Below, piece after piece: positions 1-64,000 of a DNA stretch of 64,000 bases (its first letter is position 1; each line of letters opens with the position of its first letter). A model generated the notes under the pieces. It searched no databases, was not told the origin of the DNA, and was given only the letters and a program-made list of their open reading frames with translations. Source of the DNA: Humisphaera borealis (GTDB lineage: Bacteria > Planctomycetota > Phycisphaerae > Tepidisphaerales > Tepidisphaeraceae). A program made the position numbers and the translations under genes. Where the stretch lies: contig NZ_CP063458.1 of assembly GCF_015169395.1 (NCBI RefSeq), positions 6,262,001-6,326,000 of the forward strand. The letters are read 5' to 3'.

Positions 1-426
1 CTGACACAGCTTCGCGAAATTGAGGAGTCGCTCGGCGGCGATGCCGATGGTCTACAGATAGCCTACGACAAGCAGAAGCTGGAACTGGGGAAATTGATCT
101 ACGACTTCACGTTCACTTGCATTGAACGCGACGGCTTGGCCAGATTACTTAACGCGAAGGAACCGCACGCCGACTCAGAAAACCGTCGAGTCGCCAGTAC
201 ACGCATCGCCACGCTGACGCGAGAAGCAGATGCAATGGGGAGCCGCATGGAGGAAATCTCACGGCATCTTGGAAATCAAAGCCGGAGCCCGTCCCGGGTC
301 GGAGTTCTCCGCGAAAAAGCGTCGCGCCTTCGCGTCCGTATAAAGGCGATTGATGATCGGCTTGCCGCAGTCGCGATGGGTCACAGTGCAGTTCGTTGGT
401 TGCGACATCCAGCAATTGAACCTTGA
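1..426 (+). CDS. C-terminal part of an unrecognised coiled-coil protein (5' end outside window)
   Basis: The frame is open from the first base to a TGA at 424-426, giving at least 141 residues, so the true start lies upstream of the window; an internal TTG at 94 is only a possible start. The visible part is charged and mostly helical, with heptad-like stretches rich in Leu, Arg and Glu in the second half (for example VLREKASRLRVRIKAIDDR). I see no catalytic motif. Its GC content is lower than that of most genes here, which hints at a mobile or recently acquired gene. A helical C-terminus of this kind occurs in large serine recombinases, but nothing visible proves that. The function is unknown. 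Confidence 0.45.
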   Translation: MTQLREIEESLGGDADGLQIAYDKQKLELGKLIYDFTFTCIERDGLARLLNAKEPHADSENRRVASTRIATLTREADAMGSRMEEISRHLGNQSRSPSRVGVLREKASRLRVRIKAIDDRLAAVAMGHSAVRWLRHPAIEP

Positions 427-473
427 AGCACGCAGTACGATCCCGAGTTCAGATCAATCAGGAGACCCAGCCA

Positions 474-539
474 TGTAGGGTCCGCCTTGGCGGACGTGTT
501 GGTGAACGGCGCCGCGCGTCCGCCAGGGCGGACCCTACA
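474..539. repeat. Paired inverted palindromes (REP-doublet type), GTAGGGTCCGCC family
   Basis: Two 22-bp arms, 474-495 and 518-539, are inverted copies of each other (21 of 22 bases). Each arm also folds on itself (GTCCGCC...GGCGGAC), and the outer ends read GTAGGGT...ACCCTAC. The element lies between the end of the partial gene at 426 and the end of the convergent permease at 606. A second member of the same family lies at 53827-53925. A transcript through it could form either two hairpins or one long cruciform. Confidence 0.8.
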
Positions 540-605
540 AGACTTCGCGATCGCGACGCCAGAATCCGGGTCTTCGGGGTACCTCAGACACCGGCGTCGG
601 TGGAT

Positions 606-1445
606 TCATGACCGCCGCACGCGTTTCCCCACGAACACCACCACAAACACCGCGAACAGGATTAGCACGATCGCCGGGCCCGTGGTGAGGAACTGCACCT
701 GACGGCTGATCAGCACGCCCGCGATCGCGGCGACCAGCGCGAGCGCCACCGAGCCGCCGACGGCGACACTGAGCCGTCGGCTGATCGCCAGGCTGGTCGC
801 CCCGGGGAGGACCAGTAACGCCGTCACCAGGATCGACCCGACGATACGGCTGCCAATGACGATCGTCGCCGTCACCAGCAGGATCATCAGGTAGTGGACG
901 AACCCGGCGCGCACGCCCGACGCCTCGGCGGTCTCCGGGTCGAAGCAGTACGCGAAGATCTCCTTGCCCATCAGCCAGACGGTTGCGATCACCGCCAGGC
1001 ATAGCAGCGTGGAGGTGATCGCGAACGTCATGTCGACGTCACGGAACTCGCCGAAGAAGAAGCTCTGCCAGCCGTGCGGCTGCGCCTTGCGATAGAACAT
1101 GTACGCCTCGCGGGCGATGAAACCCCACGCCACCGAGGCGACCATGAAGATGCCGATCGCGGTATCACTCTCGGCCATGCCGTGGCGGGTGACGGCGCCG
1201 ATCGCAAGCGCCGACAGCAGGGCGAAGACGATCACGCCGCAGTAGGGGAGCCACTGCATCTCCGGGCCGTCGAGGGCGGGGAAGATCAGGGCGAGCATCC
1301 AGGCCGTGCCGGCGCCGCCAAAACCGCTGTGGGCGATGCCTTCGCCGATAAACGCCCATCGCCGCGAAACGACGAACACCGACAGCGCCGCACAGGCGAC
1401 GGACAAAGCGGAGGCACAGATAAGGGCGGCGGCGAGGGAGGTCAT
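606..1445 (-). CDS. Metal (Zn/Mn type) ABC transporter permease, ZnuB/MntB family
   Basis: This 279-residue, very hydrophobic protein has about eight membrane segments and the layout of family-3 metal ABC permeases. The N-terminal pattern SRRWAFIGEGIAHSGFGGAG and the loop GSRIVGSILVTALLVLPGA are typical of ZnuB/MntB proteins, which form the inner-membrane channel for Zn2+, Mn2+ or Fe2+ import. It lies downstream of its ATPase gene (start at 2424) on the same strand, separated by a palindromic repeat. The right family is clear, but the metal cannot be told from sequence. No substrate-binding lipoprotein (ZnuA type) is encoded in the window. The ATG at 1445 has only a weak ribosome site (CTACAAGA), formed where the repeat ends. 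Confidence 0.9.
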   Translation of the reverse strand: MTSLAAALICASALSVACAALSVFVVSRRWAFIGEGIAHSGFGGAGTAWMLALIFPALDGPEMQWLPYCGVIVFALLSALAIGAVTRHGMAESDTAIGIFMVASVAWGFIAREAYMFYRKAQPHGWQSFFFGEFRDVDMTFAITSTLLCLAVIATVWLMGKEIFAYCFDPETAEASGVRAGFVHYLMILLVTATIVIGSRIVGSILVTALLVLPGATSLAISRRLSVAVGGSVALALVAAIAGVLISRQVQFLTTGPAIVLILFAVFVVVFVGKRVRRS

Positions 1446-1449
1446 TCTT

Positions 1450-1604
1450 GTAGGGTGGGGTTCACCCCACCAGAAGCCGTTCGAAAACGGGTTGTGTTGA
1501 TTTGCAAATGAGCAGGTCGTGCAGACAACAAGACTCGACGGCGGTCCGGGCGAATCAACACAACTCGCCTACGACGGTTTGCGGTGGGCTGAAGCCCACC
1601 CTAC
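1450..1604. repeat. Paired inverted palindromes, GTAGGGTGGG family
   Basis: Arms at 1450-1471 and 1583-1604 are inverted copies (20 of 22). The two differences compensate within each arm: one reads GGGGTTCACCCC and the other GGGCTTCAGCCC, so each hairpin is kept intact. The element fills the gap between the ABC ATPase gene, whose stop is at 1612, and the permease start at 1445. It may therefore act on mRNA stability or on relative expression inside this operon (inference). Confidence 0.75.
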
Positions 1605-1611
1605 GAAGAGA

Positions 1612-2424
1612 TCACGACGCCACGCGCGACCCGACGCCAATCGGCACCAGCGTTTCCGCCGCGCCGTGCGTGCAGACGTGGCCGCCTTTGATGCCCATCG
1701 CCTCGAGGTCGCAAGCGAACATGCGATAGACCAGTTCCGCCGGCAGGTGATCGGGGACGTCGTGGTAGTGCAGCGTTCCGCTCAGGCAAGCGATCCGGTC
1801 GGCGATCGCCGTCACGGCACGAAGGTCATGGCTGACAAAAACCAGCGTAAGGCCGAGCTCCACTTTGAGCTGCTGAATGAACTCGATAAACCGCTGCTGG
1901 CCGCCGCGATCGATACCCACCGTCGGCTCGTCCAGCAGCAGCAGTTTCGGTCGGGGGGCCAGGGCCCGGGCGATGTAGACCCGCTGAAGCTGCCCGCCGG
2001 ACAGCTCGCCGATCGGCCGATCGGCCAGGTCGCCAAGGCCGACGCGGGTCAGGAGGGATTCGACGAAGGCGAAATCGTCGGTGGTCGGCGAATGCAGCAA
2101 TCCGGCTCTGCCGGACAGCCCCATCCGCACCACCTGCCGCACACTGGCGGGAAAGTTCTTCGGCGTGTGCGGCCGCTGGGGAAGGTAGCCGATCAGATCT
2201 CCCCGCCGGACGGCTTTTCGTGGCGTCAGTCCGCCAATGCGAATCTCGCCGGCGTCGGGTTCGAGCAGGCCCAGCATGAGCTTCATGAGGGTCGATTTGC
2301 CGCCGCCGTTGGGCCCGATCAGGCCGAGGGTCGTGCCCTCCAGCACCGACAGGTCGATGTTCTCCAGGGCGACCGTGGAGCCGTAGGAAAAGGACAGATT
2401 GCGGATGGAAACGAGTTCACTCAT
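1612..2424 (-). CDS. Metal (Zn/Mn type) ABC transporter ATP-binding protein, ZnuC/MntA family
   Basis: The 270-residue ATPase shows Walker A GPNGGGKST, Q-loop YLPQRP, signature LSGGQLQR, Walker B LLLLDEPTVGID and the H-loop VSHD. The spacing and the Gly-rich Walker A are typical of ATPases that work with ZnuB/MntB permeases. I place the start at the ATG of MSELVSIRNL (2424). The frame stays open upstream to 2652, but that stretch is low-quality sequence overlapping a palindromic repeat. The C-terminus carries Cys and His (GGHVCTHG), which could bind metal (inference). The gene is divergent from rpoN and upstream of the permease at 606-1445. Confidence 0.9.
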   Translation of the reverse strand: MSELVSIRNLSFSYGSTVALENIDLSVLEGTTLGLIGPNGGGKSTLMKLMLGLLEPDAGEIRIGGLTPRKAVRRGDLIGYLPQRPHTPKNFPASVRQVVRMGLSGRAGLLHSPTTDDFAFVESLLTRVGLGDLADRPIGELSGGQLQRVYIARALAPRPKLLLLDEPTVGIDRGGQQRFIEFIQQLKVELGLTLVFVSHDLRAVTAIADRIACLSGTLHYHDVPDHLPAELVYRMFACDLEAMGIKGGHVCTHGAAETLVPIGVGSRVAS

Positions 2425-2811
2425 GGTCGGCGGTCGCTCTGGGGCGAACCGGTCATGATAGGGAGGCGGGGCGTCTTTGTGCAAGCGAGTTGCAGAAAAG
2501 CGGCGGGTAGGGAGGAACCGCAGATTTCGCAGATGACGCAGATTGGCGACAAAGCAATCTGCGTGATCTGCGGAATCTGCGGTTCGTTTTGCCGGGCGTC
2601 GAAAAGGGCAAGAAACGAGGTTGAACGGCCTAGGACTTCTTAACGGGATCAACGTTTTTGATCCCCCGAACCGGATTGCCGCTTCCCCTCACGGCTGGCC
2701 TTGCTAGAATAAGCATGCAAAAATCGTGCCCCGCTGCGGCCTGCTTATTGCTCCGCAGTCAAGAGAGAAATCGGGGCGTTCGGTAGTTTTTGTTCTTACC
2801 GCTGGATTTGC
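2425..2811. other. Divergent intergenic region between metal ABC operon and rpoN
   Basis: This 387-base gap holds a long imperfect hairpin (2517-2583) and a small perfect one, GGGATCAA/TTGATCCC with a five-base loop, at 2645-2665. A TAGAAT hexamer at 2705-2710 could be a -10 box for rpoN, but the matching -35 region is poor. I see no gene and no clear metal-regulator operator. Confidence 0.4.
2517..2583. repeat. Long imperfect inverted repeat made of CGCAGATT units
   Basis: Two 28-base arms (2517-2544 and 2556-2583) pair at 26 of 28 positions around an 11-base loop. Each arm is built from short CGCAGAT-like units. This is dispersed extragenic hairpin DNA of the kind seen in planctomycete genomes; no other copy occurs in this window. 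Confidence 0.75.
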
Positions 2812-4326
2812 ATGCAGTTAGGTCAGTCTTTATCCATGCGCCCGGAGATGCGTCAGCTGCTGACGCCCCGGATGATTCAGAGCATGGAGATCCTGCAGCT
2901 CCCCCTGGCGCTGCTTGAAGAACGCATCGAACAGGAGTTGCAGAGCAATCCTGTCCTGGAAATGAGCGAAGGGGAGACCGACTTCGCCGCGATTGCCGAG
3001 CAGTCCGACATCCCCCAGCGCGACGACCGGTCCGAAGGGGAACACGCCCTGGTCGTCCGTGACGACAACGGCCACGCCGCCGACTTCGAACGCCTCGAAC
3101 GCATCAGCGACTACTTCGAAAACGAAGAGTTCAACACCAACGGCTCCAACTTCCGCCAGCAGGGCTCGTTCGACGGCGAGCGCGACAAGAAGATGGACGC
3201 GATGGCGAACACCGCCGCCCGCGGTGTCACGCTGCAGGAACACCTGATGGGGCAGTGGGCGTTCGTAGAATGTTCGCCCGAAGTCCGCCAGGCCGGCGAA
3301 GCCCTGCTGAACTACATCGACCCCGAAGGCTACATCCGTACCCCCTTCGAGACCGTCCGCGCCGAGAGCAAATCCGCCCCGACCCTAGAATCCCTTACCG
3401 AAGCGCTCGGGCTCATTCAGACCTTGGAGCCCTCCGGCGTGGGTGCTCGCACCCTCACCGAATGCCTGCTCATCCAGCTCCGGGCCCTCGAAGACGACGA
3501 AGACCTCTCCGAAGGCCATGACTTCGAGCTCGAAAAGTCCCTGATCCGCGATCACTTCAACGACCTGAAGATGAACCGCTACCCGCAGATCAGCAAGCGG
3601 CTCGGCCGGAGCATCGACGACATCAAGTCCGCCGTCCGGCGGCTCGGCCGGCTTCACCCCCACCCCGGCAAGCAGATCGGCGGCGACGACGCCCCGGCGA
3701 TCATCCCCGACGCCGTCATCTACTGGGACGACGAAACCGGCCGATACGAAATCAAGATGGCCCGCGACCCTTCCGAGAACATGTCGATCTCGGCGATGTA
3801 CCGCAAGTGGCTCAAGGACCGCACGAAAGACAAGAAGACCCGCGAGTTCCTGGCCAACAACGTCCGCAACGCCCGCTGGCTGATCGAAAGCATCGAGCAG
3901 CGCAAGAGCACGATTCACCGCGTGATCCGCGCCGTGGTCGATGCCCAGCGCGAGTTCTTCGAAAAGGGCTTCGAGTTCCTCCGCCCGCTGCCGATGATCG
4001 GCGTCGCCGACCAGCTGGGCATCCACGTCGCCACCGTCAGCCGGGCCGTCAGCGAAAAATGGATCCAGACGCCTCGCGGCGTGTTCCCCCTTCGGCGGTT
4101 CTTCTCGCAGGGCACCCAAAGCGCCGACGGCGAAGACATGGCCTGGGGCGCGGTGCAGGAGAAGCTCAAGGCGATCATCTCCAACGAAGACCGGCAGAAC
4201 CCGCTCAACGACGACGAGATCGTCGAGAAGCTCAAATCCCAGGGCATCGATATCGCCCGCCGCACCGTCGCCAAGTATCGCAAGATTCTCAACATCCCGA
4301 CGTCGCGGCAGCGGCGGGAGTATTGA
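2812..4326 (+). CDS. rpoN: RNA polymerase sigma-54 factor RpoN
   Basis: The 504-residue protein has the full sigma-54 plan. The Gln/Leu-rich region I (residues 1-50) begins MQLGQSLSMRPEMRQLLTPRMIQSMEIL and contacts the AAA+ activator. An acidic region II follows, then the core-binding domain and the helix-turn-helix region. The C-terminus carries the RpoN box ARRTVAKYRK, which reads the -24 promoter element. Length is close to the family norm (about 480-500). Sigma-54 directs transcription that needs enhancer-binding activators; none is encoded here. The ATG at 2812 follows a weak ribosome site. The next genes on this strand, a rhodanese and a secreted protein, start 84 and 601 bases downstream. 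Confidence 0.97.
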   Translation: MQLGQSLSMRPEMRQLLTPRMIQSMEILQLPLALLEERIEQELQSNPVLEMSEGETDFAAIAEQSDIPQRDDRSEGEHALVVRDDNGHAADFERLERISDYFENEEFNTNGSNFRQQGSFDGERDKKMDAMANTAARGVTLQEHLMGQWAFVECSPEVRQAGEALLNYIDPEGYIRTPFETVRAESKSAPTLESLTEALGLIQTLEPSGVGARTLTECLLIQLRALEDDEDLSEGHDFELEKSLIRDHFNDLKMNRYPQISKRLGRSIDDIKSAVRRLGRLHPHPGKQIGGDDAPAIIPDAVIYWDDETGRYEIKMARDPSENMSISAMYRKWLKDRTKDKKTREFLANNVRNARWLIESIEQRKSTIHRVIRAVVDAQREFFEKGFEFLRPLPMIGVADQLGIHVATVSRAVSEKWIQTPRGVFPLRRFFSQGTQSADGEDMAWGAVQEKLKAIISNEDRQNPLNDDEIVEKLKSQGIDIARRTVAKYRKILNIPTSRQRREY

Positions 4327-4410
4327 GCGAGGCGGGCAGGCGACGGCAACCGACTGTTTGCCTGCCGACGACATGCCACCGAACGCAAGTCTTGCCGAAG
4401 AGGAACATCG

Positions 4411-4854
4411 ATGCGCTGCGCTACTCCCCTGTGTTTCGTACTCCTGACGCTGACCTGTTTCACCGCGCCGGCGTGGTCGGCGGACGAGAAGAAGCCCGAA
4501 CCGTCGGCGGTGACGAAGTCCTCGCCGGATCAATTCGACAAGGCCCGCCACGAGAAAGACGCCGTCGTGATTGACGTCAGGTCGCCGGAGGAGTTTGCGG
4601 CCGGTCGCGTGCCGGGGGCGGTGAACATTCCCGTCACCGGTGCCGGTTCTGAAGCGTTCGACAAGCGAGTCGCCGAGGTGGCCAAGGACAAGACGCCGCT
4701 GGTCTATTGCCGCAGCGGCAATCGAAGCGCCAAGGCCGTCGAGAAGCTCAAAGCGATGGGCTTTCGATCGATCATCGAGATGCCCGGCGGCTGGGTCGCC
4801 TGGTCGCAGGCGGGTAAGGACGTCGAGAAGGGTCCGGTTAAGCCGGCGAAGTAG
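4411..4854 (+). CDS. Exported rhodanese-domain protein
   Basis: This 147-residue protein has a Sec signal peptide (MRCATPLCFVLLTLTCFTAPAWSA) and then one rhodanese domain. The active-site loop is CRSGNRS, with the persulfide-forming Cys and a typical single-domain loop, preceded by IDVRSPEEFAAGRVPGAVNIP. It resembles PspE-type periplasmic sulfurtransferases, which move sulfane sulfur from thiosulfate to an acceptor. The natural substrate is unknown. AGAGGAA precedes the ATG by six bases. The gene may be read through from rpoN. Confidence 0.92.
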   Translation: MRCATPLCFVLLTLTCFTAPAWSADEKKPEPSAVTKSSPDQFDKARHEKDAVVIDVRSPEEFAAGRVPGAVNIPVTGAGSEAFDKRVAEVAKDKTPLVYCRSGNRSAKAVEKLKAMGFRSIIEMPGGWVAWSQAGKDVEKGPVKPAK

Positions 4855-4927
4855 TCGAATTCCCTTCGAAACCCGTTCCCGCCGCTTTGTCTTGGACGTC
4901 GTGCCCATCGCAGTGGAGAATGAAGCC

Positions 4928-6190
4928 ATGAGCCGATCAGCACGAGTCGCCGTATTGCTGCTTGCCGTCGCGCCGGCGTGGGGCGCGCTGGCGCTTGACC
5001 CGACGCTGCCGCAGCCGGGCCGGGCCAAGCCGTCGCCCGCTTCGGGCACCGGAACCGGCGCGTCCGCGGTTGCCGCGCCTGCCGTCGCGGACAAGACACC
5101 GGTCGAAGCCACGCCCGCCGACCGTAAACCCGTTCCTGACCCGGCGGCGCTCGCCGACGCGCAGAAGCTGGTAGACCAGGTCTACAAAGACGAACTGGCC
5201 GCCGCCAAAACGCCGGACCAGAAGAAACAGCTCGCGGCGAAGTTCCGGCAGCTGGCGGCCGAGTCGCAGCCCGCCGGCAGGTATGTGCTGCTGGCCCGCG
5301 CCCGCGAAGTCGCCGCCGACGCCGGCGACGCCGACACCTCCCTCGGCGCCGTCGCCGACCTGGAACGGTCGTTCGATCTCGACGGCGGCGCGATGGAACT
5401 CGACGCCGTCGTCCGGCTGCAACGCGTATTGCGATCGCCGGAATCGCTCAAGGCTGTTACACGCTATCTGCTCGGGTCGGCCAACCAGGCGGTCGTCGGC
5501 GACCGGTTCGAATCGGCACGCAAACTGATCGACCAGGCGGTCCTGCTGTCGGCGCGGGTGAATGACCCGGCGCTGGCGAAGCTCGTCGCCGCGCGGGCCA
5601 AGGAAATCCGCGAGATCGAAGCCGCGTTCGCGGCGGCCAAACCCGCGATCGAGGCCGCCGCTAAACAAGCCGCCGACCCCGCGCAAAGCCTGGCGGCGGG
5701 GCGGTACCGGGCGTTGTACAAGGGAGAATTCCCGGCAGGCCTGCCGCTGCTGGCGGCGGGAGCCGACGACCCGCTGAAAGACGTCGCCGTTAAAGAGCTG
5801 GCCGGCGTCAGCGGCGCCGAGCAGCAGGACGCGATCGCCGATGCCTGGTACGGCGTCGCCGAGAAACTCACCGGTGTCGCGAAGAACCACGCCCTTCTGC
5901 ACGCTGCCGGCTTCTACGCACAAGCCGCACCTTCGCTGGCGGGCCTGCAGCAGGCCAAGGCGGTCAAGCGGGCCAAGGAAGCCGAACCACTCGCGGCGAT
6001 GTACGTCGGCAGGCCGGCGTCGGCAGGTGGCACACCAGCCGGCACGCCCGCGGTCGCAGTCAAACCGCCAGACGTCACGTCGCAACCCGTCAAGCCCACG
6101 ACGCCGGGCACCACGGACAACCCCCGGCGGCGAACATCAATCTTCCCGGCAAGTTCGTCCGCATCTGGAAGACGCCGGAGGTCTGGATGA
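4928..6190 (+). CDS. Secreted planctomycete-type protein, 5' part of a frameshifted gene
   Basis: The start is the ATG of MSRSARVAVLLLAVAPAWGALA, a clear signal peptide, with GGAGAATGAAGCC in front. The mature part is Ala-rich and helical. It contains a stretch I recognise from many planctomycete secreted proteins (GRYRALYKGEFPAGLPLLAAGADDPLKDVAVKEL, then DAWYGVAEKLTGVAKNHALLHAAGFYAQA), whose function is unknown. After residue 398 the frame runs into an Arg/Ser-rich tail (RRRTSIFPASSSASGRRRR) that looks out of frame. The neighbouring frame reads PPAANINLPGKFVRIWKTPEVW and joins the next entry. One missing C in the CCCCC run at 6121-6125 explains this. It is either a real mutation or a sequencing error. 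Confidence 0.75.
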   Translation: MSRSARVAVLLLAVAPAWGALALDPTLPQPGRAKPSPASGTGTGASAVAAPAVADKTPVEATPADRKPVPDPAALADAQKLVDQVYKDELAAAKTPDQKKQLAAKFRQLAAESQPAGRYVLLARAREVAADAGDADTSLGAVADLERSFDLDGGAMELDAVVRLQRVLRSPESLKAVTRYLLGSANQAVVGDRFESARKLIDQAVLLSARVNDPALAKLVAARAKEIREIEAAFAAAKPAIEAAAKQAADPAQSLAAGRYRALYKGEFPAGLPLLAAGADDPLKDVAVKELAGVSGAEQQDAIADAWYGVAEKLTGVAKNHALLHAAGFYAQAAPSLAGLQQAKAVKRAKEAEPLAAMYVGRPASAGGTPAGTPAVAVKPPDVTSQPVKPTTPGTTDNPRRRTSIFPASSSASGRRRRSG

Positions 6191-6444
6191 ACAAGCCGGA
6201 GGAGGTCACGTTCAAGGCCGGCCGGGTGTCGATCGTCAACGCCGGCGGCATGGTGTGCGAGAACGAACCGCTGGTTCCGCAGAAGGACGGCTCCCTCGCG
6301 CTGTCATGGGACTACGGCCCGGAGAAGACCGGTTACGAAGTCTGGACGATCAAAGGCGGCGAACTGGTCATCAACCGCTGGAACAGCAAGGCGGAAATCG
6401 AAACCAGGCCAATGCCTCGTCGGGTGGGAACGATCGCCAAGTGA
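6187..6444 (+). CDS. 3' part of the frameshifted secreted protein
   Basis: This 85-residue frame begins with an ATG that overlaps the stop of the previous frame, but coding potential in this frame goes back to about 6121 without a stop. The sequence (GRVSIVNAGGMVCENEPLVPQ, then SWDYGPEKTGYEVWTIKGGELVINRWNSK) looks like a small beta-rich domain that closes the secreted protein starting at 4928. With one base restored the whole gene would span 4928-6444, about 505 residues. Independent translation is possible in principle, but I see no ribosome site of its own, so I regard it as the tail of one gene. Confidence 0.6.
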   Translation: MNKPEEVTFKAGRVSIVNAGGMVCENEPLVPQKDGSLALSWDYGPEKTGYEVWTIKGGELVINRWNSKAEIETRPMPRRVGTIAK

Positions 6445-6455
6445 GGACAAGGATT

Positions 6456-6546
6456 GAATGCAAAATGCAAAACAGGCAATGAAAAATGCAAAATGAGTAT
6501 CCGCATCATTTTGCGTTTTTCATTGCCTGTTTTGCATTTTGCATTC
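6456..6546. repeat. Near-perfect 41-bp hairpin between converging genes
   Basis: Arms 6456-6496 and 6506-6546 pair at 40 of 41 positions around a nine-base loop. The arms are AT-rich and contain TGCAAAATG-like units, unlike the GC-rich surroundings. The element lies between the stop of the secreted protein (6444) and the end of the converging dehydrogenase gene (6600). It may end transcription from both sides, or may be a mobile palindrome. Confidence 0.8.
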
Positions 6547-6599
6547 GTGTTCCGACGTTCAACCGCGCGACGCGCCGCCCGCAAGACCCTGGTGTGGTC

Positions 6600-9497
6600 T
6601 CACAGTCGGGTCACTTCAATGTAGTTGATGCGCGTCGTCCCCGTCGCAGCGCTGCCGATGCCCAGCAGCAGCCGGCCGTCAGCCACCGTCACCGTCACCG
6701 CTTTGCTGGCAAACGCGTTCGCCCCCAGGCTGAGCTGGCTGAAGGCGTTCACACCCTCGATATACACATTGTTCTTTGAAGTCGCCGACCCATCCCCCAC
6801 GCTGACTGTCACCAGGTAGGTTCCGTTCGCCACGGCCAGTTCCCATCGCCCGCCGGCGATCACGCCGACGTTCGTATCAAGAAGCTGGTTCGAGTTCTTG
6901 TTTCGGTCCACGACGCTGGCGGCGTGGCTCACGGTCCAGCCGTAGTTCTGGCCGTTGCGACTACCGAACGTTCCACCGGCGTCGACCAGGTAACCTGCGA
7001 CCGTCGGTGCTGCGCCCGGCTGGAAGTTCACCCTGATCGGGGACGATACCGGCGGCGGGGGAGGGGGCGGCGAAGTGGGCGGAGGAGAGGTCGGCGGCGG
7101 CGAGGTTCCTGCTGGCGCGATCTCAACATAGTTAATCCGCGTCGTGCCCGTCGCGGCGCTGCCGATGGCGACCGTCAGCCGGCCATCAGTCACACTCACC
7201 GATACCATCCTGGACGCAAACGCACCGGTCGCCAGGGGCACGTAATTGAACGTGGAGATGCCCTCGACATAGACGTTGTTTCGGGACGACGCCGCCGCAT
7301 CGCCGACGCTGACCTTGACCGAGTAAGACCCGTTCGGCACTACCAGTTCCCACCGTGCCGCCGCCTTCACGCCGACGTTGGTATCCAGCAGTTGGTTGCT
7401 GTTCTTGTTGCGGTCCACGACGGCATCGGTATGGCTGGTGGTCCAGCCGTAGGTTCGGCCGTTGCGAGCGGCAAAGGTCTGACCGGCATCCACCAGATAC
7501 CCGCTGACGGTCGGAGCAGCCGCCGGCTGGAAGTTGACCCGAACCAGCTCCGCAGCGGGCGGCGACGTGCCGGCCGGGGCATAGCGGGCGGTGTACGTTG
7601 TGTTCACGTCGGGCGTGGAGATCCCGTGACTCGCCGCGCCGCCGTCGGACCACCCGACAAAGTCGTACCGAATCCCGCCGATCAGTTGCGCCGCCGGCGC
7701 ACCCAGCGACCGAGCAATGCCCGCCACGCCGGTGAACACCTTGCCGCTGGTGATCGGCGATCCGTCGAGCGTCAGCGCGAACCCGCTGGTGACGACACCG
7801 CCGACGCTGGCGTTGATCGTCACCTCGGATTTGACGGGAAAGATATCGCGTGACGTGGTCCGTGAGAGCCCACCGCTGTCGGTCGTGGTCAGGAAGATGC
7901 GGTACCAGACATTCGCCGCCGTCTCACCGACCGCCGGCACCACGAACGAACCGGATGAAACACCCGGGATCGAATCGATAAACGGATGGCTGTGCGTGTC
8001 GTGGTAGAAGACGACGCTCCAGCTCATCCGCGACGCGGGAACGGTCCCGTCTTCCGGGTCGGTCCCGATTCCAGAGAAACTGATGCTCTGCCCGGCGACA
8101 TACTTGAGTGTCGCCGCCGGCGCGCCGATCGTCGGCGTCGGGTACTGGTTAGAGACCGCCGTCAGCGCGACGGCATTGGATGCGGTGCTTCCGTTGGCGT
8201 TGCTCACGACGACGCGGAACAGCGCGCCGTTGTCGGCGGCAGCGACCGTTCGTGAATAGCTCGCCTCGTCGGCATCCGCGATATCGACGCCGTTGCGCTG
8301 CCACTGGTACCGCAAAGTCCCCGGCCCGCCGGCCGTTACGATGAAAGTGGCTTGCTGCCCGATCGGCACGGTCTGCGGCAGCGGCTGGGTGACGATGTTC
8401 GGCTTCTGGCTTTGGCCGTCGCCGACATACTCGATCTTCACCAGCGAGCCGGCGGCGGTATTGACGTCGCCGTGATTGAGCACCCAGAGTGCGCCATCGG
8501 TCGAGCGCTTCAGATCGATCGGATACTCGAAATCCGTCCCGAACGGTTGCAGCGACCCGGACGGATCGGCCGCGCTGATGGACTTGATGTACCCGGCGGC
8601 GAAGTCGGCGAAAAAGTAGCGGCCATCGTACGATGCCGGGAAAGGACCGCCGGCGTAGAACGCACCGCCGGTAATGCTCACCGCGCCATCCCCGGTGCCG
8701 TGCTGATAGGCGTAGATCGGATCGTTGTAAGCGGCCGGCGGCGACTGGCCTGCTCGCGGTCCTTCGATCCCCGGCCAGCCGTAGTTGGCACCGGCGACGC
8801 CGAGGTTGATCTCTTCCCAGGTGTCGAGCCCGACGTCGTTGATGTGCAGCCTGCCGGTCCCTGGCTGGAAATCGAACTGGAAGGGGTTGCGTAATCCGGT
8901 CGCCCAGATGGAGCGGTAGATGCCGGTCGTCTGGCCGTAGAACGGGTTGTCGGAAGGGATGCTCCCGTCCTTGTTGAACCGCAGGATCTTTCCAAAGGTG
9001 CTGGTCAACGGTGGCGCCTTGGTCGGGTCGCCATGATCGCCGACGGGCACATAGAGTTTTCCGTCCGGCCCGAAGCCGATCATTCCCCCCTGGTGAAACT
9101 GGGCCGGGCCCGGCAGATTGATGAGATCCACGCGCGAATTGGCCGAGGCGACGTCGCCCGAGGCGGTGAACCTGGTGACCACATTGTGGACGTCCGGCGA
9201 GGCGCTGGTCCAGTAGGCATAGAGGTAGCCGTTGCTGGCAAACTGAGGATCGACCGCCACTCCGAGCAGGCCGGTCTCGGCAGCCACCCTGACCGGCAGC
9301 GTGGCGAAAGGCGCTGGAAGCAGGGTTCCGTTCTTGACGACCCGAATCTGCCCCGACTTCTGCTGCGCGACGAAAACCCGGCCATCCGGGGCAACCGTCA
9401 TGCCGCTGGCGTACGGAATGCTGGGCACGACCGTGGTTTCTATGAAACCGGCAGGTACCTTCAGCAACAGCCGGGCTTCCAGGGACTCGATCTTCAT
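6600..9497 (-). CDS. Secreted PQQ-type sugar dehydrogenase with Ig and two malectin-like domains
   Basis: The 965-residue protein starts MKIESLEARLLL, a LEPR-XLL-like tag of planctomycete surface proteins. Residues about 15-355 form a soluble glucose/aldose dehydrogenase beta-propeller (GLLGVAVDPQFASNGYLYAYW, PDGKLYVPVGDHGDP, GLRNPFQFDFQPGTG) that in known relatives uses PQQ and calcium. An Ig-like domain follows (about 365-460, RYQWQRNGVDIADADEASY), then a linker domain. Two tandem malectin-like domains of about 145 residues come last, each with NFQPGAAPTVxGYLVDAG, YGWT and ATGTTRINYVE; a Pro/Ser/Thr linker separates them. It probably oxidises or binds sugars outside the cell. The two malectin copies are about 60-70 percent identical by eye, so they come from recent duplication. 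The ribosome site is weak. Confidence 0.85.
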   Translation of the reverse strand: MKIESLEARLLLKVPAGFIETTVVPSIPYASGMTVAPDGRVFVAQQKSGQIRVVKNGTLLPAPFATLPVRVAAETGLLGVAVDPQFASNGYLYAYWTSASPDVHNVVTRFTASGDVASANSRVDLINLPGPAQFHQGGMIGFGPDGKLYVPVGDHGDPTKAPPLTSTFGKILRFNKDGSIPSDNPFYGQTTGIYRSIWATGLRNPFQFDFQPGTGRLHINDVGLDTWEEINLGVAGANYGWPGIEGPRAGQSPPAAYNDPIYAYQHGTGDGAVSITGGAFYAGGPFPASYDGRYFFADFAAGYIKSISAADPSGSLQPFGTDFEYPIDLKRSTDGALWVLNHGDVNTAAGSLVKIEYVGDGQSQKPNIVTQPLPQTVPIGQQATFIVTAGGPGTLRYQWQRNGVDIADADEASYSRTVAAADNGALFRVVVSNANGSTASNAVALTAVSNQYPTPTIGAPAATLKYVAGQSISFSGIGTDPEDGTVPASRMSWSVVFYHDTHSHPFIDSIPGVSSGSFVVPAVGETAANVWYRIFLTTTDSGGLSRTTSRDIFPVKSEVTINASVGGVVTSGFALTLDGSPITSGKVFTGVAGIARSLGAPAAQLIGGIRYDFVGWSDGGAASHGISTPDVNTTYTARYAPAGTSPPAAELVRVNFQPAAAPTVSGYLVDAGQTFAARNGRTYGWTTSHTDAVVDRNKNSNQLLDTNVGVKAAARWELVVPNGSYSVKVSVGDAAASSRNNVYVEGISTFNYVPLATGAFASRMVSVSVTDGRLTVAIGSAATGTTRINYVEIAPAGTSPPPTSPPPTSPPPPPPPVSSPIRVNFQPGAAPTVAGYLVDAGGTFGSRNGQNYGWTVSHAASVVDRNKNSNQLLDTNVGVIAGGRWELAVANGTYLVTVSVGDGSATSKNNVYIEGVNAFSQLSLGANAFASKAVTVTVADGRLLLGIGSAATGTTRINYIEVTRL

Positions 9498-9752
9498 GGA
9501 TGACTACTTGGGAATACGAAATCGGACAATCCGCACGAAAGCACCCCGGTGGTTGGCTTGACGTCCTTCGCGAACACTAACAAGTGCAACGCGGCTGGCG
9601 AACAAAGATTCGGGCCGACCGACGAAAAGTTTTCCGCAACGCCATCCGGCAACGGGTGGGATTGCGGGGCGCGATCACCCGGAAATCCACGATGTGGCCC
9701 CGCAGTCCACTTCGGGTAATCTCGTGCGACCCGACAAAGGCAGGTATTTCCC

Positions 9753-10826
<1,074 letters not shown>

Positions 10827-10857
10827 GCAGTTGCTCGCAGGTCGCATCACCCGGGAA

Positions 10858-11168
10858 CGCCGAGCTCCAGCTCGGCTCTGCTTCGTCGGCAGTACTGCCA
10901 CCGATGTTTACCAATGTGGGCACCGATGGGCACCGGTAGGCACTGATGTCGAGTTCAACTTCAGGCCGCCTCGCGAGTCCGCCCCACAAATCAGAAGAGA
11001 TGAACGCCAAGCCGCCAGGAGTCCAAGAACAGACGGAGAGGTCGCGTATCGATTTCTTGGCGGTTTGGCGTCTTGGCGTTCATCCTCTTGATCGGAAATA
11101 GGTCGGATGCATTGGCGAGGCTCGGTGACCCTATTACCGGCGGTGCAGAGCCGAACTGGAGTTCGCCG
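10858..11168. repeat. Paired inverted palindromes, GCCGAGCTCCAGCTCGGC family
   Basis: The arms are 10858-10881 and 11145-11168, and they match as an inverted pair at 21 of 24 bases. Two differences compensate inside the right arm, where GAACTGGAGTTC replaces GAGCTCCAGCTC-type pairing, so its own hairpin is kept. About 260 bases separate the arms. Confidence 0.65.
10995..11089. repeat. Imperfect inverted repeat of GAACGCCAAG units
   Basis: The left arm (10995-11029) and right arm (11054-11089) are imperfect inverted copies that share ATGAACGCCAAG and CCAAGAA blocks. Such units (tool-like runs of CGCCAAG) are dispersed in many planctomycete genomes. No coding role is visible. Confidence 0.6.
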
Positions 11169-11384
11169 CTCCCGCCAAACTGCCCCGTTTGTTATCAGAC
11201 TGAGTGATTTGAAAATCTTTCTTCACACCTTCGAGAACTTTACGTTGCTTCGCCTCGGACCGGTGGCATAATCCGGTCGGCCACCTTGGAACGCCGGAAT
11301 CTATCGCAGGAATCCGCATCGAGGGAGCCGATATCACGCGTCGGGCGGTTGCGCGCCGACAGCACCATCGAAAGGCGGTCCCTC

Positions 11385-11816
11385 ATGCGGGGTCCACAGT
11401 CCGCGTCTCCGGAATACGCCTCCTCCCCCCGAGCCAAACGCCGGTTCACCGTTGCCGAGGCCAACCGGGCCCTGCCGCTGGTCAGCCGCGTGGTCGCAGA
11501 TATCGTACATACCCATACGCAGGCGATTTTCGTCCAGAGCCAGATCGGCCGGGCGACCTCCAAAGAGCAGCCCGCGTTGCAGAACCAGCTCGACAAGATG
11601 CTCGAACGGCTGGAAGACTTCGTTGACGAGTTGACCGAGATCGGCTGCGACCTGAAGGACTACACCCTCGGCCTGATCGACTTCACGGGCACGCACATGG
11701 GCCGCGACGTCTGCCTCTGCTGGAAGCTGGGCGAAGACAAGATCGACCACTGGCACGAAATGGACGAAGGCTTCCCGGGACGTCGGCCGATTCATTCGCT
11801 GCAGGAAGCGCGGTAG
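11385..11816 (+). CDS. DUF2203 family protein
   Basis: The chosen ATG at 11385 (MRGPQSASPEY) has AAAGGCGG seven bases upstream, giving 143 residues; the frame stays open back to 11286 without features. The sequence fits DUF2203: RRFTVAEANRALPLVSRVVADIV at the start, a central helical segment, and at the end LGLIDFTGTHMGRDVCLCWKLGEDKIDHWHEMDEGFPGRRPI. The family is small, cytosolic and of unknown function, and the conserved Cys, His and acidic residues near the end suggest metal binding (inference). The start of the next, interrupted gene follows within ten bases. Confidence 0.9.
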   Translation: MRGPQSASPEYASSPRAKRRFTVAEANRALPLVSRVVADIVHTHTQAIFVQSQIGRATSKEQPALQNQLDKMLERLEDFVDELTEIGCDLKDYTLGLIDFTGTHMGRDVCLCWKLGEDKIDHWHEMDEGFPGRRPIHSLQEAR

Positions 11817-11825
11817 GGGATACTC

Positions 11826-12350
11826 TTGGTTGACGATGTCAAAAAGGCTATCGCAGTATTCGTCGAGCACAAGCAATCAGACGATGTTGCGATATGCGCT
11901 GCGCTAGTCGCCCAGGGACGTACTCTCGCGTAAGCGGAGTCGCTTCTGGTCGTCATGCCAATTGCGTTCGCGCGAGTGTTACTCGCGGAACTCGGCGTCG
12001 TTTGCACCCCCACATACATTTTGCGGACACATTCTGGTGTCCAATTGACGCGTCGCTTCAGGGCGCTCCCAGTGTTCTGTGCTGCGATGACCGTGGCCAC
12101 GACGGGTATTGACCGCGATGACTTCCTCGCGGTCGCTATGCACAGTGCCGAACTCAAGCTCGTCAACCGCGCAATCTCCGACGGAGCGAATCCAAAACAT
12201 CTGCTTCTGGCCGAACCTGTGTTGATTCTCCCAAATGAGGAGCCTGGTGTTGAAGATAGCTTCTCGAAGAAGAAGCTACCGAATACCCCAAAGCCAGTGG
12301 AACCAGTCAATAAGGGCAAAGGATGGCTGAAACGATTAATGGGCGGCTAG
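11826..12350 (+). pseudogene. Unknown protein gene interrupted by an in-frame TAA
   Basis: A TTG at 11826 is preceded by AGGGGA at a good distance and opens the frame LVDDVKKAIAVFVEHKQSDD, which meets TAA at 11931-11933 after 35 codons. The same frame then continues for 138 residues (AESLLVVMPIAFARVLLAELGVV...) to TAG at 12348-12350. Composition and helix pattern run smoothly across the stop, so this looks like one gene of about 174 residues with a nonsense change. The part after the stop could still be made from the ATG at 11955. It ends in a Lys-rich tail (NKGKGWLKRLMGG). Its GC content is lower than that of the neighbours. I do not recognise the family. Confidence 0.65.
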
Positions 12351-12410
12351 CAGAAGTCAGGCCAAGAGTGATGGGGGAGAGGCGGGGTTCCATGGAAGGT
12401 CCTCGGCGGG

Positions 12411-12761
12411 TCATTTCCGCAACTGCACATGATCTCGAACGATTCGATCCGCCAACACCTGCCAGTCGTCGCCTTCGTCGGCAACGTTCAGCGTCTGGCT
12501 GTTGAGGAAGGTCGCCGGCATATCATCGATATACAGATCAGGCTTCGGTAGGAACGCCTCGAAGAGCGGCGCGATCTCGTGGCGCTCGGCGATCTGCCGA
12601 CAGTAGTCCCCGCCGTTGGTCGACCAGAGGATCAGGCGACAGCCGGCTTCGCGAAGTGTCAGCAGACCTTCCCACGCGTTCGGCTTGAGTCGCTGCAATT
12701 CATCGACGAGGGTGAGGTCCACGTCGACGTAGATCACGACGTTGGACATCTTGTGGGGCAT
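12411..12761 (-). CDS. Small HAD-superfamily phosphatase-like protein
   Basis: This 116-residue protein opens with VVIYVDVDLTLVDE, the DxDxT motif of HAD phosphotransferases. A second motif, LILWSTNGGDYC, and a late acidic motif, PDLYIDDMPATF, follow in the usual order. There is no cap domain, so a large or macromolecular substrate is possible. It starts six bases after the stop of the upstream Uma2 gene and is probably cotranscribed with it. An alternative start is the second Met (MSNVV) at 12749. Confidence 0.75.
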   Translation of the reverse strand: MPHKMSNVVIYVDVDLTLVDELQRLKPNAWEGLLTLREAGCRLILWSTNGGDYCRQIAERHEIAPLFEAFLPKPDLYIDDMPATFLNSQTLNVADEGDDWQVLADRIVRDHVQLRK

Positions 12762-12767
12762 CAGAAG

Positions 12768-13415
12768 TCACTTCAGGGTTCGAACCCACGCCTGGAACTT
12801 CTTCAAAACCGGCACAGTCTTACCGGCGGCTGAAAGCTTCTGGACCCAACTGAGCAAGTCGGCCGGCGCGAGAAACGGAAACGCCAGACTACGGTCGGCG
12901 TCTTGGTAGGTCCCGTCGGCGCGAAGGACCCGGCATTGGATACGACGGGCGGAAACATGCCAGACTTCAGGAACCCTCAGCGCGGCGTAGATCGGCTCGC
13001 GCGCGATCGCCTTTCGCGTCACCTCAACTTCAATCGCGAGGTCTGGCGCACAGTGGCGCCCGGGATCGAACTCGCCGGAAATCTGCGTCACCTTGTCGGC
13101 GTTCTGGACGTAAAAACATTCATCGGGCTCCAAGCCCTTCCTTGCCGCCGAGTCACGAAAGGTTGTAGAGCCAAGGCCGATGACCTCAAGCTCGAGTTCC
13201 AGACCCAGGAGCTCCACCAATCGCCCGAGCCACGTACCGTAAATCTCGTGCTCCGGAAGAGGCGACATGATTTCAATCCTCCCCTCGTCGAAGGCGACTC
13301 GGATCGCCCGATTGCCGATTTCGCTGAGTACGCTCTCGTAGAACTCCCAGGAGATCCCGTCCAGCACCAGGTGCTGAGGCGTATCGAGTAGCGAGGCTGC
13401 CGGCAAGGTCACCAT
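12768..13415 (-). CDS. Uma2 family protein (PD-(D/E)XK fold, DUF820)
   Basis: I place the start at the ATG of MVTLPAASLLDTPQHLVLDGISW (13415), giving 215 residues, the same length as its paralogue at 15045-15692. Core motifs are EIMSPLPEHEIYGTWLGRLVELL, LEPDECFYVQNAD, CAPDLAIEVEVT and REPIYAALRVPEVWHV. They carry the Asp, Glu and following basic residues of the nuclease-like fold. Uma2 proteins are abundant in cyanobacteria and planctomycetes; their biological target is unknown. The HAD gene follows at a six-base distance. Confidence 0.88.
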   Translation of the reverse strand: MVTLPAASLLDTPQHLVLDGISWEFYESVLSEIGNRAIRVAFDEGRIEIMSPLPEHEIYGTWLGRLVELLGLELELEVIGLGSTTFRDSAARKGLEPDECFYVQNADKVTQISGEFDPGRHCAPDLAIEVEVTRKAIAREPIYAALRVPEVWHVSARRIQCRVLRADGTYQDADRSLAFPFLAPADLLSWVQKLSAAGKTVPVLKKFQAWVRTLK

Positions 13416-13508
13416 GACATGCGATTGTAGCGTGGGAGCCGTAGGGTACGTCGTCCAAAATGCTCGGCGTTGGGTCCTCTTGCGGTGAAAAGGCACTCCC
13501 ACACTCAA

Positions 13509-14570
13509 CTACTCCCCCAGCGCCGCCCGCTTCTCCCGCACGGGCACCGCCTGCCCGCGCATCGAATCGTTCCGCCGAAGCGCCTCGGCCGACATCAGCT
13601 GGCGGGCCTGAGCTATTACGCGGTCCCACTGAAACGCCGGGCCGGGGTCCTGCTTGTTGTGCTGCACGTGGTAGTGACCGAGCACGCCGGTGTAGGCGCG
13701 CCACTGCGCATCCGTAAGGTCGGTTGTGATCAGTCGGCCGCCGGTGTCTTTGGGATAGTCGACGGTGATGCGAGGGAAGACCGTCCCCAGCGCCGCCACC
13801 AGCCGGGTGAGCGAGGCGTACTGCTGAGGCGTCAGGTCGTACTGGCGATAGGTCACGCCATGGATCGGGCCGGCGACCATCTCGTTGCGGTCGGGCCGAA
13901 GGATCGCCGACTTGTCGCGGACGCCGCCGTCGCCGAGCCGTTTCGGAATCGTGAGCACCGTTCGGCCGTCGGGGCCCTTCGCGTACCACTCCTTCAGCGG
14001 CACGGGATTGGTGTACGCACCCATGTTGGCGATCTCGATGCCGATCGACCGGGGGTTGGCCTTGGTGGCGTGAAAGGTGCGCTCCTGCAGATCGCACGTC
14101 TGGTAGATGGTGCCGTCGAGATCGAGCATGAAATGCACGCTGAGCCCGCGCTGCTCATGCAGTACCTTGAAGCACGACCGGCTCGTGCCGGCGACGTCGT
14201 AATGCAGCACGAATTGATCGACCTTCTGCTGCAACAGCGGAAGCGGCCAACCGCCGGTCTGTACCTGTTTCAGCTCTGCATCGGACAAGGTCTGCTCGCG
14301 CGTGCCGATGCGGGGCGTCGCGGGGTCTTTGAGATTTGGGGCGATGCGGTACGCGTTGTACCCGCCCGGATCGGTCCAGAGGACGACGGGAGCGCCGATA
14401 CGAAAGAGCTTGCCGGCGGCGACGATCTCGTCGCCCTGGCGGGGCGCGGCAGGCGTACGCGACACGGATGTATCCGCGGGTCGCGACGCGCTGCACCCGC
14501 CAATCGCCACGACGGCCAGCAACGCCAGCATCGTCCAAAAGTGCCGCCAGGGTTGCGAACTTGGATTCAT
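13509..14570 (-). CDS. N-acetylmuramoyl-L-alanine amidase-like lipoprotein
   Basis: The ATG at 14570 (MNPSSQPWRHFW) gives 353 residues with a hydrophobic segment and the lipobox AIGGC, so the protein is probably membrane-anchored. The amidase_2 domain covers roughly residues 115-330: FVLHYDVAGTSRSCFKVLHEQRGLSVHFMLDLDGTIYQTCDLQERTFHATKANPRSIGIEIANMG carries the zinc-binding His residues and the Glu of the fold, and GHYHVQHNKQDPGPAF supplies the final His and Lys. It would cut the amide between muramic acid and the stem peptide. GGCGGGAACCC lies upstream of the start. It sits 37 bases after a zinc-ribbon gene. Confidence 0.88.
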   Translation of the reverse strand: MNPSSQPWRHFWTMLALLAVVAIGGCSASRPADTSVSRTPAAPRQGDEIVAAGKLFRIGAPVVLWTDPGGYNAYRIAPNLKDPATPRIGTREQTLSDAELKQVQTGGWPLPLLQQKVDQFVLHYDVAGTSRSCFKVLHEQRGLSVHFMLDLDGTIYQTCDLQERTFHATKANPRSIGIEIANMGAYTNPVPLKEWYAKGPDGRTVLTIPKRLGDGGVRDKSAILRPDRNEMVAGPIHGVTYRQYDLTPQQYASLTRLVAALGTVFPRITVDYPKDTGGRLITTDLTDAQWRAYTGVLGHYHVQHNKQDPGPAFQWDRVIAQARQLMSAEALRRNDSMRGQAVPVREKRAALGE

Positions 14571-14607
14571 GGGTTCCCGCCGTTCTCGGCAAGTCGTTCG
14601 AACACAG

Positions 14608-14967
14608 TCAGTGCGCCATCCATGCGGAACGGCTCGGCTTGACGAGTGTCGCGTGGCACTTATCGCACTGCCAGGCGTCGGTGGTATCGCCAGATCCGAC
14701 GACAACCTGGTCCTCGAGCTTGTGCCTTCCACGCCGATGAAACCAGAGGTGTCGAAACGACGATCCTCCCAGAATAAAGCCGATGATGGATGTCCGCACG
14801 CTGGCCGAGCCGGGGGCCATCGCTCCGCCGCAGAGCGGGCAGATGACGGCGTCTGACGACTGTGCTTTGACCGCGTCATCGGGATATCGACGCCGCAATG
14901 ACTCAAGCTCTTTGTTCAGAGCGTCCATGTCTGAACCGGGCGGACTCGGGTCGTTTTCGGCTGTCAT
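14608..14967 (-). CDS. Small zinc-ribbon protein
   Basis: The 119-residue protein has two Cys pairs, CPLCGGAM (about residue 43) and CDKCHATL (about residue 100). They frame a short hydrophobic segment (SIIGFILGGSS) and are the likely ligands of one zinc ion. GGGGAGCGACC precedes the ATG. It lies upstream of the amidase gene on the same strand. The product is not otherwise recognised; a role in sensing or binding nucleic acid is only a guess. Confidence 0.75.
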   Translation of the reverse strand: MTAENDPSPPGSDMDALNKELESLRRRYPDDAVKAQSSDAVICPLCGGAMAPGSASVRTSIIGFILGGSSFRHLWFHRRGRHKLEDQVVVGSGDTTDAWQCDKCHATLVKPSRSAWMAH

Positions 14968-15044
14968 GGTCGCTCCCCGGAAATTCGCCGAAACAAGGGT
15001 ACGCCCAACGAGAGTCGGCGGAGCCCAAGCTCATGTTGCGGCAT

Positions 15045-15692
15045 TCACGGAAGCCGCTGAACCCACTCTCTGAACTCCACGAGCACGACCAGATCGACCT
15101 CATCCTCAAGTCGTCGAACCCAGCCCCAGAGTGTCGACGGCATTAGAAAAGGAAAGGATAAACTTCGTTCGGCGGGGCGGTACTTACCGTCGTCCGCGAG
15201 ATGTAGACACTCGATGCCATCAAAGGTCACGCGCCAAAGCTCAGGTACGCCTAGCGCGGAATAGATCGGCTCCCGAGCAACTGAGCGACTGGTGATGTCT
15301 ACCTCAATCGCCAAGTCGGGGGCAGGATGAATCTTTGGATCAAATGGTCCGCGAATGCCGCGGATCGCAGGGGCGTTAGCAATGTAGTAGGACTTGTCGG
15401 GCTCCAGGCCTCCGGTCTTCACCTCGTCATGGAACGTCGTGCTTCCCAGCGGGACGATCGGTACGCGCCTTTCGAGACTCATCAACTCAATAAGGCGTCC
15501 CAGGAGTTCTGCGAACGATTCATGCTCCGCCAGCGGCGACATGATCTCAAGCCTCCCACGGTCGAACGTTAGCTTGACGCTTGGCCTTGATTCGAACTCG
15601 GCAAGGAGTTCTTCGTACTTTGACCATGAGACGCGGTCCAGGAGTACATGCTCGACACTGTCGACGGGAATGAGCAGGGTGCTGTCGCTCAT
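15045..15692 (-). CDS. Uma2 family protein (second copy)
   Basis: This 215-residue protein is a paralogue of the one at 12768-13415. It shows LEIMSPLAEHESFAELLGRLIELM, GLEPDKSYYIANAP, HPAPDLAIEVDITSRS and REPIYSALGVPELWRV. The two copies lie within 2.5 kb and share the same domain order and length, so local duplication is possible, although they are far from identical. It starts 48 bases after the stop of parE on the same strand. The target of Uma2 proteins is unknown. Confidence 0.88.
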   Translation of the reverse strand: MSDSTLLIPVDSVEHVLLDRVSWSKYEELLAEFESRPSVKLTFDRGRLEIMSPLAEHESFAELLGRLIELMSLERRVPIVPLGSTTFHDEVKTGGLEPDKSYYIANAPAIRGIRGPFDPKIHPAPDLAIEVDITSRSVAREPIYSALGVPELWRVTFDGIECLHLADDGKYRPAERSLSFPFLMPSTLWGWVRRLEDEVDLVVLVEFREWVQRLP

Positions 15693-15740
15693 GATCTTCA
15701 GATTGTATCACGGCAATTCGAGCCCGCACGCAACCAGTCC

Positions 15741-17660
<1,920 letters not shown>

Positions 17661-17730
17661 CGAATTCGAAGTCCTTTTCGCGTCGGCTAACGTTCATTGC
17701 CCACAGGGTCTACATTGCGGACCGACTGGA

Positions 17731-17799
17731 GTAGGGTGGGCGTACTCGCCCACGCTGACGGCAGGATAACGTGGCAAGACGTGGGCGATTACGCCCACC

Positions 17800-17803
<4 letters not shown>
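17731..17803. repeat. Paired inverted palindromes overlapping the parC stop codon
   Basis: The arms are 17731-17754 and 17780-17803, and they match as an inverted pair at 23 of 24. Both are GTAGGGTGGG-type, like the pair at 1450-1604. The right arm supplies the TAG stop of parC: in gTAGggt, the TAG is read on the minus strand at 17802-17800. The element lies between parC and parE in one probable operon. Confidence 0.8.
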
Positions 17804-20337
<2,534 letters not shown>

Positions 20338-20686
20338 CCTTAGCCTCCTCAGCAATCCGCCACGGCATGCCGGCGGACAAAGATTCGCGTCCCATCGCAC
20401 CGGCCGACTCCTGTGTTCGGCACAACGCGACGCGTTCGTTTACAGCAGGCGGAAGCCGACGTCCAGTGGCGACCAGCGAATCAATGACCCGGCAACCTCC
20501 CGCCGTCGAGCCCTGAACCGCACACAGTCGATCTTTGCAGATTCTTCTTGCACGGCGACGAACATACCGTACAATATACGAACGTTGTAGCGTTGGGGCC
20601 CATCCGTCGTCAACTCGAAAATCGGGTCCTTCCGCCTCGGGTTCTCTTTCGCTCGCAGCGGCCTCCCGGCCGCGAAAGGGGTTCTT
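20338..20686. other. Divergent region between parC and the 20687 gene
   Basis: This 349-base gap contains the parC ribosome site at its left end and a good sigma-70-type promoter pointing right (20548-20575). The sequence between them is less GC-rich than the genes. No further gene is visible. Confidence 0.4.
20548..20575 (+). promoter_or_regulatory. Sigma-70-type promoter for the 20687 gene
   Basis: TTGCAC at 20548-20553 and TACAAT at 20570-20575 are separated by 16 bases. A short AT-rich discriminator follows. This leaves a leader of about 105 bases before the ATG at 20687. Confidence 0.5.
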
Positions 20687-21649
20687 ATGCAGTTCGTCGC
20701 TTCAGCTTTCGATACATCGGCTTGTGTTGCGGTGATGGAGTCGCCGGCCGTCGGTGCAACTGTCGGTGCCGCCGACGCCGTACAAGCGGCGCCGGTGAAC
20801 GCGCCCTCGAGTGACGGCGTTCGCCATTCCCGCGCCGAGCAGTCGCGCATCAACGGCGCTAAATCGCGCGGGCCGACCTCGGACGCGGGCAAGGCGGTCG
20901 CCTCGCAGAACGCCTGGAAGCACGGCCTGCGCGCCCGCGGCCAATTGCTGCCCGAGGAAGACCCGGCGGAGTTTGCGGCATTCGTCGCCTCGTTTTGCGA
21001 CGATCTGGGCGCCGTCGGGCCGTGCCAAGTCATGCTCGCCGAGCGCGTCGCGGAGATGGCGTGGAAGCTTCGGCGGATGCCCATCGTCCGCTCTGCGGTT
21101 TTGTGCTCACGCCGTGACAAGCAGCGCGAAGCCGAAGGCGGGTTCGGCGGAATGGACGACCTGGGCGACCTGATCTACGAACTTCGCAAAGCAGACCCCA
21201 ACGGCGGGATCGTCATGCTGCTTCAACGCTACGAATCGCAGATCGAACGTTCCATGCAATCGGCACTTCGCGAGCTGCGTATCCTGCAAGGCGGGACGCG
21301 CCATCGCGCCGCGCCGGCTCCTGCGCCGCAGCGGCAGAGCGAGCCGGCGACTTGCGAGACCGGCGAAGCGGTCGCGGTCCAGGGCGAATCTCGGGTTCGT
21401 TCGGAGGAATCGGAGCGGGACGCGGCAGCGACCGTCGTTGCGGACTCCGCGGTCGTCGCTGGGAACGCGACGGTTGTGGAACCGATCGCGGCGAACTCAC
21501 CGACCGCGGCGGCGACCTTCGGTCCCGACGATCTTTTGCCGGCGGACGTTGACTCTCGGGTTCGTTCGGCGGAAGGGGTGCGCGGTCGCGTCGCTCCGGT
21601 TCAGGGGGACCCACTCGGCAGGGGACGCTCCGCTTCGCGTCGCGGCTAA
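20687..21649 (+). CDS. Planctomycete-type protein of unknown function
   Basis: The start ATG has AAAGGGG five bases upstream; the frame is 320 residues. The middle carries a pattern I have seen in many planctomycete proteins: SRINGAKSRGPTSDAGKAVASQNAWKHGLRARG, then LLPEEDPAEF, AERVAEMAWKLRRM and LLQRYESQIERSMQSALRELRILQ. The first motif resembles a small DNA-binding or helix-hairpin segment, but no function is established. From about residue 235 the protein turns into Ala/Val/Arg-rich low-complexity sequence that coincides with repeated 15-mers and an inverted repeat in the DNA. The C-terminal quarter may therefore be repeat DNA read through rather than a selected domain. Confidence 0.7.
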   Translation: MQFVASAFDTSACVAVMESPAVGATVGAADAVQAAPVNAPSSDGVRHSRAEQSRINGAKSRGPTSDAGKAVASQNAWKHGLRARGQLLPEEDPAEFAAFVASFCDDLGAVGPCQVMLAERVAEMAWKLRRMPIVRSAVLCSRRDKQREAEGGFGGMDDLGDLIYELRKADPNGGIVMLLQRYESQIERSMQSALRELRILQGGTRHRAAPAPAPQRQSEPATCETGEAVAVQGESRVRSEESERDAAATVVADSAVVAGNATVVEPIAANSPTAAATFGPDDLLPADVDSRVRSAEGVRGRVAPVQGDPLGRGRSASRRG

Positions 21650-21715
21650 CCGTTGATCGCGGAACGCGTACCGACCCGGTGAGACCCGGACCGGACCACG
21701 CTCGGGTTCGTTCGG
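21390..21715. repeat. Three direct copies of the 15-mer CTCGGGTTCGTTCGG
   Basis: Copies lie at 21390-21404, 21555-21569 and 21701-21715, spaced 165 and 146 bases apart. The first two are inside the coding frame of the 20687 gene and the third is after it. The bases around the first two copies are also similar (GAATCT and GACTCT before, CGG-GGA after). Confidence 0.7.
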
Positions 21716-21758
21716 CAGCAATCGAGTGGTTTCAAATGGTTAGCCGCGACGCGGAGCG
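21631..21758. repeat. Inverted pair of GGTTAGCCGCGACGCG elements
   Basis: The arm 21631-21651 and the arm 21738-21758 are inverted copies matching at 20 of 21 bases, 86 bases apart. The left arm overlaps the last codons and the TAA stop of the 20687 gene. It has the same design as the other paired palindromes of the window but a different sequence. Confidence 0.7.
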
Positions 21759-21957
21759 GAGCGGAGCGCGTTCGCGCGCGGACTATCGGATACAAGAGGG
21801 TTTCGCGATCCACAGAGACGTTCAGGTATCGCATTGCGCGCGACAGCACTCAGGCACGCCGTGCGAAGGCGCACCGGTTCCCGATTCACCCGTTTCGACC
21901 GTCCGCGTTATCATGCCCGACGACTGATCCCGCTGCTCAAACCTCTCTCGGAAGGAT

Positions 21958-22920
21958 GTGCCTGTGCTCAATCGACGCCAGTTTCTCGGAGCTTCCGTTG
22001 CCTCCTTGGTCCCCATGGTTCCGATGTCCGCCGCGCTCGCCGCCGATGCGCCGTCGCCAGCCGTCGCGGGAGTGCCCGCCGCACCGCGCCCTCGCAACCG
22101 CATCGCCGTCTCGACCTACTCCTTCTGGCGGTTCCTCGAGAACTCCAAAATCCCCGTCGACAAGTGCATCGAACACGCCGCCGCGATGGGGTTTGACGGC
22201 GTTGAGATCCTGCACCGCCAGATGGATTCTGAAGACAACGCGGCCCTGCAATCGCTCAAGCAGACGGCGCTGCGCGAAGGCGTCGATCTCTGCGGGTTCT
22301 CCATCCACCAGGGGTACGTTTCGCCCGATCCTGACGTGCGGCAGAAGAACATCGATCACACCATCAAGTGCATCGAGCTGGCCTACGCGATGGGCATCCC
22401 CACGATGCGCCTCAACACCGGCCGTTGGAATACCACCAAGAGCTTCGACGATTTGATGAAGAACCGCGGCGTCGAGCCACGCCTTGAAGGCTACACCGAC
22501 GACGACGGCTTCAAGTGGTGCATCGACTCGATCGAGAAGTGCCTCAAGAAGGCCGGCGAGTGCGGCGTGACCATGGGGCTCGAGAACCACTGGGGGCTCG
22601 GCCTGACGCCCGAAGGCGTGCTGCGGATCGTCGATGCGATCAAGTCGCCGTGGCTGCAGGTGACGGCCGACACCGGAAACTTCCTGGAAGACCCGTACGA
22701 CCGCCTGGCCAAGCTCGCGCCGCGCACCTGCTATATCCAGGCCAAGACCTACTTCGGCGGCGGCACCTGGTACACACTCGACCTGGACTACCCCCGCATC
22801 GCCGACATCTTCCGCAAGGCCAACTACCGCGGTTACGTGTCGCTGGAGTTCGAAGGCAAGGAAGACTGGAAGACGGCGATTCCCAAGAGCCTGGACGTGT
22901 TGCGAAAAGCGTTTTCCTGA
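21958..22920 (+). CDS. Exported sugar phosphate isomerase/epimerase family protein
   Basis: This 320-residue protein has a twin-arginine signal (NRRQFLGASVASLVPM) and a xylose-isomerase-like TIM barrel: ISVSTYSFWRF-like first strand, GFDGVEILHRQM, GFSIHQGYVSPDPDVRQ, MGIPTMRLNTGRWNTTKSF, GLENHWGLGLTPEG, ADTGNFLEDPYDRLA and YVSLEFEGKEDWKTA. The Glu, His and Asp residues at strand ends are the usual metal ligands. Its substrate is unknown, probably a sugar or cyclitol. The GTG start at 21958 is preceded by GGAAGGAT; a second GTG six bases later is also possible. Confidence 0.87.
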   Translation: MPVLNRRQFLGASVASLVPMVPMSAALAADAPSPAVAGVPAAPRPRNRIAVSTYSFWRFLENSKIPVDKCIEHAAAMGFDGVEILHRQMDSEDNAALQSLKQTALREGVDLCGFSIHQGYVSPDPDVRQKNIDHTIKCIELAYAMGIPTMRLNTGRWNTTKSFDDLMKNRGVEPRLEGYTDDDGFKWCIDSIEKCLKKAGECGVTMGLENHWGLGLTPEGVLRIVDAIKSPWLQVTADTGNFLEDPYDRLAKLAPRTCYIQAKTYFGGGTWYTLDLDYPRIADIFRKANYRGYVSLEFEGKEDWKTAIPKSLDVLRKAFS

Positions 22921-23011
22921 ACGGGGACCGTGACTCGCCGCCGGCACGCGTCGCGGCTCGTATGCAAAGGGGAAGATGCACTGGTCCGTCTGTTAATCGA
23001 ATGTCAACGGG

Positions 23012-23040
23012 TTGGTTTCCCGGAAGCAGCTTCCTATCAT
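23012..23040 (+). promoter_or_regulatory. Sigma-70-type promoter for the RND efflux pair
   Basis: TTGGTT (23012-23017) and TATCAT (23035-23040) are separated by 17 bases, 36 bases before the ATG of the adaptor gene. No operator palindrome or neighbouring regulator gene is visible. Confidence 0.5.
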
Positions 23041-23076
23041 CCCGGCAATTCGACTCGCACGCTGCAAGAGAAACCC

Positions 23077-24432
23077 ATGGGACATCTGATTTCACACCGT
23101 AATCAATTGAAGTGGATCCTGCGTACCGGCTTGTTCGCCGCGGGTTCGGCGACGCTGCCGTTTGTCGCCGGCTGCGACAAACCCGGCCAGGCCGCCGGCG
23201 CGCCGCCGCCCATTGAAGTGACGTACACCACCGTCAAGACCGAGACGGTGCCGGCGGACTACAGCTTCATCGGGCAGACCGAGGCGTCGCAGTCGGTGGA
23301 GATTCGCGCCCGCGTGCAGGGTTTCCTGCTCGACTGGCAGAAGAACGCCGAGGGCAAGCCCAACTTCCTGGAAGGCATGGAAGTGGAGAAGGGGCAGTTG
23401 CTGTTTCAGATTGACCCGAAGGAGTTCGAGGTCGCGGTTGAAGAGGCCAACAGCAATCTCGACCGCGCCACGGCCCGCGACAACCGGGCGCAGCGCGAGG
23501 TCAAACGGCTGACCGATGCCGTCGCGTCGAACGCCGCGGCGCTGAAGGAACTCGACGACGCCGTCAGCGAGCAGTTGCAGTCCAAGGCCGACGTGAGATT
23601 GCAGAAGGCGACGCTGGAAGCCCGCAAGCTCGACCTGAGCTACACGACCATCAAGTCGCCGATCAAGGGCGTCATCGGCCGGGCCCAGCGCGACGTCGGC
23701 AGCCTGGTGGATGCCAGCAGCAACAGCCTGCTCGCGACGGTGCTTCAGCTCGATCCGACCTACGTCAACTTCAGCTTTTCGGAGCGCGATTACATTCAAT
23801 GGCGGAAGGACGTCGAGATGGGCAAGATCGTCATGCCCGCCGGCGGTCCCGACAAGCTGTACATCGACATCACGCTCATCGACGGCACACCATACCCTTA
23901 CTGGGGCGAGGTCAACTTCGCCGACGTTCGCATCGACCCGCAGACGGGAACTGCCAGCGTGCGGGCCTCGATCCCCAATCCGCTGCTCATCAGCCCACAG
24001 CGCAAGCCCGACCATCTGCTGAAGCCGGGACAGTTCGTGAAAGGAAAGATCGTCGGCTGGCAGAGGCCCAACACGATCAGCGTGCCGCAGAAGTCGATCA
24101 TTCAAAGCGCGGCGGGTGCGTACGTTTATGTCATCGGCGGCGACAACAAGCCGGAGGTTCGCCCGGTGAAGCTCGGCAGCTGGACGGGCCTGGAATGGAT
24201 TGTCATGGACGGCCTGGCGGCGGGGGATCGGGTGATCGTGGACGGCGCGCTCAAGGTCATTCCGAACGTGCCGGTCAAGCCCACCGCGCTTCCGCCGACG
24301 GTCCGGCCGCAGGTGATCACCAAGCCCAGCACCGCGCCGGCGGAGCTCAAAAATCAGGCGGAATTGGAACAGCTGCGGATGCCCGGCACCCGGCCGGCGA
24401 CGCAGCCAGCCACGCAACCGGCTCCCTACTGA
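23077..24432 (+). CDS. RND efflux periplasmic adaptor (membrane fusion) lipoprotein
   Basis: The ATG at 23077 gives 451 residues. A signal with lipobox FVAGC is followed by the barrel-sandwich domain (SQSVEIRARVQGFLL, GQLLFQIDPKEFEVAVEEANSNLDRA), a long coiled coil, a second lipoyl half (LSYTTIKSPIKGVIGRAQRDVGSLVDA) and the beta-barrel (TYVNFSFSERDYI...). A C-terminal Pro/Thr/Ala tail reads TRPATQPATQPAPY. It links an inner-membrane RND pump to an outer channel. The pump gene follows after 85 bases; no outer-membrane channel gene is next to it. Confidence 0.93.
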   Translation: MGHLISHRNQLKWILRTGLFAAGSATLPFVAGCDKPGQAAGAPPPIEVTYTTVKTETVPADYSFIGQTEASQSVEIRARVQGFLLDWQKNAEGKPNFLEGMEVEKGQLLFQIDPKEFEVAVEEANSNLDRATARDNRAQREVKRLTDAVASNAAALKELDDAVSEQLQSKADVRLQKATLEARKLDLSYTTIKSPIKGVIGRAQRDVGSLVDASSNSLLATVLQLDPTYVNFSFSERDYIQWRKDVEMGKIVMPAGGPDKLYIDITLIDGTPYPYWGEVNFADVRIDPQTGTASVRASIPNPLLISPQRKPDHLLKPGQFVKGKIVGWQRPNTISVPQKSIIQSAAGAYVYVIGGDNKPEVRPVKLGSWTGLEWIVMDGLAAGDRVIVDGALKVIPNVPVKPTALPPTVRPQVITKPSTAPAELKNQAELEQLRMPGTRPATQPATQPAPY

Positions 24433-24517
24433 TTGCGGCATCTCACGATGCCGAACCGCGCCGCCAACCACACGCTGTCGCCACTGGGTCCAGACCCGAC
24501 TTTCGAATCGGTGATTC

Positions 24518-27500
24518 ATGATTTCCAAGTTCTTCGTTGACCGCCCGGTTTTCGCCTCGGTGCTGTCGATCATCATCGTGCTCGGCGGGCTGGTGTGCAT
24601 GCTCACGCTGCCGATCGCGCAGTTCCCCGAGATCGCGCCGCCGACGATCCAGATCACCGCGACCTATCCCGGCGCCAGCGCCGAGACGGTGGCGCAATCG
24701 CTCGCCCAGCCGATCGAGCAGGAACTGCCCGGCGCCAAGGGGTTGCTCTACACGCAAAGCCAGTGCGGTAACGACGGCCGTCTGACCACGACGGTCACCT
24801 TCGCGACCGGCACCGACCAGGACATCGCCGCGGTGGAAGTGCAGAACCGCGTCTCCCGCGCCCAGCCCCGGCTTCCGCAGGAAGCGGTGCGGCAGGGCAT
24901 CGTGGTCAGCAAGACGTCCAACAGCCTGCTGGTGGTGGTGTCGCTCAAGAGCGACGACCCGAGGTACGACGAGCTGTACCTGAGCAACTACGCTACCCTC
25001 AACATCGCCGACGCGCTCAAGCGTGTGCAGGGCGCCGGCGACGTGACGGTGTACGGCGGCAAAGACTACGCGATGCGGATCTGGCTGAACCCCGACCGCC
25101 TCAGCAGCACCGGGCTGACGGTGTCGGACGTTTCCAAGGCGATCCAGGAACAGAACGGCCTGTACGCCGCCGGCCGTATCGGCCAGCGGCCGTCGGCGGG
25201 GGGCACGGAGCTGACGGTTCCCGTCATCACGCGCGGCCGGCTCGCCGAGCCCAACCAGTTCGAAGACATCGTGCTGCGGGCCAATCCCGACGGCACGATG
25301 CTGCGCATCAAGGATGTCGGCCGCGTGCAGCTCGGCTCGCAAAGCTACGACCTGTTCGGCCGCCTGAACGGCAAGCCGTCGACGCTGATCCTGGTGTACC
25401 TGCAGGCCGGGGCCAACGCGCTGCAGACCGTCGAAGGCGTCAAGGCGACGATGAACGACCTCTCGTCGGCGTTCCCCAAGGGCGTCGGCTACGAGGTGCC
25501 CTACGACACGACCAAGTTCGTCGAAGTGTCGATCGAATCGGTCGTGCATACGCTGCTCGAAGCGGTCGTGCTGGTGCTGCTGGTGGTGTTCATCTTCCTC
25601 CAAAGCTGGCGTGCGACCCTCATCCCGCTGCTGGCGGTTCCTGTCGCGATCGTGGGCACGTTCATCGGCATGGCCGCGCTGGGTTTCTCGATCAACTCGC
25701 TCACGCTCTTCGGCATGGTGCTGGCGATCGGCATCGTGGTGGACGACGCGATCGTGGTGGTCGAAAACGTCGAACGCGTGATGCACGAGAAGAACCTGCC
25801 CGTGCGCGAAGCGACGATCGAAGCGATGAACGAGGTGACCGGCCCGGTCATCGCGATCGTGCTCGTGCTGTCGGCGGTGTTCCTGCCGGTGGCCTTCCTC
25901 GGCGGGCTAACGGGTGTGATGTACAAGCAGTTCGCCGTCACCATCGCCGTCTCGGTGGCGATCTCCGGCCTGGTCGCGCTGACGCTGTCGCCGGCAATGT
26001 GCCGTCTGCTGCTCAAGCCCAGCCACGGCAAAAAGTTCATCGCGTTCCGGTGGTTCAACACCGGCTTCGACAAGCTGACGGCCGGCTATCGCGGTGCGGT
26101 GCGGCAGACGATCCGATTCGGCGTGATCTCGATCGCGATCTTCGGCGTGCTGATGTTCTCGACCTGGGGACTTTTCAAGAAGGTGCCGGGCGCGTTCATT
26201 CCCGAAGAAGACCAGGGCTACTACATCGCCGCGATCAAGCTGCGCGACGGCGCATCGGTCGATCAGACCGACGGCGCGGTCTCGAAGGTGGAACAGTTTG
26301 TCGCCAAGCAGAAAGGCGTCGCGTACACCATCGCCCTGGGCGGGCTGGATCTGCTCGCCAACGCCAACAGCACCGACGCGGCGACCATGTTCGTTACGCT
26401 GGACCCCTGGGACAAACGCGAGTCCAAAGACGTGCAGGTGGACAGCCTGATCCGCCAGTCCTTCGGCCGGTTCATGATGGAACCGAACCAGCTCGTGCTG
26501 CCGTTTAACGCACCAGCCGTCCAGGGGCTGGGCACGCGGGCGGGCTTCGAGATGCAGTTGCAGGCCCGCGCCGGCGGCGACGTCCGCGACCTGGCCGCCA
26601 ATCGCGACCTGTTCATCAAGGAGCTCAACCAGCGCCCCGAGATCGCCAAGGGCAGCCTCAACTCGCCGCTGAGCGTGCGGCTGCCGCAGCTCTACATCGA
26701 CCCGGATGTCGAGAAGGCCAAGGCGGCAGGCGTGGAACAGTCTGAGCTGTTTGCCACGCTGCAGGCGTATCTCGGCGAGCTGTACGTGAACGACTTCAAC
26801 AAGCAGGGGCGTGTGTATCGGGTGAACATCCAGGCCGAGCCGGAGTTCCGCCAGGGGCCGGAGAACATCTCCAAGCTCTACGTGCGCAACAACAAAGGCG
26901 AGCGCGTGCCGGTGTCGGAACTGGTCACCTGGCGCTGGCAGGCGGGGCCGAACGTGGTCAGCCGGTTCAACGGCTTCACGTCCACGCAGATCACCGGCGC
27001 GCCTGCGCCAGGCTACAGCACCGGGCAGGCGGTGAAGGCGATCGAAGAAACCGCCGCCAAGATTCTGCCCGCCGGTTACGGCTACGAATACTCCGGTGCG
27101 ACGTATCAGGAAGTCAAAGCCGGCAGCCAGGCGCCGCTGGTGATCGGCTTCGGCCTGGTCGTCGTCTTCCTGGTACTCGCGGCGCAGTACGAAAAGTGGT
27201 CCATCCCGCTGGCGGTCATGCTCGCGGTGCCCATCGGCTTGTTCGGTGCGCTGCTGGCGGTCTGGCTGCTGGGGATGAACAACGACATCTACTTCCAGAT
27301 CGGCCTGCTCACGCTCATCGGCCTGGCGGCTAAGAACGCGATCCTGATCGTCGAATTCTGCATCGTGCTCCGCAAGGAAGGCAAGCCGATCGTCGAAGCC
27401 GCGATCGAAGCGGCCCGCATCCGCTTCCGGCCGATCCTGATGACGTCGCTGGCATTCATCCTCGGCGTGGTGCCGCTGGCGATCGCCACCGGCGCAGGCG

Positions 27501-27688
27501 CGGCGGGCCGGCGGTCGATCGGCACCGGCGTGCTCGGCGGCATGCTCGCGGCGACATTCCTGGCGATCTTCTTCGTGCCACTGTTCTACGTCATCATCCA
27601 GACCCTCAGCGAGAAGCTGAGCCGCAAGACCGCACCCGCGGAGAAACCTCCCCACACAGACCCGCCCGTCGCCGTCGTGGCTCCATAA
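24518..27688 (+). CDS. RND efflux transporter permease, HAE1 family
   Basis: The 1056-residue protein begins MISKFFVDRPVFASVLSIIIVLGGL, the standard AcrB-type start, and has two repeats of large periplasmic loops and 12 membrane segments. Hallmarks are LPIAQFPEIAPPTIQITATYPGAS, GIVVDDAIVVVENVERVM with the proton-relay Asp-Asp in TM4, and GLAAKNAILIVEFC in TM10. It would expel hydrophobic compounds by proton antiport. Length matches the family. It is the second gene of a two-gene operon with the adaptor. The substrate cannot be read from sequence. Confidence 0.95.
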   Translation: MISKFFVDRPVFASVLSIIIVLGGLVCMLTLPIAQFPEIAPPTIQITATYPGASAETVAQSLAQPIEQELPGAKGLLYTQSQCGNDGRLTTTVTFATGTDQDIAAVEVQNRVSRAQPRLPQEAVRQGIVVSKTSNSLLVVVSLKSDDPRYDELYLSNYATLNIADALKRVQGAGDVTVYGGKDYAMRIWLNPDRLSSTGLTVSDVSKAIQEQNGLYAAGRIGQRPSAGGTELTVPVITRGRLAEPNQFEDIVLRANPDGTMLRIKDVGRVQLGSQSYDLFGRLNGKPSTLILVYLQAGANALQTVEGVKATMNDLSSAFPKGVGYEVPYDTTKFVEVSIESVVHTLLEAVVLVLLVVFIFLQSWRATLIPLLAVPVAIVGTFIGMAALGFSINSLTLFGMVLAIGIVVDDAIVVVENVERVMHEKNLPVREATIEAMNEVTGPVIAIVLVLSAVFLPVAFLGGLTGVMYKQFAVTIAVSVAISGLVALTLSPAMCRLLLKPSHGKKFIAFRWFNTGFDKLTAGYRGAVRQTIRFGVISIAIFGVLMFSTWGLFKKVPGAFIPEEDQGYYIAAIKLRDGASVDQTDGAVSKVEQFVAKQKGVAYTIALGGLDLLANANSTDAATMFVTLDPWDKRESKDVQVDSLIRQSFGRFMMEPNQLVLPFNAPAVQGLGTRAGFEMQLQARAGGDVRDLAANRDLFIKELNQRPEIAKGSLNSPLSVRLPQLYIDPDVEKAKAAGVEQSELFATLQAYLGELYVNDFNKQGRVYRVNIQAEPEFRQGPENISKLYVRNNKGERVPVSELVTWRWQAGPNVVSRFNGFTSTQITGAPAPGYSTGQAVKAIEETAAKILPAGYGYEYSGATYQEVKAGSQAPLVIGFGLVVVFLVLAAQYEKWSIPLAVMLAVPIGLFGALLAVWLLGMNNDIYFQIGLLTLIGLAAKNAILIVEFCIVLRKEGKPIVEAAIEAARIRFRPILMTSLAFILGVVPLAIATGAGAAGRRSIGTGVLGGMLAATFLAIFFVPLFYVIIQTLSEKLSRKTAPAEKPPHTDPPVAVVAP

Positions 27689-27884
27689 GCCCGGCCGGAC
27701 GACCGGCGTTGATCCCGTCTTTCGATGTTTCACGAAGCACAGAAAACACGTATAGCCGATACTTGCATGAACCATCATATGAACACACATTCAACACAGA
27801 ATCCGAGTTGGCGCATCTGAATCGCCCGACCTGCGTCAGTCGACGTTCGAACAATCTGCGTTCAGCTTCCGGAGGAAACCCGCC

Positions 27885-28766
27885 ATGTATCCAATGTTTC
27901 GCGCGACCCTGATCGTCAGTTGCTTACTGGCCCTTGCCGGGTGCAGGAAAGAAGCCGGCTCCACAACGAAACCGGCCGCCGGGAGCGCCCTCAAGATCAA
28001 CGGCTCCACCACCGTAAACCTCGTCGCCGCCGAGGCCGCCGAGATCCTGCGCGCCGAGAAGGGCATGAACATCCAGATCGACACGCAAGGCGGCAGCGCC
28101 GGCGGTATCTCGGCGATCGGCGACGGGCTCGTCCAGATCGGCATGATCTCCAAGCACCTCACCGACGACGACAAGAAGAAGCACCCCAAGACAAACTTCA
28201 AGACGATCCAGATCGGCGAAGACGCCGTCGCACTGATCGTCTCGAAGGACGTCTGGGACGGCGGCGTGAAGTCGCTGACCAAGCAGCAGGCGAAGGACAT
28301 CTACCAAGGCAAAGTCACCAACTGGAAGCAAGTCGGCGGGCCGGACCAGCGCATCGCGTTCTTTAACAAGGAACCCGGCCGCGGCACGTGGGAAGTTTTC
28401 GCGCACTGGGTTTACGGCAGTCCGAAGAAGGCTCCGTCGGTCAGCTTTCCCGAGGTCGGCGGCAACGAAGAGACGCGGAACAAGGTCGCCTCGACAAAAG
28501 GCGCGCTCTCGCAGTTGTCCAGTTCCTGGGCGGACCAGAAGACGGTATTCGCGCTGTCGCTGATCGGTGACGACGGATCTACCGTCGAAGCGACCGAAGC
28601 CAGCATCGCCAGCGGCAAATACCCCATGAGCCGGCCGCTCTCGCTGATCACCAATGGCGAGCCGACCGGCGACGCGAAGGTGTTCGTCGATTTCGTGCTC
28701 AGCGAGCGCGGGCAGGCACTGCTGCCGAAGCACGGATACCTGAAAATGTCGCAGTTGAAGCATTGA
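27885..28766 (+). CDS. pstS: Phosphate ABC transporter substrate-binding lipoprotein PstS
   Basis: This 293-residue protein has a signal with lipobox ALAGC and a PstS-like fold. It shows INGSTTVNLVAAEAAEIL (phosphate loop), TQGGSAGGISAIGDGLVQIGMISKHL, VSKDVWDGGVKSLTKQQAKDIYQGKVTNWKQVGG and FNKEPGRGTWEVFAHWVYG. This is the shorter PstS type. GGAGGAAACCCGCC stands before the ATG. It is the first gene of pstSCAB; the next gene starts 36 bases after its stop, or one base after it if a TTG is used. I see no convincing Pho box in the 196 bases upstream. Confidence 0.93.
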   Translation: MYPMFRATLIVSCLLALAGCRKEAGSTTKPAAGSALKINGSTTVNLVAAEAAEILRAEKGMNIQIDTQGGSAGGISAIGDGLVQIGMISKHLTDDDKKKHPKTNFKTIQIGEDAVALIVSKDVWDGGVKSLTKQQAKDIYQGKVTNWKQVGGPDQRIAFFNKEPGRGTWEVFAHWVYGSPKKAPSVSFPEVGGNEETRNKVASTKGALSQLSSSWADQKTVFALSLIGDDGSTVEATEASIASGKYPMSRPLSLITNGEPTGDAKVFVDFVLSERGQALLPKHGYLKMSQLKH

Positions 28767-28802
28767 TTGGCCGATCGTTCCACCAGCCGTTCGAGACGCA
28801 GA

Positions 28803-29738
28803 ATGTCCAACGTCTTGTTCCAGAACGACACACGCCAACCCCGCCGCTTCGGCTGGGGACTTACGCGCGCGATGAGCCTTTCGCTCACCGCGTTTGCCGC
28901 GGTCGTTCTGGTCGGCATGCTGGTGCTCTTCGCAATGGAGAGCGCTCCGGTGCTGAAGCATGAAGGCGTGAACTACGTCGTTGGCAAAACGTGGTTCTTT
29001 CGAAGTGAAACCTTCGGCGTGCTTCCGATGATTTACGGAACTGCGGTCGTCGCAGGCATCGCACTGCTGCTGGCGGCGCCGATCGGCATCGGGGCGGCGG
29101 TGTTCACCGCCGAGATCGTTCCGCCGCGCGTCCGGATGCCGGTCAAGCTCGCGATCGAGTTGCTCGCGGGCATTCCATCGGTCGTCTACGGACTGCTGGG
29201 CATCCTACTGCTGCGGAACTACGTCTACGACGGCCTGCGGGCGGCGGGCTTCGATCCGCTCAGCGGCGACACGCTGCTGACGGCCGGCCTGCTGCTGGCA
29301 GTCATGATCCTGCCGACGATCATGACCCTGTCCGACGATGCGCTGCGATCGGTCCCTTCGATGAGCCGTCACGCCGCCCGCGGCCTGGGCCTGACGCACG
29401 GGCAGGCGATCCTCGCCGTCTCGTTGCCGCAGGCCCGCAAGGGGCTGATCGCCGCGATCCTGCTCGCGTTCGGCAGGGCGCTGGGCGAGGCAATTGCCGT
29501 GTTCCTGGTCGTCGGCAGGCAGGACAACCAGCTTCCCGGGTCGCTCTTCTCGCTCGAGCCGCTGATTAGTTCCGGACAGACCCTCACCAGCAAGCTCGGG
29601 GGCGCGGAAGTGAACATCGCCTACGGCGACCCGCTGCACTGGGCGGCGGTCGTCGGCCTCGGCCTGCTGCTGCTGATCGCCGTCACGGTCGTCACGCTGG
29701 TCGCCGCGTGGCTGCAGAGGGAGGCCGCCCATGCGTAG
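28803..29738 (+). CDS. pstC: Phosphate ABC transporter permease PstC
   Basis: I choose the ATG at 28803 (MSNVLFQNDTRQPRRFGWG), giving 311 residues; a TTG at 28767 would add 12. Six membrane segments and the PstC loops are visible: GTAVVAGIALLLAAPIGIGAAVFTAEI, ELLAGIPSVVYGLLGILLL, and the EAA-type coupling loop MSRHAARGLGLTHGQAILAVSLPQARKGLIAAILLAFGRALGEAIAVFLVVG. It forms the inner-membrane channel with PstA. Its end overlaps the start of pstA by eight bases. Confidence 0.93.
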   Translation: MSNVLFQNDTRQPRRFGWGLTRAMSLSLTAFAAVVLVGMLVLFAMESAPVLKHEGVNYVVGKTWFFRSETFGVLPMIYGTAVVAGIALLLAAPIGIGAAVFTAEIVPPRVRMPVKLAIELLAGIPSVVYGLLGILLLRNYVYDGLRAAGFDPLSGDTLLTAGLLLAVMILPTIMTLSDDALRSVPSMSRHAARGLGLTHGQAILAVSLPQARKGLIAAILLAFGRALGEAIAVFLVVGRQDNQLPGSLFSLEPLISSGQTLTSKLGGAEVNIAYGDPLHWAAVVGLGLLLLIAVTVVTLVAAWLQREAAHA

Positions 29739-30582
29739 ATGGTCGAACCTCATCGTCGGCGGGGCGGCGACGGCCTGCGGGCTGATCGCCTGCACGGTGC
29801 TGCTGTGGATCGTCTTTGCGATCCTCTTCCGCGGATTGCCTGCCGTCCGTTGGCAGTTCCTGACGGAACAGATCCGTCTCGTCGGTGCCGAGGGTGGCAT
29901 CTTCTACAACCTCGTCGGCACCGGCATTTTGATGGCGACCGCAGCGGTCATCACCACGCCGCTGTCGGTGGCGATCGCCTTGGCGCAAGGCTTCTACTTG
30001 CGGGGCAATGCAGCTCAGCGCGCCGTGACGCTGCTGCTTTACCTGCTCAACGGCGTGCCGTCGATCCTGTTCGGCATCCTCGGCCTGATCGTCTTTGTGA
30101 AGTACTTCGACTGGGGCAAATCCTGGCTGACGGGCGGCATCCTGCTCGGGCTGATGATCACGCCGACGGTCTCGGTGGCGCTGCTGGAGCGTATAAGGAT
30201 GATCCCCGAGCGATACATCGAAGCCGCCGCCGGACTGGGCCTCACGCGGTCGCAGATCGTGCGATCAGTCATCCTGCCGCAATCGATCGGCGGTTTGGTG
30301 ACAGGCCTGCTGCTGGGCCTGGCGCGGGCCGTCGGCGAGACGGCACCGATCATGTTCACGGCGACGATCTTCGCCGGCGCGACCTTCCCGACCGGAATCA
30401 TCGAAAGCCCGGTGCTTGCGCTGCCGTATCACATTTTCCAACTGGCCCAGGATTCGTTCAATCCGGATGTCGCAGTGAAGGTGTGGGGCACGGCCACGGT
30501 GCTGCTCGGGCTGGTGTTCCTGCTGAGCCTTGTGTCGTTGCCGATCCGTTTGAAGGTGCACGAGGAGGCCCGCCATGCCTGA
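29731..30582 (+). CDS. pstA: Phosphate ABC transporter permease PstA
   Basis: The 283-residue permease has six membrane segments, the signature GVPSILFGILGLIVFVKYF and the coupling loop PERYIEAAAGLGLTRSQIVRSVILPQSIGGLVTGLLLGLARAVGETAPIMFTATIF, typical of PstA. It overlaps pstC at its start and pstB at its end by eight bases each, which points to translational coupling and fixed stoichiometry of the transporter. Confidence 0.94.
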   Translation: MRRWSNLIVGGAATACGLIACTVLLWIVFAILFRGLPAVRWQFLTEQIRLVGAEGGIFYNLVGTGILMATAAVITTPLSVAIALAQGFYLRGNAAQRAVTLLLYLLNGVPSILFGILGLIVFVKYFDWGKSWLTGGILLGLMITPTVSVALLERIRMIPERYIEAAAGLGLTRSQIVRSVILPQSIGGLVTGLLLGLARAVGETAPIMFTATIFAGATFPTGIIESPVLALPYHIFQLAQDSFNPDVAVKVWGTATVLLGLVFLLSLVSLPIRLKVHEEARHA

Positions 30583-31393
30583 ATTGACAATCCTTCCGGA
30601 AAAGCCGTGCGAGCCGACGTGCCCGAAACCGCAGGGTCCGCCGGTGCTGGAGGTGCGTAATCTGAACGTGATCGCAGGCAAGCGGCATCTGCTGCGCAAC
30701 GTGAACCTCGACATCGCGCCTAGGCAGGTCTTCGGTCTGATCGGCCCGAGCGGTGCCGGCAAGAGCACACTGTTGAAATGCCTGAACCGCCTGATCGAAT
30801 TGACGCCCAATCTTCGCGTCAACGGCGACGTGCGATTCGAGGGGCGATCGATCTACGACCAGAACCCCGACGACCTGCGGGCGAAGATCGGCATTCTCTT
30901 CCAGCAGCCGGTCATCTTCCCGACGAGCATTTATCGCAACGTCCTGTTCGGCGTTCGGCACCTGGGAGTCACGCCACGATCGCAGTGGCCGGAAACGGTG
31001 GAACACGCCCTGCGCGAGGCGGCAATCTGGGACGAAGTGAAGGACCGATTGAAAGAGCCGGCCGCAAGATTGTCCGTCGGCCAGCAGCAGCGGATGTGCC
31101 TGGCCCGCACGCTCGCAAGCAACCCGCAGGTCATCCTGATGGACGAGCCGACCAGCGCGCTGGACCCGAAATCGACGCAGGCGATCGAAGAACTGATCCT
31201 GGGCCTGAAGGTCAGGCACACGATCGTGCTGGTGACGCACAACATCCCCCAGGCACGACGTGTTGCCGACTGGCTGGCGTGCCTGTGTGTGAACGACGAC
31301 GCCGGCGAGGTCATCGAAACCGCATGCTGCGACACGCTGCTGGACAGCCCGCAGTGCCGGGCGGCGGTGGAGTATCTGAAGCACGGGGACTGA
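30575..31393 (+). CDS. pstB: Phosphate ABC transporter ATP-binding protein PstB
   Basis: This 272-residue ATPase shows Walker A GPSGAGKST, Q-loop ILFQQP, Walker B VILMDEPTSALDPKST and the H-loop VTHN. The signature reads LSVGQQQR, with Val in place of the usual Gly of LSGGQ, a mild change at a key motif. The first 25 residues are a Cys/Pro-rich extension (EKPCEPTCPKPQGPP) not common in PstB. It closes the pst operon: no phoU follows, and the next gene is on the other strand. Confidence 0.93.
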   Translation: MPELTILPEKPCEPTCPKPQGPPVLEVRNLNVIAGKRHLLRNVNLDIAPRQVFGLIGPSGAGKSTLLKCLNRLIELTPNLRVNGDVRFEGRSIYDQNPDDLRAKIGILFQQPVIFPTSIYRNVLFGVRHLGVTPRSQWPETVEHALREAAIWDEVKDRLKEPAARLSVGQQQRMCLARTLASNPQVILMDEPTSALDPKSTQAIEELILGLKVRHTIVLVTHNIPQARRVADWLACLCVNDDAGEVIETACCDTLLDSPQCRAAVEYLKHGD

Positions 31394-31431
31394 TGACCCG
31401 GACCATGCTGCGAACGGTGCGAACCATGGTG

Positions 31432-32376
31432 CTACCGCTTCACGCATTTGTATGCCGTCGCGGCGTTCCCGCCGAGGACCTTCGCCAGCACCGCGGGGCC
31501 CCTGGGCTCGAAGTAGCCGCGAACAATCCCGACGACGCGATCCAGCGGAGCGAACCGCGCCGAGACCGGCCAGTTGCTGCCGAAGATCAGGCGGTCTTCG
31601 CCGAACTGTTCCCACAGCACGTCCAGCACCGGCTTGTAGAACGCCACGTCGGCCGGCGCGTCGCCGTTGCGCTTGGCGGTGCCTTCGACCACGCCCGACA
31701 CCTTGGCAAAGACGTTCCTGCGGCCGCCGAGGGCTTTCATCCCGGCGAGCCAGTCCGGCTTCACGGCCTGGCCGTCGATCGGCGTATTGGCGCAATGGTT
31801 CAGCACCATGCGGAGAGCCGGCAGCCGATCCGCCAGCTTCGCCGTCGCAGGCAGGTTGGCGGTGCCCGTGTTGACGTCCAGTTGCAGGTCGGCGTCGAGC
31901 ATCCGCTTGAGGTCGTCGATAAATCGGTCGTCGGCGACCCGCTTGACCCAGTCCGCGCCGGCGATGCGGATGCCGCGGAACAGCGGGTTCTTAGAGAATC
32001 GCGCCAGATGCTGCGCGAAGTCCGCCTCCCCCGGCGTCAGGTTCCCGCACAGCCCGACGATGAAAGGCTCGTCCTTCGCCAAGTCGAGGACGAACTGGTT
32101 GTCCTCCACCCACGGGCTGGCCTCGACGACAACGGTACCGGTGATGCCCAGCGGCACGGCGATTTTCTTGAACTCCGCCGGCAGGACAGTTCGGTACAGC
32201 AGCGGATCGTTCTTCGAAGGCCACGGCACGCCCTGCGGGCGGGAAGGGTCGTAGAAGTGGGTGTGGGTGTCGATGACGGGGGAAGACGAGACCGCAGCGG
32301 ACGTAAGGCTCGCGGTGACGCAAGTGGCGACCGCTGCCCGGAGAAAATCGCGACGGCAAAGGTTAGCACTGGACAT
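31432..32376 (-). CDS. Exported amidohydrolase-family (TIM-barrel metal hydrolase) protein
   Basis: The ATG at 32376 (MSSANLCRRDFLRAAVATCVTASLTSAAV) gives 314 residues with a Tat-like signal (CRRDFLRAA). The hydrolase motifs are VIDTHTHFYDP (metal His pair), MVLNHCAN, NVFAKVSG and LIFGSNWPVS, as in amidohydrolase_2 proteins such as dicarboxylic-lactone hydrolases. A lactone or sugar-derived substrate is likely but not shown. AGGAA lies upstream of the start. It is convergent with pstB, 38 bases away. Confidence 0.85.
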   Translation of the reverse strand: MSSANLCRRDFLRAAVATCVTASLTSAAVSSSPVIDTHTHFYDPSRPQGVPWPSKNDPLLYRTVLPAEFKKIAVPLGITGTVVVEASPWVEDNQFVLDLAKDEPFIVGLCGNLTPGEADFAQHLARFSKNPLFRGIRIAGADWVKRVADDRFIDDLKRMLDADLQLDVNTGTANLPATAKLADRLPALRMVLNHCANTPIDGQAVKPDWLAGMKALGGRRNVFAKVSGVVEGTAKRNGDAPADVAFYKPVLDVLWEQFGEDRLIFGSNWPVSARFAPLDRVVGIVRGYFEPRGPAVLAKVLGGNAATAYKCVKR

Positions 32377-32477
32377 GGCTGTTCCTGGACCGAGTGTAGT
32401 TTTCCTGAAAGTCGGGCCGGACAATGAAAGCTTCGCTCCGACATGGTCGCCCGGTTACGCGTTCGTTTGCTTTGAAG

Positions 32478-33317
32478 TCACGTGAAGTCTCCCCATCTCA
32501 TGTGCACCGCCGTCAGCCCCACGAGCACCGCCGTCTCCGCCCGAAGCACGCGCCCGCCGAGCACCCATGGTCGGGCGTGGCGGGAGAGCTTTTCTCGCTC
32601 GGCATCGGAAAAGCCGCCCTCAGGCCCGACGAGCAGGATGACGCGCTTCGGCTTGTCGGCGGGGGTAGGCAGCGGGTCGACGCGGTCGTCGAGAAACAGC
32701 CGCAGGTCGGTCGCCGCGTACAGTGGCGACGTGAGGAATGCGTCGAGCGTGGTCGGGGCCAGGAGGTGCGGCAGCGACGACCGCCGACACTGCTTGGTTG
32801 CCCGCAAAATGTGGCTAGGCCAGGCGTGCGCCTGCTCCTGCTCCACATTCTCCGGCGGAACGGAGCAGTCCGTCAGCAGCGGAACGATCCGCCGAACACC
32901 GAGTTCCGTCGCCTTCTGCACGACCAGGTGCATGCGGTGGCGGGCGAGGACGGCACACGCGAGCGTGATGTCGATCGTCGCCTCCGGCGATCGGTCCATC
33001 CGCTCGTACGGCAACGCGATGCCACCCTTGGCGTCGTACTCCTTCAGGCTGGCCCGAAAGTAGACACCGGCACCGTCGCGGAGGGTGAATGCTTCCTTGG
33101 CATTCACCTCGCGCTGCCGCAGACGCTTGGACAGGCCACGGTCGAAGCGAAACGTCTCCTGGAGGGTCAGGTTGACGGCGATGGCGAGGGGCTCGTCGCC
33201 GGGCGCGTCGTAACGACGCTGAGACGGGCCTGTCGGCGGGGAAGCTGAAGACTCGGTTAACGGATCAGGCGTTGGTCGGTTTGCGGAAGGAGGGGTATTG
33301 TGTTTGAGTCTGCTCAT
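32478..33317 (-). CDS. rsmE: 16S rRNA (uracil-1498-N3)-methyltransferase RsmE
   Basis: The start is taken at MSRLKHNTPPSANRP (33317), giving 279 residues. An upstream part of the frame lacks homology-like sequence. The SPOUT methyltransferase motifs of RsmE are all present: HLVVQKATELGVRRIVPLLTDCSV, ILLVGPEGGFSDAE and WVLGGRVLRAETA, which form the knot that binds S-adenosylmethionine. The PUA-like N-terminal domain (residues about 40-110) is preceded by a Pro/Ser-rich tail of about 35 residues not seen in E. coli RsmE. It methylates U1498 of 16S rRNA. Confidence 0.9.
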   Translation of the reverse strand: MSRLKHNTPPSANRPTPDPLTESSASPPTGPSQRRYDAPGDEPLAIAVNLTLQETFRFDRGLSKRLRQREVNAKEAFTLRDGAGVYFRASLKEYDAKGGIALPYERMDRSPEATIDITLACAVLARHRMHLVVQKATELGVRRIVPLLTDCSVPPENVEQEQAHAWPSHILRATKQCRRSSLPHLLAPTTLDAFLTSPLYAATDLRLFLDDRVDPLPTPADKPKRVILLVGPEGGFSDAEREKLSRHARPWVLGGRVLRAETAVLVGLTAVHMRWGDFT

Positions 33318-33431
33318 TTCACCGAGGCGTTGGGAATCAAGGCTATTGCGGCATGGGCGAGTCCACATGCCCATGTCTTGCCGCGATCGGCAACCGCAGA
33401 CAAGTGTACTCGCCCATGCCACCTTGCGACC

Positions 33432-36400
33432 TCACTTCTTCAACGACCCCAGATACTCCAGCAAATCCGCCAAGTCCTGCGGCGTCAGGGCGTTCACCAA
33501 ACCTTCGGGCATGATCGACGTCTCGCGCTTGCCGCGCTTGACGATGTCCGACGTCTTGATGATCTGGGCCACGCCGGCGGCGTTTCGCAGTTCCAGTTCG
33601 TTGCCGGCTTCTCTCGTAACGAAGCCTTCGATGATGTCATCCTCGGCACCCTTGAGCTTGAACCACTGCGTCTCGAAGCCCTGCGAGATCTTGGCGTTGG
33701 GCTTCACGATGCTCTCGGTCAGCTCGGCGCGGTTGTACCGCTCGAGGATGCCGCCGAGATACGGGCCCTTCGGCGGCTCGCTCGCCGATACCGTGTGACA
33801 GCCGACGCAGCCGACACGGGTGAACAACTCCTTGCCCTTCTCGGCGTTCCCCTTGGCCTTCGTCGTAAACGCCAGCGTCTTCTCATAACCGGTCTGCTCG
33901 ATCGTCGGGCCGGCGGGAACGCCGGTGCCCTTCAGGCCGATGCGCTCGGCGGCGTACGCGGCGGCAGTCGCAACTTCCGGCGTCTTGTCGGCGGTGTGGG
34001 CCTGCACCTGCTCGCGGTAGTCCACGGTCTTGGTCCGGCCGATCGCCCGCAGCAGGCTCGCCGTCTGCACCGGCTTTTTCCACGCAAGCTCGACAGCGGC
34101 GGCGGCTTTCGCCTGTTGGTCGCCCTTGGTGAGTTTCCCCTTCGCGATGCTCACGAGCACTGAATAGGCCAGCTCACGCGCTTCGGGCTTGTCCGACTCG
34201 GCGAGCTTGGCAAAGTACGGGACATCCGCGCCGTTGCGGGCGTCGCGGATCGATTCGTCGAGCAGGGCGGCGATCGATGCCTCGGGCTTGGCATCGGCGA
34301 CGATCGCAGCCAGCACGTCCGTCAGCGCCGCTCGCGAGTCGTTGTCTTTCTGAGACTTCGACAGCACGCGCATCGCCGTCACGCGCTGCGCCGGTTCAAT
34401 GCTCGCATCGAGCGACACCGACTTCAGCAGAGCGATCTGGTCGCGGGTCAGGCCGGCCTGCGCCGACGACAGGCTTTCGATCAGCATCTGGCGGAACTTG
34501 GGGTCCTTCTTCGCTTCGCTGGTGATGAATGCGGCAACGGCAGGCGTATCGATCTTGTGTCGCTGCATGTCGACGACCAACTGCCGTACGACATCGCCTT
34601 TCTCGTTGGCGAGGCCTGCTTCGAGCAGCGCCCGCACCTTCGGCGTGGCGGCCCACTCGGCGGTCTTGTAGTAGGGGCCCGACGTGTCCGGCCGTGTGCC
34701 CCACCAAGTGCTGCCGTCCCACGCCGCTTCCTGGAAGTACATGCGGCAGAGCGAACGATACAGCGACGATTTGAGGGCAGGTTCGGCGGCCGATTGCAGC
34801 TTCTGCGTCAGCCCGGCGACCACCTTCTCGCCCAGCGCCACATCGCCCAGCTTTTCTTCGCCGTGCATCCGCTGCAGCGCCAGCAGGACGCCGGTCGTGA
34901 CAGCGTCATTGCCGTTGACAGCGTCCAGGCAGACGTCTGCGGCTTTCAGCTCGACCAGCGCCGTGATCGCGACATGACGGATCAGCGGGTCGGCATCGCC
35001 GGTGAGTGGCACCAGTGCCGAAGCGCCTTCGGCGCGACCCAGTCGGCCGAGCCCCCACGCCGAAATCAGGCGCACACGCGGGTTGGCGTCTTTGCAGCCG
35101 GCGATGAATGGCGGCAGCGGGGCGGTCGGGTCGTTCTTCTTGTCGGCCAGCGCTCGCAGCGCCAACTCGCGGATATCCAGATCGGCGGCCGCCGTCGCGA
35201 GAAACGCGTTGGCGTTGTCGCCGGCGATTTGCTTGAGCGTCAGCATCGCGGCGACCCGGCCCTGGAGCAGGCCCTTGCCGGTGACCAGCGCCTTGAGCCC
35301 TTCAATCGTCGCCGGCTTTGTGCCACGACGGACGGCCTCCCGCTGCGCCGCTTCGCGCAGCTTCATGCTCGGGGACATCAGCAGCTTCACCAGGTCGTCG
35401 TCCGCCGCGCGGGCGACATCGGGCAGGACGGCGGCTTTATACCCCGTCGGCGACACCCGGCCGACAAAGCCGACGTTCGCTCCGCTGTAGCTGAAGCTGC
35501 CATTGGCCCAGCTCGCGACGAAGAAATTACCGCGGCCGTCGTAGTCGATATCGGTCGGACGCGACAGCCCCAGGAACTGCTCCTGCGACGACGGCCCGTA
35601 ACCCGCGCTCTGCGGCGTGAGCGGGTGCTTCCAGACCTTGCTCGCGCCCCATTCGACGGTCAGCAGGCCGTTGGCGATCGGGGGCAGGCTGGGTTCATCG
35701 ACAAAGAGCGATCCGCACGGCGAACCGCCACCAAAGTCGTTCAGCGGCTGGATGATCTCGTCGCCGAACCGCATGAACATGCGGGGATAGCCGTAGTTGC
35801 CGCTCGGCACGATGTAGCTGAGGCGAACGTTCCACCCGCCGCCGTCGTTGGTGTTGTCGCGGGTGAAGACGTTCATGAACGGGTCGACCGCGACGTCGTA
35901 GATGTTGCGCTGGCCGAAGGAGTATTTCTCCAGCCCGGTGCCATCGAGACGAATGCGCACCACGCCGCCGCCGTGCATCTGCAGTTCGGTGCCGTCCTTG
36001 CCGGTGGCCTTGGGGGTGCCGAAGTCGCCCATCGCGATGTAGATCCAACCGTCGGGGCCGACGGCGAATCCATTGGTCGTGTGGTCAGCGCCGCGGCCGG
36101 CCTGGATCTGCTCGTTGGCGATCCCCTTGATCAACACTTCGCTCTTGTCGGAAATGCCGTCGCCGTTCTCGTCGGTGTACTTGGTGAGCGTCGGCGGATG
36201 CAGGACGTAGACGTCCTTGCCGTCGGCCCAGACACCGCGGGGATGGTCCATCTTGGCGAAGGTGACGATGTCATCGGCTTTGCCGTCGCCGTCGAGGTCG
36301 CGCATGCGGACGACGCGGCCGCGACCGGCTTCTTTGCCGAGCGAGCCCTGCTCGTCGATCCCCACAAATACGTCGCCGGTGATCGTGGCGCAGATGGTCG

Positions 36401-37118
36401 TGCAGTAGTTCACCTCCGGCGGGGCGCCGAAGATCTTCACATCCCAGCCGGCGGGGGCCTTCACACTCTCGGGCGTGGGGGGCGCGTCGTTGCCGGCCTT
36501 TTTGCCCTGCTTGGCCTTGGCCTTTTCGGCAGCGGCCACCAGCTTGGTGCCGAAGACGTCCAGTTCTTTCAGGCTCGCCCAGGCGCCGGGCTTGGTGCCG
36601 TTTACCGTCACGCGGACATGGCGGACGCCCTTGGCGTCGAACTTCAGCTGCGATGTCGCACCCGCTTCGTACGACTTCTCGGCCAGCGCCGACCAGGCTT
36701 TGCCGTCGGCGGAGCCTTCGAGCTTGAACGCGTATTTGTCTGCCGACGCTTCCCAGGTGATCTCGGCACCGGAGAGATCCTGCGGCGAGCCCAGATCGAC
36801 CGCCAGCCACTGCGGCACCGAACCATTCTCGGCGCACCAGCGCGTGCCTTCGTCGCCGTCCACGGCCATCGTCGCCTTCAGGCCGTCGTTCTGATAGCTC
36901 GACGCAGAGACCACCTTGCCGATGGCGAGGTTCTCGGGGACCAGCTTGCCAGCGTCCCCTTTTTTGGTGCCGCCGGCCTTGGTGTCGCCGGTGGCCTTGG
37001 CCGCCGCTTTGGGAGCAGGAACGGCAGGCGACTTGTCAGCAGCAAGCAGCGCCGTCGCACCGGCAATGGCAATGGCGACAGCCGACGAAAGAATCACGGA
37101 GGTCTTCGAATGCTTCAT
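33432..37118 (-). CDS. PVC-type secreted cytochrome c with F5/8C, beta-propeller and HEAT repeats
   Basis: The 1228-residue protein has a signal peptide and an Ala/Lys-rich linker. An F5/8 type C domain (about 60-190, VVSASSYQNDGLKATMAVDGDEGTRWC) precedes a sorbosone-dehydrogenase-like six-bladed propeller (about 215-575, GRVVRMRDLDGDGKADDI and GADHTTNGFAVGPDGWIYIAMGDFG). About 500 residues of HEAT-like helical repeats follow. A C-terminal cytochrome c domain has CVGCH near residue 1104 and a distal Met in SIMPEGL (about 1203). This domain order is a hallmark of the planctomycete and verrucomicrobial group; the substrate is unknown, and oxidation of a sugar or alcohol with electron transfer through heme c is the usual guess. 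It lies divergently from the 37398 gene. Confidence 0.9.
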   Translation of the reverse strand: MKHSKTSVILSSAVAIAIAGATALLAADKSPAVPAPKAAAKATGDTKAGGTKKGDAGKLVPENLAIGKVVSASSYQNDGLKATMAVDGDEGTRWCAENGSVPQWLAVDLGSPQDLSGAEITWEASADKYAFKLEGSADGKAWSALAEKSYEAGATSQLKFDAKGVRHVRVTVNGTKPGAWASLKELDVFGTKLVAAAEKAKAKQGKKAGNDAPPTPESVKAPAGWDVKIFGAPPEVNYCTTICATITGDVFVGIDEQGSLGKEAGRGRVVRMRDLDGDGKADDIVTFAKMDHPRGVWADGKDVYVLHPPTLTKYTDENGDGISDKSEVLIKGIANEQIQAGRGADHTTNGFAVGPDGWIYIAMGDFGTPKATGKDGTELQMHGGGVVRIRLDGTGLEKYSFGQRNIYDVAVDPFMNVFTRDNTNDGGGWNVRLSYIVPSGNYGYPRMFMRFGDEIIQPLNDFGGGSPCGSLFVDEPSLPPIANGLLTVEWGASKVWKHPLTPQSAGYGPSSQEQFLGLSRPTDIDYDGRGNFFVASWANGSFSYSGANVGFVGRVSPTGYKAAVLPDVARAADDDLVKLLMSPSMKLREAAQREAVRRGTKPATIEGLKALVTGKGLLQGRVAAMLTLKQIAGDNANAFLATAAADLDIRELALRALADKKNDPTAPLPPFIAGCKDANPRVRLISAWGLGRLGRAEGASALVPLTGDADPLIRHVAITALVELKAADVCLDAVNGNDAVTTGVLLALQRMHGEEKLGDVALGEKVVAGLTQKLQSAAEPALKSSLYRSLCRMYFQEAAWDGSTWWGTRPDTSGPYYKTAEWAATPKVRALLEAGLANEKGDVVRQLVVDMQRHKIDTPAVAAFITSEAKKDPKFRQMLIESLSSAQAGLTRDQIALLKSVSLDASIEPAQRVTAMRVLSKSQKDNDSRAALTDVLAAIVADAKPEASIAALLDESIRDARNGADVPYFAKLAESDKPEARELAYSVLVSIAKGKLTKGDQQAKAAAAVELAWKKPVQTASLLRAIGRTKTVDYREQVQAHTADKTPEVATAAAYAAERIGLKGTGVPAGPTIEQTGYEKTLAFTTKAKGNAEKGKELFTRVGCVGCHTVSASEPPKGPYLGGILERYNRAELTESIVKPNAKISQGFETQWFKLKGAEDDIIEGFVTREAGNELELRNAAGVAQIIKTSDIVKRGKRETSIMPEGLVNALTPQDLADLLEYLGSLKK

Positions 37119-37397
37119 GGATCAACGGTTCCAGTTACGGGATTGCACAAAATGCTATTCGGAACGGCCCGGCGGGGCGATGTTCCGGCTCCCCAGCCCC
37201 CATCTACACACCAAGGCGGCAAATGTTCGCGTTTGCGGCCCGCGGGCAAACCTTTCAGCAGGCCGCGTGTCTCAATGAGGTGGGTTTGCGCCAGTTGCCT
37301 GGCGATTGCCGCAGGGGCGAGGATTGTCAAGCTCGGCGGCGTTTTTCCCGCGCCCAGTCGCCGGGGAAAGCCGTACAATGTCGGGAGCGAGGTAGCC

Positions 37398-39341
37398 ATG
37401 TCACGACGGTTTCAATCGACGCTGATCACCGCGGTCCTGGCCGCCGTCCCGCTGGGGTGCGCGACGTCTGAAGAGCCTGCGCCGAGGAAGCGACCCGGGA
37501 TGGAGGAAGGCGTCTATCGCAAGTCTGCTTACGTCGAGCCGCCGCCCGGCTCTGTCGCGAAGGACATCCCGCTTTACGACTACGGCGGCCGCGACCCGCG
37601 GCTTCCCGCCGACCCGCGCCAGACACCCGCACCCCAGGGCCAGGCCAACGACGGCCCGCCGCCGATTGATACCACCGGCATCCGCCTGGGCGAACTCCCG
37701 TCGGTCCGCAAGGTGACCGTCAATCCGCAGCACTGGCAGAACGCCATGACGGCGATCGAAGCCAGGATTGACGCCCCCGATCTGAAGGACAATGCCCGCC
37801 AGGGCATGGCCGCGCTGGCCCCGCGCGTCGCGCGGGCACTGATCGACTACAAAGGCGAAACCGCGATCGTGACCGTTGCCGTCTACCGCGACCCCAATCC
37901 GTCCACCCGACCGGCGACCAATCCCGCAACGAACCCGACGACAAACCCGGCCACCGCTCCGGCCACCCAGCCTGTGTACAAGCATGCGGCAGTGGCGATC
38001 GCGTTCGAGGGGTTCGCCGGCCAGCTTGATCCGTCCTTCATCCCGCGAGTGCTGTCCGATCAACCTCGAACGCCGGACGACGGTCGCGAGCCGATTGATT
38101 TCAGTCTCGTCCTTGATCGGCAGGCGACGAGCTATGTCTTCTATCAATTGACGCGAGACGGCCTGATGGCCGGCCAAGTGAGCCACGAAGACCTCCGCCG
38201 GGAACTCGCCGACGCCGCCGACAAGGCCGCGCCCGCCACACGGCCGGCAACCGGCCCGAACGCGCCGCGTGCGGCTGATGTCGGTGGCACCTACGTCCCC
38301 GCTCCCTCGGGCGGCGGCATCGCATATGATACCGGCGAGGCCTATTCCAGCGAATCCTGGACCACCTACCGCTACGGCGGCTACGTCTACCGCGGCCCCG
38401 ACTACTACTGGGGCAACGGTGCCGACCCTTACCTTTACGATCTCTACGGCTGCCGCTGGGGCTCGCCTTATTACGTCACCCGGAGCGGCTACTACTACAA
38501 CGACTATTACTACGGCAGCGGCTTCTGGTACGGCAGCGGGTATTACGGCTATTACGGCAACGGCCACCATCACCACCACAACGACGGCCACAACAACAAC
38601 GGCGGCAACAACGGGAACGGCCGACCGCCGGTCGTCGTCGCCGACCGCAGCACGCGCGGCCGGGTGCCGTGGGGCAACGCGCCGATCGTCTCGGCGTCGA
38701 ACCCGCCGACGTCGGCCAACAACGGCCCGACGCCGCTGGTGATCGCCGCCCAGCCGTCGGGAACGCCGGTGCGTCCCGCGCCGACAGTCACCGGCCGGCC
38801 GATGCGGGCACCGACGGAGTTTGTCGGTCCGCGATCGCTCAATCGTGCGGACGCCAACACACCTGCCGCCGCCAGCTTCCGCCGCGCGGACGGCAGCGTG
38901 CTGGTCGTGCCATCGGACAGCTCGGCTTCCGGCGGAAACGCGCCATCGGCGGTGGACGGGAAATCGGCACCGGTCATCGTGCCGACGCGCCGGTCGTCAT
39001 CGGGATATGTCGCGCCGTCCGGCACCTACAGCCCACCCGCCGAACGCCCCAGCGCCCGCGGGTCGTCCGCGTCGGAGCGCATCAACAGCGCCCCACGCCT
39101 CGGACCGGCGTCCAACGGCCAGCGTGACTTCGTCGGCCCGCGCACCGGCGGCGAATCGTCCGGTGCCCGTAGCATCAGCGGGAACGACGGCGGCGGTCGC
39201 AGCAGCGGCGGGGGAGACGGCGGCGGGGGTCGTGGCAACGGTGGTGGCGGAGGCGGAGATGGCGGGGGCAGCAAAGGAGGCGGGGGTGGGAGCAAAGGCA
39301 GCGACGGCGGCGGCGGACGTAGCGACGGACGTAACCGCTGA
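37398..39341 (+). CDS. Lipoprotein with Tyr/His/Asn-rich middle and Gly-rich tail
   Basis: The ATG at 37398 gives 647 residues, with lipobox VPLGC. The ordered N-terminal half (to about residue 290) has helical and beta segments of no recognised family, interrupted by STRPATNPATNPTTNPATAPATQP. From about 310 it becomes Tyr/Gly-rich (SGYYYNDYYYGSGFWYGSGYYGYY), then five His in a row with Asn/Gly runs (GHHHHHNDGHNNNGGNNGNG). The last 50 residues are almost all Gly, Ser, Asp and Arg. The middle may bind metal or stick to surfaces (inference). The antisense strand is also long open; I judge the plus frame real because of signal and lipobox. Confidence 0.72.
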   Translation: MSRRFQSTLITAVLAAVPLGCATSEEPAPRKRPGMEEGVYRKSAYVEPPPGSVAKDIPLYDYGGRDPRLPADPRQTPAPQGQANDGPPPIDTTGIRLGELPSVRKVTVNPQHWQNAMTAIEARIDAPDLKDNARQGMAALAPRVARALIDYKGETAIVTVAVYRDPNPSTRPATNPATNPTTNPATAPATQPVYKHAAVAIAFEGFAGQLDPSFIPRVLSDQPRTPDDGREPIDFSLVLDRQATSYVFYQLTRDGLMAGQVSHEDLRRELADAADKAAPATRPATGPNAPRAADVGGTYVPAPSGGGIAYDTGEAYSSESWTTYRYGGYVYRGPDYYWGNGADPYLYDLYGCRWGSPYYVTRSGYYYNDYYYGSGFWYGSGYYGYYGNGHHHHHNDGHNNNGGNNGNGRPPVVVADRSTRGRVPWGNAPIVSASNPPTSANNGPTPLVIAAQPSGTPVRPAPTVTGRPMRAPTEFVGPRSLNRADANTPAAASFRRADGSVLVVPSDSSASGGNAPSAVDGKSAPVIVPTRRSSSGYVAPSGTYSPPAERPSARGSSASERINSAPRLGPASNGQRDFVGPRTGGESSGARSISGNDGGGRSSGGGDGGGGRGNGGGGGGDGGGSKGGGGGSKGSDGGGGRSDGRNR

Positions 39342-39744
39342 AGGTGTCGAAGAACGTTGAATGCTCCAGTTTGTCGCCTTCCCATAAAGCGAGCCTGGAC
39401 CGCGAGGAACTTTTCCCGAACGTCAGCACGAGGGCGAAAGTGCATGACGCGCTGAAGGTCGCACGCTCGCTCTCACCAAGGTCACTCACGGCGACCGTTC
39501 TCAGTGATGTTGCCTCTCGATACCTGGGGGGACTCTTTCTAAGACAAGTTCTACCACCCATAGCGACCCGAAGCGCCGCAACAGATGCCCCGAGCCCGAG
39601 TTGTGACTTGCTGCGCTGTCCCGGTGGCGACGGCCGTTCTGACTCGACTTACAACTTCCCGCCTGCCGCTCGGCACTCGCAGCTGGTGCGGAGGGATACC
39701 CTTCCCCAATTTCTTCGCCCCGTCATCCGTCCAAACCTGCTACC
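39342..39744. other. Intergenic stretch upstream of the histidine kinase
   Basis: These 403 bases are less GC-rich than the genes around them. An open frame of 134 codons begins at 39344, but it has no ribosome site, odd composition and no motifs, so I do not call it. No clear promoter or repeat is visible. Confidence 0.35.
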
Positions 39745-41019
39745 GTGATCTCGCATGTGGTCGTCCAAGGGGGAATTCCATCGCCACTTGCGCTGTTGAC
39801 AGTTCACTGGAGCACGTTGCGTCTCTGCGATTTTATTCTCACACATACCGAACCTATTCTCGTCGAATGGGAGGCTTTTGCCCGTGGCATTGGTGCTGGG
39901 GCGAAGATGGGGTCGCTCACCTTACGCGACCATGCCGAGCGTATCCTTCTCGCCACCGTAGACGACATGCAGTCCGTGCAGACCAACACCGAGCGGTCGG
40001 CCCGGTCACGAAGCCACGGCTCTGAAACGTCGACTACCGATACGACGAAGATCTCATCCCTCGACGAAGCTTCGGAAGCACACGCCATCGACCGACTGGG
40101 GTCAGGCTTCGATTTGCTTGAAGTCGTCTCCGAATACCGGGCCTTGCGCGCCAGCGTGCTGCGTCTTTGGCGCGACAGTGAGCCGGATGCGGATGAGCGG
40201 GACGTTGAAGACGTTACACGGTTCAATGAGTCCCTCGACCAGTCGATTGCCAAGACCGTCAGCAGTTACACAAAGAGGGTCGACCAGTCGCGGGATATGT
40301 TCCTGGCAATCCTGGGCCACGACCTGCGCAACCCGTTGAACTCCATCGCGATGTCGGCCTCGCTGATTCCCCGAATTGGGCATCCTGAGCCGGAAGCGGT
40401 GAGCTTTGCGACACAAATCTGCAGCAACGCCGTTCAGATGGGCCGAATGATCGGCGATCTGCTGGATTACACCCGCACGCGCCTGGGTGCCGGGATGCCT
40501 GTCGAACCGGCGCCTATGGACCTTAAACCGCTGTGCCGCGGACTATTCGACGAGTTCCGCACGGCCCATCCGAAGTGCACGTTCCGCTTTTTTTCTGAAG
40601 GCGATGGGACCGGCGACTGGGACGCCGACCGTGTTCGACAGGCGATTTCCAATCTGCTGGGCAACGCCGTTCAGCACGGCGACGCCAGCGCCCCGATCGA
40701 GCTTCGGCTGACGGGCGTCGACAATGAGGTCTCCGTCGCGATCCACAACGGCGGCTCGCCCATTCCGCCGGGCGAACTTGCAAAGATCTTCGATCCGCTT
40801 GTTCGCGGCTCCAGCGGCGACCACCCTGTGAAGAATCGTCCGGGCAGCATCGGCCTGGGCCTGTATATCGCTCGCGAGGTCGCCAAGTCTCATGGCGGGT
40901 CGATCGAGGTCGTCTCCACCCGCGACGCCGGCACCAACTTTACCATCCGCCTGCCCCGACAAAGCTCCGTGTCCCACGGCCAGCCGATTCTGGACACGAC
41001 CAAGATTCAGACGATGTGA
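39745..41019 (+). CDS. Soluble sensor histidine kinase with RsbRD-like N-terminal domain
   Basis: The 424-residue protein has no membrane segment. Residues about 25-145 look like an RsbRD N-terminal domain (LCDFILTHTEPILVEWEAFARGIG, LRDHAERILLATVDDM), as used in general stress and chemosensing proteins. The HisKA helix has the phospho-acceptor His192 in LGHDLRNPLNS, and the ATPase domain has NLLGNAVQHG and GSIGLGLYIAREVAKSHGGSI. I keep the GTG at 39745; GTG and TTG codons downstream are alternatives because no ribosome site is decisive. No response regulator gene is adjacent, so its partner is elsewhere. Confidence 0.85.
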   Translation: MISHVVVQGGIPSPLALLTVHWSTLRLCDFILTHTEPILVEWEAFARGIGAGAKMGSLTLRDHAERILLATVDDMQSVQTNTERSARSRSHGSETSTTDTTKISSLDEASEAHAIDRLGSGFDLLEVVSEYRALRASVLRLWRDSEPDADERDVEDVTRFNESLDQSIAKTVSSYTKRVDQSRDMFLAILGHDLRNPLNSIAMSASLIPRIGHPEPEAVSFATQICSNAVQMGRMIGDLLDYTRTRLGAGMPVEPAPMDLKPLCRGLFDEFRTAHPKCTFRFFSEGDGTGDWDADRVRQAISNLLGNAVQHGDASAPIELRLTGVDNEVSVAIHNGGSPIPPGELAKIFDPLVRGSSGDHPVKNRPGSIGLGLYIAREVAKSHGGSIEVVSTRDAGTNFTIRLPRQSSVSHGQPILDTTKIQTM

Positions 41020-41207
41020 AGGGGTAAGGCGCACGGCGCACGAAAGTCGAAGGTGGATGGTTGACGGTCCAAGTCTGAAGTCTGGAGGCTGGGCGAAGGA
41101 TCGTTACTTCTCCTCAATTCGTGCTTGACACTCGACCTTCAGCAATCTTGATTCGCCCCCAAACATTCTCCATTCCCCGATTTGGCTGAACCTGCGACGC
41201 TTCGCGC

Positions 41208-41369
41208 ATGCCAATCCTGCTAATCATTCTTGTCGTTCTGGTTATCCTGAGTTTCGGCGGCGGTCTGTATCAGCCGGCTTTTCGCCGACAGGGCATTTCG
41301 GTCGGAACGATCCTTCTGATCATTCTCGTTCTGTGGCTGCTGGGCGTGTTCGGATCGCGGCCGTATTAA
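41208..41369 (+). CDS. 53-residue membrane peptide, DUF3309-like
   Basis: A short frame encodes MPILLIILVVLVILSFGGG, then a Tyr/Arg-containing turn and a second hydrophobic segment (VGTILLIILVLWLLGVF) ending GSRPY. Two membrane helices with a short polar loop and Gly-rich link are the plan of DUF3309 proteins, which are common and uncharacterised. The ATG at 41208 has only a weak ribosome site. It follows the histidine kinase by 188 bases on the same strand. Confidence 0.6.
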   Translation: MPILLIILVVLVILSFGGGLYQPAFRRQGISVGTILLIILVLWLLGVFGSRPY

Positions 41370-41428
41370 GTGCGGTCGCAAAACGGGACAGACACCGACC
41401 GCCATGCAACGCCGATCACCAGACGCGT

Positions 41429-42868
41429 TCATTCGACCTTCTTCAGCGCCGGCGCGGTCCACTTGCCGGTCAGCGCGTCGTCCTTCGGCCAATACAGCCT
41501 CATCACCGCCATGAACGGCCCCTTCGGTGCGGGCAGCCAGTTCGACTCCTTATCCTTGCCGGGCGATGAGTTTTGAATCAGCAGGGTGATCCCGCCATCG
41601 GAATCCTTCTGAAACTGAGACAGCATCGGAGAGTTGAGCAGGTAGCGTTTGAGCGAATTGGCAAACAGCAGGCTCTCGGGCATCTGGTACATCGTGAGCG
41701 ACCAGAATCCATTGACTGGCGGCAACTGTCCGGGCGCAAATCGCAATGCATAACGGTGTGTCCCGTCCAGCGCATGCCTGTCGGCGTCCACGCCGTACAT
41801 GGGATACATCGCCTCCTGCTTTGAATTGCCAAAGATGCCGAAGACGGCGGCGAACATCCGGTAGAGATAGTTGTTCTTGAGATACTCCCGGGTGCCGAAC
41901 ATGTCGCCGGAGGTCAGCTCTTTCGCGTCGACCTTCTTCTTCAACTCCGCAATGTTCGCCCAGGCATCGGCCATGCCCTGCTCGATGGCCGTCTTCACTT
42001 CCGGAGAGAGCTTATCGGCATCGAACTGCATCCCGGCACCCACGCCGATCCGGGCGAAGCGTGCCATCAATTCCTTTTCCGAGGGGACCGTCGGGCAGAA
42101 CTGCAGGACGAAGTTCAGAACGCTGAAGAACTCGAGCGAGGTTTTCTGTGCTTCCACGCCGAGCGGCTTGATGAAGTCGATCGCCGGCACCGATGGTGCA
42201 GGAGGCTGAGCGAGAAACGCGGAGAGGGTTCGAACCTGGTAACCCGCCTGAACCTTCTTTACGTTGTCCAGATCCTCCGGATGGAAAAGCTGTGTGCGAT
42301 ACACGCCCAACGCCAGATCGGTCTCGGCGCGGATCACCATCTTCACGCCTTTGGGGGTTTCGCCTTGCCAGCCCGGGCCGGCAAGGAGGTAGCTGCCGCC
42401 GTCATTGCCGGTGGTTCGGCTGCCGATGTATGCAAAGTTATGCGTGTATGCGTCGACGAGTTGGATGCTGAAGTAGCGTTCCTTCTCGATGACCGGCACG
42501 GTAATCACCATGGGCTCGGCCCGCAGGTCGAAGCCGATCATGGAGTAGGGCGTATCGGAGTTGGGGGTCTGGACGGCCTTGTCGTCCGGCGTGTAGACAC
42601 GCGGCATGTTGCGAAGCTGGTTCCAGGGGTTCTTGTACTCTGGGCTCTTCGGATTGACGAAGTAGGCATACTGAATGCGGTAGCTGTCCACCATCGGATA
42701 GCCGTAGATGTAGGCCTCCTTCGCGATGGCTCTCGCCTCGGCCGGCGATACCCCGATTCCAGAGGATTTCCCAGGGCTCTTGTCCGAAGTGGTCGTACAG
42801 CCGCTAACGAGAACAAACGCCATCAGCACCATGGCGCAAACCAAGATTTCCACGTTTAGTTTCTTCAC
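41429..42868 (-). CDS. DUF1254/DUF1214 domain lipoprotein
   Basis: A GTG at 42868 (VKKLNVEILVCAMVLMAF) has AAGGAT six bases upstream and gives 479 residues with lipobox VSGC; the frame stays open upstream without signal. Residues about 40-165 match DUF1254 (AYIYGYPMVDSYRIQYAYF, TPDDKAVQTPNSDTPYSMIGFDLRAEPMVITVP, RYFSIQLVDAYTHNFAYIGSR). The C-terminal 120 residues match DUF1214 (HRYALRFAPGQLPPVNGFWSLTMYQ and LPAPKGPFMAVMRLYWPKDDAL). Function is unknown; proteins of this kind are secreted and occur beside transport or stress genes. Confidence 0.88.
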   Translation of the reverse strand: MKKLNVEILVCAMVLMAFVLVSGCTTTSDKSPGKSSGIGVSPAEARAIAKEAYIYGYPMVDSYRIQYAYFVNPKSPEYKNPWNQLRNMPRVYTPDDKAVQTPNSDTPYSMIGFDLRAEPMVITVPVIEKERYFSIQLVDAYTHNFAYIGSRTTGNDGGSYLLAGPGWQGETPKGVKMVIRAETDLALGVYRTQLFHPEDLDNVKKVQAGYQVRTLSAFLAQPPAPSVPAIDFIKPLGVEAQKTSLEFFSVLNFVLQFCPTVPSEKELMARFARIGVGAGMQFDADKLSPEVKTAIEQGMADAWANIAELKKKVDAKELTSGDMFGTREYLKNNYLYRMFAAVFGIFGNSKQEAMYPMYGVDADRHALDGTHRYALRFAPGQLPPVNGFWSLTMYQMPESLLFANSLKRYLLNSPMLSQFQKDSDGGITLLIQNSSPGKDKESNWLPAPKGPFMAVMRLYWPKDDALTGKWTAPALKKVE

Positions 42869-43072
42869 GATGTTATCCTTAATCCCTGTCCAGATTGTTC
42901 CGGTTGGATTTACAGCTCGACGGTCAGATTCTCGGCTATTTGCGTTGTGGCGCAAACAGCGTCGGAATAGGGAAGTCCCGGGACGGTTACTCGCGCCGAA
43001 AACTGCTGTCGACCAAAGTCTAACGCGGCATGGCGTGCTCAGATCACCTTACGCCCCCCGATCTACAATAGA

Positions 43073-43105
43073 GAGAACCCGCGACGTATCTCGTCGCGGG
43101 TTCTC
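43073..43105 (-). terminator. Hairpin downstream of the ThuA gene
   Basis: A perfect 14-bp stem (GAGAACCCGCGACG) with a five-base loop at 43087-43091 lies 61 bases after the stop of the ThuA gene. There is no long T run on either side, so it is a stable hairpin and a possible terminator. Confidence 0.5.
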
Positions 43106-43165
43106 ACAAAGTCATCAATCTTCAAGGTGAAAATGTAAGGCTATGCCAGGTCGCCCGTCCGGCGA

Positions 43166-44131
43166 TTACTCGTTGCCGCAGCAGGGAACATCCTTCAGGA
43201 TTTCGATGCCCGGGCGAACGGCGCTGGCACTGGCCTTCTTCGCGTCCGGCTTGGGCTCGACCTTGATCGCCTTGACGTCGACGTTCTGGTCGCTCGCCTT
43301 GAAGTGCTTGTCGTCCAGCTTGCCGACGCTCCAGAGCAGGCCGCGGGTGACCAGGTTCAGGTAGCGGGCGTCGGCGACGGTGTCGTTGTTATGGCCGACC
43401 GTGGTCGCGAAGACCTTGGTGCCCTTGTAGTCGTTGGTCCAGGCGACGATGGTTTCGACGTCCTTCTTCTCGTTGGTCTTCTTGTCGGTGATCGTCTGCT
43501 TGCCTTTGATCAGCGGCTTGGCGGTCGCCTCGACACCGCCGGCGACGTTGTTGTAGAGCTCTTCGTTGATCGTGGTCCACTCGGGCTGGCCCTGGGTGAT
43601 GGGGCTTTCCTTATCGACGATCGTCAGCGAGATCGGCTGCTGTGGGCCGTGGCCGGTGGTCTTGAGTCCGGTGAACTCGAACCACGGCGTCTTGTTGGGG
43701 AAACCTTCGCTGCGGTAGTTGTGCATGCCGCAGTGGAGAACCACCGCCGGCACGCCCGCCTTGTGGGCCGCCAGGACGTTTTCGATGAAGTCGATATCCT
43801 TCACCGACGCCGAGCACTCGTCGTGAATCACGACGTCGTAACCCTTCCACCAGTCCTTGTTGGCGTAGATGGAATGCTTGTGGTCGGTCTTGTTGTCGCC
43901 TTCGTGGACGATGGTGAACTCGGCCGGAGTGCGGGCTGAGATACCCTGCTTGAGGATTTCCTTCTGCCGCGAGTAGTCATGGCAGCACCCGCCGGTGACC
44001 AGCAGAACCTTGAGGGGCTTGATGGTGGTCGTCGGGGCCGAATCGGCAGCGACGGCGGTGTGCGAGGCAAGGAACGTCGCCCCGCCAAGGGCGAGGGCGG
44101 CAGAGGCGAATAGGCTGAGCAAGCGGTTCAT
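43166..44131 (-). CDS. Secreted ThuA-domain protein
   Basis: This 321-residue protein has a Sec signal (MNRLLSLFASAALALGGATFLASHTAVAA) and a ThuA/glutamine-amidotransferase-like fold: KVLLVTGGCCHDYSRQKEIL, YDVVIHDECSASVKD, VPAVVLHCGMHNYRS, TTGHGPQQPISLTIVDKESPITQGQPEW and GTKVFATTVGHNNDTVADARYLNLVTRGLLWSVG. ThuA domains occur in sugar and trehalose utilisation proteins; the exact reaction is unknown. The C-terminus ends in PCCGNE, with adjacent Cys that might bind metal. A promoter with a perfect TTGACA lies upstream. Confidence 0.88.
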   Translation of the reverse strand: MNRLLSLFASAALALGGATFLASHTAVAADSAPTTTIKPLKVLLVTGGCCHDYSRQKEILKQGISARTPAEFTIVHEGDNKTDHKHSIYANKDWWKGYDVVIHDECSASVKDIDFIENVLAAHKAGVPAVVLHCGMHNYRSEGFPNKTPWFEFTGLKTTGHGPQQPISLTIVDKESPITQGQPEWTTINEELYNNVAGGVEATAKPLIKGKQTITDKKTNEKKDVETIVAWTNDYKGTKVFATTVGHNNDTVADARYLNLVTRGLLWSVGKLDDKHFKASDQNVDVKAIKVEPKPDAKKASASAVRPGIEILKDVPCCGNE

Positions 44132-44199
44132 GAAAATTGCTTTCGTGCGAGAGAAGCGGTCTTCCGCCGCGATCCCGGATCACGCGGGCCGGCGTTCAC

Positions 44200-44231
44200 T
44201 AAATAGCATGGTCGGACGCTTGTGTTGTCAA
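44200..44231 (-). promoter_or_regulatory. Promoter for the ThuA gene
   Basis: On the minus strand TTGACA (44231-44226) precedes GCTATT (44207-44202) by 18 bases. The distance to the start codon at 44131 leaves a leader of about 65 bases. Confidence 0.5.
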
Positions 44232-44387
44232 GGACCAAAGACAAAACGAGCCGCCCGCCACGCGACGTTCCCGCGAAACGATTTGCCCAGGCAATAGATT
44301 CCCTTTCACCGCGTTACAGGTGCATTCATGTGGAGGCCGCAATCAGCGGTCTTCAGTAACCCTTCCAATCAACTGAGGAGTAGCAGC

Positions 44388-44738
44388 ATGCGACACGTTT
44401 TGATGGCTTTGGCGGCATTTGCTCTGGTCGGTCTGATCGGTGCCTCGAACGTCCAGGCGGCCAAGAAGGCCGATAAGGGCAGCACCGAGGGTGTCATCGA
44501 GTCGATCACCGGTACCGCGCCCGCCCTCACCCTTAGCGTCAAGGGTGCTGGCAAGAAGGCGGTCGCCGTCTCGCTGACCACCACCGAAAAGACCTCCGTC
44601 ACCGTCGACGGCCAGGCCAAGACCCTCACCGACCTCAAGGCCGGTGCCCACGTGAAGTACACCGCCAGCGGCGGGGTGGTCTCCACCATCGACGCGACGG
44701 CCGCTGCCGCGCCGAAGAAGAAAAAGAAAGCCGCCTGA
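44388..44738 (+). CDS. Small secreted protein with Lys-rich tail
   Basis: TGAGGAG seven bases upstream fixes the ATG at 44388 (MRHVLMALAAFALVGLIGASNVQA, a Sec signal), giving 116 residues. The mature part of about 90 residues is rich in Ala, Thr, Val and Lys, with a compact beta pattern (GVIESITGTAPALTLSVKG, VSLTTTEKTSVTVDGQAKTLTDLKAGAHVKYTA) like a small OB- or DUF5666-like barrel, and ends KKKKKAA. It converges on the YifB gene. Function unknown. Confidence 0.75.
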   Translation: MRHVLMALAAFALVGLIGASNVQAAKKADKGSTEGVIESITGTAPALTLSVKGAGKKAVAVSLTTTEKTSVTVDGQAKTLTDLKAGAHVKYTASGGVVSTIDATAAAAPKKKKKAA

Positions 44739-44769
44739 ACGAACTAAATCGTCAAGCGATGAGATGACA

Positions 44770-44803
44770 GAGGCCACGACAGAAAGATCTGCTTCGTGGT
44801 CTC
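44770..44803 (+). terminator. Possible bidirectional terminator between converging genes
   Basis: A 10-bp stem with one mismatch (44770-44779 and 44794-44803, loop of 14) is followed on the plus strand by TCTCGTTT. It lies between the small secreted protein gene and the converging YifB gene. The T run is weak. Confidence 0.4.
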
Positions 44804-44840
44804 TCTCGTTTGACATCCCTCAGGCCAGGTGCCGGCGGGC

Positions 44841-46343
44841 TCAAAACTTTCGGTCGAGCAATCGGTACTGAACCGCCTCGGCGATGTGGTTCTCGTTGAT
44901 GTGCTGGACGCCGTCCATGTCGGCGATCGTTCGGGCGACACGGCGGACTTTGTCGTAAGCGCGGGCGCTGAGGCCCAGCTCGTCCATCGCCTGCTTCATC
45001 AGCATCAGGCTCGTCTCGCCGAGCTCGCAATGGGCGCGGAGCAGCTTGCTGTCCATCCGTGCGTTGCAAATGGGGCCTTCGCCGAAGCGCTGCGTCTGAA
45101 TCGCACGAGCGCGCATCACCTGCTCGCGCATCTGGCCGCTGCTGGTGCCCGCGTGCTTGCCGGTGAGCTCGCGATACGGCACGGCGGGAACTTCAACGTG
45201 GATATCGATGCGGTCGAGCAGGGGACCCGACAGCTTGGCGAGGTACTTATCGCGGGCCCGGGTGTCGGTGGGGGCATAGCCTGATTCCGTCGGGTTCATC
45301 GCCGCGACGAGCATGAACCGCGCCGGGAACTTCACGCTGCCGTGGACCCGGGCGATGGTCACTTCGCCGGATTCCATCGGCTGCCGCATCGTTTCAAGAA
45401 CCGGCCGCGGGAACTCCGGGAGTTCGTCGAGAAATAGAATCCCGTGGTGCGCCAGCGAGACCTCGCCGGGCCGGGGAATGCTGCCGCCGCCGATCAGCGC
45501 CTGGGCCGTCGCCGAGTGGTGAGGCGTCCGCACCGGCCGGCGGTCGAGAAGCGCGACGCCGTCGGGCAGCAATCCCATCGCCGAGTAGATGCGGGTGGTC
45601 TCGAGCGATTCGGCCCGTCCCAGCGGCGGCAGAATGCCGGGGATGCGTGCCGCGAGCATCGACTTGCCCGTGCCCGGCGGTCCGATCATCAGGATATTGT
45701 GCCCGCCGGCGGCGGCGATGGTGATCGCCCGCTTCACCGCTTCCTGCCCGCGGACCTCGGCGAAGTCGAGATCACTGGACTGCTGCGACGCGGCGTACGC
45801 TTCGCCGTCGAGTTCGTAAGGCTCGATATCGAGCAGTTCGTTGAGGAAACCCACTGCCTGGGCAAGGGTACCGACAGGAATGACTTCCACCCCTTCGACA
45901 ACCGCCGCCTCGCGCTTGTTCTCCTCGGGCAGGATGACACCCTTGAACCCCTTGTCGCGCGCCAGCAGCGCCATCGACAGGCCGCCTTTGATTTTCCGTA
46001 ATCGCCCGTCGAGCGCGAGTTCGCCGGCGACAAGGTATTCCTTGTGGCGTTCGGTCTGGATGAAGTTCAGCCCGCGCATCAGGCCGATCGCGATCGGCAG
46101 ATCCAGGGCCGGCCCTTCCTTCTTCACGTCGGCCGGCGCGAGATTGATCATCATTCCGCGGCTCACCGCATAGCCGCTGTTCTTGACGGCGCGGTCGACG
46201 CGCTCGAGCGATTCTTTGACCGCCAGTTGCGCCAGCCCGACGATGGTGTTCTTCTCGGTACCCTGGTGAAGAACATCGACCTCGACTTCGCAAACCTGCG
46301 CATCGACGCCGACGAGAATGAAAGAGTGGATACGTGAAAGCAA
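44841..46343 (-). CDS. YifB/ComM family Mg chelatase-like AAA ATPase
   Basis: A TTG at 46343 (LLSRIHSFILVGVDAQ) gives 500 residues, close to the family length of about 505; the frame continues 34 codons upstream without likely coding sequence. The N-terminal LonC-like domain (NTIVGLAQLAVKESLERVDRAVKNSGY and INLAPADVKKEGPALDLPIAIG) precedes the chelatase AAA domain (GPPGTGKSMLAARIPGILPPL, GILFLDELPEFPRPVLETMRQPME, LVAAMNPTESG) and a C-terminal domain (LGLSARAYDKVRRVARTIADMDG). ComM is a helicase that helps branch migration in natural transformation. Confidence 0.92.
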   Translation of the reverse strand: MLSRIHSFILVGVDAQVCEVEVDVLHQGTEKNTIVGLAQLAVKESLERVDRAVKNSGYAVSRGMMINLAPADVKKEGPALDLPIAIGLMRGLNFIQTERHKEYLVAGELALDGRLRKIKGGLSMALLARDKGFKGVILPEENKREAAVVEGVEVIPVGTLAQAVGFLNELLDIEPYELDGEAYAASQQSSDLDFAEVRGQEAVKRAITIAAAGGHNILMIGPPGTGKSMLAARIPGILPPLGRAESLETTRIYSAMGLLPDGVALLDRRPVRTPHHSATAQALIGGGSIPRPGEVSLAHHGILFLDELPEFPRPVLETMRQPMESGEVTIARVHGSVKFPARFMLVAAMNPTESGYAPTDTRARDKYLAKLSGPLLDRIDIHVEVPAVPYRELTGKHAGTSSGQMREQVMRARAIQTQRFGEGPICNARMDSKLLRAHCELGETSLMLMKQAMDELGLSARAYDKVRRVARTIADMDGVQHINENHIAEAVQYRLLDRKF

Positions 46344-46448
46344 TGTGCGGCCCCGAAGAGGACGGCCGATGTTAAGCGGACCTCCGCGGGTACACAAATC
46401 GGGCAATACGCTACCGCCGGGCCAATAGGCCTGCCTGGCCGTCAACGG

Positions 46449-49400
46449 CTAGTCCAGCAGCTCGCTGTCGTCCTCTCCAGAGTCGAGATCATCGCTTCCC
46501 GACACGAACGACGGGACAACGCGGATTGCAACGGGGTTCGTCAGCCCAGACGAACTGGGCTTTCCTTCCGGCCGCTTGGTCTGCCCGGGAGGCAGCGTGC
46601 CTGCGGTTGTCGGATCGGTCGCCACCGGCGATGAACTGACGTCGGAGAACGAAGACGCCGGTAAGGCAACCGCCGGGGCCACGATGCCCTGGGCGTTGGT
46701 GTTGCCAGCGGCAAGTGCGTACGACGAAGCCGCCGCCTGGCTGCCAGAGGTCCGGGTCGCGGCTGCGGCGTAGCGGTAGCTGCGGTCGGTGCTGTTGTCG
46801 ACGATCCAGAGATCTCCGCTGCCGGCAAGGTCAAGCGCCAGCCCGGTCGGCTTGCCGCCCCCTCCTGTCAGGGTCCAGTTGCCGAGCAAAGCGCCGGCGA
46901 CGGTGTACTTGTAGACCTGGTCGCTCTTGGACCCATCGTTGACGATCCAGAGGCTCGTTCCGTCGCCAACAATATCCTTCGGCGTGCTGTTGCCGCTGGC
47001 GAGCGCGAAGCTGCTGGCGGCCGTCTGGCTGCCAGACGTCCGCGAGGCCGCACCCGAATAGAAGTAAACCCGGTCGGCTCGAGCATCGACGATCCAGAGG
47101 TCTGTCCCGTTGGTCGCGATGCCTTCAATCGTGGAGGTTGTTGAAATCGTACCGGCGGTCCATGACCCGACCACCGCACCGGCCGCATCGTAGACGTAGA
47201 CGGTACGGTTCTTGTCCACAACCCATATCCGGTCGCCGGCCGCGTTGATCGCCGCCCCGCGCGGTGCGGTGTTGCCCACGCTCAGGGACGTGCTGCCATT
47301 CTGCGTACCGTTGGCGGTGTACTTGAATCGCTGGTCCACCGTGCCGTCATCGAGGACGAAGAACCGGGTCGCCGCTACCGGCGGCGGCGGTGGAGGCGGT
47401 GGAAGCGTGTCATTGTCCTGATTGGTGAATGCGACATCAGCCGCATCCAGACCGTTGTAGGACAAGTCGGCGCTGACCGCCGAGCCGAGCACCACCGTGT
47501 AGGACACGTTCCCGTCGACCGTGGCGTCGTCGACGCCGGTGACGACGACCGACTGCGGCGTGCTCCAGTTGAGCGACGTGAAGGTGAGCGTTGTCGGGGC
47601 GACAACACCCTCGGCGGTGTTGCTCGAGCTGACGGCAATTACCACGTCGGCCGCCGGGGCAGACGCCAGTGCGACCGTGAAACTGGCCGACCCGCCTGCC
47701 TCGGTTGTTGTCGCGGACGGCGTCGGCGCGGTGACCAGGATGCCCGCCGCAGCAGTCACGGTGAGATTGCTGACCGTCGACGTGTTGAGGAGCGTTGTCG
47801 AGTTGCTGGTCCCGGCGATGCCGGCGAGCGTGGAACCGGTCAGCGCAACGGTTGCGCTGCCAATCGTGGTCCAGGCGATCCCGTCCGACGAATAGGCTCC
47901 GGTAATGGTGCTCCCGCTGCGGACCAGGCGCACCCACCTGGGAGCAGTGCCGGTGACAGTCGGAACGCTTGTGGTCGATCCGCCGGCCGAGGTTCGGTAC
48001 GAGAACCCGATGGTCGTCGGTGTAACGTAGATGAAGACATTGGCCGAGTTGGCGGCGGCGGACTGGCGAATCATCACGCCCACCTTGGCACCGGCGGCGG
48101 TGTTCTCCACGGAATCCACGCGGGCGCGGATTTCACCATCACCCGTGATTGACTGGGAGGTGAACCGGAATGAATCGCTCGTTCCCGCGATGTCGGAACC
48201 GCTGCTGACCAGCTTGTAAACGCCGGCCGTCAGATCGGTTGTGCCGGGCCCGTACGCCGTGCCGATATCCTGCGACGTCCAGGGTGCCGCCGGCGGCGTG
48301 GCGCTGGGCGCGGCGGCGAACTTGATGCCGCCGTTGAGGCTCTGCGTGTAGCTCGTGGTCCCGTAAACGCGGTAATAGTATTCGCCGGCCGAGGCTACCG
48401 TCGTGTCGATGTAGGTGGTGGTGCCCGCAGCCACCGTGGCCAGCGACGCGAAGGTCGTGCCATTGGTCGACCGCTCAATCCGATAGCCGGTCTCGTTGGC
48501 AATGTCGGTCCAGTTGATCGCGATGCTGCCGACGGCAACCGCGCCGAGCGTCGGGTTGACCGCGGCAAGCCGGGGCGACACCGAGACCACCGCAGACGTC
48601 ACACCGTCACCCAGCGCGCTGGTCGGGGTTACGCGGTAGCTGTAGACGTTGGCGGCGGACAGGCCGCTGTCGGTGTAACTGGGCACGTTCGCTCCGACCG
48701 TTGCGAGCGTGGCAAACGTCACCCCGTCAGTCGACCGCTCGATGCGATACCCCGTCTCGCCCGTCGTCTCGCGCCAGTTCAACACGAGCTGGGTGGCGTT
48801 GGGCTTGGTAATCGAAAAGCTGGTGACGGCACTGGGTCGATTGACCTCGCTTATCACCAGCGACGGTACCGATCGGCCGGTGCCGTCGCTTGCGCTGACC
48901 CGGTAGAAGTATCGCTGCGAGCCGGCGAGGCTCGCGTCGGTGTAGGTCGTGCCGGCGGGTGCGCCGACCTGGGCAAAGGTTACACCGTCGTCCGATCGTT
49001 CCACTACGTAACTCGCGGCGCCTGCGACGGCGTCCCACGTCAGCGTGAGACCCGTTCCGCCGGCCAATACCAACGACGGATTCGATGGCGCCGGCAGGGC
49101 GTTATAGACGGGCGTCGCCGCGCCTAAAGCGCCGGTGACGCTCACATTGTCAAACTGCCCCACGTTCATCGCGTGGTTATTCGCCGACGCCGTGGCAAGT
49201 CCGATCGTGACTGTTCCTGCCATGCTCACGCTAGCCGTGCCGAGCTGCGTCCAGGTCACTCCGTCGGTTGACGTGAAGCCGGTAAAGGTATTGCCGACAC
49301 GCTGGAGCTTGACCCATCCCGGCGAGAATGCCCCGGCAGCCCCAGATACGGTCGTCGTCCCGCCGCCAGTGGAAGCGCGGGAGTAGAACCGCGCGCCGCT

Positions 49401-50867
49401 GCTGTAGGTCTTGACGATCGAAACCTCGCGGGCGTTGGCGGCGGCGCTCTCACGGATCGTGACGCCGGCAAGTGCGCCGGCGGCGGTGCCGTCGACGTTG
49501 GCAACCCGGGCAACGATCGTGCCGTCGCCAGTGAGGGTCTGATAGGCGTACTGCAGGCCGTCGGACGTGCCGGTGATCCCCGCCCCGGTGCCGATCAGGC
49601 TGAACGTGCCCGTCGCCCCGTCGTGCACCGAGTAGCCCGAGACGCCGGTGCCCACATCGGTCGACTTCCAGCCGGACGGCAGCGCGCTGACGGACATGAA
49701 GTACCGCCCGACATCGCCGTAGTTCTGGTGACTCGAAACGACGGCATAGTAGGTGCCGGTCGTGAGCGGCATCGTGATCTGCTGCACATTGTTCACGCCA
49801 TCGGCGGTCGCCAGCAGTTCGCCTCCGGCGGTGAAGACCGACAGCTTCAGGTCTGCACCGGATGGGGCGTCAGGGGCGGCCGAAAGGGCATAGGTACCGT
49901 CGGATGAGACAACAAACGAGAACGCATCCGCGTCGGTCAGTCGTTCGATGATGCCGCTGGTCCACTGGGCCGCGCCGCTGACGGGCAACGCCGTCGCCGT
50001 GGCGATGGTGTTGCCGAAGTCGTCGGCCCGCATGCCGTCGCCGCCAACCGCCTGGTACGGCTTGATCTTGTTCGCGATCACGGCGATGTCGTCCTGCAAT
50101 GTGGTGACACCCGACGCCGTGCTGTTGTGCCCGAGGATGAACTTATGGATGGTGCCGCTGTAGTCCACGCCCATGATCGAGCCGTGAAGCGGATCGGTCG
50201 CGCCGGCGTACTCGGCAGTCAGCGTGCCCCACTGATCCCAGGTCGCCTGGTGCTGCAGGCCGAAGTTATGGCCGATCTCGTGTGCCAGGCCCGACACGCG
50301 GGTCCGAGCGTCGCCGCTCTGGTTCCACGATTCCGGGGTCGTGTTCGGGAAGACGTTCACATAGCTGTAGCCACCGCTGATGTTGTTGCCGACCGCGAGC
50401 CACGCCTTGGGCGTTCCCGAAGCCGGTTGCACCGTCGTCACGTTGATGTCGAACATCGCGAAGTAGCTCGACATCTCCCGCCATGCTTCAAAAATGGTCC
50501 GCTGCTCGGCGACATTGAAGGTCGTGGCATCGGCATCTTCGCTGTACGGCGACACCGTCGCGACGTAGGGGTTGGATCCGCTGGCATCGCCGTCGAAATC
50601 GAGGTAGAGCGCGGTCGGCGCTGACGAGAGACTGCTTAGCACCGGCATGCCGTTGGCGAGCGTGGAGTAGCTGGGCGTGCCGGCAGGCGTGGCGCCGGTC
50701 GTTTCGCCGGGCGGCTGGCTCTGCACACTCGAAGCCGCCGGATCATCGGTGAAGAAGTCCACGACGAGTGCCGAGTGCGTGGCGCACATCATCAAACGGC
50801 TCTCCATCGGCTCGATGGGTGCTATCGCTCGGAAAAGCCGGTGGCGACCTGCGGTCCGCTTCTTCAT
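46449..50867 (-). CDS. Giant secreted zinc metalloprotease with FN3, Calx-beta-like and propeller repeats
   Basis: The 1472-residue protein starts with a basic tail and PIEPMESRLMM, a LEPR-XLL-like tag. The catalytic domain carries HEIGHNFGLQH, with His196, Glu197, His200 and His206, and a Met-turn IMGVDYS (Met232), so a metzincin is likely. A pre-peptidase-like beta domain follows (to about 395). Two concanavalin-like modules (about 400-590 and 870-1040) flank three FN3 domains. A Calx-beta-like unit (about 1045-1150) and NHL-like strand repeats (RTSGSQxAASS twice) close the molecule. It lies divergently from the 51280 gene. GAGGAGAACATC precedes the ATG. Confidence 0.85.
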   Translation of the reverse strand: MKKRTAGRHRLFRAIAPIEPMESRLMMCATHSALVVDFFTDDPAASSVQSQPPGETTGATPAGTPSYSTLANGMPVLSSLSSAPTALYLDFDGDASGSNPYVATVSPYSEDADATTFNVAEQRTIFEAWREMSSYFAMFDINVTTVQPASGTPKAWLAVGNNISGGYSYVNVFPNTTPESWNQSGDARTRVSGLAHEIGHNFGLQHQATWDQWGTLTAEYAGATDPLHGSIMGVDYSGTIHKFILGHNSTASGVTTLQDDIAVIANKIKPYQAVGGDGMRADDFGNTIATATALPVSGAAQWTSGIIERLTDADAFSFVVSSDGTYALSAAPDAPSGADLKLSVFTAGGELLATADGVNNVQQITMPLTTGTYYAVVSSHQNYGDVGRYFMSVSALPSGWKSTDVGTGVSGYSVHDGATGTFSLIGTGAGITGTSDGLQYAYQTLTGDGTIVARVANVDGTAAGALAGVTIRESAAANAREVSIVKTYSSGARFYSRASTGGGTTTVSGAAGAFSPGWVKLQRVGNTFTGFTSTDGVTWTQLGTASVSMAGTVTIGLATASANNHAMNVGQFDNVSVTGALGAATPVYNALPAPSNPSLVLAGGTGLTLTWDAVAGAASYVVERSDDGVTFAQVGAPAGTTYTDASLAGSQRYFYRVSASDGTGRSVPSLVISEVNRPSAVTSFSITKPNATQLVLNWRETTGETGYRIERSTDGVTFATLATVGANVPSYTDSGLSAANVYSYRVTPTSALGDGVTSAVVSVSPRLAAVNPTLGAVAVGSIAINWTDIANETGYRIERSTNGTTFASLATVAAGTTTYIDTTVASAGEYYYRVYGTTSYTQSLNGGIKFAAAPSATPPAAPWTSQDIGTAYGPGTTDLTAGVYKLVSSGSDIAGTSDSFRFTSQSITGDGEIRARVDSVENTAAGAKVGVMIRQSAAANSANVFIYVTPTTIGFSYRTSAGGSTTSVPTVTGTAPRWVRLVRSGSTITGAYSSDGIAWTTIGSATVALTGSTLAGIAGTSNSTTLLNTSTVSNLTVTAAAGILVTAPTPSATTTEAGGSASFTVALASAPAADVVIAVSSSNTAEGVVAPTTLTFTSLNWSTPQSVVVTGVDDATVDGNVSYTVVLGSAVSADLSYNGLDAADVAFTNQDNDTLPPPPPPPPVAATRFFVLDDGTVDQRFKYTANGTQNGSTSLSVGNTAPRGAAINAAGDRIWVVDKNRTVYVYDAAGAVVGSWTAGTISTTSTIEGIATNGTDLWIVDARADRVYFYSGAASRTSGSQTAASSFALASGNSTPKDIVGDGTSLWIVNDGSKSDQVYKYTVAGALLGNWTLTGGGGKPTGLALDLAGSGDLWIVDNSTDRSYRYAAAATRTSGSQAAASSYALAAGNTNAQGIVAPAVALPASSFSDVSSSPVATDPTTAGTLPPGQTKRPEGKPSSSGLTNPVAIRVVPSFVSGSDDLDSGEDDSELLD

Positions 50868-51279
50868 GATGTTCTCCTCGTTCGCTCAAAACCAAACAGA
50901 TCCGTCAGACTGATCGTCCGCGATGTTGCCGCGGCATAGACGTTGATCGCGAGAAACGCGATCCAGACGTTCGAGAATCAGGAGACGGCACAAAACGACG
51001 TGAATAAGGCTCGGTCGAAAGCTACACCCGAGGCACGGCAAAACACCTCTCTTCGCCGTGCAATCGACCGATACAACTCTGCCTCCGCGTACAGAACTCT
51101 AAGCGGACTGGACGGGCAGTCAAGATATTTCGTACGCCAGCGACAACGAATCGAAAAAGCCGAATGGGGTCTCCCGGCGTCAAGGACACCCGGATTTGAA
51201 GATCGGGGTAAGCCCGATCCTGCTTTGCCGCACGATCGAGTAGCCTGCGAGAGCGGGGCAGGCGTTAGAAGGAGTCGAC
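50868..51279. other. Divergent intergenic region
   Basis: This 412-base stretch separates the metalloprotease gene from the transglutaminase-7TM gene. It contains the ribosome site of each at its ends. I see no repeat and no convincing promoter; an open frame on the plus strand from 50943 lacks coding character. Confidence 0.35.
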
Positions 51280-52848
51280 TTGAGCTTACGAGCAGTGACG
51301 CGTTGGGTGGCGGTGATCCTGGTGTTGATCGGCACGGCGCTGATAGCGCTGCGCCGGCAGGCCCGCAACGAAGCGCAGGCCGTGCCCGGGGACACGCTTT
51401 GGCGAGTCACTTACAAGGCAGCATTCCAGGCGACGCATCCGGGCGCTCGCCTTCGAGTCGCGTTGCCGTCAGACACGAACTTTGCAAAGGTCTTCCACGA
51501 AGACATCCTGTATTCAGGCCTGTCGGCGGGGCGAATGCGGTCGTCGCGGGGGCTGGCGCGCGAATTCTCGCTCGTCGCCGGTCGTGTCGGCGAGCACACG
51601 CTGACGGCACGATTCGATGTACACGTCAGCCCCACGCCGCAGTGGTCGCCACGCGAACCCGACGTCCCGAAGACCCAGGCCGACCGTGACCTGTACCTGA
51701 AGCCCGGCGGCATGTTCCCGACTACAGACCCCTCGGTGCGAGACGCGATCGCGCGTATGCCGACGCGACCCGGCTTGAGCATCGCAAGGTCTGTCTTCGA
51801 CTTCTGCAGTCAGTCGATCGAGGACGAGACGGAGGGAGCGAGCGACGTCGTTACGGTCCTGAGAACCGGAACGGGTTCCGATGTGGGGTGTGCCCGTTTG
51901 ATGGTCACCCTCTGCCGGGCGCTGAACATCCCCGCCCGTATCGTGACCGGGTTCAAGATCGAGGCCGCCGATCATTTCGCCGTCCATACCTGGGCCGAAG
52001 CGCTCGAAGGGGACAAATGGGTTCCTTACGACCCTGCCGGCGGCTTCGCGGCAAAGCTTCCGCCCAACATCGTGCCCGTCCGGCGTGACGGAATTGACGT
52101 GGTCAGCGGAACGGAGATCTCCTCGCTCGACGTGCGATTCGAAGTCAAACGGCTCCCACCCGGCCCCGGCGCAATGCGATACGGCCATGGCAAGCCGTCG
52201 GCGATTCTCGACCTGGCAAGGCTTCCCCTGGAGATGCATGAGCCCTTGCAGATCATCCTGCTCATGCCGCTAGGGGCGCTGGTGACGGGAATATTCCGGA
52301 CGATCGTCGGCATTCGAACATTCGGTACGTTCACGCCGACACTGCTGGCCTTGAGCTTCGTTTACGCCGAGTGGTCCACCGGGCTGCTGACATTCGTCAT
52401 CGTGCTGACGCTGGGGCTGACCAGCCGAACCTTGCTGGACCGACTCAAACTGCTGCTGGTTCCAAGACTCGGCGCGATGCTCACGCTGGTCGTGCTGATG
52501 ATCGTTTTCACCGTGTCGGTGCTCGACTACTTCAACCTCACCCCCAGCGCCCAGGCCGTGATCCTGCCGATGGTCATCCTGACGATGACCGTCGAGCGGT
52601 TTTACCTGACCAGCGAGGAAGACAGCATGATCTTTGCGTTCAGGCTGCTGGGCGGAACGGTCGTCGTCGGCGTCTGCTGCTACCTGGTGCTCCGCTGGGA
52701 ACGCATGGGCCAGTTCGTGCTGTCGTACCCCGAAGTACACCTGTACACGATCGCCGCGATGGTGCTGCTGGGGCGGTTTTCGGGGTATCGCCTGACTGAG
52801 TTGTGGCGATTCCGCGACCTGGTCGAATCGAAGAAAGGGGAGGCGTAA
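51280..52848 (+). CDS. Transglutaminase-like domain fused to 7 membrane helices (UUP1/7TM type)
   Basis: The TTG at 51280 has AAGGAG six bases upstream; the product has 522 residues. One N-terminal helix anchors an external transglutaminase-like domain (about 35-300), followed by about seven membrane segments (about 322-505). Database entries of this family are often called inactive transglutaminase fused to 7TM. Here the Cys-His-Asp triad looks intact: GSDVGCARLMVTL (Cys204), AVHTWAEALEGD (His236) and VPYDPAGG (Asp251). The stop overlaps the start of the next gene (TAATG), so it is translated together with an ATP-grasp ligase. Confidence 0.85.
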   Translation: MSLRAVTRWVAVILVLIGTALIALRRQARNEAQAVPGDTLWRVTYKAAFQATHPGARLRVALPSDTNFAKVFHEDILYSGLSAGRMRSSRGLAREFSLVAGRVGEHTLTARFDVHVSPTPQWSPREPDVPKTQADRDLYLKPGGMFPTTDPSVRDAIARMPTRPGLSIARSVFDFCSQSIEDETEGASDVVTVLRTGTGSDVGCARLMVTLCRALNIPARIVTGFKIEAADHFAVHTWAEALEGDKWVPYDPAGGFAAKLPPNIVPVRRDGIDVVSGTEISSLDVRFEVKRLPPGPGAMRYGHGKPSAILDLARLPLEMHEPLQIILLMPLGALVTGIFRTIVGIRTFGTFTPTLLALSFVYAEWSTGLLTFVIVLTLGLTSRTLLDRLKLLLVPRLGAMLTLVVLMIVFTVSVLDYFNLTPSAQAVILPMVILTMTVERFYLTSEEDSMIFAFRLLGGTVVVGVCCYLVLRWERMGQFVLSYPEVHLYTIAAMVLLGRFSGYRLTELWRFRDLVESKKGEA

Positions 52849-53813
52849 TGCTGTCGCGACTACTGCGCTTCCCCCGGCCCCGCGATCTGCGGGCCCTTGG
52901 CATTCTCGGCATGAACCAGCGCAACGCCGAGTTCGTGCTGCCGGGCAATCCGCGCGCAAATTACCCGCGCGTCGACGACAAGGTGCAGACCAAGTTGATC
53001 TGCGAGAAGCATGGCATTCCCGTGCCGCAGACCTATGCGGTCATCCATTGGATGGGCGACATCCGTAAGTTCGGCCAGCTCGTCGGCGATCGGCGGGATT
53101 TCGTCATCAAGCCGTCGCGAGGGGCAGAGGGACGGGGCATCATCGTCGTCGTCGATCGCCGGGACGATATCTTCATCACCGCCGGAGGCACGGAGCTGAC
53201 GACCGAGGACCTGCGGTATCACCTGGAGAACGCGCTGTCGGGCCTGTATTCGCTCGGGGGCCAGCCCGACAAGGTGATCGTCGAGCAGCGCATCGTCCGC
53301 CATGACGTGTTCGACACCATCGCCGTCGGTGGCACGCCCGATGTGCGGATCATCCTCTATCGCCGCATCCCCGTGATGGCGATGGTCCGGCTCCCGACCA
53401 GGGCGTCGCGCGGCAAGGCGAACCTGCACCAGGGGGCGGTCGCGGCGGCGGTCGATCTGGCAACGGGTATCACGTTCGGCGGCGTGTGCGAAAACCGGGC
53501 CGTCACGGTCCATCCCGACACCAAAGTCGCGATCGCCGGCGTTCAGCTTCCGCAGTGGCACGAGCTGATGATCGCGTCCATGCGCCTGGCCGACGGGCTG
53601 GAGATGGAATACGTCGGCGTAGACTTCGTTCTCGATGCCAACCTCGGCCCCGTCGTGCTCGAAGCCAACGCCCGCCCGGGCCTGGCGATCCAGATCGCCA
53701 ATCGGCACGGCTTGCTGAGCAGGCTCCGGTTTATCGAAGCCGAGAAAATCGGGATGCCCGATATCGAGGCCCGGATGCGCTGGTGCAGCGACTGCCGAGC
53801 ATCGCGAATGTGA
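52848..53813 (+). CDS. RimK-like ATP-grasp ligase (alpha-L-glutamate ligase-like)
   Basis: The ATG overlaps the stop of the preceding gene by one base (TAATG) and gives 321 residues. ATP-grasp elements are DFVIKPSRGAEGRGIIVV (nucleotide-binding loop), VIVEQRIVRH, PDVRIILYRRIPVMAMVRLPT and GPVVLEANARPGLAIQIANRHGL (metal-binding Glu and Asn). The family forms amide bonds between an acyl phosphate and an amine. Pairs of this gene with transglutaminase-7TM genes have been noted before in comparative work on amidoligases; the substrate is unknown. Stop at 53813 is 13 bases before a palindromic repeat. Confidence 0.88.
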   Translation: MLSRLLRFPRPRDLRALGILGMNQRNAEFVLPGNPRANYPRVDDKVQTKLICEKHGIPVPQTYAVIHWMGDIRKFGQLVGDRRDFVIKPSRGAEGRGIIVVVDRRDDIFITAGGTELTTEDLRYHLENALSGLYSLGGQPDKVIVEQRIVRHDVFDTIAVGGTPDVRIILYRRIPVMAMVRLPTRASRGKANLHQGAVAAAVDLATGITFGGVCENRAVTVHPDTKVAIAGVQLPQWHELMIASMRLADGLEMEYVGVDFVLDANLGPVVLEANARPGLAIQIANRHGLLSRLRFIEAEKIGMPDIEARMRWCSDCRASRM

Positions 53814-53826
53814 CTGCGCAGTTGCC

Positions 53827-53925
53827 GTAGGGTCCGCCTTGGCGGACCAAAACGCGAAGCCGCGCGGCGAAATCGGGCAGGGAAAAGCGGTAGCGAAAAG
53901 GGGCGTCCGCCAAGGCGGACCCTAC
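53827..53925. repeat. Paired inverted palindromes, GTAGGGTCCGCC family (second copy)
   Basis: Arms 53827-53847 and 53905-53925 are perfect inverted copies (21 of 21). They share the sequence of the pair at 474-539, more than 53 kb away. The inner spacer differs between the copies. Confidence 0.8.
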
Positions 53926-54097
53926 GTGGCGTCGGCTTTGGCCCCGCGTGCCGACCCAGGACTGTAGCGACCGGATCGCGACGGCAACCTTTATCAATTC
54001 ATCAAAACGAAACGCGCCCGACTGCCGGATAGGGTAGGCTCAGAGCCCGCGGTAAACTCACCGCCAATCACGACCCCAACCAGAGGAGGACCGCGCC

Positions 54098-55684
54098 ATG
54101 CTGGATCTGAAACGCATAAGAGAGGCAGCCGCCCATGAAGGCGGGATCACGCGGCGATTATTTCTGGGATGTGCCGCCTCGATGGCCGCGCTTCCGCTGC
54201 TGGCTCGGCAGTCGGACGCCAGCGAGGCCGTCACCACATTCGCCAGCAACCCCTTTACGCTCGGCGTCGCCTCGGGGGACCCTGATCCAAGCTCCCTCGT
54301 CCTCTGGACCCGGCTCGCGCCCAGTCCCCTTGAGCCGGATGGCGGCATGCCGCCGAAGATGGTCGAAGTCTCTTGGGAGCTCGCCGAGGATGACGCCTTC
54401 AAAAAGATCGTCCGCAAAGGCACTACGATCGCGACACCGCAGCTCGGGCACTCGGTGCACGTGGAGCCGCGCGGGCTCAGTCCCGACCGCTGGTACTGGT
54501 ATCGCTTTCGCGCCGCCGACGCCGTGAGCCCCGTCGGCCGGACACGCACCATGCCCCAGGCCACCGCGTCGCCGGAGAAATTGAAGTTCGCATTCGCCTC
54601 CTGCCAGCACTACGAAACCGGGCTGTTCACGGCGTACGAACAGATGGCGCGGGATGACCTGGACCTGGTCTTCCATCTCGGCGACTACATCTACGAGGGC
54701 GCGGCGACCAAGGGCAAGGTTCGTGCGCATATCGGCCGTGAGATCGAGACGCTCGGCGAATACCGCGTTCGGCACTCACTGTATCGCTCGGACCCGCTGC
54801 TGCACGGGATGCACGCGACATGCCCCTGGTTCGTCACCTGGGACGACCACGAGTTCGACAACAACTGCGCCGGACACATCTCGGAGCAGAAGCATGTCGA
54901 TCCGGTCGACTTCCTGGTCCGCCGCGCCGCGGCCTATCAGGCCTACTACGAAATGATGCCCCTCCGCGCCGCCTGCCTGCCAAATGGCCCGAACATGCGA
55001 CTCTACCGGAGATCCTCGTTCGGAAGACTCGCCGACTTTGCCGTTCTCGACACCCGTCAGTATCGCACCGACCAGCCCAACGACGACAAAAAGTCCGACA
55101 TTGTCGGCGGCGCGCTCGATCCCTACGGAACACTGTTGGGAACCCGTCAGCGCGACTGGCTGCAGGCGTCGTTGCTCCAATCGACCTCGACCTGGAACGT
55201 GCTCGCGCAGCAGGTCATGATGGGCATGGTCGATCGCACCGCCGGCGACGAGAAGCTCTACAGCATGGACCAGTGGCCCGGGTACGCGTGGGAACGCGGG
55301 GCGATGCTGCAGTTCCTCCACGATCGGCGGGTGCCCAATCCCGTCGTGCTGACCGGCGATATCCACGTCAACTTCGTCAACGACCTCCGCGTCGACGACC
55401 GCAAGCCGGAGCTGCCGGTCGTCGCGACCGAGTTCGTCGGCACCAGCATCAGCAGCGGCGGAAACGGGTTCGAGAAACCCAAAGGCCTGGCCGAAATCCA
55501 TGCCGAGAACGCCTGCGTGAAGTACCACAACGCCGAGCGGGGTTACGTCCGCTGCACGCTGACGCCTAAGGAATGGCGAAGCGATTTCGTGGTCGTCCCT
55601 GATGTCACGAAACCGGGCGGGAATATCCTGACCCGAGCGTCGTTCGTGGTCGAGGCCGGACAGCCCGGCGCGAAACCGGCGTAG
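54098..55684 (+). CDS. phoD: Tat-exported alkaline phosphatase D (PhoD)
   Basis: This 528-residue protein has a twin-arginine signal (GITRRLFLGCAASMAALPLLA), then the PhoD N-terminal Ig-like domain (NPFTLGVASGDPDPSSLVLWTRLAP) and the metallophosphatase core: AFASCQHYETG, LVFHLGDYIYEGA, YRVRHSLYRSD, FVTWDDHEFDNNCAG and VVLTGDIHVNFVNDLR. PhoD uses Fe3+ and Ca2+ and frees phosphate from phosphodiesters and monoesters outside the cell. AGAGGAGGA lies upstream of the ATG. Together with pstSCAB elsewhere in the window it fits phosphate scavenging. Confidence 0.95.
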   Translation: MLDLKRIREAAAHEGGITRRLFLGCAASMAALPLLARQSDASEAVTTFASNPFTLGVASGDPDPSSLVLWTRLAPSPLEPDGGMPPKMVEVSWELAEDDAFKKIVRKGTTIATPQLGHSVHVEPRGLSPDRWYWYRFRAADAVSPVGRTRTMPQATASPEKLKFAFASCQHYETGLFTAYEQMARDDLDLVFHLGDYIYEGAATKGKVRAHIGREIETLGEYRVRHSLYRSDPLLHGMHATCPWFVTWDDHEFDNNCAGHISEQKHVDPVDFLVRRAAAYQAYYEMMPLRAACLPNGPNMRLYRRSSFGRLADFAVLDTRQYRTDQPNDDKKSDIVGGALDPYGTLLGTRQRDWLQASLLQSTSTWNVLAQQVMMGMVDRTAGDEKLYSMDQWPGYAWERGAMLQFLHDRRVPNPVVLTGDIHVNFVNDLRVDDRKPELPVVATEFVGTSISSGGNGFEKPKGLAEIHAENACVKYHNAERGYVRCTLTPKEWRSDFVVVPDVTKPGGNILTRASFVVEAGQPGAKPA

Positions 55685-55728
55685 CCTTCGTTGCGCAGGC
55701 GGTCCACGCGCCAATCAGAGGAGTTGAA

Positions 55729-57306
55729 ATGCGGAACTTCGCCACGGCACTTACGCTGATTGCCTCAATCTGCGCCGCATGCGCTTCGCGTGCGGCCGAT
55801 GCGCCTCCGGTCGATCGGCCGAACGTCCTGTTCATCATCTTCGACGACTTCGGCTGGCAGCACGCCGGGGCATACGGCTGCGACTGGGTGAAAACGCCTA
55901 ACCTCGACCGCGTCGCGAAAGAAGGCGTGCTTTTCAAGAACGCCTTCACCTCTAACCCCAAGTGCAGCCCCTGCCGGGCAAGCATTCTGACCGGCCGCAA
56001 CGCCTGGCAGAACGAAGAGCTGATGTGTCACAACGGCATCTTCCCGCGGAAGTTCGCCGTTTATCCCGAGCTGATCGAGCAGGCCGGCTACACGGTCGGA
56101 CTGACCGGCAAGGGTTGGGGACCGGGCGATTTCAAGAGTCAGGGCTTCACGCGCAATCCCGCCGGGCCGAGTTTCGACGCGGCCAAGGCGGCCAATGCGC
56201 CGGCTTCGGGCATCGGGAAAATCGACTATGCCGCCAACTTCGACGCGTTCCTTAAGCAGCGCCCGGCGGGCAAGCCGTTCAGCTTCTGGATGGGCTTTCA
56301 CGAGCCCCATCGCGCTTATGAAGCCGGCTCCGGCGTACGGCTGGGGAAGAAGCTGGAAGACATTAAGGTGCCAGCCTACCTTCCCGATACGCCCACCGTC
56401 CGAAGCGATCTGGCCGACTACGCGATTGAAGTGGAATACGCCGATGCCCACATCGGCCGGGCGCTCAAGTCGCTCGAAGAAGCGGGCATTCTCGACAACA
56501 CGCTGGTCATCGTGACGTCCGATCACGGCATGCCGTTCCCCTACGTCAAAGGCCAAATTCACGAAGACGGATTCCGCCTGCCGCTGGTGATGCGGTGGGG
56601 CAAGGCGATCAAGCCCGGTCGCGTGGTGGAGGACTTCATCAACGTCCGCGACCTGGCGCCGACCTACATGGAACTGGCCGGCCAGAAACCGCACGAACAG
56701 ATGAGCGGCAGAAGCCTTGTCGGCATCCTCAAGTCAGACAAGTCCGGCTGGGTCGAGAACCGCGACGTGATGCTCGTCGGCAAGGAACGGCACGACATCG
56801 GCCGGCCGGATGATATGGGCTACCCGGTTCGGGCCATCCGTACGAAGGATTTTCTGTACGTCCACAACTTCATGCCCGAGCGCTGGCCGGTGGGCAACCC
56901 CGAGACCGACTTCGGCAACTGCGATCCGAGCCCGTCGAAAGAGCTCATCAAGCGCATTGGCGGCCACTTCTTTGAACTGTGCTTCGGCAAACGCCCGGCG
57001 GACGAGCTCTACAAGTTGCGCGACGACCCCGAAACCGTTCACAACCTCGCACAAGACCTGGCTTACCGCGATCAGTTGGAAAAGCTGCAGTACCAGATGA
57101 TGACGATGCTCAAAGCCGAGAAGGACCCCAGGGCGCTCGGCAATGGCCGCATCTTCGACGGCTACAAGTACACCGGCCCTCGCCAGAAGGGTTACGACAC
57201 CTGGCTGAAGCAGCAGGACCCGGCACCGGGCGAGCCGGAAGCCGTTCCACCTCTACCCAAGGGCAAAGGCGCGAAGCGCAAGCCCGGCGATGCGAATCCC
57301 GAGTAA
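55729..57306 (+). CDS. Secreted sulfatase
   Basis: The 525-residue protein has a signal peptide (MRNFATALTLIASICAACASRAA) and the sulfatase core. PNVLFIIFDDFGW supplies metal ligands Asp39 and Asp40. The formylglycine site is CSPCRASILTGR, with Cys79 to be oxidised; position 82 is Cys instead of the common Ser. VGLTGKGWGPG and VTSDHGMPFP complete the active site. It would remove sulfate esters from polysaccharides or similar. AGAGGAG lies before the ATG. No formylglycine-generating enzyme is encoded nearby. It follows phoD by 44 bases. Confidence 0.93.
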   Translation: MRNFATALTLIASICAACASRAADAPPVDRPNVLFIIFDDFGWQHAGAYGCDWVKTPNLDRVAKEGVLFKNAFTSNPKCSPCRASILTGRNAWQNEELMCHNGIFPRKFAVYPELIEQAGYTVGLTGKGWGPGDFKSQGFTRNPAGPSFDAAKAANAPASGIGKIDYAANFDAFLKQRPAGKPFSFWMGFHEPHRAYEAGSGVRLGKKLEDIKVPAYLPDTPTVRSDLADYAIEVEYADAHIGRALKSLEEAGILDNTLVIVTSDHGMPFPYVKGQIHEDGFRLPLVMRWGKAIKPGRVVEDFINVRDLAPTYMELAGQKPHEQMSGRSLVGILKSDKSGWVENRDVMLVGKERHDIGRPDDMGYPVRAIRTKDFLYVHNFMPERWPVGNPETDFGNCDPSPSKELIKRIGGHFFELCFGKRPADELYKLRDDPETVHNLAQDLAYRDQLEKLQYQMMTMLKAEKDPRALGNGRIFDGYKYTGPRQKGYDTWLKQQDPAPGEPEAVPPLPKGKGAKRKPGDANPE

Positions 57307-57358
57307 CGCCAGCAGACAGCAGGTCGATGCGGGAATCACGTCCGTCCCGGCAGGAAGG

Positions 57359-58666
57359 TCAGCCGTCCGCCTTGGGACTGGCGGTCGCGGGCTGACTCGC
57401 AGACAGATCGAGTTCTCGTTCGGCGTCGGCGATCTTCTTCGAGTGACGGCCGACGAGCAGTTCGAAGATCGGCGACGCCATCAGCGTGGTCACGATCGCC
57501 ATGATGACGAGCACCGCGAACAGTTCCGGTGAGATGATGCCTCGCTGCAGACCGATGTTGATGATGATCAGTTCCATCAGCCCGCGGGCGTTCATCAGCG
57601 TGCCGATACCAAGGGCCTCGCGGTTGGGCAGCCCGGTTGCCCGCGCCGCCAGCCAGCACGCGACACCCTTGCCCACGACCGCCGCCAGAAGCACGACGAT
57701 CGCGATCTCCCAAAGGTAGACGGTTTTGAGCAGTCCGATTTGCGTATTAAGCCCTGAGAACGTGAAGAACATCGGCAGCAGAAGGGCGACGGTCAGCGGC
57801 TGGATGCGAGTGATCAGGCCCTGCGATACGACGCCGCGGGGCATGGCCGCCCCCATGACGAATGCGCCGAACACCGCGTGCAGGCCGATCGCATCGGTGA
57901 TCCACGCGCCCAGCGCGAGCAAACTCAGGCAGACGACAAACTGCGAGTCCGTGAACTGCTCGGCCTCCCGTACGTCTCGCAGCCACCTAGCCAGCAACGG
58001 GCGAATGACCATCAGTGTCACCGCAACGTAGCCCACGCCACCGGCAATGTTCAGTACCGCGTGCGACATGTTCCCGTCGAAACTCGCCAGGACGATCGCC
58101 AGCAGGCACCAGGCAGCAGCATCGTCGATCGCGCCTGCACCCAGGGCGACCGTACCCATCGTCGTCCCCGAGAGCCCCTTGAAATGGATGATGCGTGCCA
58201 GCATCGGGAACGCCGTGATGCACATGGATGCGCCGAGAAATAGGACCGCCTCGGCCAGGCTTGTCTTCGCGGGGAAAAGCTCGGTATGCGCGTGAAAGTA
58301 CCAGCCCAGTAACCCGCCGAGCACAAACGGCGCCGCCATCCCGGCCAGCGAAACCGCTATCGCACTGCCCATGCGCTTGCGGACGATGTCCACACGAAAT
58401 TCCATCCCCACCACGAACATGTACAGCGCCAATCCCAGCTGCGAGACGGGGAAGAGCACCTTCATCGAGTCTGGCGGGAACAGCACCTTCGACGCACCGG
58501 GAAAGAACAACCCCAGCAGCGACGGCCCGAGCAATACACCGGCGATCATCTCGGCGACGACCTGCGGCTGGCCGAACCGGGCGGCAACTATGCCAACCAC
58601 GCGGCAGAACGACAGGATCAGCGCGATCTGAAGGAAAAACTGGATGGCAAGTTGGAGGTTCGTCAT
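57359..58666 (-). CDS. Cation:proton antiporter, CPA2 family
   Basis: The ATG of MTNLQLAIQFFLQIALILSF (58666) gives 435 residues. About 12-13 membrane segments are visible, with family motifs RFGQPQVVAEMIAGVLLGPSLLG, GLALYMFVVGMEF and GAGAIDDAAAWCLLA. The acidic pair in the last motif binds the ion. There is no TrkA-type regulatory tail; the C-terminus is short and polar (SASQPATASPKADG). It exchanges Na+ or K+ for protons. It converges with the sulfatase gene. Confidence 0.92.
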   Translation of the reverse strand: MTNLQLAIQFFLQIALILSFCRVVGIVAARFGQPQVVAEMIAGVLLGPSLLGLFFPGASKVLFPPDSMKVLFPVSQLGLALYMFVVGMEFRVDIVRKRMGSAIAVSLAGMAAPFVLGGLLGWYFHAHTELFPAKTSLAEAVLFLGASMCITAFPMLARIIHFKGLSGTTMGTVALGAGAIDDAAAWCLLAIVLASFDGNMSHAVLNIAGGVGYVAVTLMVIRPLLARWLRDVREAEQFTDSQFVVCLSLLALGAWITDAIGLHAVFGAFVMGAAMPRGVVSQGLITRIQPLTVALLLPMFFTFSGLNTQIGLLKTVYLWEIAIVVLLAAVVGKGVACWLAARATGLPNREALGIGTLMNARGLMELIIINIGLQRGIISPELFAVLVIMAIVTTLMASPIFELLVGRHSKKIADAERELDLSASQPATASPKADG

Positions 58667-59017
58667 CGGTTCCGGGCAACGTCTTTCGAGCTTCGCGGGA
58701 TGTCCTGCACTACGTCGAGCAAGCACATACTACGGCTGGCAACCCGTTCTCACACCGATCGCCACTGATATGTATCAGCGTATCAGGATCGAAGAAATCG
58801 ACCGACCGGTCAATCGATCGCTATGGCATGAAATGAAAAGCACTTGCGTCCGACGAGGTGCCGCAGGACATCGGGCCGATGGCAGGATGGTCGGGTGCGG
58901 ACCGCCGTCCCAGGGCGGCGGAACTATGGGAGATGACCATCACTTCGGACCCGAGGCGGGACCGTCCGAGGGACAGGCACATTCTGCATGGCGCGCGTCG
59001 CGGCGGCGGCCCGAGTT
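58667..59017. other. Intergenic stretch between antiporter and GDPD genes
   Basis: These 351 bases hold no recognisable gene, repeat pair or clear promoter. A plus-strand frame of 135 codons overlaps them but has Arg/Gly-rich, non-coding-like composition. Confidence 0.35.
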
Positions 59018-59842
59018 CTACTTGACCTGTTGCGACAACCATGCCGGGTGATTGGACGTGATCGCGTCCACACCCGCTTCAATCATTCGGCGGGCGTCGG
59101 CCGGCTCGTCGACCGTCCACACCAGCACATCCAAACCCGCCGCCTTGGCAGATTTCACGAAATCCGCGTCGATCGGACCCTTGTACGCCAGGTCAAGCCC
59201 GTCGAAGCCATGCTGCTTCGCCAAAGCGATCAACTCTTCATTGCTCGGCGACCATTTGCCCGTCTGCTTGTCCTTTTTCTGTGCCGCCAGGTAGTAGACC
59301 TTGACCTTCGGCAACGCTTTCTTTGCTGCGATGCACGTGTCGAGCTTAAAGCTGATGACCGGGGTCTGCTCCGGCTTCTTTCCGACTTTGTTCAGAACGC
59401 GGACCAGTTCCGGCACCGCCTCGGCGCCGATCTTGACTTCAATAAAGAGTCGGCGGCCGTCGGGGATGGTTCGGACGACGTCTTCCAACAGCGGCATTTT
59501 CTCGCCGGCGTACTTCGGGCTCTTCCAGGAGCCGACGTCGAGCTTCTGTAGTTCTTCGACCGTGCTGTCCTTGACGATCAGTTTCTGGCCGGCCGTGCGA
59601 GACGTGTCGGCGTCGTGGGTAAGGATCAGCTGCCCGTCCTTGGTCAGGTGTACGTCGAGTTCCGCGGCCGCGACCCCGCGCTCCCACGCCAGCTTATACG
59701 CCGACATCGTGTTCTCGGGTGCATCGGCCGACTCACCGCGATGGGCTACCCATTCAATCATCGGCTTAGACCCGTTGCCCGGAGCGGCGAACAATGCACT
59801 GGCCAGCGACAGACCGACGAACAAAATGATCGCGACTTTCAT
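59018..59842 (-). CDS. Secreted glycerophosphodiester phosphodiesterase
   Basis: The ATG at 59842 (MKVAIILFVGLSLASALFAA, signal peptide) gives 274 residues. Motifs are WVAHRGESADAPENTMSAY (catalytic His and Glu), AAELDVHLTKDGQLILTHD (metal Asp and His) and RLFIEVKIG, and at the end ITSNHPAWL. It hydrolyses glycerophosphodiesters to glycerol-3-phosphate, which would feed phosphate and carbon supply. An upstream frame of 34 codons lacks signal features and is left out. Confidence 0.92.
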   Translation of the reverse strand: MKVAIILFVGLSLASALFAAPGNGSKPMIEWVAHRGESADAPENTMSAYKLAWERGVAAAELDVHLTKDGQLILTHDADTSRTAGQKLIVKDSTVEELQKLDVGSWKSPKYAGEKMPLLEDVVRTIPDGRRLFIEVKIGAEAVPELVRVLNKVGKKPEQTPVISFKLDTCIAAKKALPKVKVYYLAAQKKDKQTGKWSPSNEELIALAKQHGFDGLDLAYKGPIDADFVKSAKAAGLDVLVWTVDEPADARRMIEAGVDAITSNHPAWLSQQVK

Positions 59843-59970
59843 CCTCAGAATGCTATCGGCAGCGGAAGGCCGATGCACCCGTCTTGACATGAATGTAACA
59901 AGGCAGCGGGCGACCATCGACGGCGCGAAAAGGCTGCGCCTCAACCGGTCCTACCGCTGGTAAACAAGAA

Positions 59971-60007
59971 CGCGGGACGAGCCTCCCATACCGAGACTCG
60001 CCCCGCG
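59971..60007 (-). terminator. Rho-independent-type terminator of the Gly/Pro-rich protein gene
   Basis: An 11-bp stem with one mismatch (59971-59981 and 59997-60007) lies 44 bases after the stop at 60052. On the minus strand it is followed by TTCTTGTTT. Confidence 0.6.
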
Positions 60008-60051
60008 CCTTAGTCAGTTGATGCGTTCGGCAGAACGCGGTCGCCGGCCGA

Positions 60052-60648
60052 TCAGTCCAGCATTCCCATGCTCACCATCACGGCTTCCTGCTTGGGGGTT
60101 AGCAACTCGGTCAGTTCCTTCTGTGCCAACGCCAGCTCTTCCTTGGCCTTGGCCTTGGCGGCGCGGTAGGCGTCGAGCTTGGCTTTGACGTCGGCGGCGG
60201 CGGCTTCCTTGTTCTCGGTCACGGCGCGGAGTTCGGCCGCCGCTTTGGCGACGGGGGACTCTGCGGGTGTCGTGGCACCGGCGGGCTGCGCGTCGCCGCC
60301 GCGGGTACGGCCACCGGGGCCACCGGGAGGGCCGCCCGGGCCGCCACCGAAGCCGCCACGGCCGCTGCTGCTGTAGTTGCGCTGCGCGGTCTGGACCTTT
60401 TCGATCCGGGGCTGAAGGACCTTCCACTCTTCCTCGCTGGCGCCAAGGCGCTCGCGGGTGCGCTGGTTCATCTGCTCGCGGAAGGCGGCAGGGTCAAAGT
60501 TGCCACGGCCGCCACGCTGTCCGGGCTGGCCGGGCTGGCCTTGTCCGGGCTGGCCGGGCTGCGGCTGTTCCTGCCCGAAGGTGGCAGAGGTCACGCCCAT
60601 CGACAACAGTGCGCACGCTACCGCTAAACCCAACTTGCTCTTGATCAT
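60052..60648 (-). CDS. Secreted Gly/Pro-rich helical protein
   Basis: The ATG at 60648 (MIKSKLGLAVACALLSMGVTSATFG, signal) gives 198 residues. Low-complexity blocks (QPQPGQPGQGQPGQPGQRGG and GGFGGGPGGPPGGPGG) flank two helical stretches, one NPAAFREQMNQRTRERLGASEEEWKVL-like and a C-terminal one of Ala, Glu and Lys (KAAAELRAVTENKEAAAADVKAKLDAYRAAKAKAKEEL). The last residues, ELTELLTPKQEAVMVSMGMLD, resemble the end of periplasmic Spy/CpxP-like proteins, so a chaperone or stress role is a guess. A terminator follows. Confidence 0.75.
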   Translation of the reverse strand: MIKSKLGLAVACALLSMGVTSATFGQEQPQPGQPGQGQPGQPGQRGGRGNFDPAAFREQMNQRTRERLGASEEEWKVLQPRIEKVQTAQRNYSSSGRGGFGGGPGGPPGGPGGRTRGGDAQPAGATTPAESPVAKAAAELRAVTENKEAAAADVKAKLDAYRAAKAKAKEELALAQKELTELLTPKQEAVMVSMGMLD

Positions 60649-60829
60649 TGCTGGCTCCCGAGGAATTCCGGTCCGGCCGCAGCCGCGCCACGCGGCGGGA
60701 CCGGGTCCGACACCTCCATCGTTGCGCGCCGGGGACGGGTTCTTCACGCACTACCCGAATTTTCTGGGGAAGATGGTTTTCCCAACCCAACTCGCCTCAC
60801 TACCCTCAGACGGCTAAGTTACCTGCCCC

Positions 60830-61921
60830 ATGAACCAAAACCGCGACAACCAGATCGACGTCGGCCGACTTGCCGCGGGATTCGTCCGGCTGCCGCGGCC
60901 GCTGCAGATCCTTCTGGGCGTGCTAGCCGCCGGTGCCGTGGTGGTGGGCGGCGTGATGTATTTGCGCCAGAATGGGAAAACCACCGCCGTTTCGACGCAG
61001 CCGGTGTCACCGTCGGTGACGCAGGCAGCCGTGCCAGCGCCGTCGACGCCACCGCCTCCCCCTGGAACGACGACCGTCGCGGGCTCTTCCCCCGACGGCA
61101 CGACGCCGGCTCCGCAGATCGACACACCCAACCTGACGCTGGGAAACCCCAGCCAAGCGACGACCAGCATTGCCCGGCGCGACAACTACCTGGTCGTCCG
61201 CCCGGCGTACGCCTTGTCGTTCAACGACGATCTGGGCACGGCGAACTGGGTCAGTTGGCGGATCATCCGGGCCGACTTCGGGCAGTCCCCCCGGGAGGTC
61301 GAGTTCCTTGCCGACCCGATGCTGCCGCCACCTTTCAAGCAGATCGGCCATCGCGACTACACCGGCTCGGGGTTTGACCGCGGACACATGTGCCCCAAGG
61401 GAGACCGCGGCGGCGACCGCGACAAGGTCGCCAGCACCTTCTACACCAGCAATATCATCCCGCAGGCCGCGAACGTGAACCAGAAAGCCTGGAACAACCT
61501 GGAAAACTACACCCGGGACCTTGTCGGCCAGAAGCGGCAGCGGGTCTATGTCATCACCGGCCCGGCGGGGCGGGGCGGCACAGGATTGAACGGCTACAAG
61601 GAGACGGTCGGCTACGGGAAGGTCGTCGTCCCCGCCGAGTGCTGGAAAGTGGTCGTCGCGATCCCGGACACGGGCAAGCCGACCGACGAGCCGCAGTCGA
61701 TTTCAGCGTCGGCACGGGTGATCGCAGTCATCATGCCCAACGACCAGACCAAGGTCGGCGACGACTGGGCCAAGTTTCGGACGACGCCGGCGGAGATCGA
61801 ACGCAAGACGAAGCTGAGGTTCTTCGACAGGCTCAAGCCGGACGTGGCCGAAACGCTGCGGCAGCGACAGGACAAAGTGGTCATTCCGCCGGTGGATGCG
61901 AATCGGTTTTCGCGAGACTGA
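60830..61921 (+). CDS. Membrane-anchored DNA/RNA non-specific endonuclease (NucA type)
   Basis: The 363-residue protein has an N-terminal membrane helix (about 27-45), a Pro/Thr-rich linker (to about 105) and the beta-beta-alpha-metal nuclease domain. The signature is DRGHMCPKGDR with general-base His186; the Mg2+ Asn is expected in NIIPQAANVNQKAWNNLE. It cuts DNA and RNA without sequence preference, probably outside the membrane. The gene is followed after 34 bases by a NuiA-like inhibitor gene, as for the cyanobacterial NucA-NuiA pair. The ATG has only a weak ribosome site. Confidence 0.93.
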   Translation: MNQNRDNQIDVGRLAAGFVRLPRPLQILLGVLAAGAVVVGGVMYLRQNGKTTAVSTQPVSPSVTQAAVPAPSTPPPPPGTTTVAGSSPDGTTPAPQIDTPNLTLGNPSQATTSIARRDNYLVVRPAYALSFNDDLGTANWVSWRIIRADFGQSPREVEFLADPMLPPPFKQIGHRDYTGSGFDRGHMCPKGDRGGDRDKVASTFYTSNIIPQAANVNQKAWNNLENYTRDLVGQKRQRVYVITGPAGRGGTGLNGYKETVGYGKVVVPAECWKVVVAIPDTGKPTDEPQSISASARVIAVIMPNDQTKVGDDWAKFRTTPAEIERKTKLRFFDRLKPDVAETLRQRQDKVVIPPVDANRFSRD

Positions 61922-61955
61922 CCGTGCAGTCCGGCTCCGCAGCATCGATACCCAA

Positions 61956-62315
61956 ATGAACGACCCAATCCCCAACGACCTCGCCGCCGCCGTCGAAGGC
62001 TTGCTCTACCCGAGTGAGACCGATGCGCCGCTGATTCCGTTCCGATGGAAACGCGGAAAACGAAGCGCCGTCGAGTCCGCGATCGCCAACTCCAAAGAGC
62101 GCTCGCCGGTCGAGACCATCCCGTTCGACACCTTCTTCGAACCGTTGCTTCGGTCCACTGACGCCGAGCGGTTCGCGACGCTAAAGCGTCTGCTTCAGGA
62201 TCGCCTGCAAGACCTGGCCGTCGTGCGAGTCGGATCGCCACGTGTGACGATCTACGTGATAGGACGCCAGGGCCACTACTGGGCAGGCGTGTGGACGGAA
62301 TCGGTGGAGACTTAA
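61956..62315 (+). CDS. Nuclease A inhibitor-like protein (NuiA family)
   Basis: The 119-residue protein matches the NuiA fold: LAAAVEGLLYPSETDAP at the start, FDTFFEPL in the middle, LKRLLQDRLQDLAVVRVGSPRVTIYVIG and an end of GVWTESVET. In the known complex the C-terminal Thr and an acidic residue near the N-terminus of the inhibitor reach the nuclease metal site. Both features are present here: a terminal Thr119 and the Glu of SETD. It starts 34 bases after the nuclease gene. It has no signal peptide, so it should protect the cytoplasm while the nuclease acts outside. Confidence 0.85.
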   Translation: MNDPIPNDLAAAVEGLLYPSETDAPLIPFRWKRGKRSAVESAIANSKERSPVETIPFDTFFEPLLRSTDAERFATLKRLLQDRLQDLAVVRVGSPRVTIYVIGRQGHYWAGVWTESVET

Positions 62316-62346
62316 GGCAACAGTCCGGCGAGCGATGAACGCCGTC

Positions 62347-62982
62347 CTACTTCGACGGCTTTGTCGCCGCTGCCTTCATCTTTTCGTCCAGGGCCTTCAT
62401 GGCCGCCTGCATCTTCGGACGCATCGCCTGTTCCATCTCCTTCGGCGTTTTGAACTTCCCGGCTTCGACATCGGGAATCACTTCCATCATCGCGGCGGTC
62501 ATCGCGGGGAAGAGTGTGGTAACGACCTGCCTTCCGTTGGGGTTTGCCGCAATATCCGCCACCTTCCAGGCACCGCCGGTCTTGGAAAGCTTGATGTCCG
62601 GACCGACGGTTGCGGTGTCGCCGGAAATAGTGACCTCATACCGGGCCATCCGCTTCTTAAGGCCCTCGACGGTCAGGTCGTCGCCTTGCGGAGGCTTTTC
62701 ATTTGGCATCGCCTTGAGGACGGCGGCCACCAGTTTCTTTCTGGCATGAATGACCGCGTGCATGTGCTGCGCGAGTTCGACCTGTTCCTGGCTACCCACA
62801 AACGCCGACTTGGCCTTGGCGAAGTCGGGGTCGGCAAGGAGGTCGGCAAACGCGATCGCGGCAGCGCGAACTGTCACCTGATCAGCGGAATCCTTGGGGG
62901 CATCCTCCGCGCGGACGGCCGCCGCAGAAATCGCCAGCAACGCAAACATCGCAACCGCGAGAACACTACATTTCCGCTTCAC
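62347..62982 (-). CDS. Secreted protein of unknown function
   Basis: This 211-residue protein has a signal peptide (MKRKCSVLAVAMFALLAISAAAVRA) and a mature part of alternating helices and short strands (AAIAFADLLADPDFAKAKSAFVGSQ, ARYEVTISGDTATVGPDIKLSKTGGAWKVAD). It resembles small NTF2-like or DUF-type secreted proteins, but no family is certain. The C-terminus is Lys- and Met-rich. It converges with the nuclease inhibitor gene. Confidence 0.75.
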   Translation of the reverse strand: MKRKCSVLAVAMFALLAISAAAVRAEDAPKDSADQVTVRAAAIAFADLLADPDFAKAKSAFVGSQEQVELAQHMHAVIHARKKLVAAVLKAMPNEKPPQGDDLTVEGLKKRMARYEVTISGDTATVGPDIKLSKTGGAWKVADIAANPNGRQVVTTLFPAMTAAMMEVIPDVEAGKFKTPKEMEQAMRPKMQAAMKALDEKMKAAATKPSK

Positions 62983-63086
62983 TTGATCTCCTTGTTTCCC
63001 GTTACCTCAACGTCGCCCATAATGCACTGCTTGTCCCACCGGAACCAGCAGACGCCATGGGCCGGTTCGAACCTAGCCGACGCTCG

Positions 63087-64000
63087 TCAGAGCTGCCCGG
63101 CGGCGAGATGGGTCGCTGCTGGCGCCGGCATCCCGTTGGCACGCGACCGCTGCGCTTCGGCCATCCACCGACAGGCGTTCTCGACAATCTTCAGCGGCGC
63201 CGCTTCCTTGTACACCGCGTGTGTTTCGTGGCCGGGTCGAAAGTAGAACACCTTGCCTTTGCCTACATTCCAGACCATGCCGCTTCGAAAGTGCTCCCCG
63301 GCGTCCCACTTTTCCTCGAACACCACCGCGTCCGGCGAGGGGACATGGAACGGCTCGTCGTACATCTCCGTGTGCGGAATGTCGAACTTCGCCGGAACGC
63401 CTTTGGCAATCGGGTGCTCGGCGAGCAGCGTAGTGACGTGGCTCGGCTTGCCGTCATTGCGCCACGACGGAAAGCAGCAGATCGGCAGCCGGATGATGAG
63501 CTCAACCTGACCCGTCGCCGCATCGACCTTTTTCTCGGCCGACGGCGTCATGGGCGTGGTCTTCGACGGGGGCTTGCCGGGCAGGGGGGTAACGAACGTG
63601 ACCTTCGCCGACTTCCTCTCGGCATCGGTCAGCAGCTTCATCGCGTCGGCGGTGGCGCGTCGGTTCATTGCTTCGACAAACGGCGTTGCCCAGTGGGCCG
63701 AGTGCAGGGCGACAAGGGACAATTTCCCCGCTTCGATCCGATCGGCGATCCGCTTGGCGGTTGCCGGTAGTACGTCGCGGTGCTTCTGGTGACCCCACCA
63801 GACGATGACATCGGTGCTGTCGAGGATCGCATCGGAAAGTCCCTGTTCGGGATCCGACAAGCCGACGGACCGGACCTCAAATCCGGGTTGCTTTCGAAGG
63901 TAGTCGGCGATGGTGTCGCCCAGCCAGGGGTCGTAGGCCTGCTTCTGGGCCGGCTGGCGTTCGTCCCAGACCAGGACGCGTGTCAGCGCTGGGTCAGCGG
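63087..64000 (-). CDS. ThuA-domain protein, 5' end beyond the window
   Basis: The frame is open to the window edge (codons from 63998 inward: ADPALTRVLVWDERQPAQKQAYDP), so the start lies outside. The ThuA fold is clear: VLVWDERQPAQ, DVIVWWGHQKHRDVLP, SLVALHSAHWATPFVEAMNRR, and further on VTTLLAEHPIAKGVP, PHTEMYDEPFHVPSPDAVVFEEKWDAGEHFRSGMVWNVGKGKVFYFRPGHETHAVY. It is the larger relative of the ThuA protein at 43166-44131 and is thought to act in sugar utilisation. No signal can be judged. Confidence 0.85.
   Translation of the reverse strand, partial: ADPALTRVLVWDERQPAQKQAYDPWLGDTIADYLRKQPGFEVRSVGLSDPEQGLSDAILDSTDVIVWWGHQKHRDVLPATAKRIADRIEAGKLSLVALHSAHWATPFVEAMNRRATADAMKLLTDAERKSAKVTFVTPLPGKPPSKTTPMTPSAEKKVDAATGQVELIIRLPICCFPSWRNDGKPSHVTTLLAEHPIAKGVPAKFDIPHTEMYDEPFHVPSPDAVVFEEKWDAGEHFRSGMVWNVGKGKVFYFRPGHETHAVYKEAAPLKIVENACRWMAEAQRSRANGMPAPAATHLAAGQL

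Follow-up and report, generated by a model that had tools for sequence, protein, structure and literature searches.

The window analysed here is a stretch of 64,000 nucleotides from the genome of Humisphaera borealis (7.19 Mb, a single contig), and it encodes two adjacent genes on the forward strand. The first (51280-52848) starts with TTG and codes for an RloB-like protein of 522 residues that matches the Pfam profiles Transglut_core (60.5 bits, cut-off 23) and 7TM_transglut (186 bits, cut-off 25). The second (52848-53813) codes for an RloC-like ATP-grasp ligase of 321 residues that matches ATPgrasp_ST (PF14397, 263.7 bits) and TIGR02291 (356.8 bits, cut-off 314.2). A purine-rich ribosome-binding site precedes each start, with a Shine-Dalgarno-like AGGAG (51270-51274) before the TTG. 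The stop codon of the first gene (TAA, 52846-52848) and the start codon of the second (ATG, 52848-52850) share one base, giving TAATG at 52846-52850 with AAGGGGAGG directly 5' of it. Both the gene pair and this overlap, which had been reported in the initial annotation, are thus real. The genome has no other 7TM-transglutaminase gene. Scans for promoters and terminators returned no more sites than were found in shuffled sequences, and searches against phage families gave no match.

The 522-residue protein opens with an N-terminal transmembrane helix (residues 3-31) and a beta-sandwich (39-116), followed by a periplasmic transglutaminase-fold domain (about 130-275) and a 7TM domain (317-521). 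Its AF2 model, built from 70 sequences, has a mean pLDDT of 88.5 and reaches 96-97 around residues 191-220 (an earlier model, built from four sequences, was poor, with a pLDDT of 54). The best match among solved structures is the transglutaminase-like protease 3isr (Z 21.1 over residues 35-295), which confirms the transglutaminase fold and is also the only PDB entry that matches the protein by sequence. The fold is shared with the periplasmic TgpA (6g49, Z 8.6) as well. In the model, the catalytic helix spans residues 201-214. The Cys of transglutaminases normally stands at the start of this helix, which here is residue 201.

Cys204, His236 and Asp251 had been described as an intact catalytic triad. 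All three residues are present, encoded by TGT (51889-51891), CAT (51985-51987) and GAC (52030-52032), and a profile alignment puts His236 and Asp251 in register with their catalytic counterparts in active enzymes. This part of the description stands; the part that concerns the cysteine does not. As reference we took, from the same bacterial class, 17 transglutaminase-like proteins of the active type, one of them encoded in the same genome (L222: GVCQDFTHLMIGLARALRIPAR). Their profile, 'GdCseyavlfialcRAagiPAR', lies without gaps over 'GSDVGCARLMVTLCRALNIPAR', which places the catalytic Cys on Asp201 (GAT, 51880-51882), at the start of the helix, and Cys204 at the Cys+3 position. The distance from the catalytic Cys to the xPAR motif is exactly 15 residues in all 17 active-type enzymes, and that of Cys204 is 12; every gap-free alignment leaves Cys204 three residues out of register. 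The sequence alignment with 3isr gives the same picture: its Cys falls upstream of Cys204, at the canonical place, where the window protein has Asp instead. We are highly confident that Cys204 is not the catalytic Cys. Because it sits three positions off the true catalytic site, the transglutaminase of the window is almost certainly inactive, as the name of its family says. In the model, Cys204 lies one turn inward on the same helix, where it may have an unconventional role.

It is correspondingly very improbable that an active cysteine peptidase or transferase (Cys204-His236-Asp251) acts with the ligase in a peptide-tag system. The Transglut_core match is well over the Pfam cut-off and two of the three residues are where such an enzyme would need them, but the third is not, and relatives with 48-53% identity have Arg in the column of Cys204 and Pro, Ala or Ser at the true site. 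At the level of sequence and model, an active enzyme of this kind is already refuted. Both observations that the initial annotation had named as refuting were made: a position of Cys204 outside the active site, and close relatives that have the pair and no triad. This corrects a tempting misannotation: Cys204 provides no argument for activity in the transglutaminase-7TM family.

The relatives were found with an alignment-based scan (a single-sequence scan of named genomes gave no match). They place the window protein in a clade of Planctomycetota and Verrucomicrobiota (support 100/99), where its nearest relatives are the proteins of 48-53% identity, mostly from Verrucomicrobiota MAGs. All members of the clade have an adjacent ATP-grasp gene, and their true catalytic column holds Pro, Ala, Ser, Thr, Val, Lys or Glu, i.e., close relatives with the same gene pair are devoid of the triad. 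Across 124 family members, Cys occupies this catalytic column in four cases only; elsewhere it is Ala, Pro, Asp, Ser, Thr, Glu or another residue. An identical transglutaminase ORF occurs in L043 and L164, which come from a genome of the window's class and a Phycisphaerae MAG. The column of Cys204 is occupied in the clade by Arg, Lys or Gln, save in the window protein and in L045, which has a Cys there and no catalytic His. We considered whether Cys204 could be the reversion of this Arg/Lys column to a catalytic Cys, and rejected it because the spacing to xPAR indicates that the column is not catalytic.

The Arg codons of the relatives are of the CGN type, and the TGT of the window is one step away from CGT. 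Judged only by the nesting of the sequences and the number of changes, the Cys arose twice on the tree, once in the window protein and once in L045. In the best reading, Cys204 is a private change, made at a site that was already without catalytic function. It could also be a recent substitution fixed by selection, giving the dead cleft a new role in this species (redox switch, disulfide, metal or acyl site). The dominance of a basic residue (Arg/Lys) in the column, the two separate changes and the one or two bases that separate TGT from CGC or CGT are in line with this history, but a single CGT-to-TGT step is cheap and does not require selection, the His is absent from L045, and we did not find the transglutaminase-7TM gene in another genome of the species or genus, where the residue might be seen to be retained. 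We regard selection on Cys204 as improbable.

7TM_transglut, a Pfam family broader than RloB, is present in 14 of the 294 genomes sampled from the window's phylum and in 34 of the 289 sampled from that of L030 (a Verrucomicrobia MAG). None of the other genomes sampled from the window's GTDB family yielded a 7TM-transglutaminase relative. Many of the relatives are MAGs, for which the absence of a gene is soft evidence.

The ATP-grasp ligase has kept its conserved residues intact (Lys45, Lys88, Glu146, Arg181, Asn192, Asp259, Glu272, Asn274), as well as essentially all those for which 124 homologues show a conservation of at least 95%. Profile and conserved Lys, Asp, Glu and Asn identify it as RimK-related. 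Its conserved residues are 95-99% identical across the family (n = 124), in contrast to the variable catalytic column of the transglutaminase. The two genes are adjacent and on the same strand in 124/124 loci, and in 114 of these they overlap or are at most 30 bases apart (88 that can overlap and 26 within 30 bases; spacing was counted from the earliest plausible start, and 88 is an upper bound). Together with the TAATG overlap, this systematic association bears out the suggestion in the initial annotation that the two products are coupled.

The gene group was reportedly first described by Iyer et al. in 2009. In P. aeruginosa, rloB and rloC are encoded in the rlo operon with rloA, the gene of a secreted retropepsin-like protease whose cleavage of polyglutamate was shown in vitro (PMC12239564). 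Deletion of rloB or rloC suppresses the loss of RloA, rescuing the osmotic defect and, partly, the others, and 96% of the RloB hits are in Proteobacteria (PMC12239564). The disruption of an inactive transglutaminase-7TM gene in Shewanella leads to the overproduction of membrane vesicles (PMC12096838), and peptide binding has been put forward as a function of inactive transglutaminase domains (PMC3482391). Osmotic tolerance, biofilm and susceptibility to antibiotics are influenced by the RloB/RloC system, and a role in hypo-osmotic tolerance, biofilm and cell shape is characteristic of rlo.

The window pair resembles the rlo operon in that the same two architectures are adjacent and co-oriented, with a dead transglutaminase site (Asp201 in place of the catalytic Cys of a 7TM_transglut protein) and an intact RimK-related ATP-grasp. 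It differs in that no secreted retropepsin-like RloA (PF05618) was found beside the pair or elsewhere in the one-contig genome. Furthermore, the 7TM protein scores 159.2 bits with the NCBIfam model of RloB (NF052267), whose cut-off is 900, and is by that model a relative and not an orthologue; its clade, described above, is also distinct. We call the pair RloB/RloC-like, and not rlo, because the core is common but PF05618 is missing and the RloB cut-off is far off. It is as an RloB/RloC-like module that it belongs to rlo, a recently named (2025) bacterial envelope-stress system. The comparison with RimK/RimB is looser: the ligase is related to RimK, but it is of another family (ATPgrasp_ST), has a membrane partner and comes with no RimB-type protease.

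A sporadic pair that has no protease and was not found elsewhere in the sampled family could be a decaying or idle acquisition with no current role. The lack of relatives in the other sampled genomes of the GTDB family and of an RloA or C25 (see below) partner would fit. Yet both frames are intact, with good ribosome-binding sites and coupling, the residues of the ligase are all conserved, and the same pair, likewise without a protease, persists in the closest relatives, which are Verrucomicrobiota; this makes an idle acquisition unlikely. We think instead that the pair is probably a protease-less relative of RloB/RloC of the PVC type (Planctomycetota/Verrucomicrobiota), in which the membrane protein binds, senses or moves a peptide that the ligase has made. 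Our confidence in this function is much lower than our confidence that Cys204 is not catalytic. A peptide-tag or surface-modification system had been suggested in the initial annotation, and peptide modification is also our best guess, given the invariant pairing of the genes, the match to the rlo operon and the cleavage of polyglutamate by RloA (PMC12239564).

In such a system, a cytoplasmic-type ATP-grasp ligase, predicted to be translationally coupled to an inner-membrane protein with seven transmembrane helices, would build a short peptide or peptide tag in the cytoplasm (in the rlo/rim paradigm, polyglutamate). The membrane-spanning 7TM part might transport this peptide or relay a signal about it. 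In the periplasm, the dead cleft of the transglutaminase might bind the peptide or its acceptor, with no cutting or transfer. The output would be envelope or osmotic homeostasis. Removal of the product would be either unnecessary in this genome or ensured by another enzyme, because our searches of it returned neither of the dedicated hydrolases, RloA and the C25 of sister lineages. Some of these steps are more conjectural than others. A role in polyglutamate metabolism would be drawn by analogy from the in vitro activity of RloA, a protein that this genome lacks. That the 7TM part transports anything is a guess, whose sole structural hint is a weak match to an Rnf subunit (Z 7.6). It is speculation, too, that an acidic ligand would be well served by the conserved Arg/Lys that sister proteins have one helical turn inward.

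The genes associated with the pair vary between lineages. In nine Planctomycetota/Verrucomicrobiota relatives of the clade, the pair is adjoined by the gene of a C25 (gingipain-type) protein of 710-910 residues: L039, L040 (48-1385), L041 (4440-6935), L042 (truncated), L043 (4411-6918), L044 (2466-5207), L046 (9349-11475), L165 (9181-11562, reverse strand) and L198 (1546-3888). Gly-His and Gln-Ser-Cys are invariant in these proteins. RloA-type genes are mostly absent from the genomes of the relatives that carry C25 (a divergent one is present together with the C25 gene in L046; L038, which is not one of the nine, has another), and the C25 peptidase possibly replaces the retropepsin RloA. No C25 gene of this kind was found in the genome of the window or in its nearest relatives. 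Homologous genes for AstE/AspA-type zinc hydrolases lie near the pair in L045 (4652-5629, forward strand) and L046 (3899-4930, reverse strand), which are otherwise distant members of the clade.

A separate clade (support 100/100), mostly of Bacteroidota, has Cys at the true catalytic position. Its members come from genomes labelled Bacteroidota or Chlorobiota, or related to them, from one Schekmanbacteria MAG and from L169, which is of the window's class. The full Cys-His-Asp triad, with the motif ASCNGK or ASCGGK, is found in six of the nine members (L052, L067, L085, L252, L253, L254); the others have lost the Asp (L169), the Cys (L255) or the region of the Cys (L256). PF05618 is absent from four genomes of this intact-triad clade, an M14/AstE-AspA-like peptidase lies beside the pair in L052 and L067, and a putative outer-membrane barrel protein recurs at these loci. 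Since this clade keeps the triad, the term 'inactive' is right for the branch of the window and not for the whole 7TM-transglutaminase family. These intact triads and the C25 neighbours are more novel than the window pair itself. In L256, the transglutaminase-7TM and ATP-grasp genes are fused in a single ORF of 756 residues (3036-5303, forward strand).

We tentatively propose, with somewhat more doubt than belief, that RloB/RloC might be the constant part of a modular system for peptide ligation in the envelope, with a hydrolase that can be exchanged: RloA in proteobacteria, C25 in planctomycetes and their relatives, M14/AstE-AspA-like zinc peptidases elsewhere, or the transglutaminase itself where its triad survives. 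The lineage of the window would then run without RloA, C25 or an intact transglutaminase. The lineages that swap hydrolases and the intact-triad clade provide natural contrasts that could reveal the substrate.

The other neighbours of the window pair include a gene on the reverse strand (46449-50867) for a secreted-looking protein of 1472 residues, with the metzincin motif HEIGHNFGLQH, fn3 and DUF1349 domains and a proline-rich stretch (its Reprolysin matches are below the Pfam cut-offs). The initial annotation had pointed out this giant metalloprotease beside the pair. The motif is there, but the gene was not seen beside the pair in relatives and does not belong to the conserved components of the system; as it is also divergently transcribed, we rejected it as a partner. 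Directly 3' of the ATP-grasp gene, a palindromic 19-mer, AGGGTCCGCCTTGGCGGAC, occurs as an inverted pair (53829-53847 on the forward strand and 53905-53923 on the reverse strand), and another such pair lies at 477-495 and 518-536. With at most one mismatch, the 19-mer matches 140 times on the forward and 131 times on the reverse strand across the genome (none for the control read backwards), and it looks like a repeat of the REP/BIME type.
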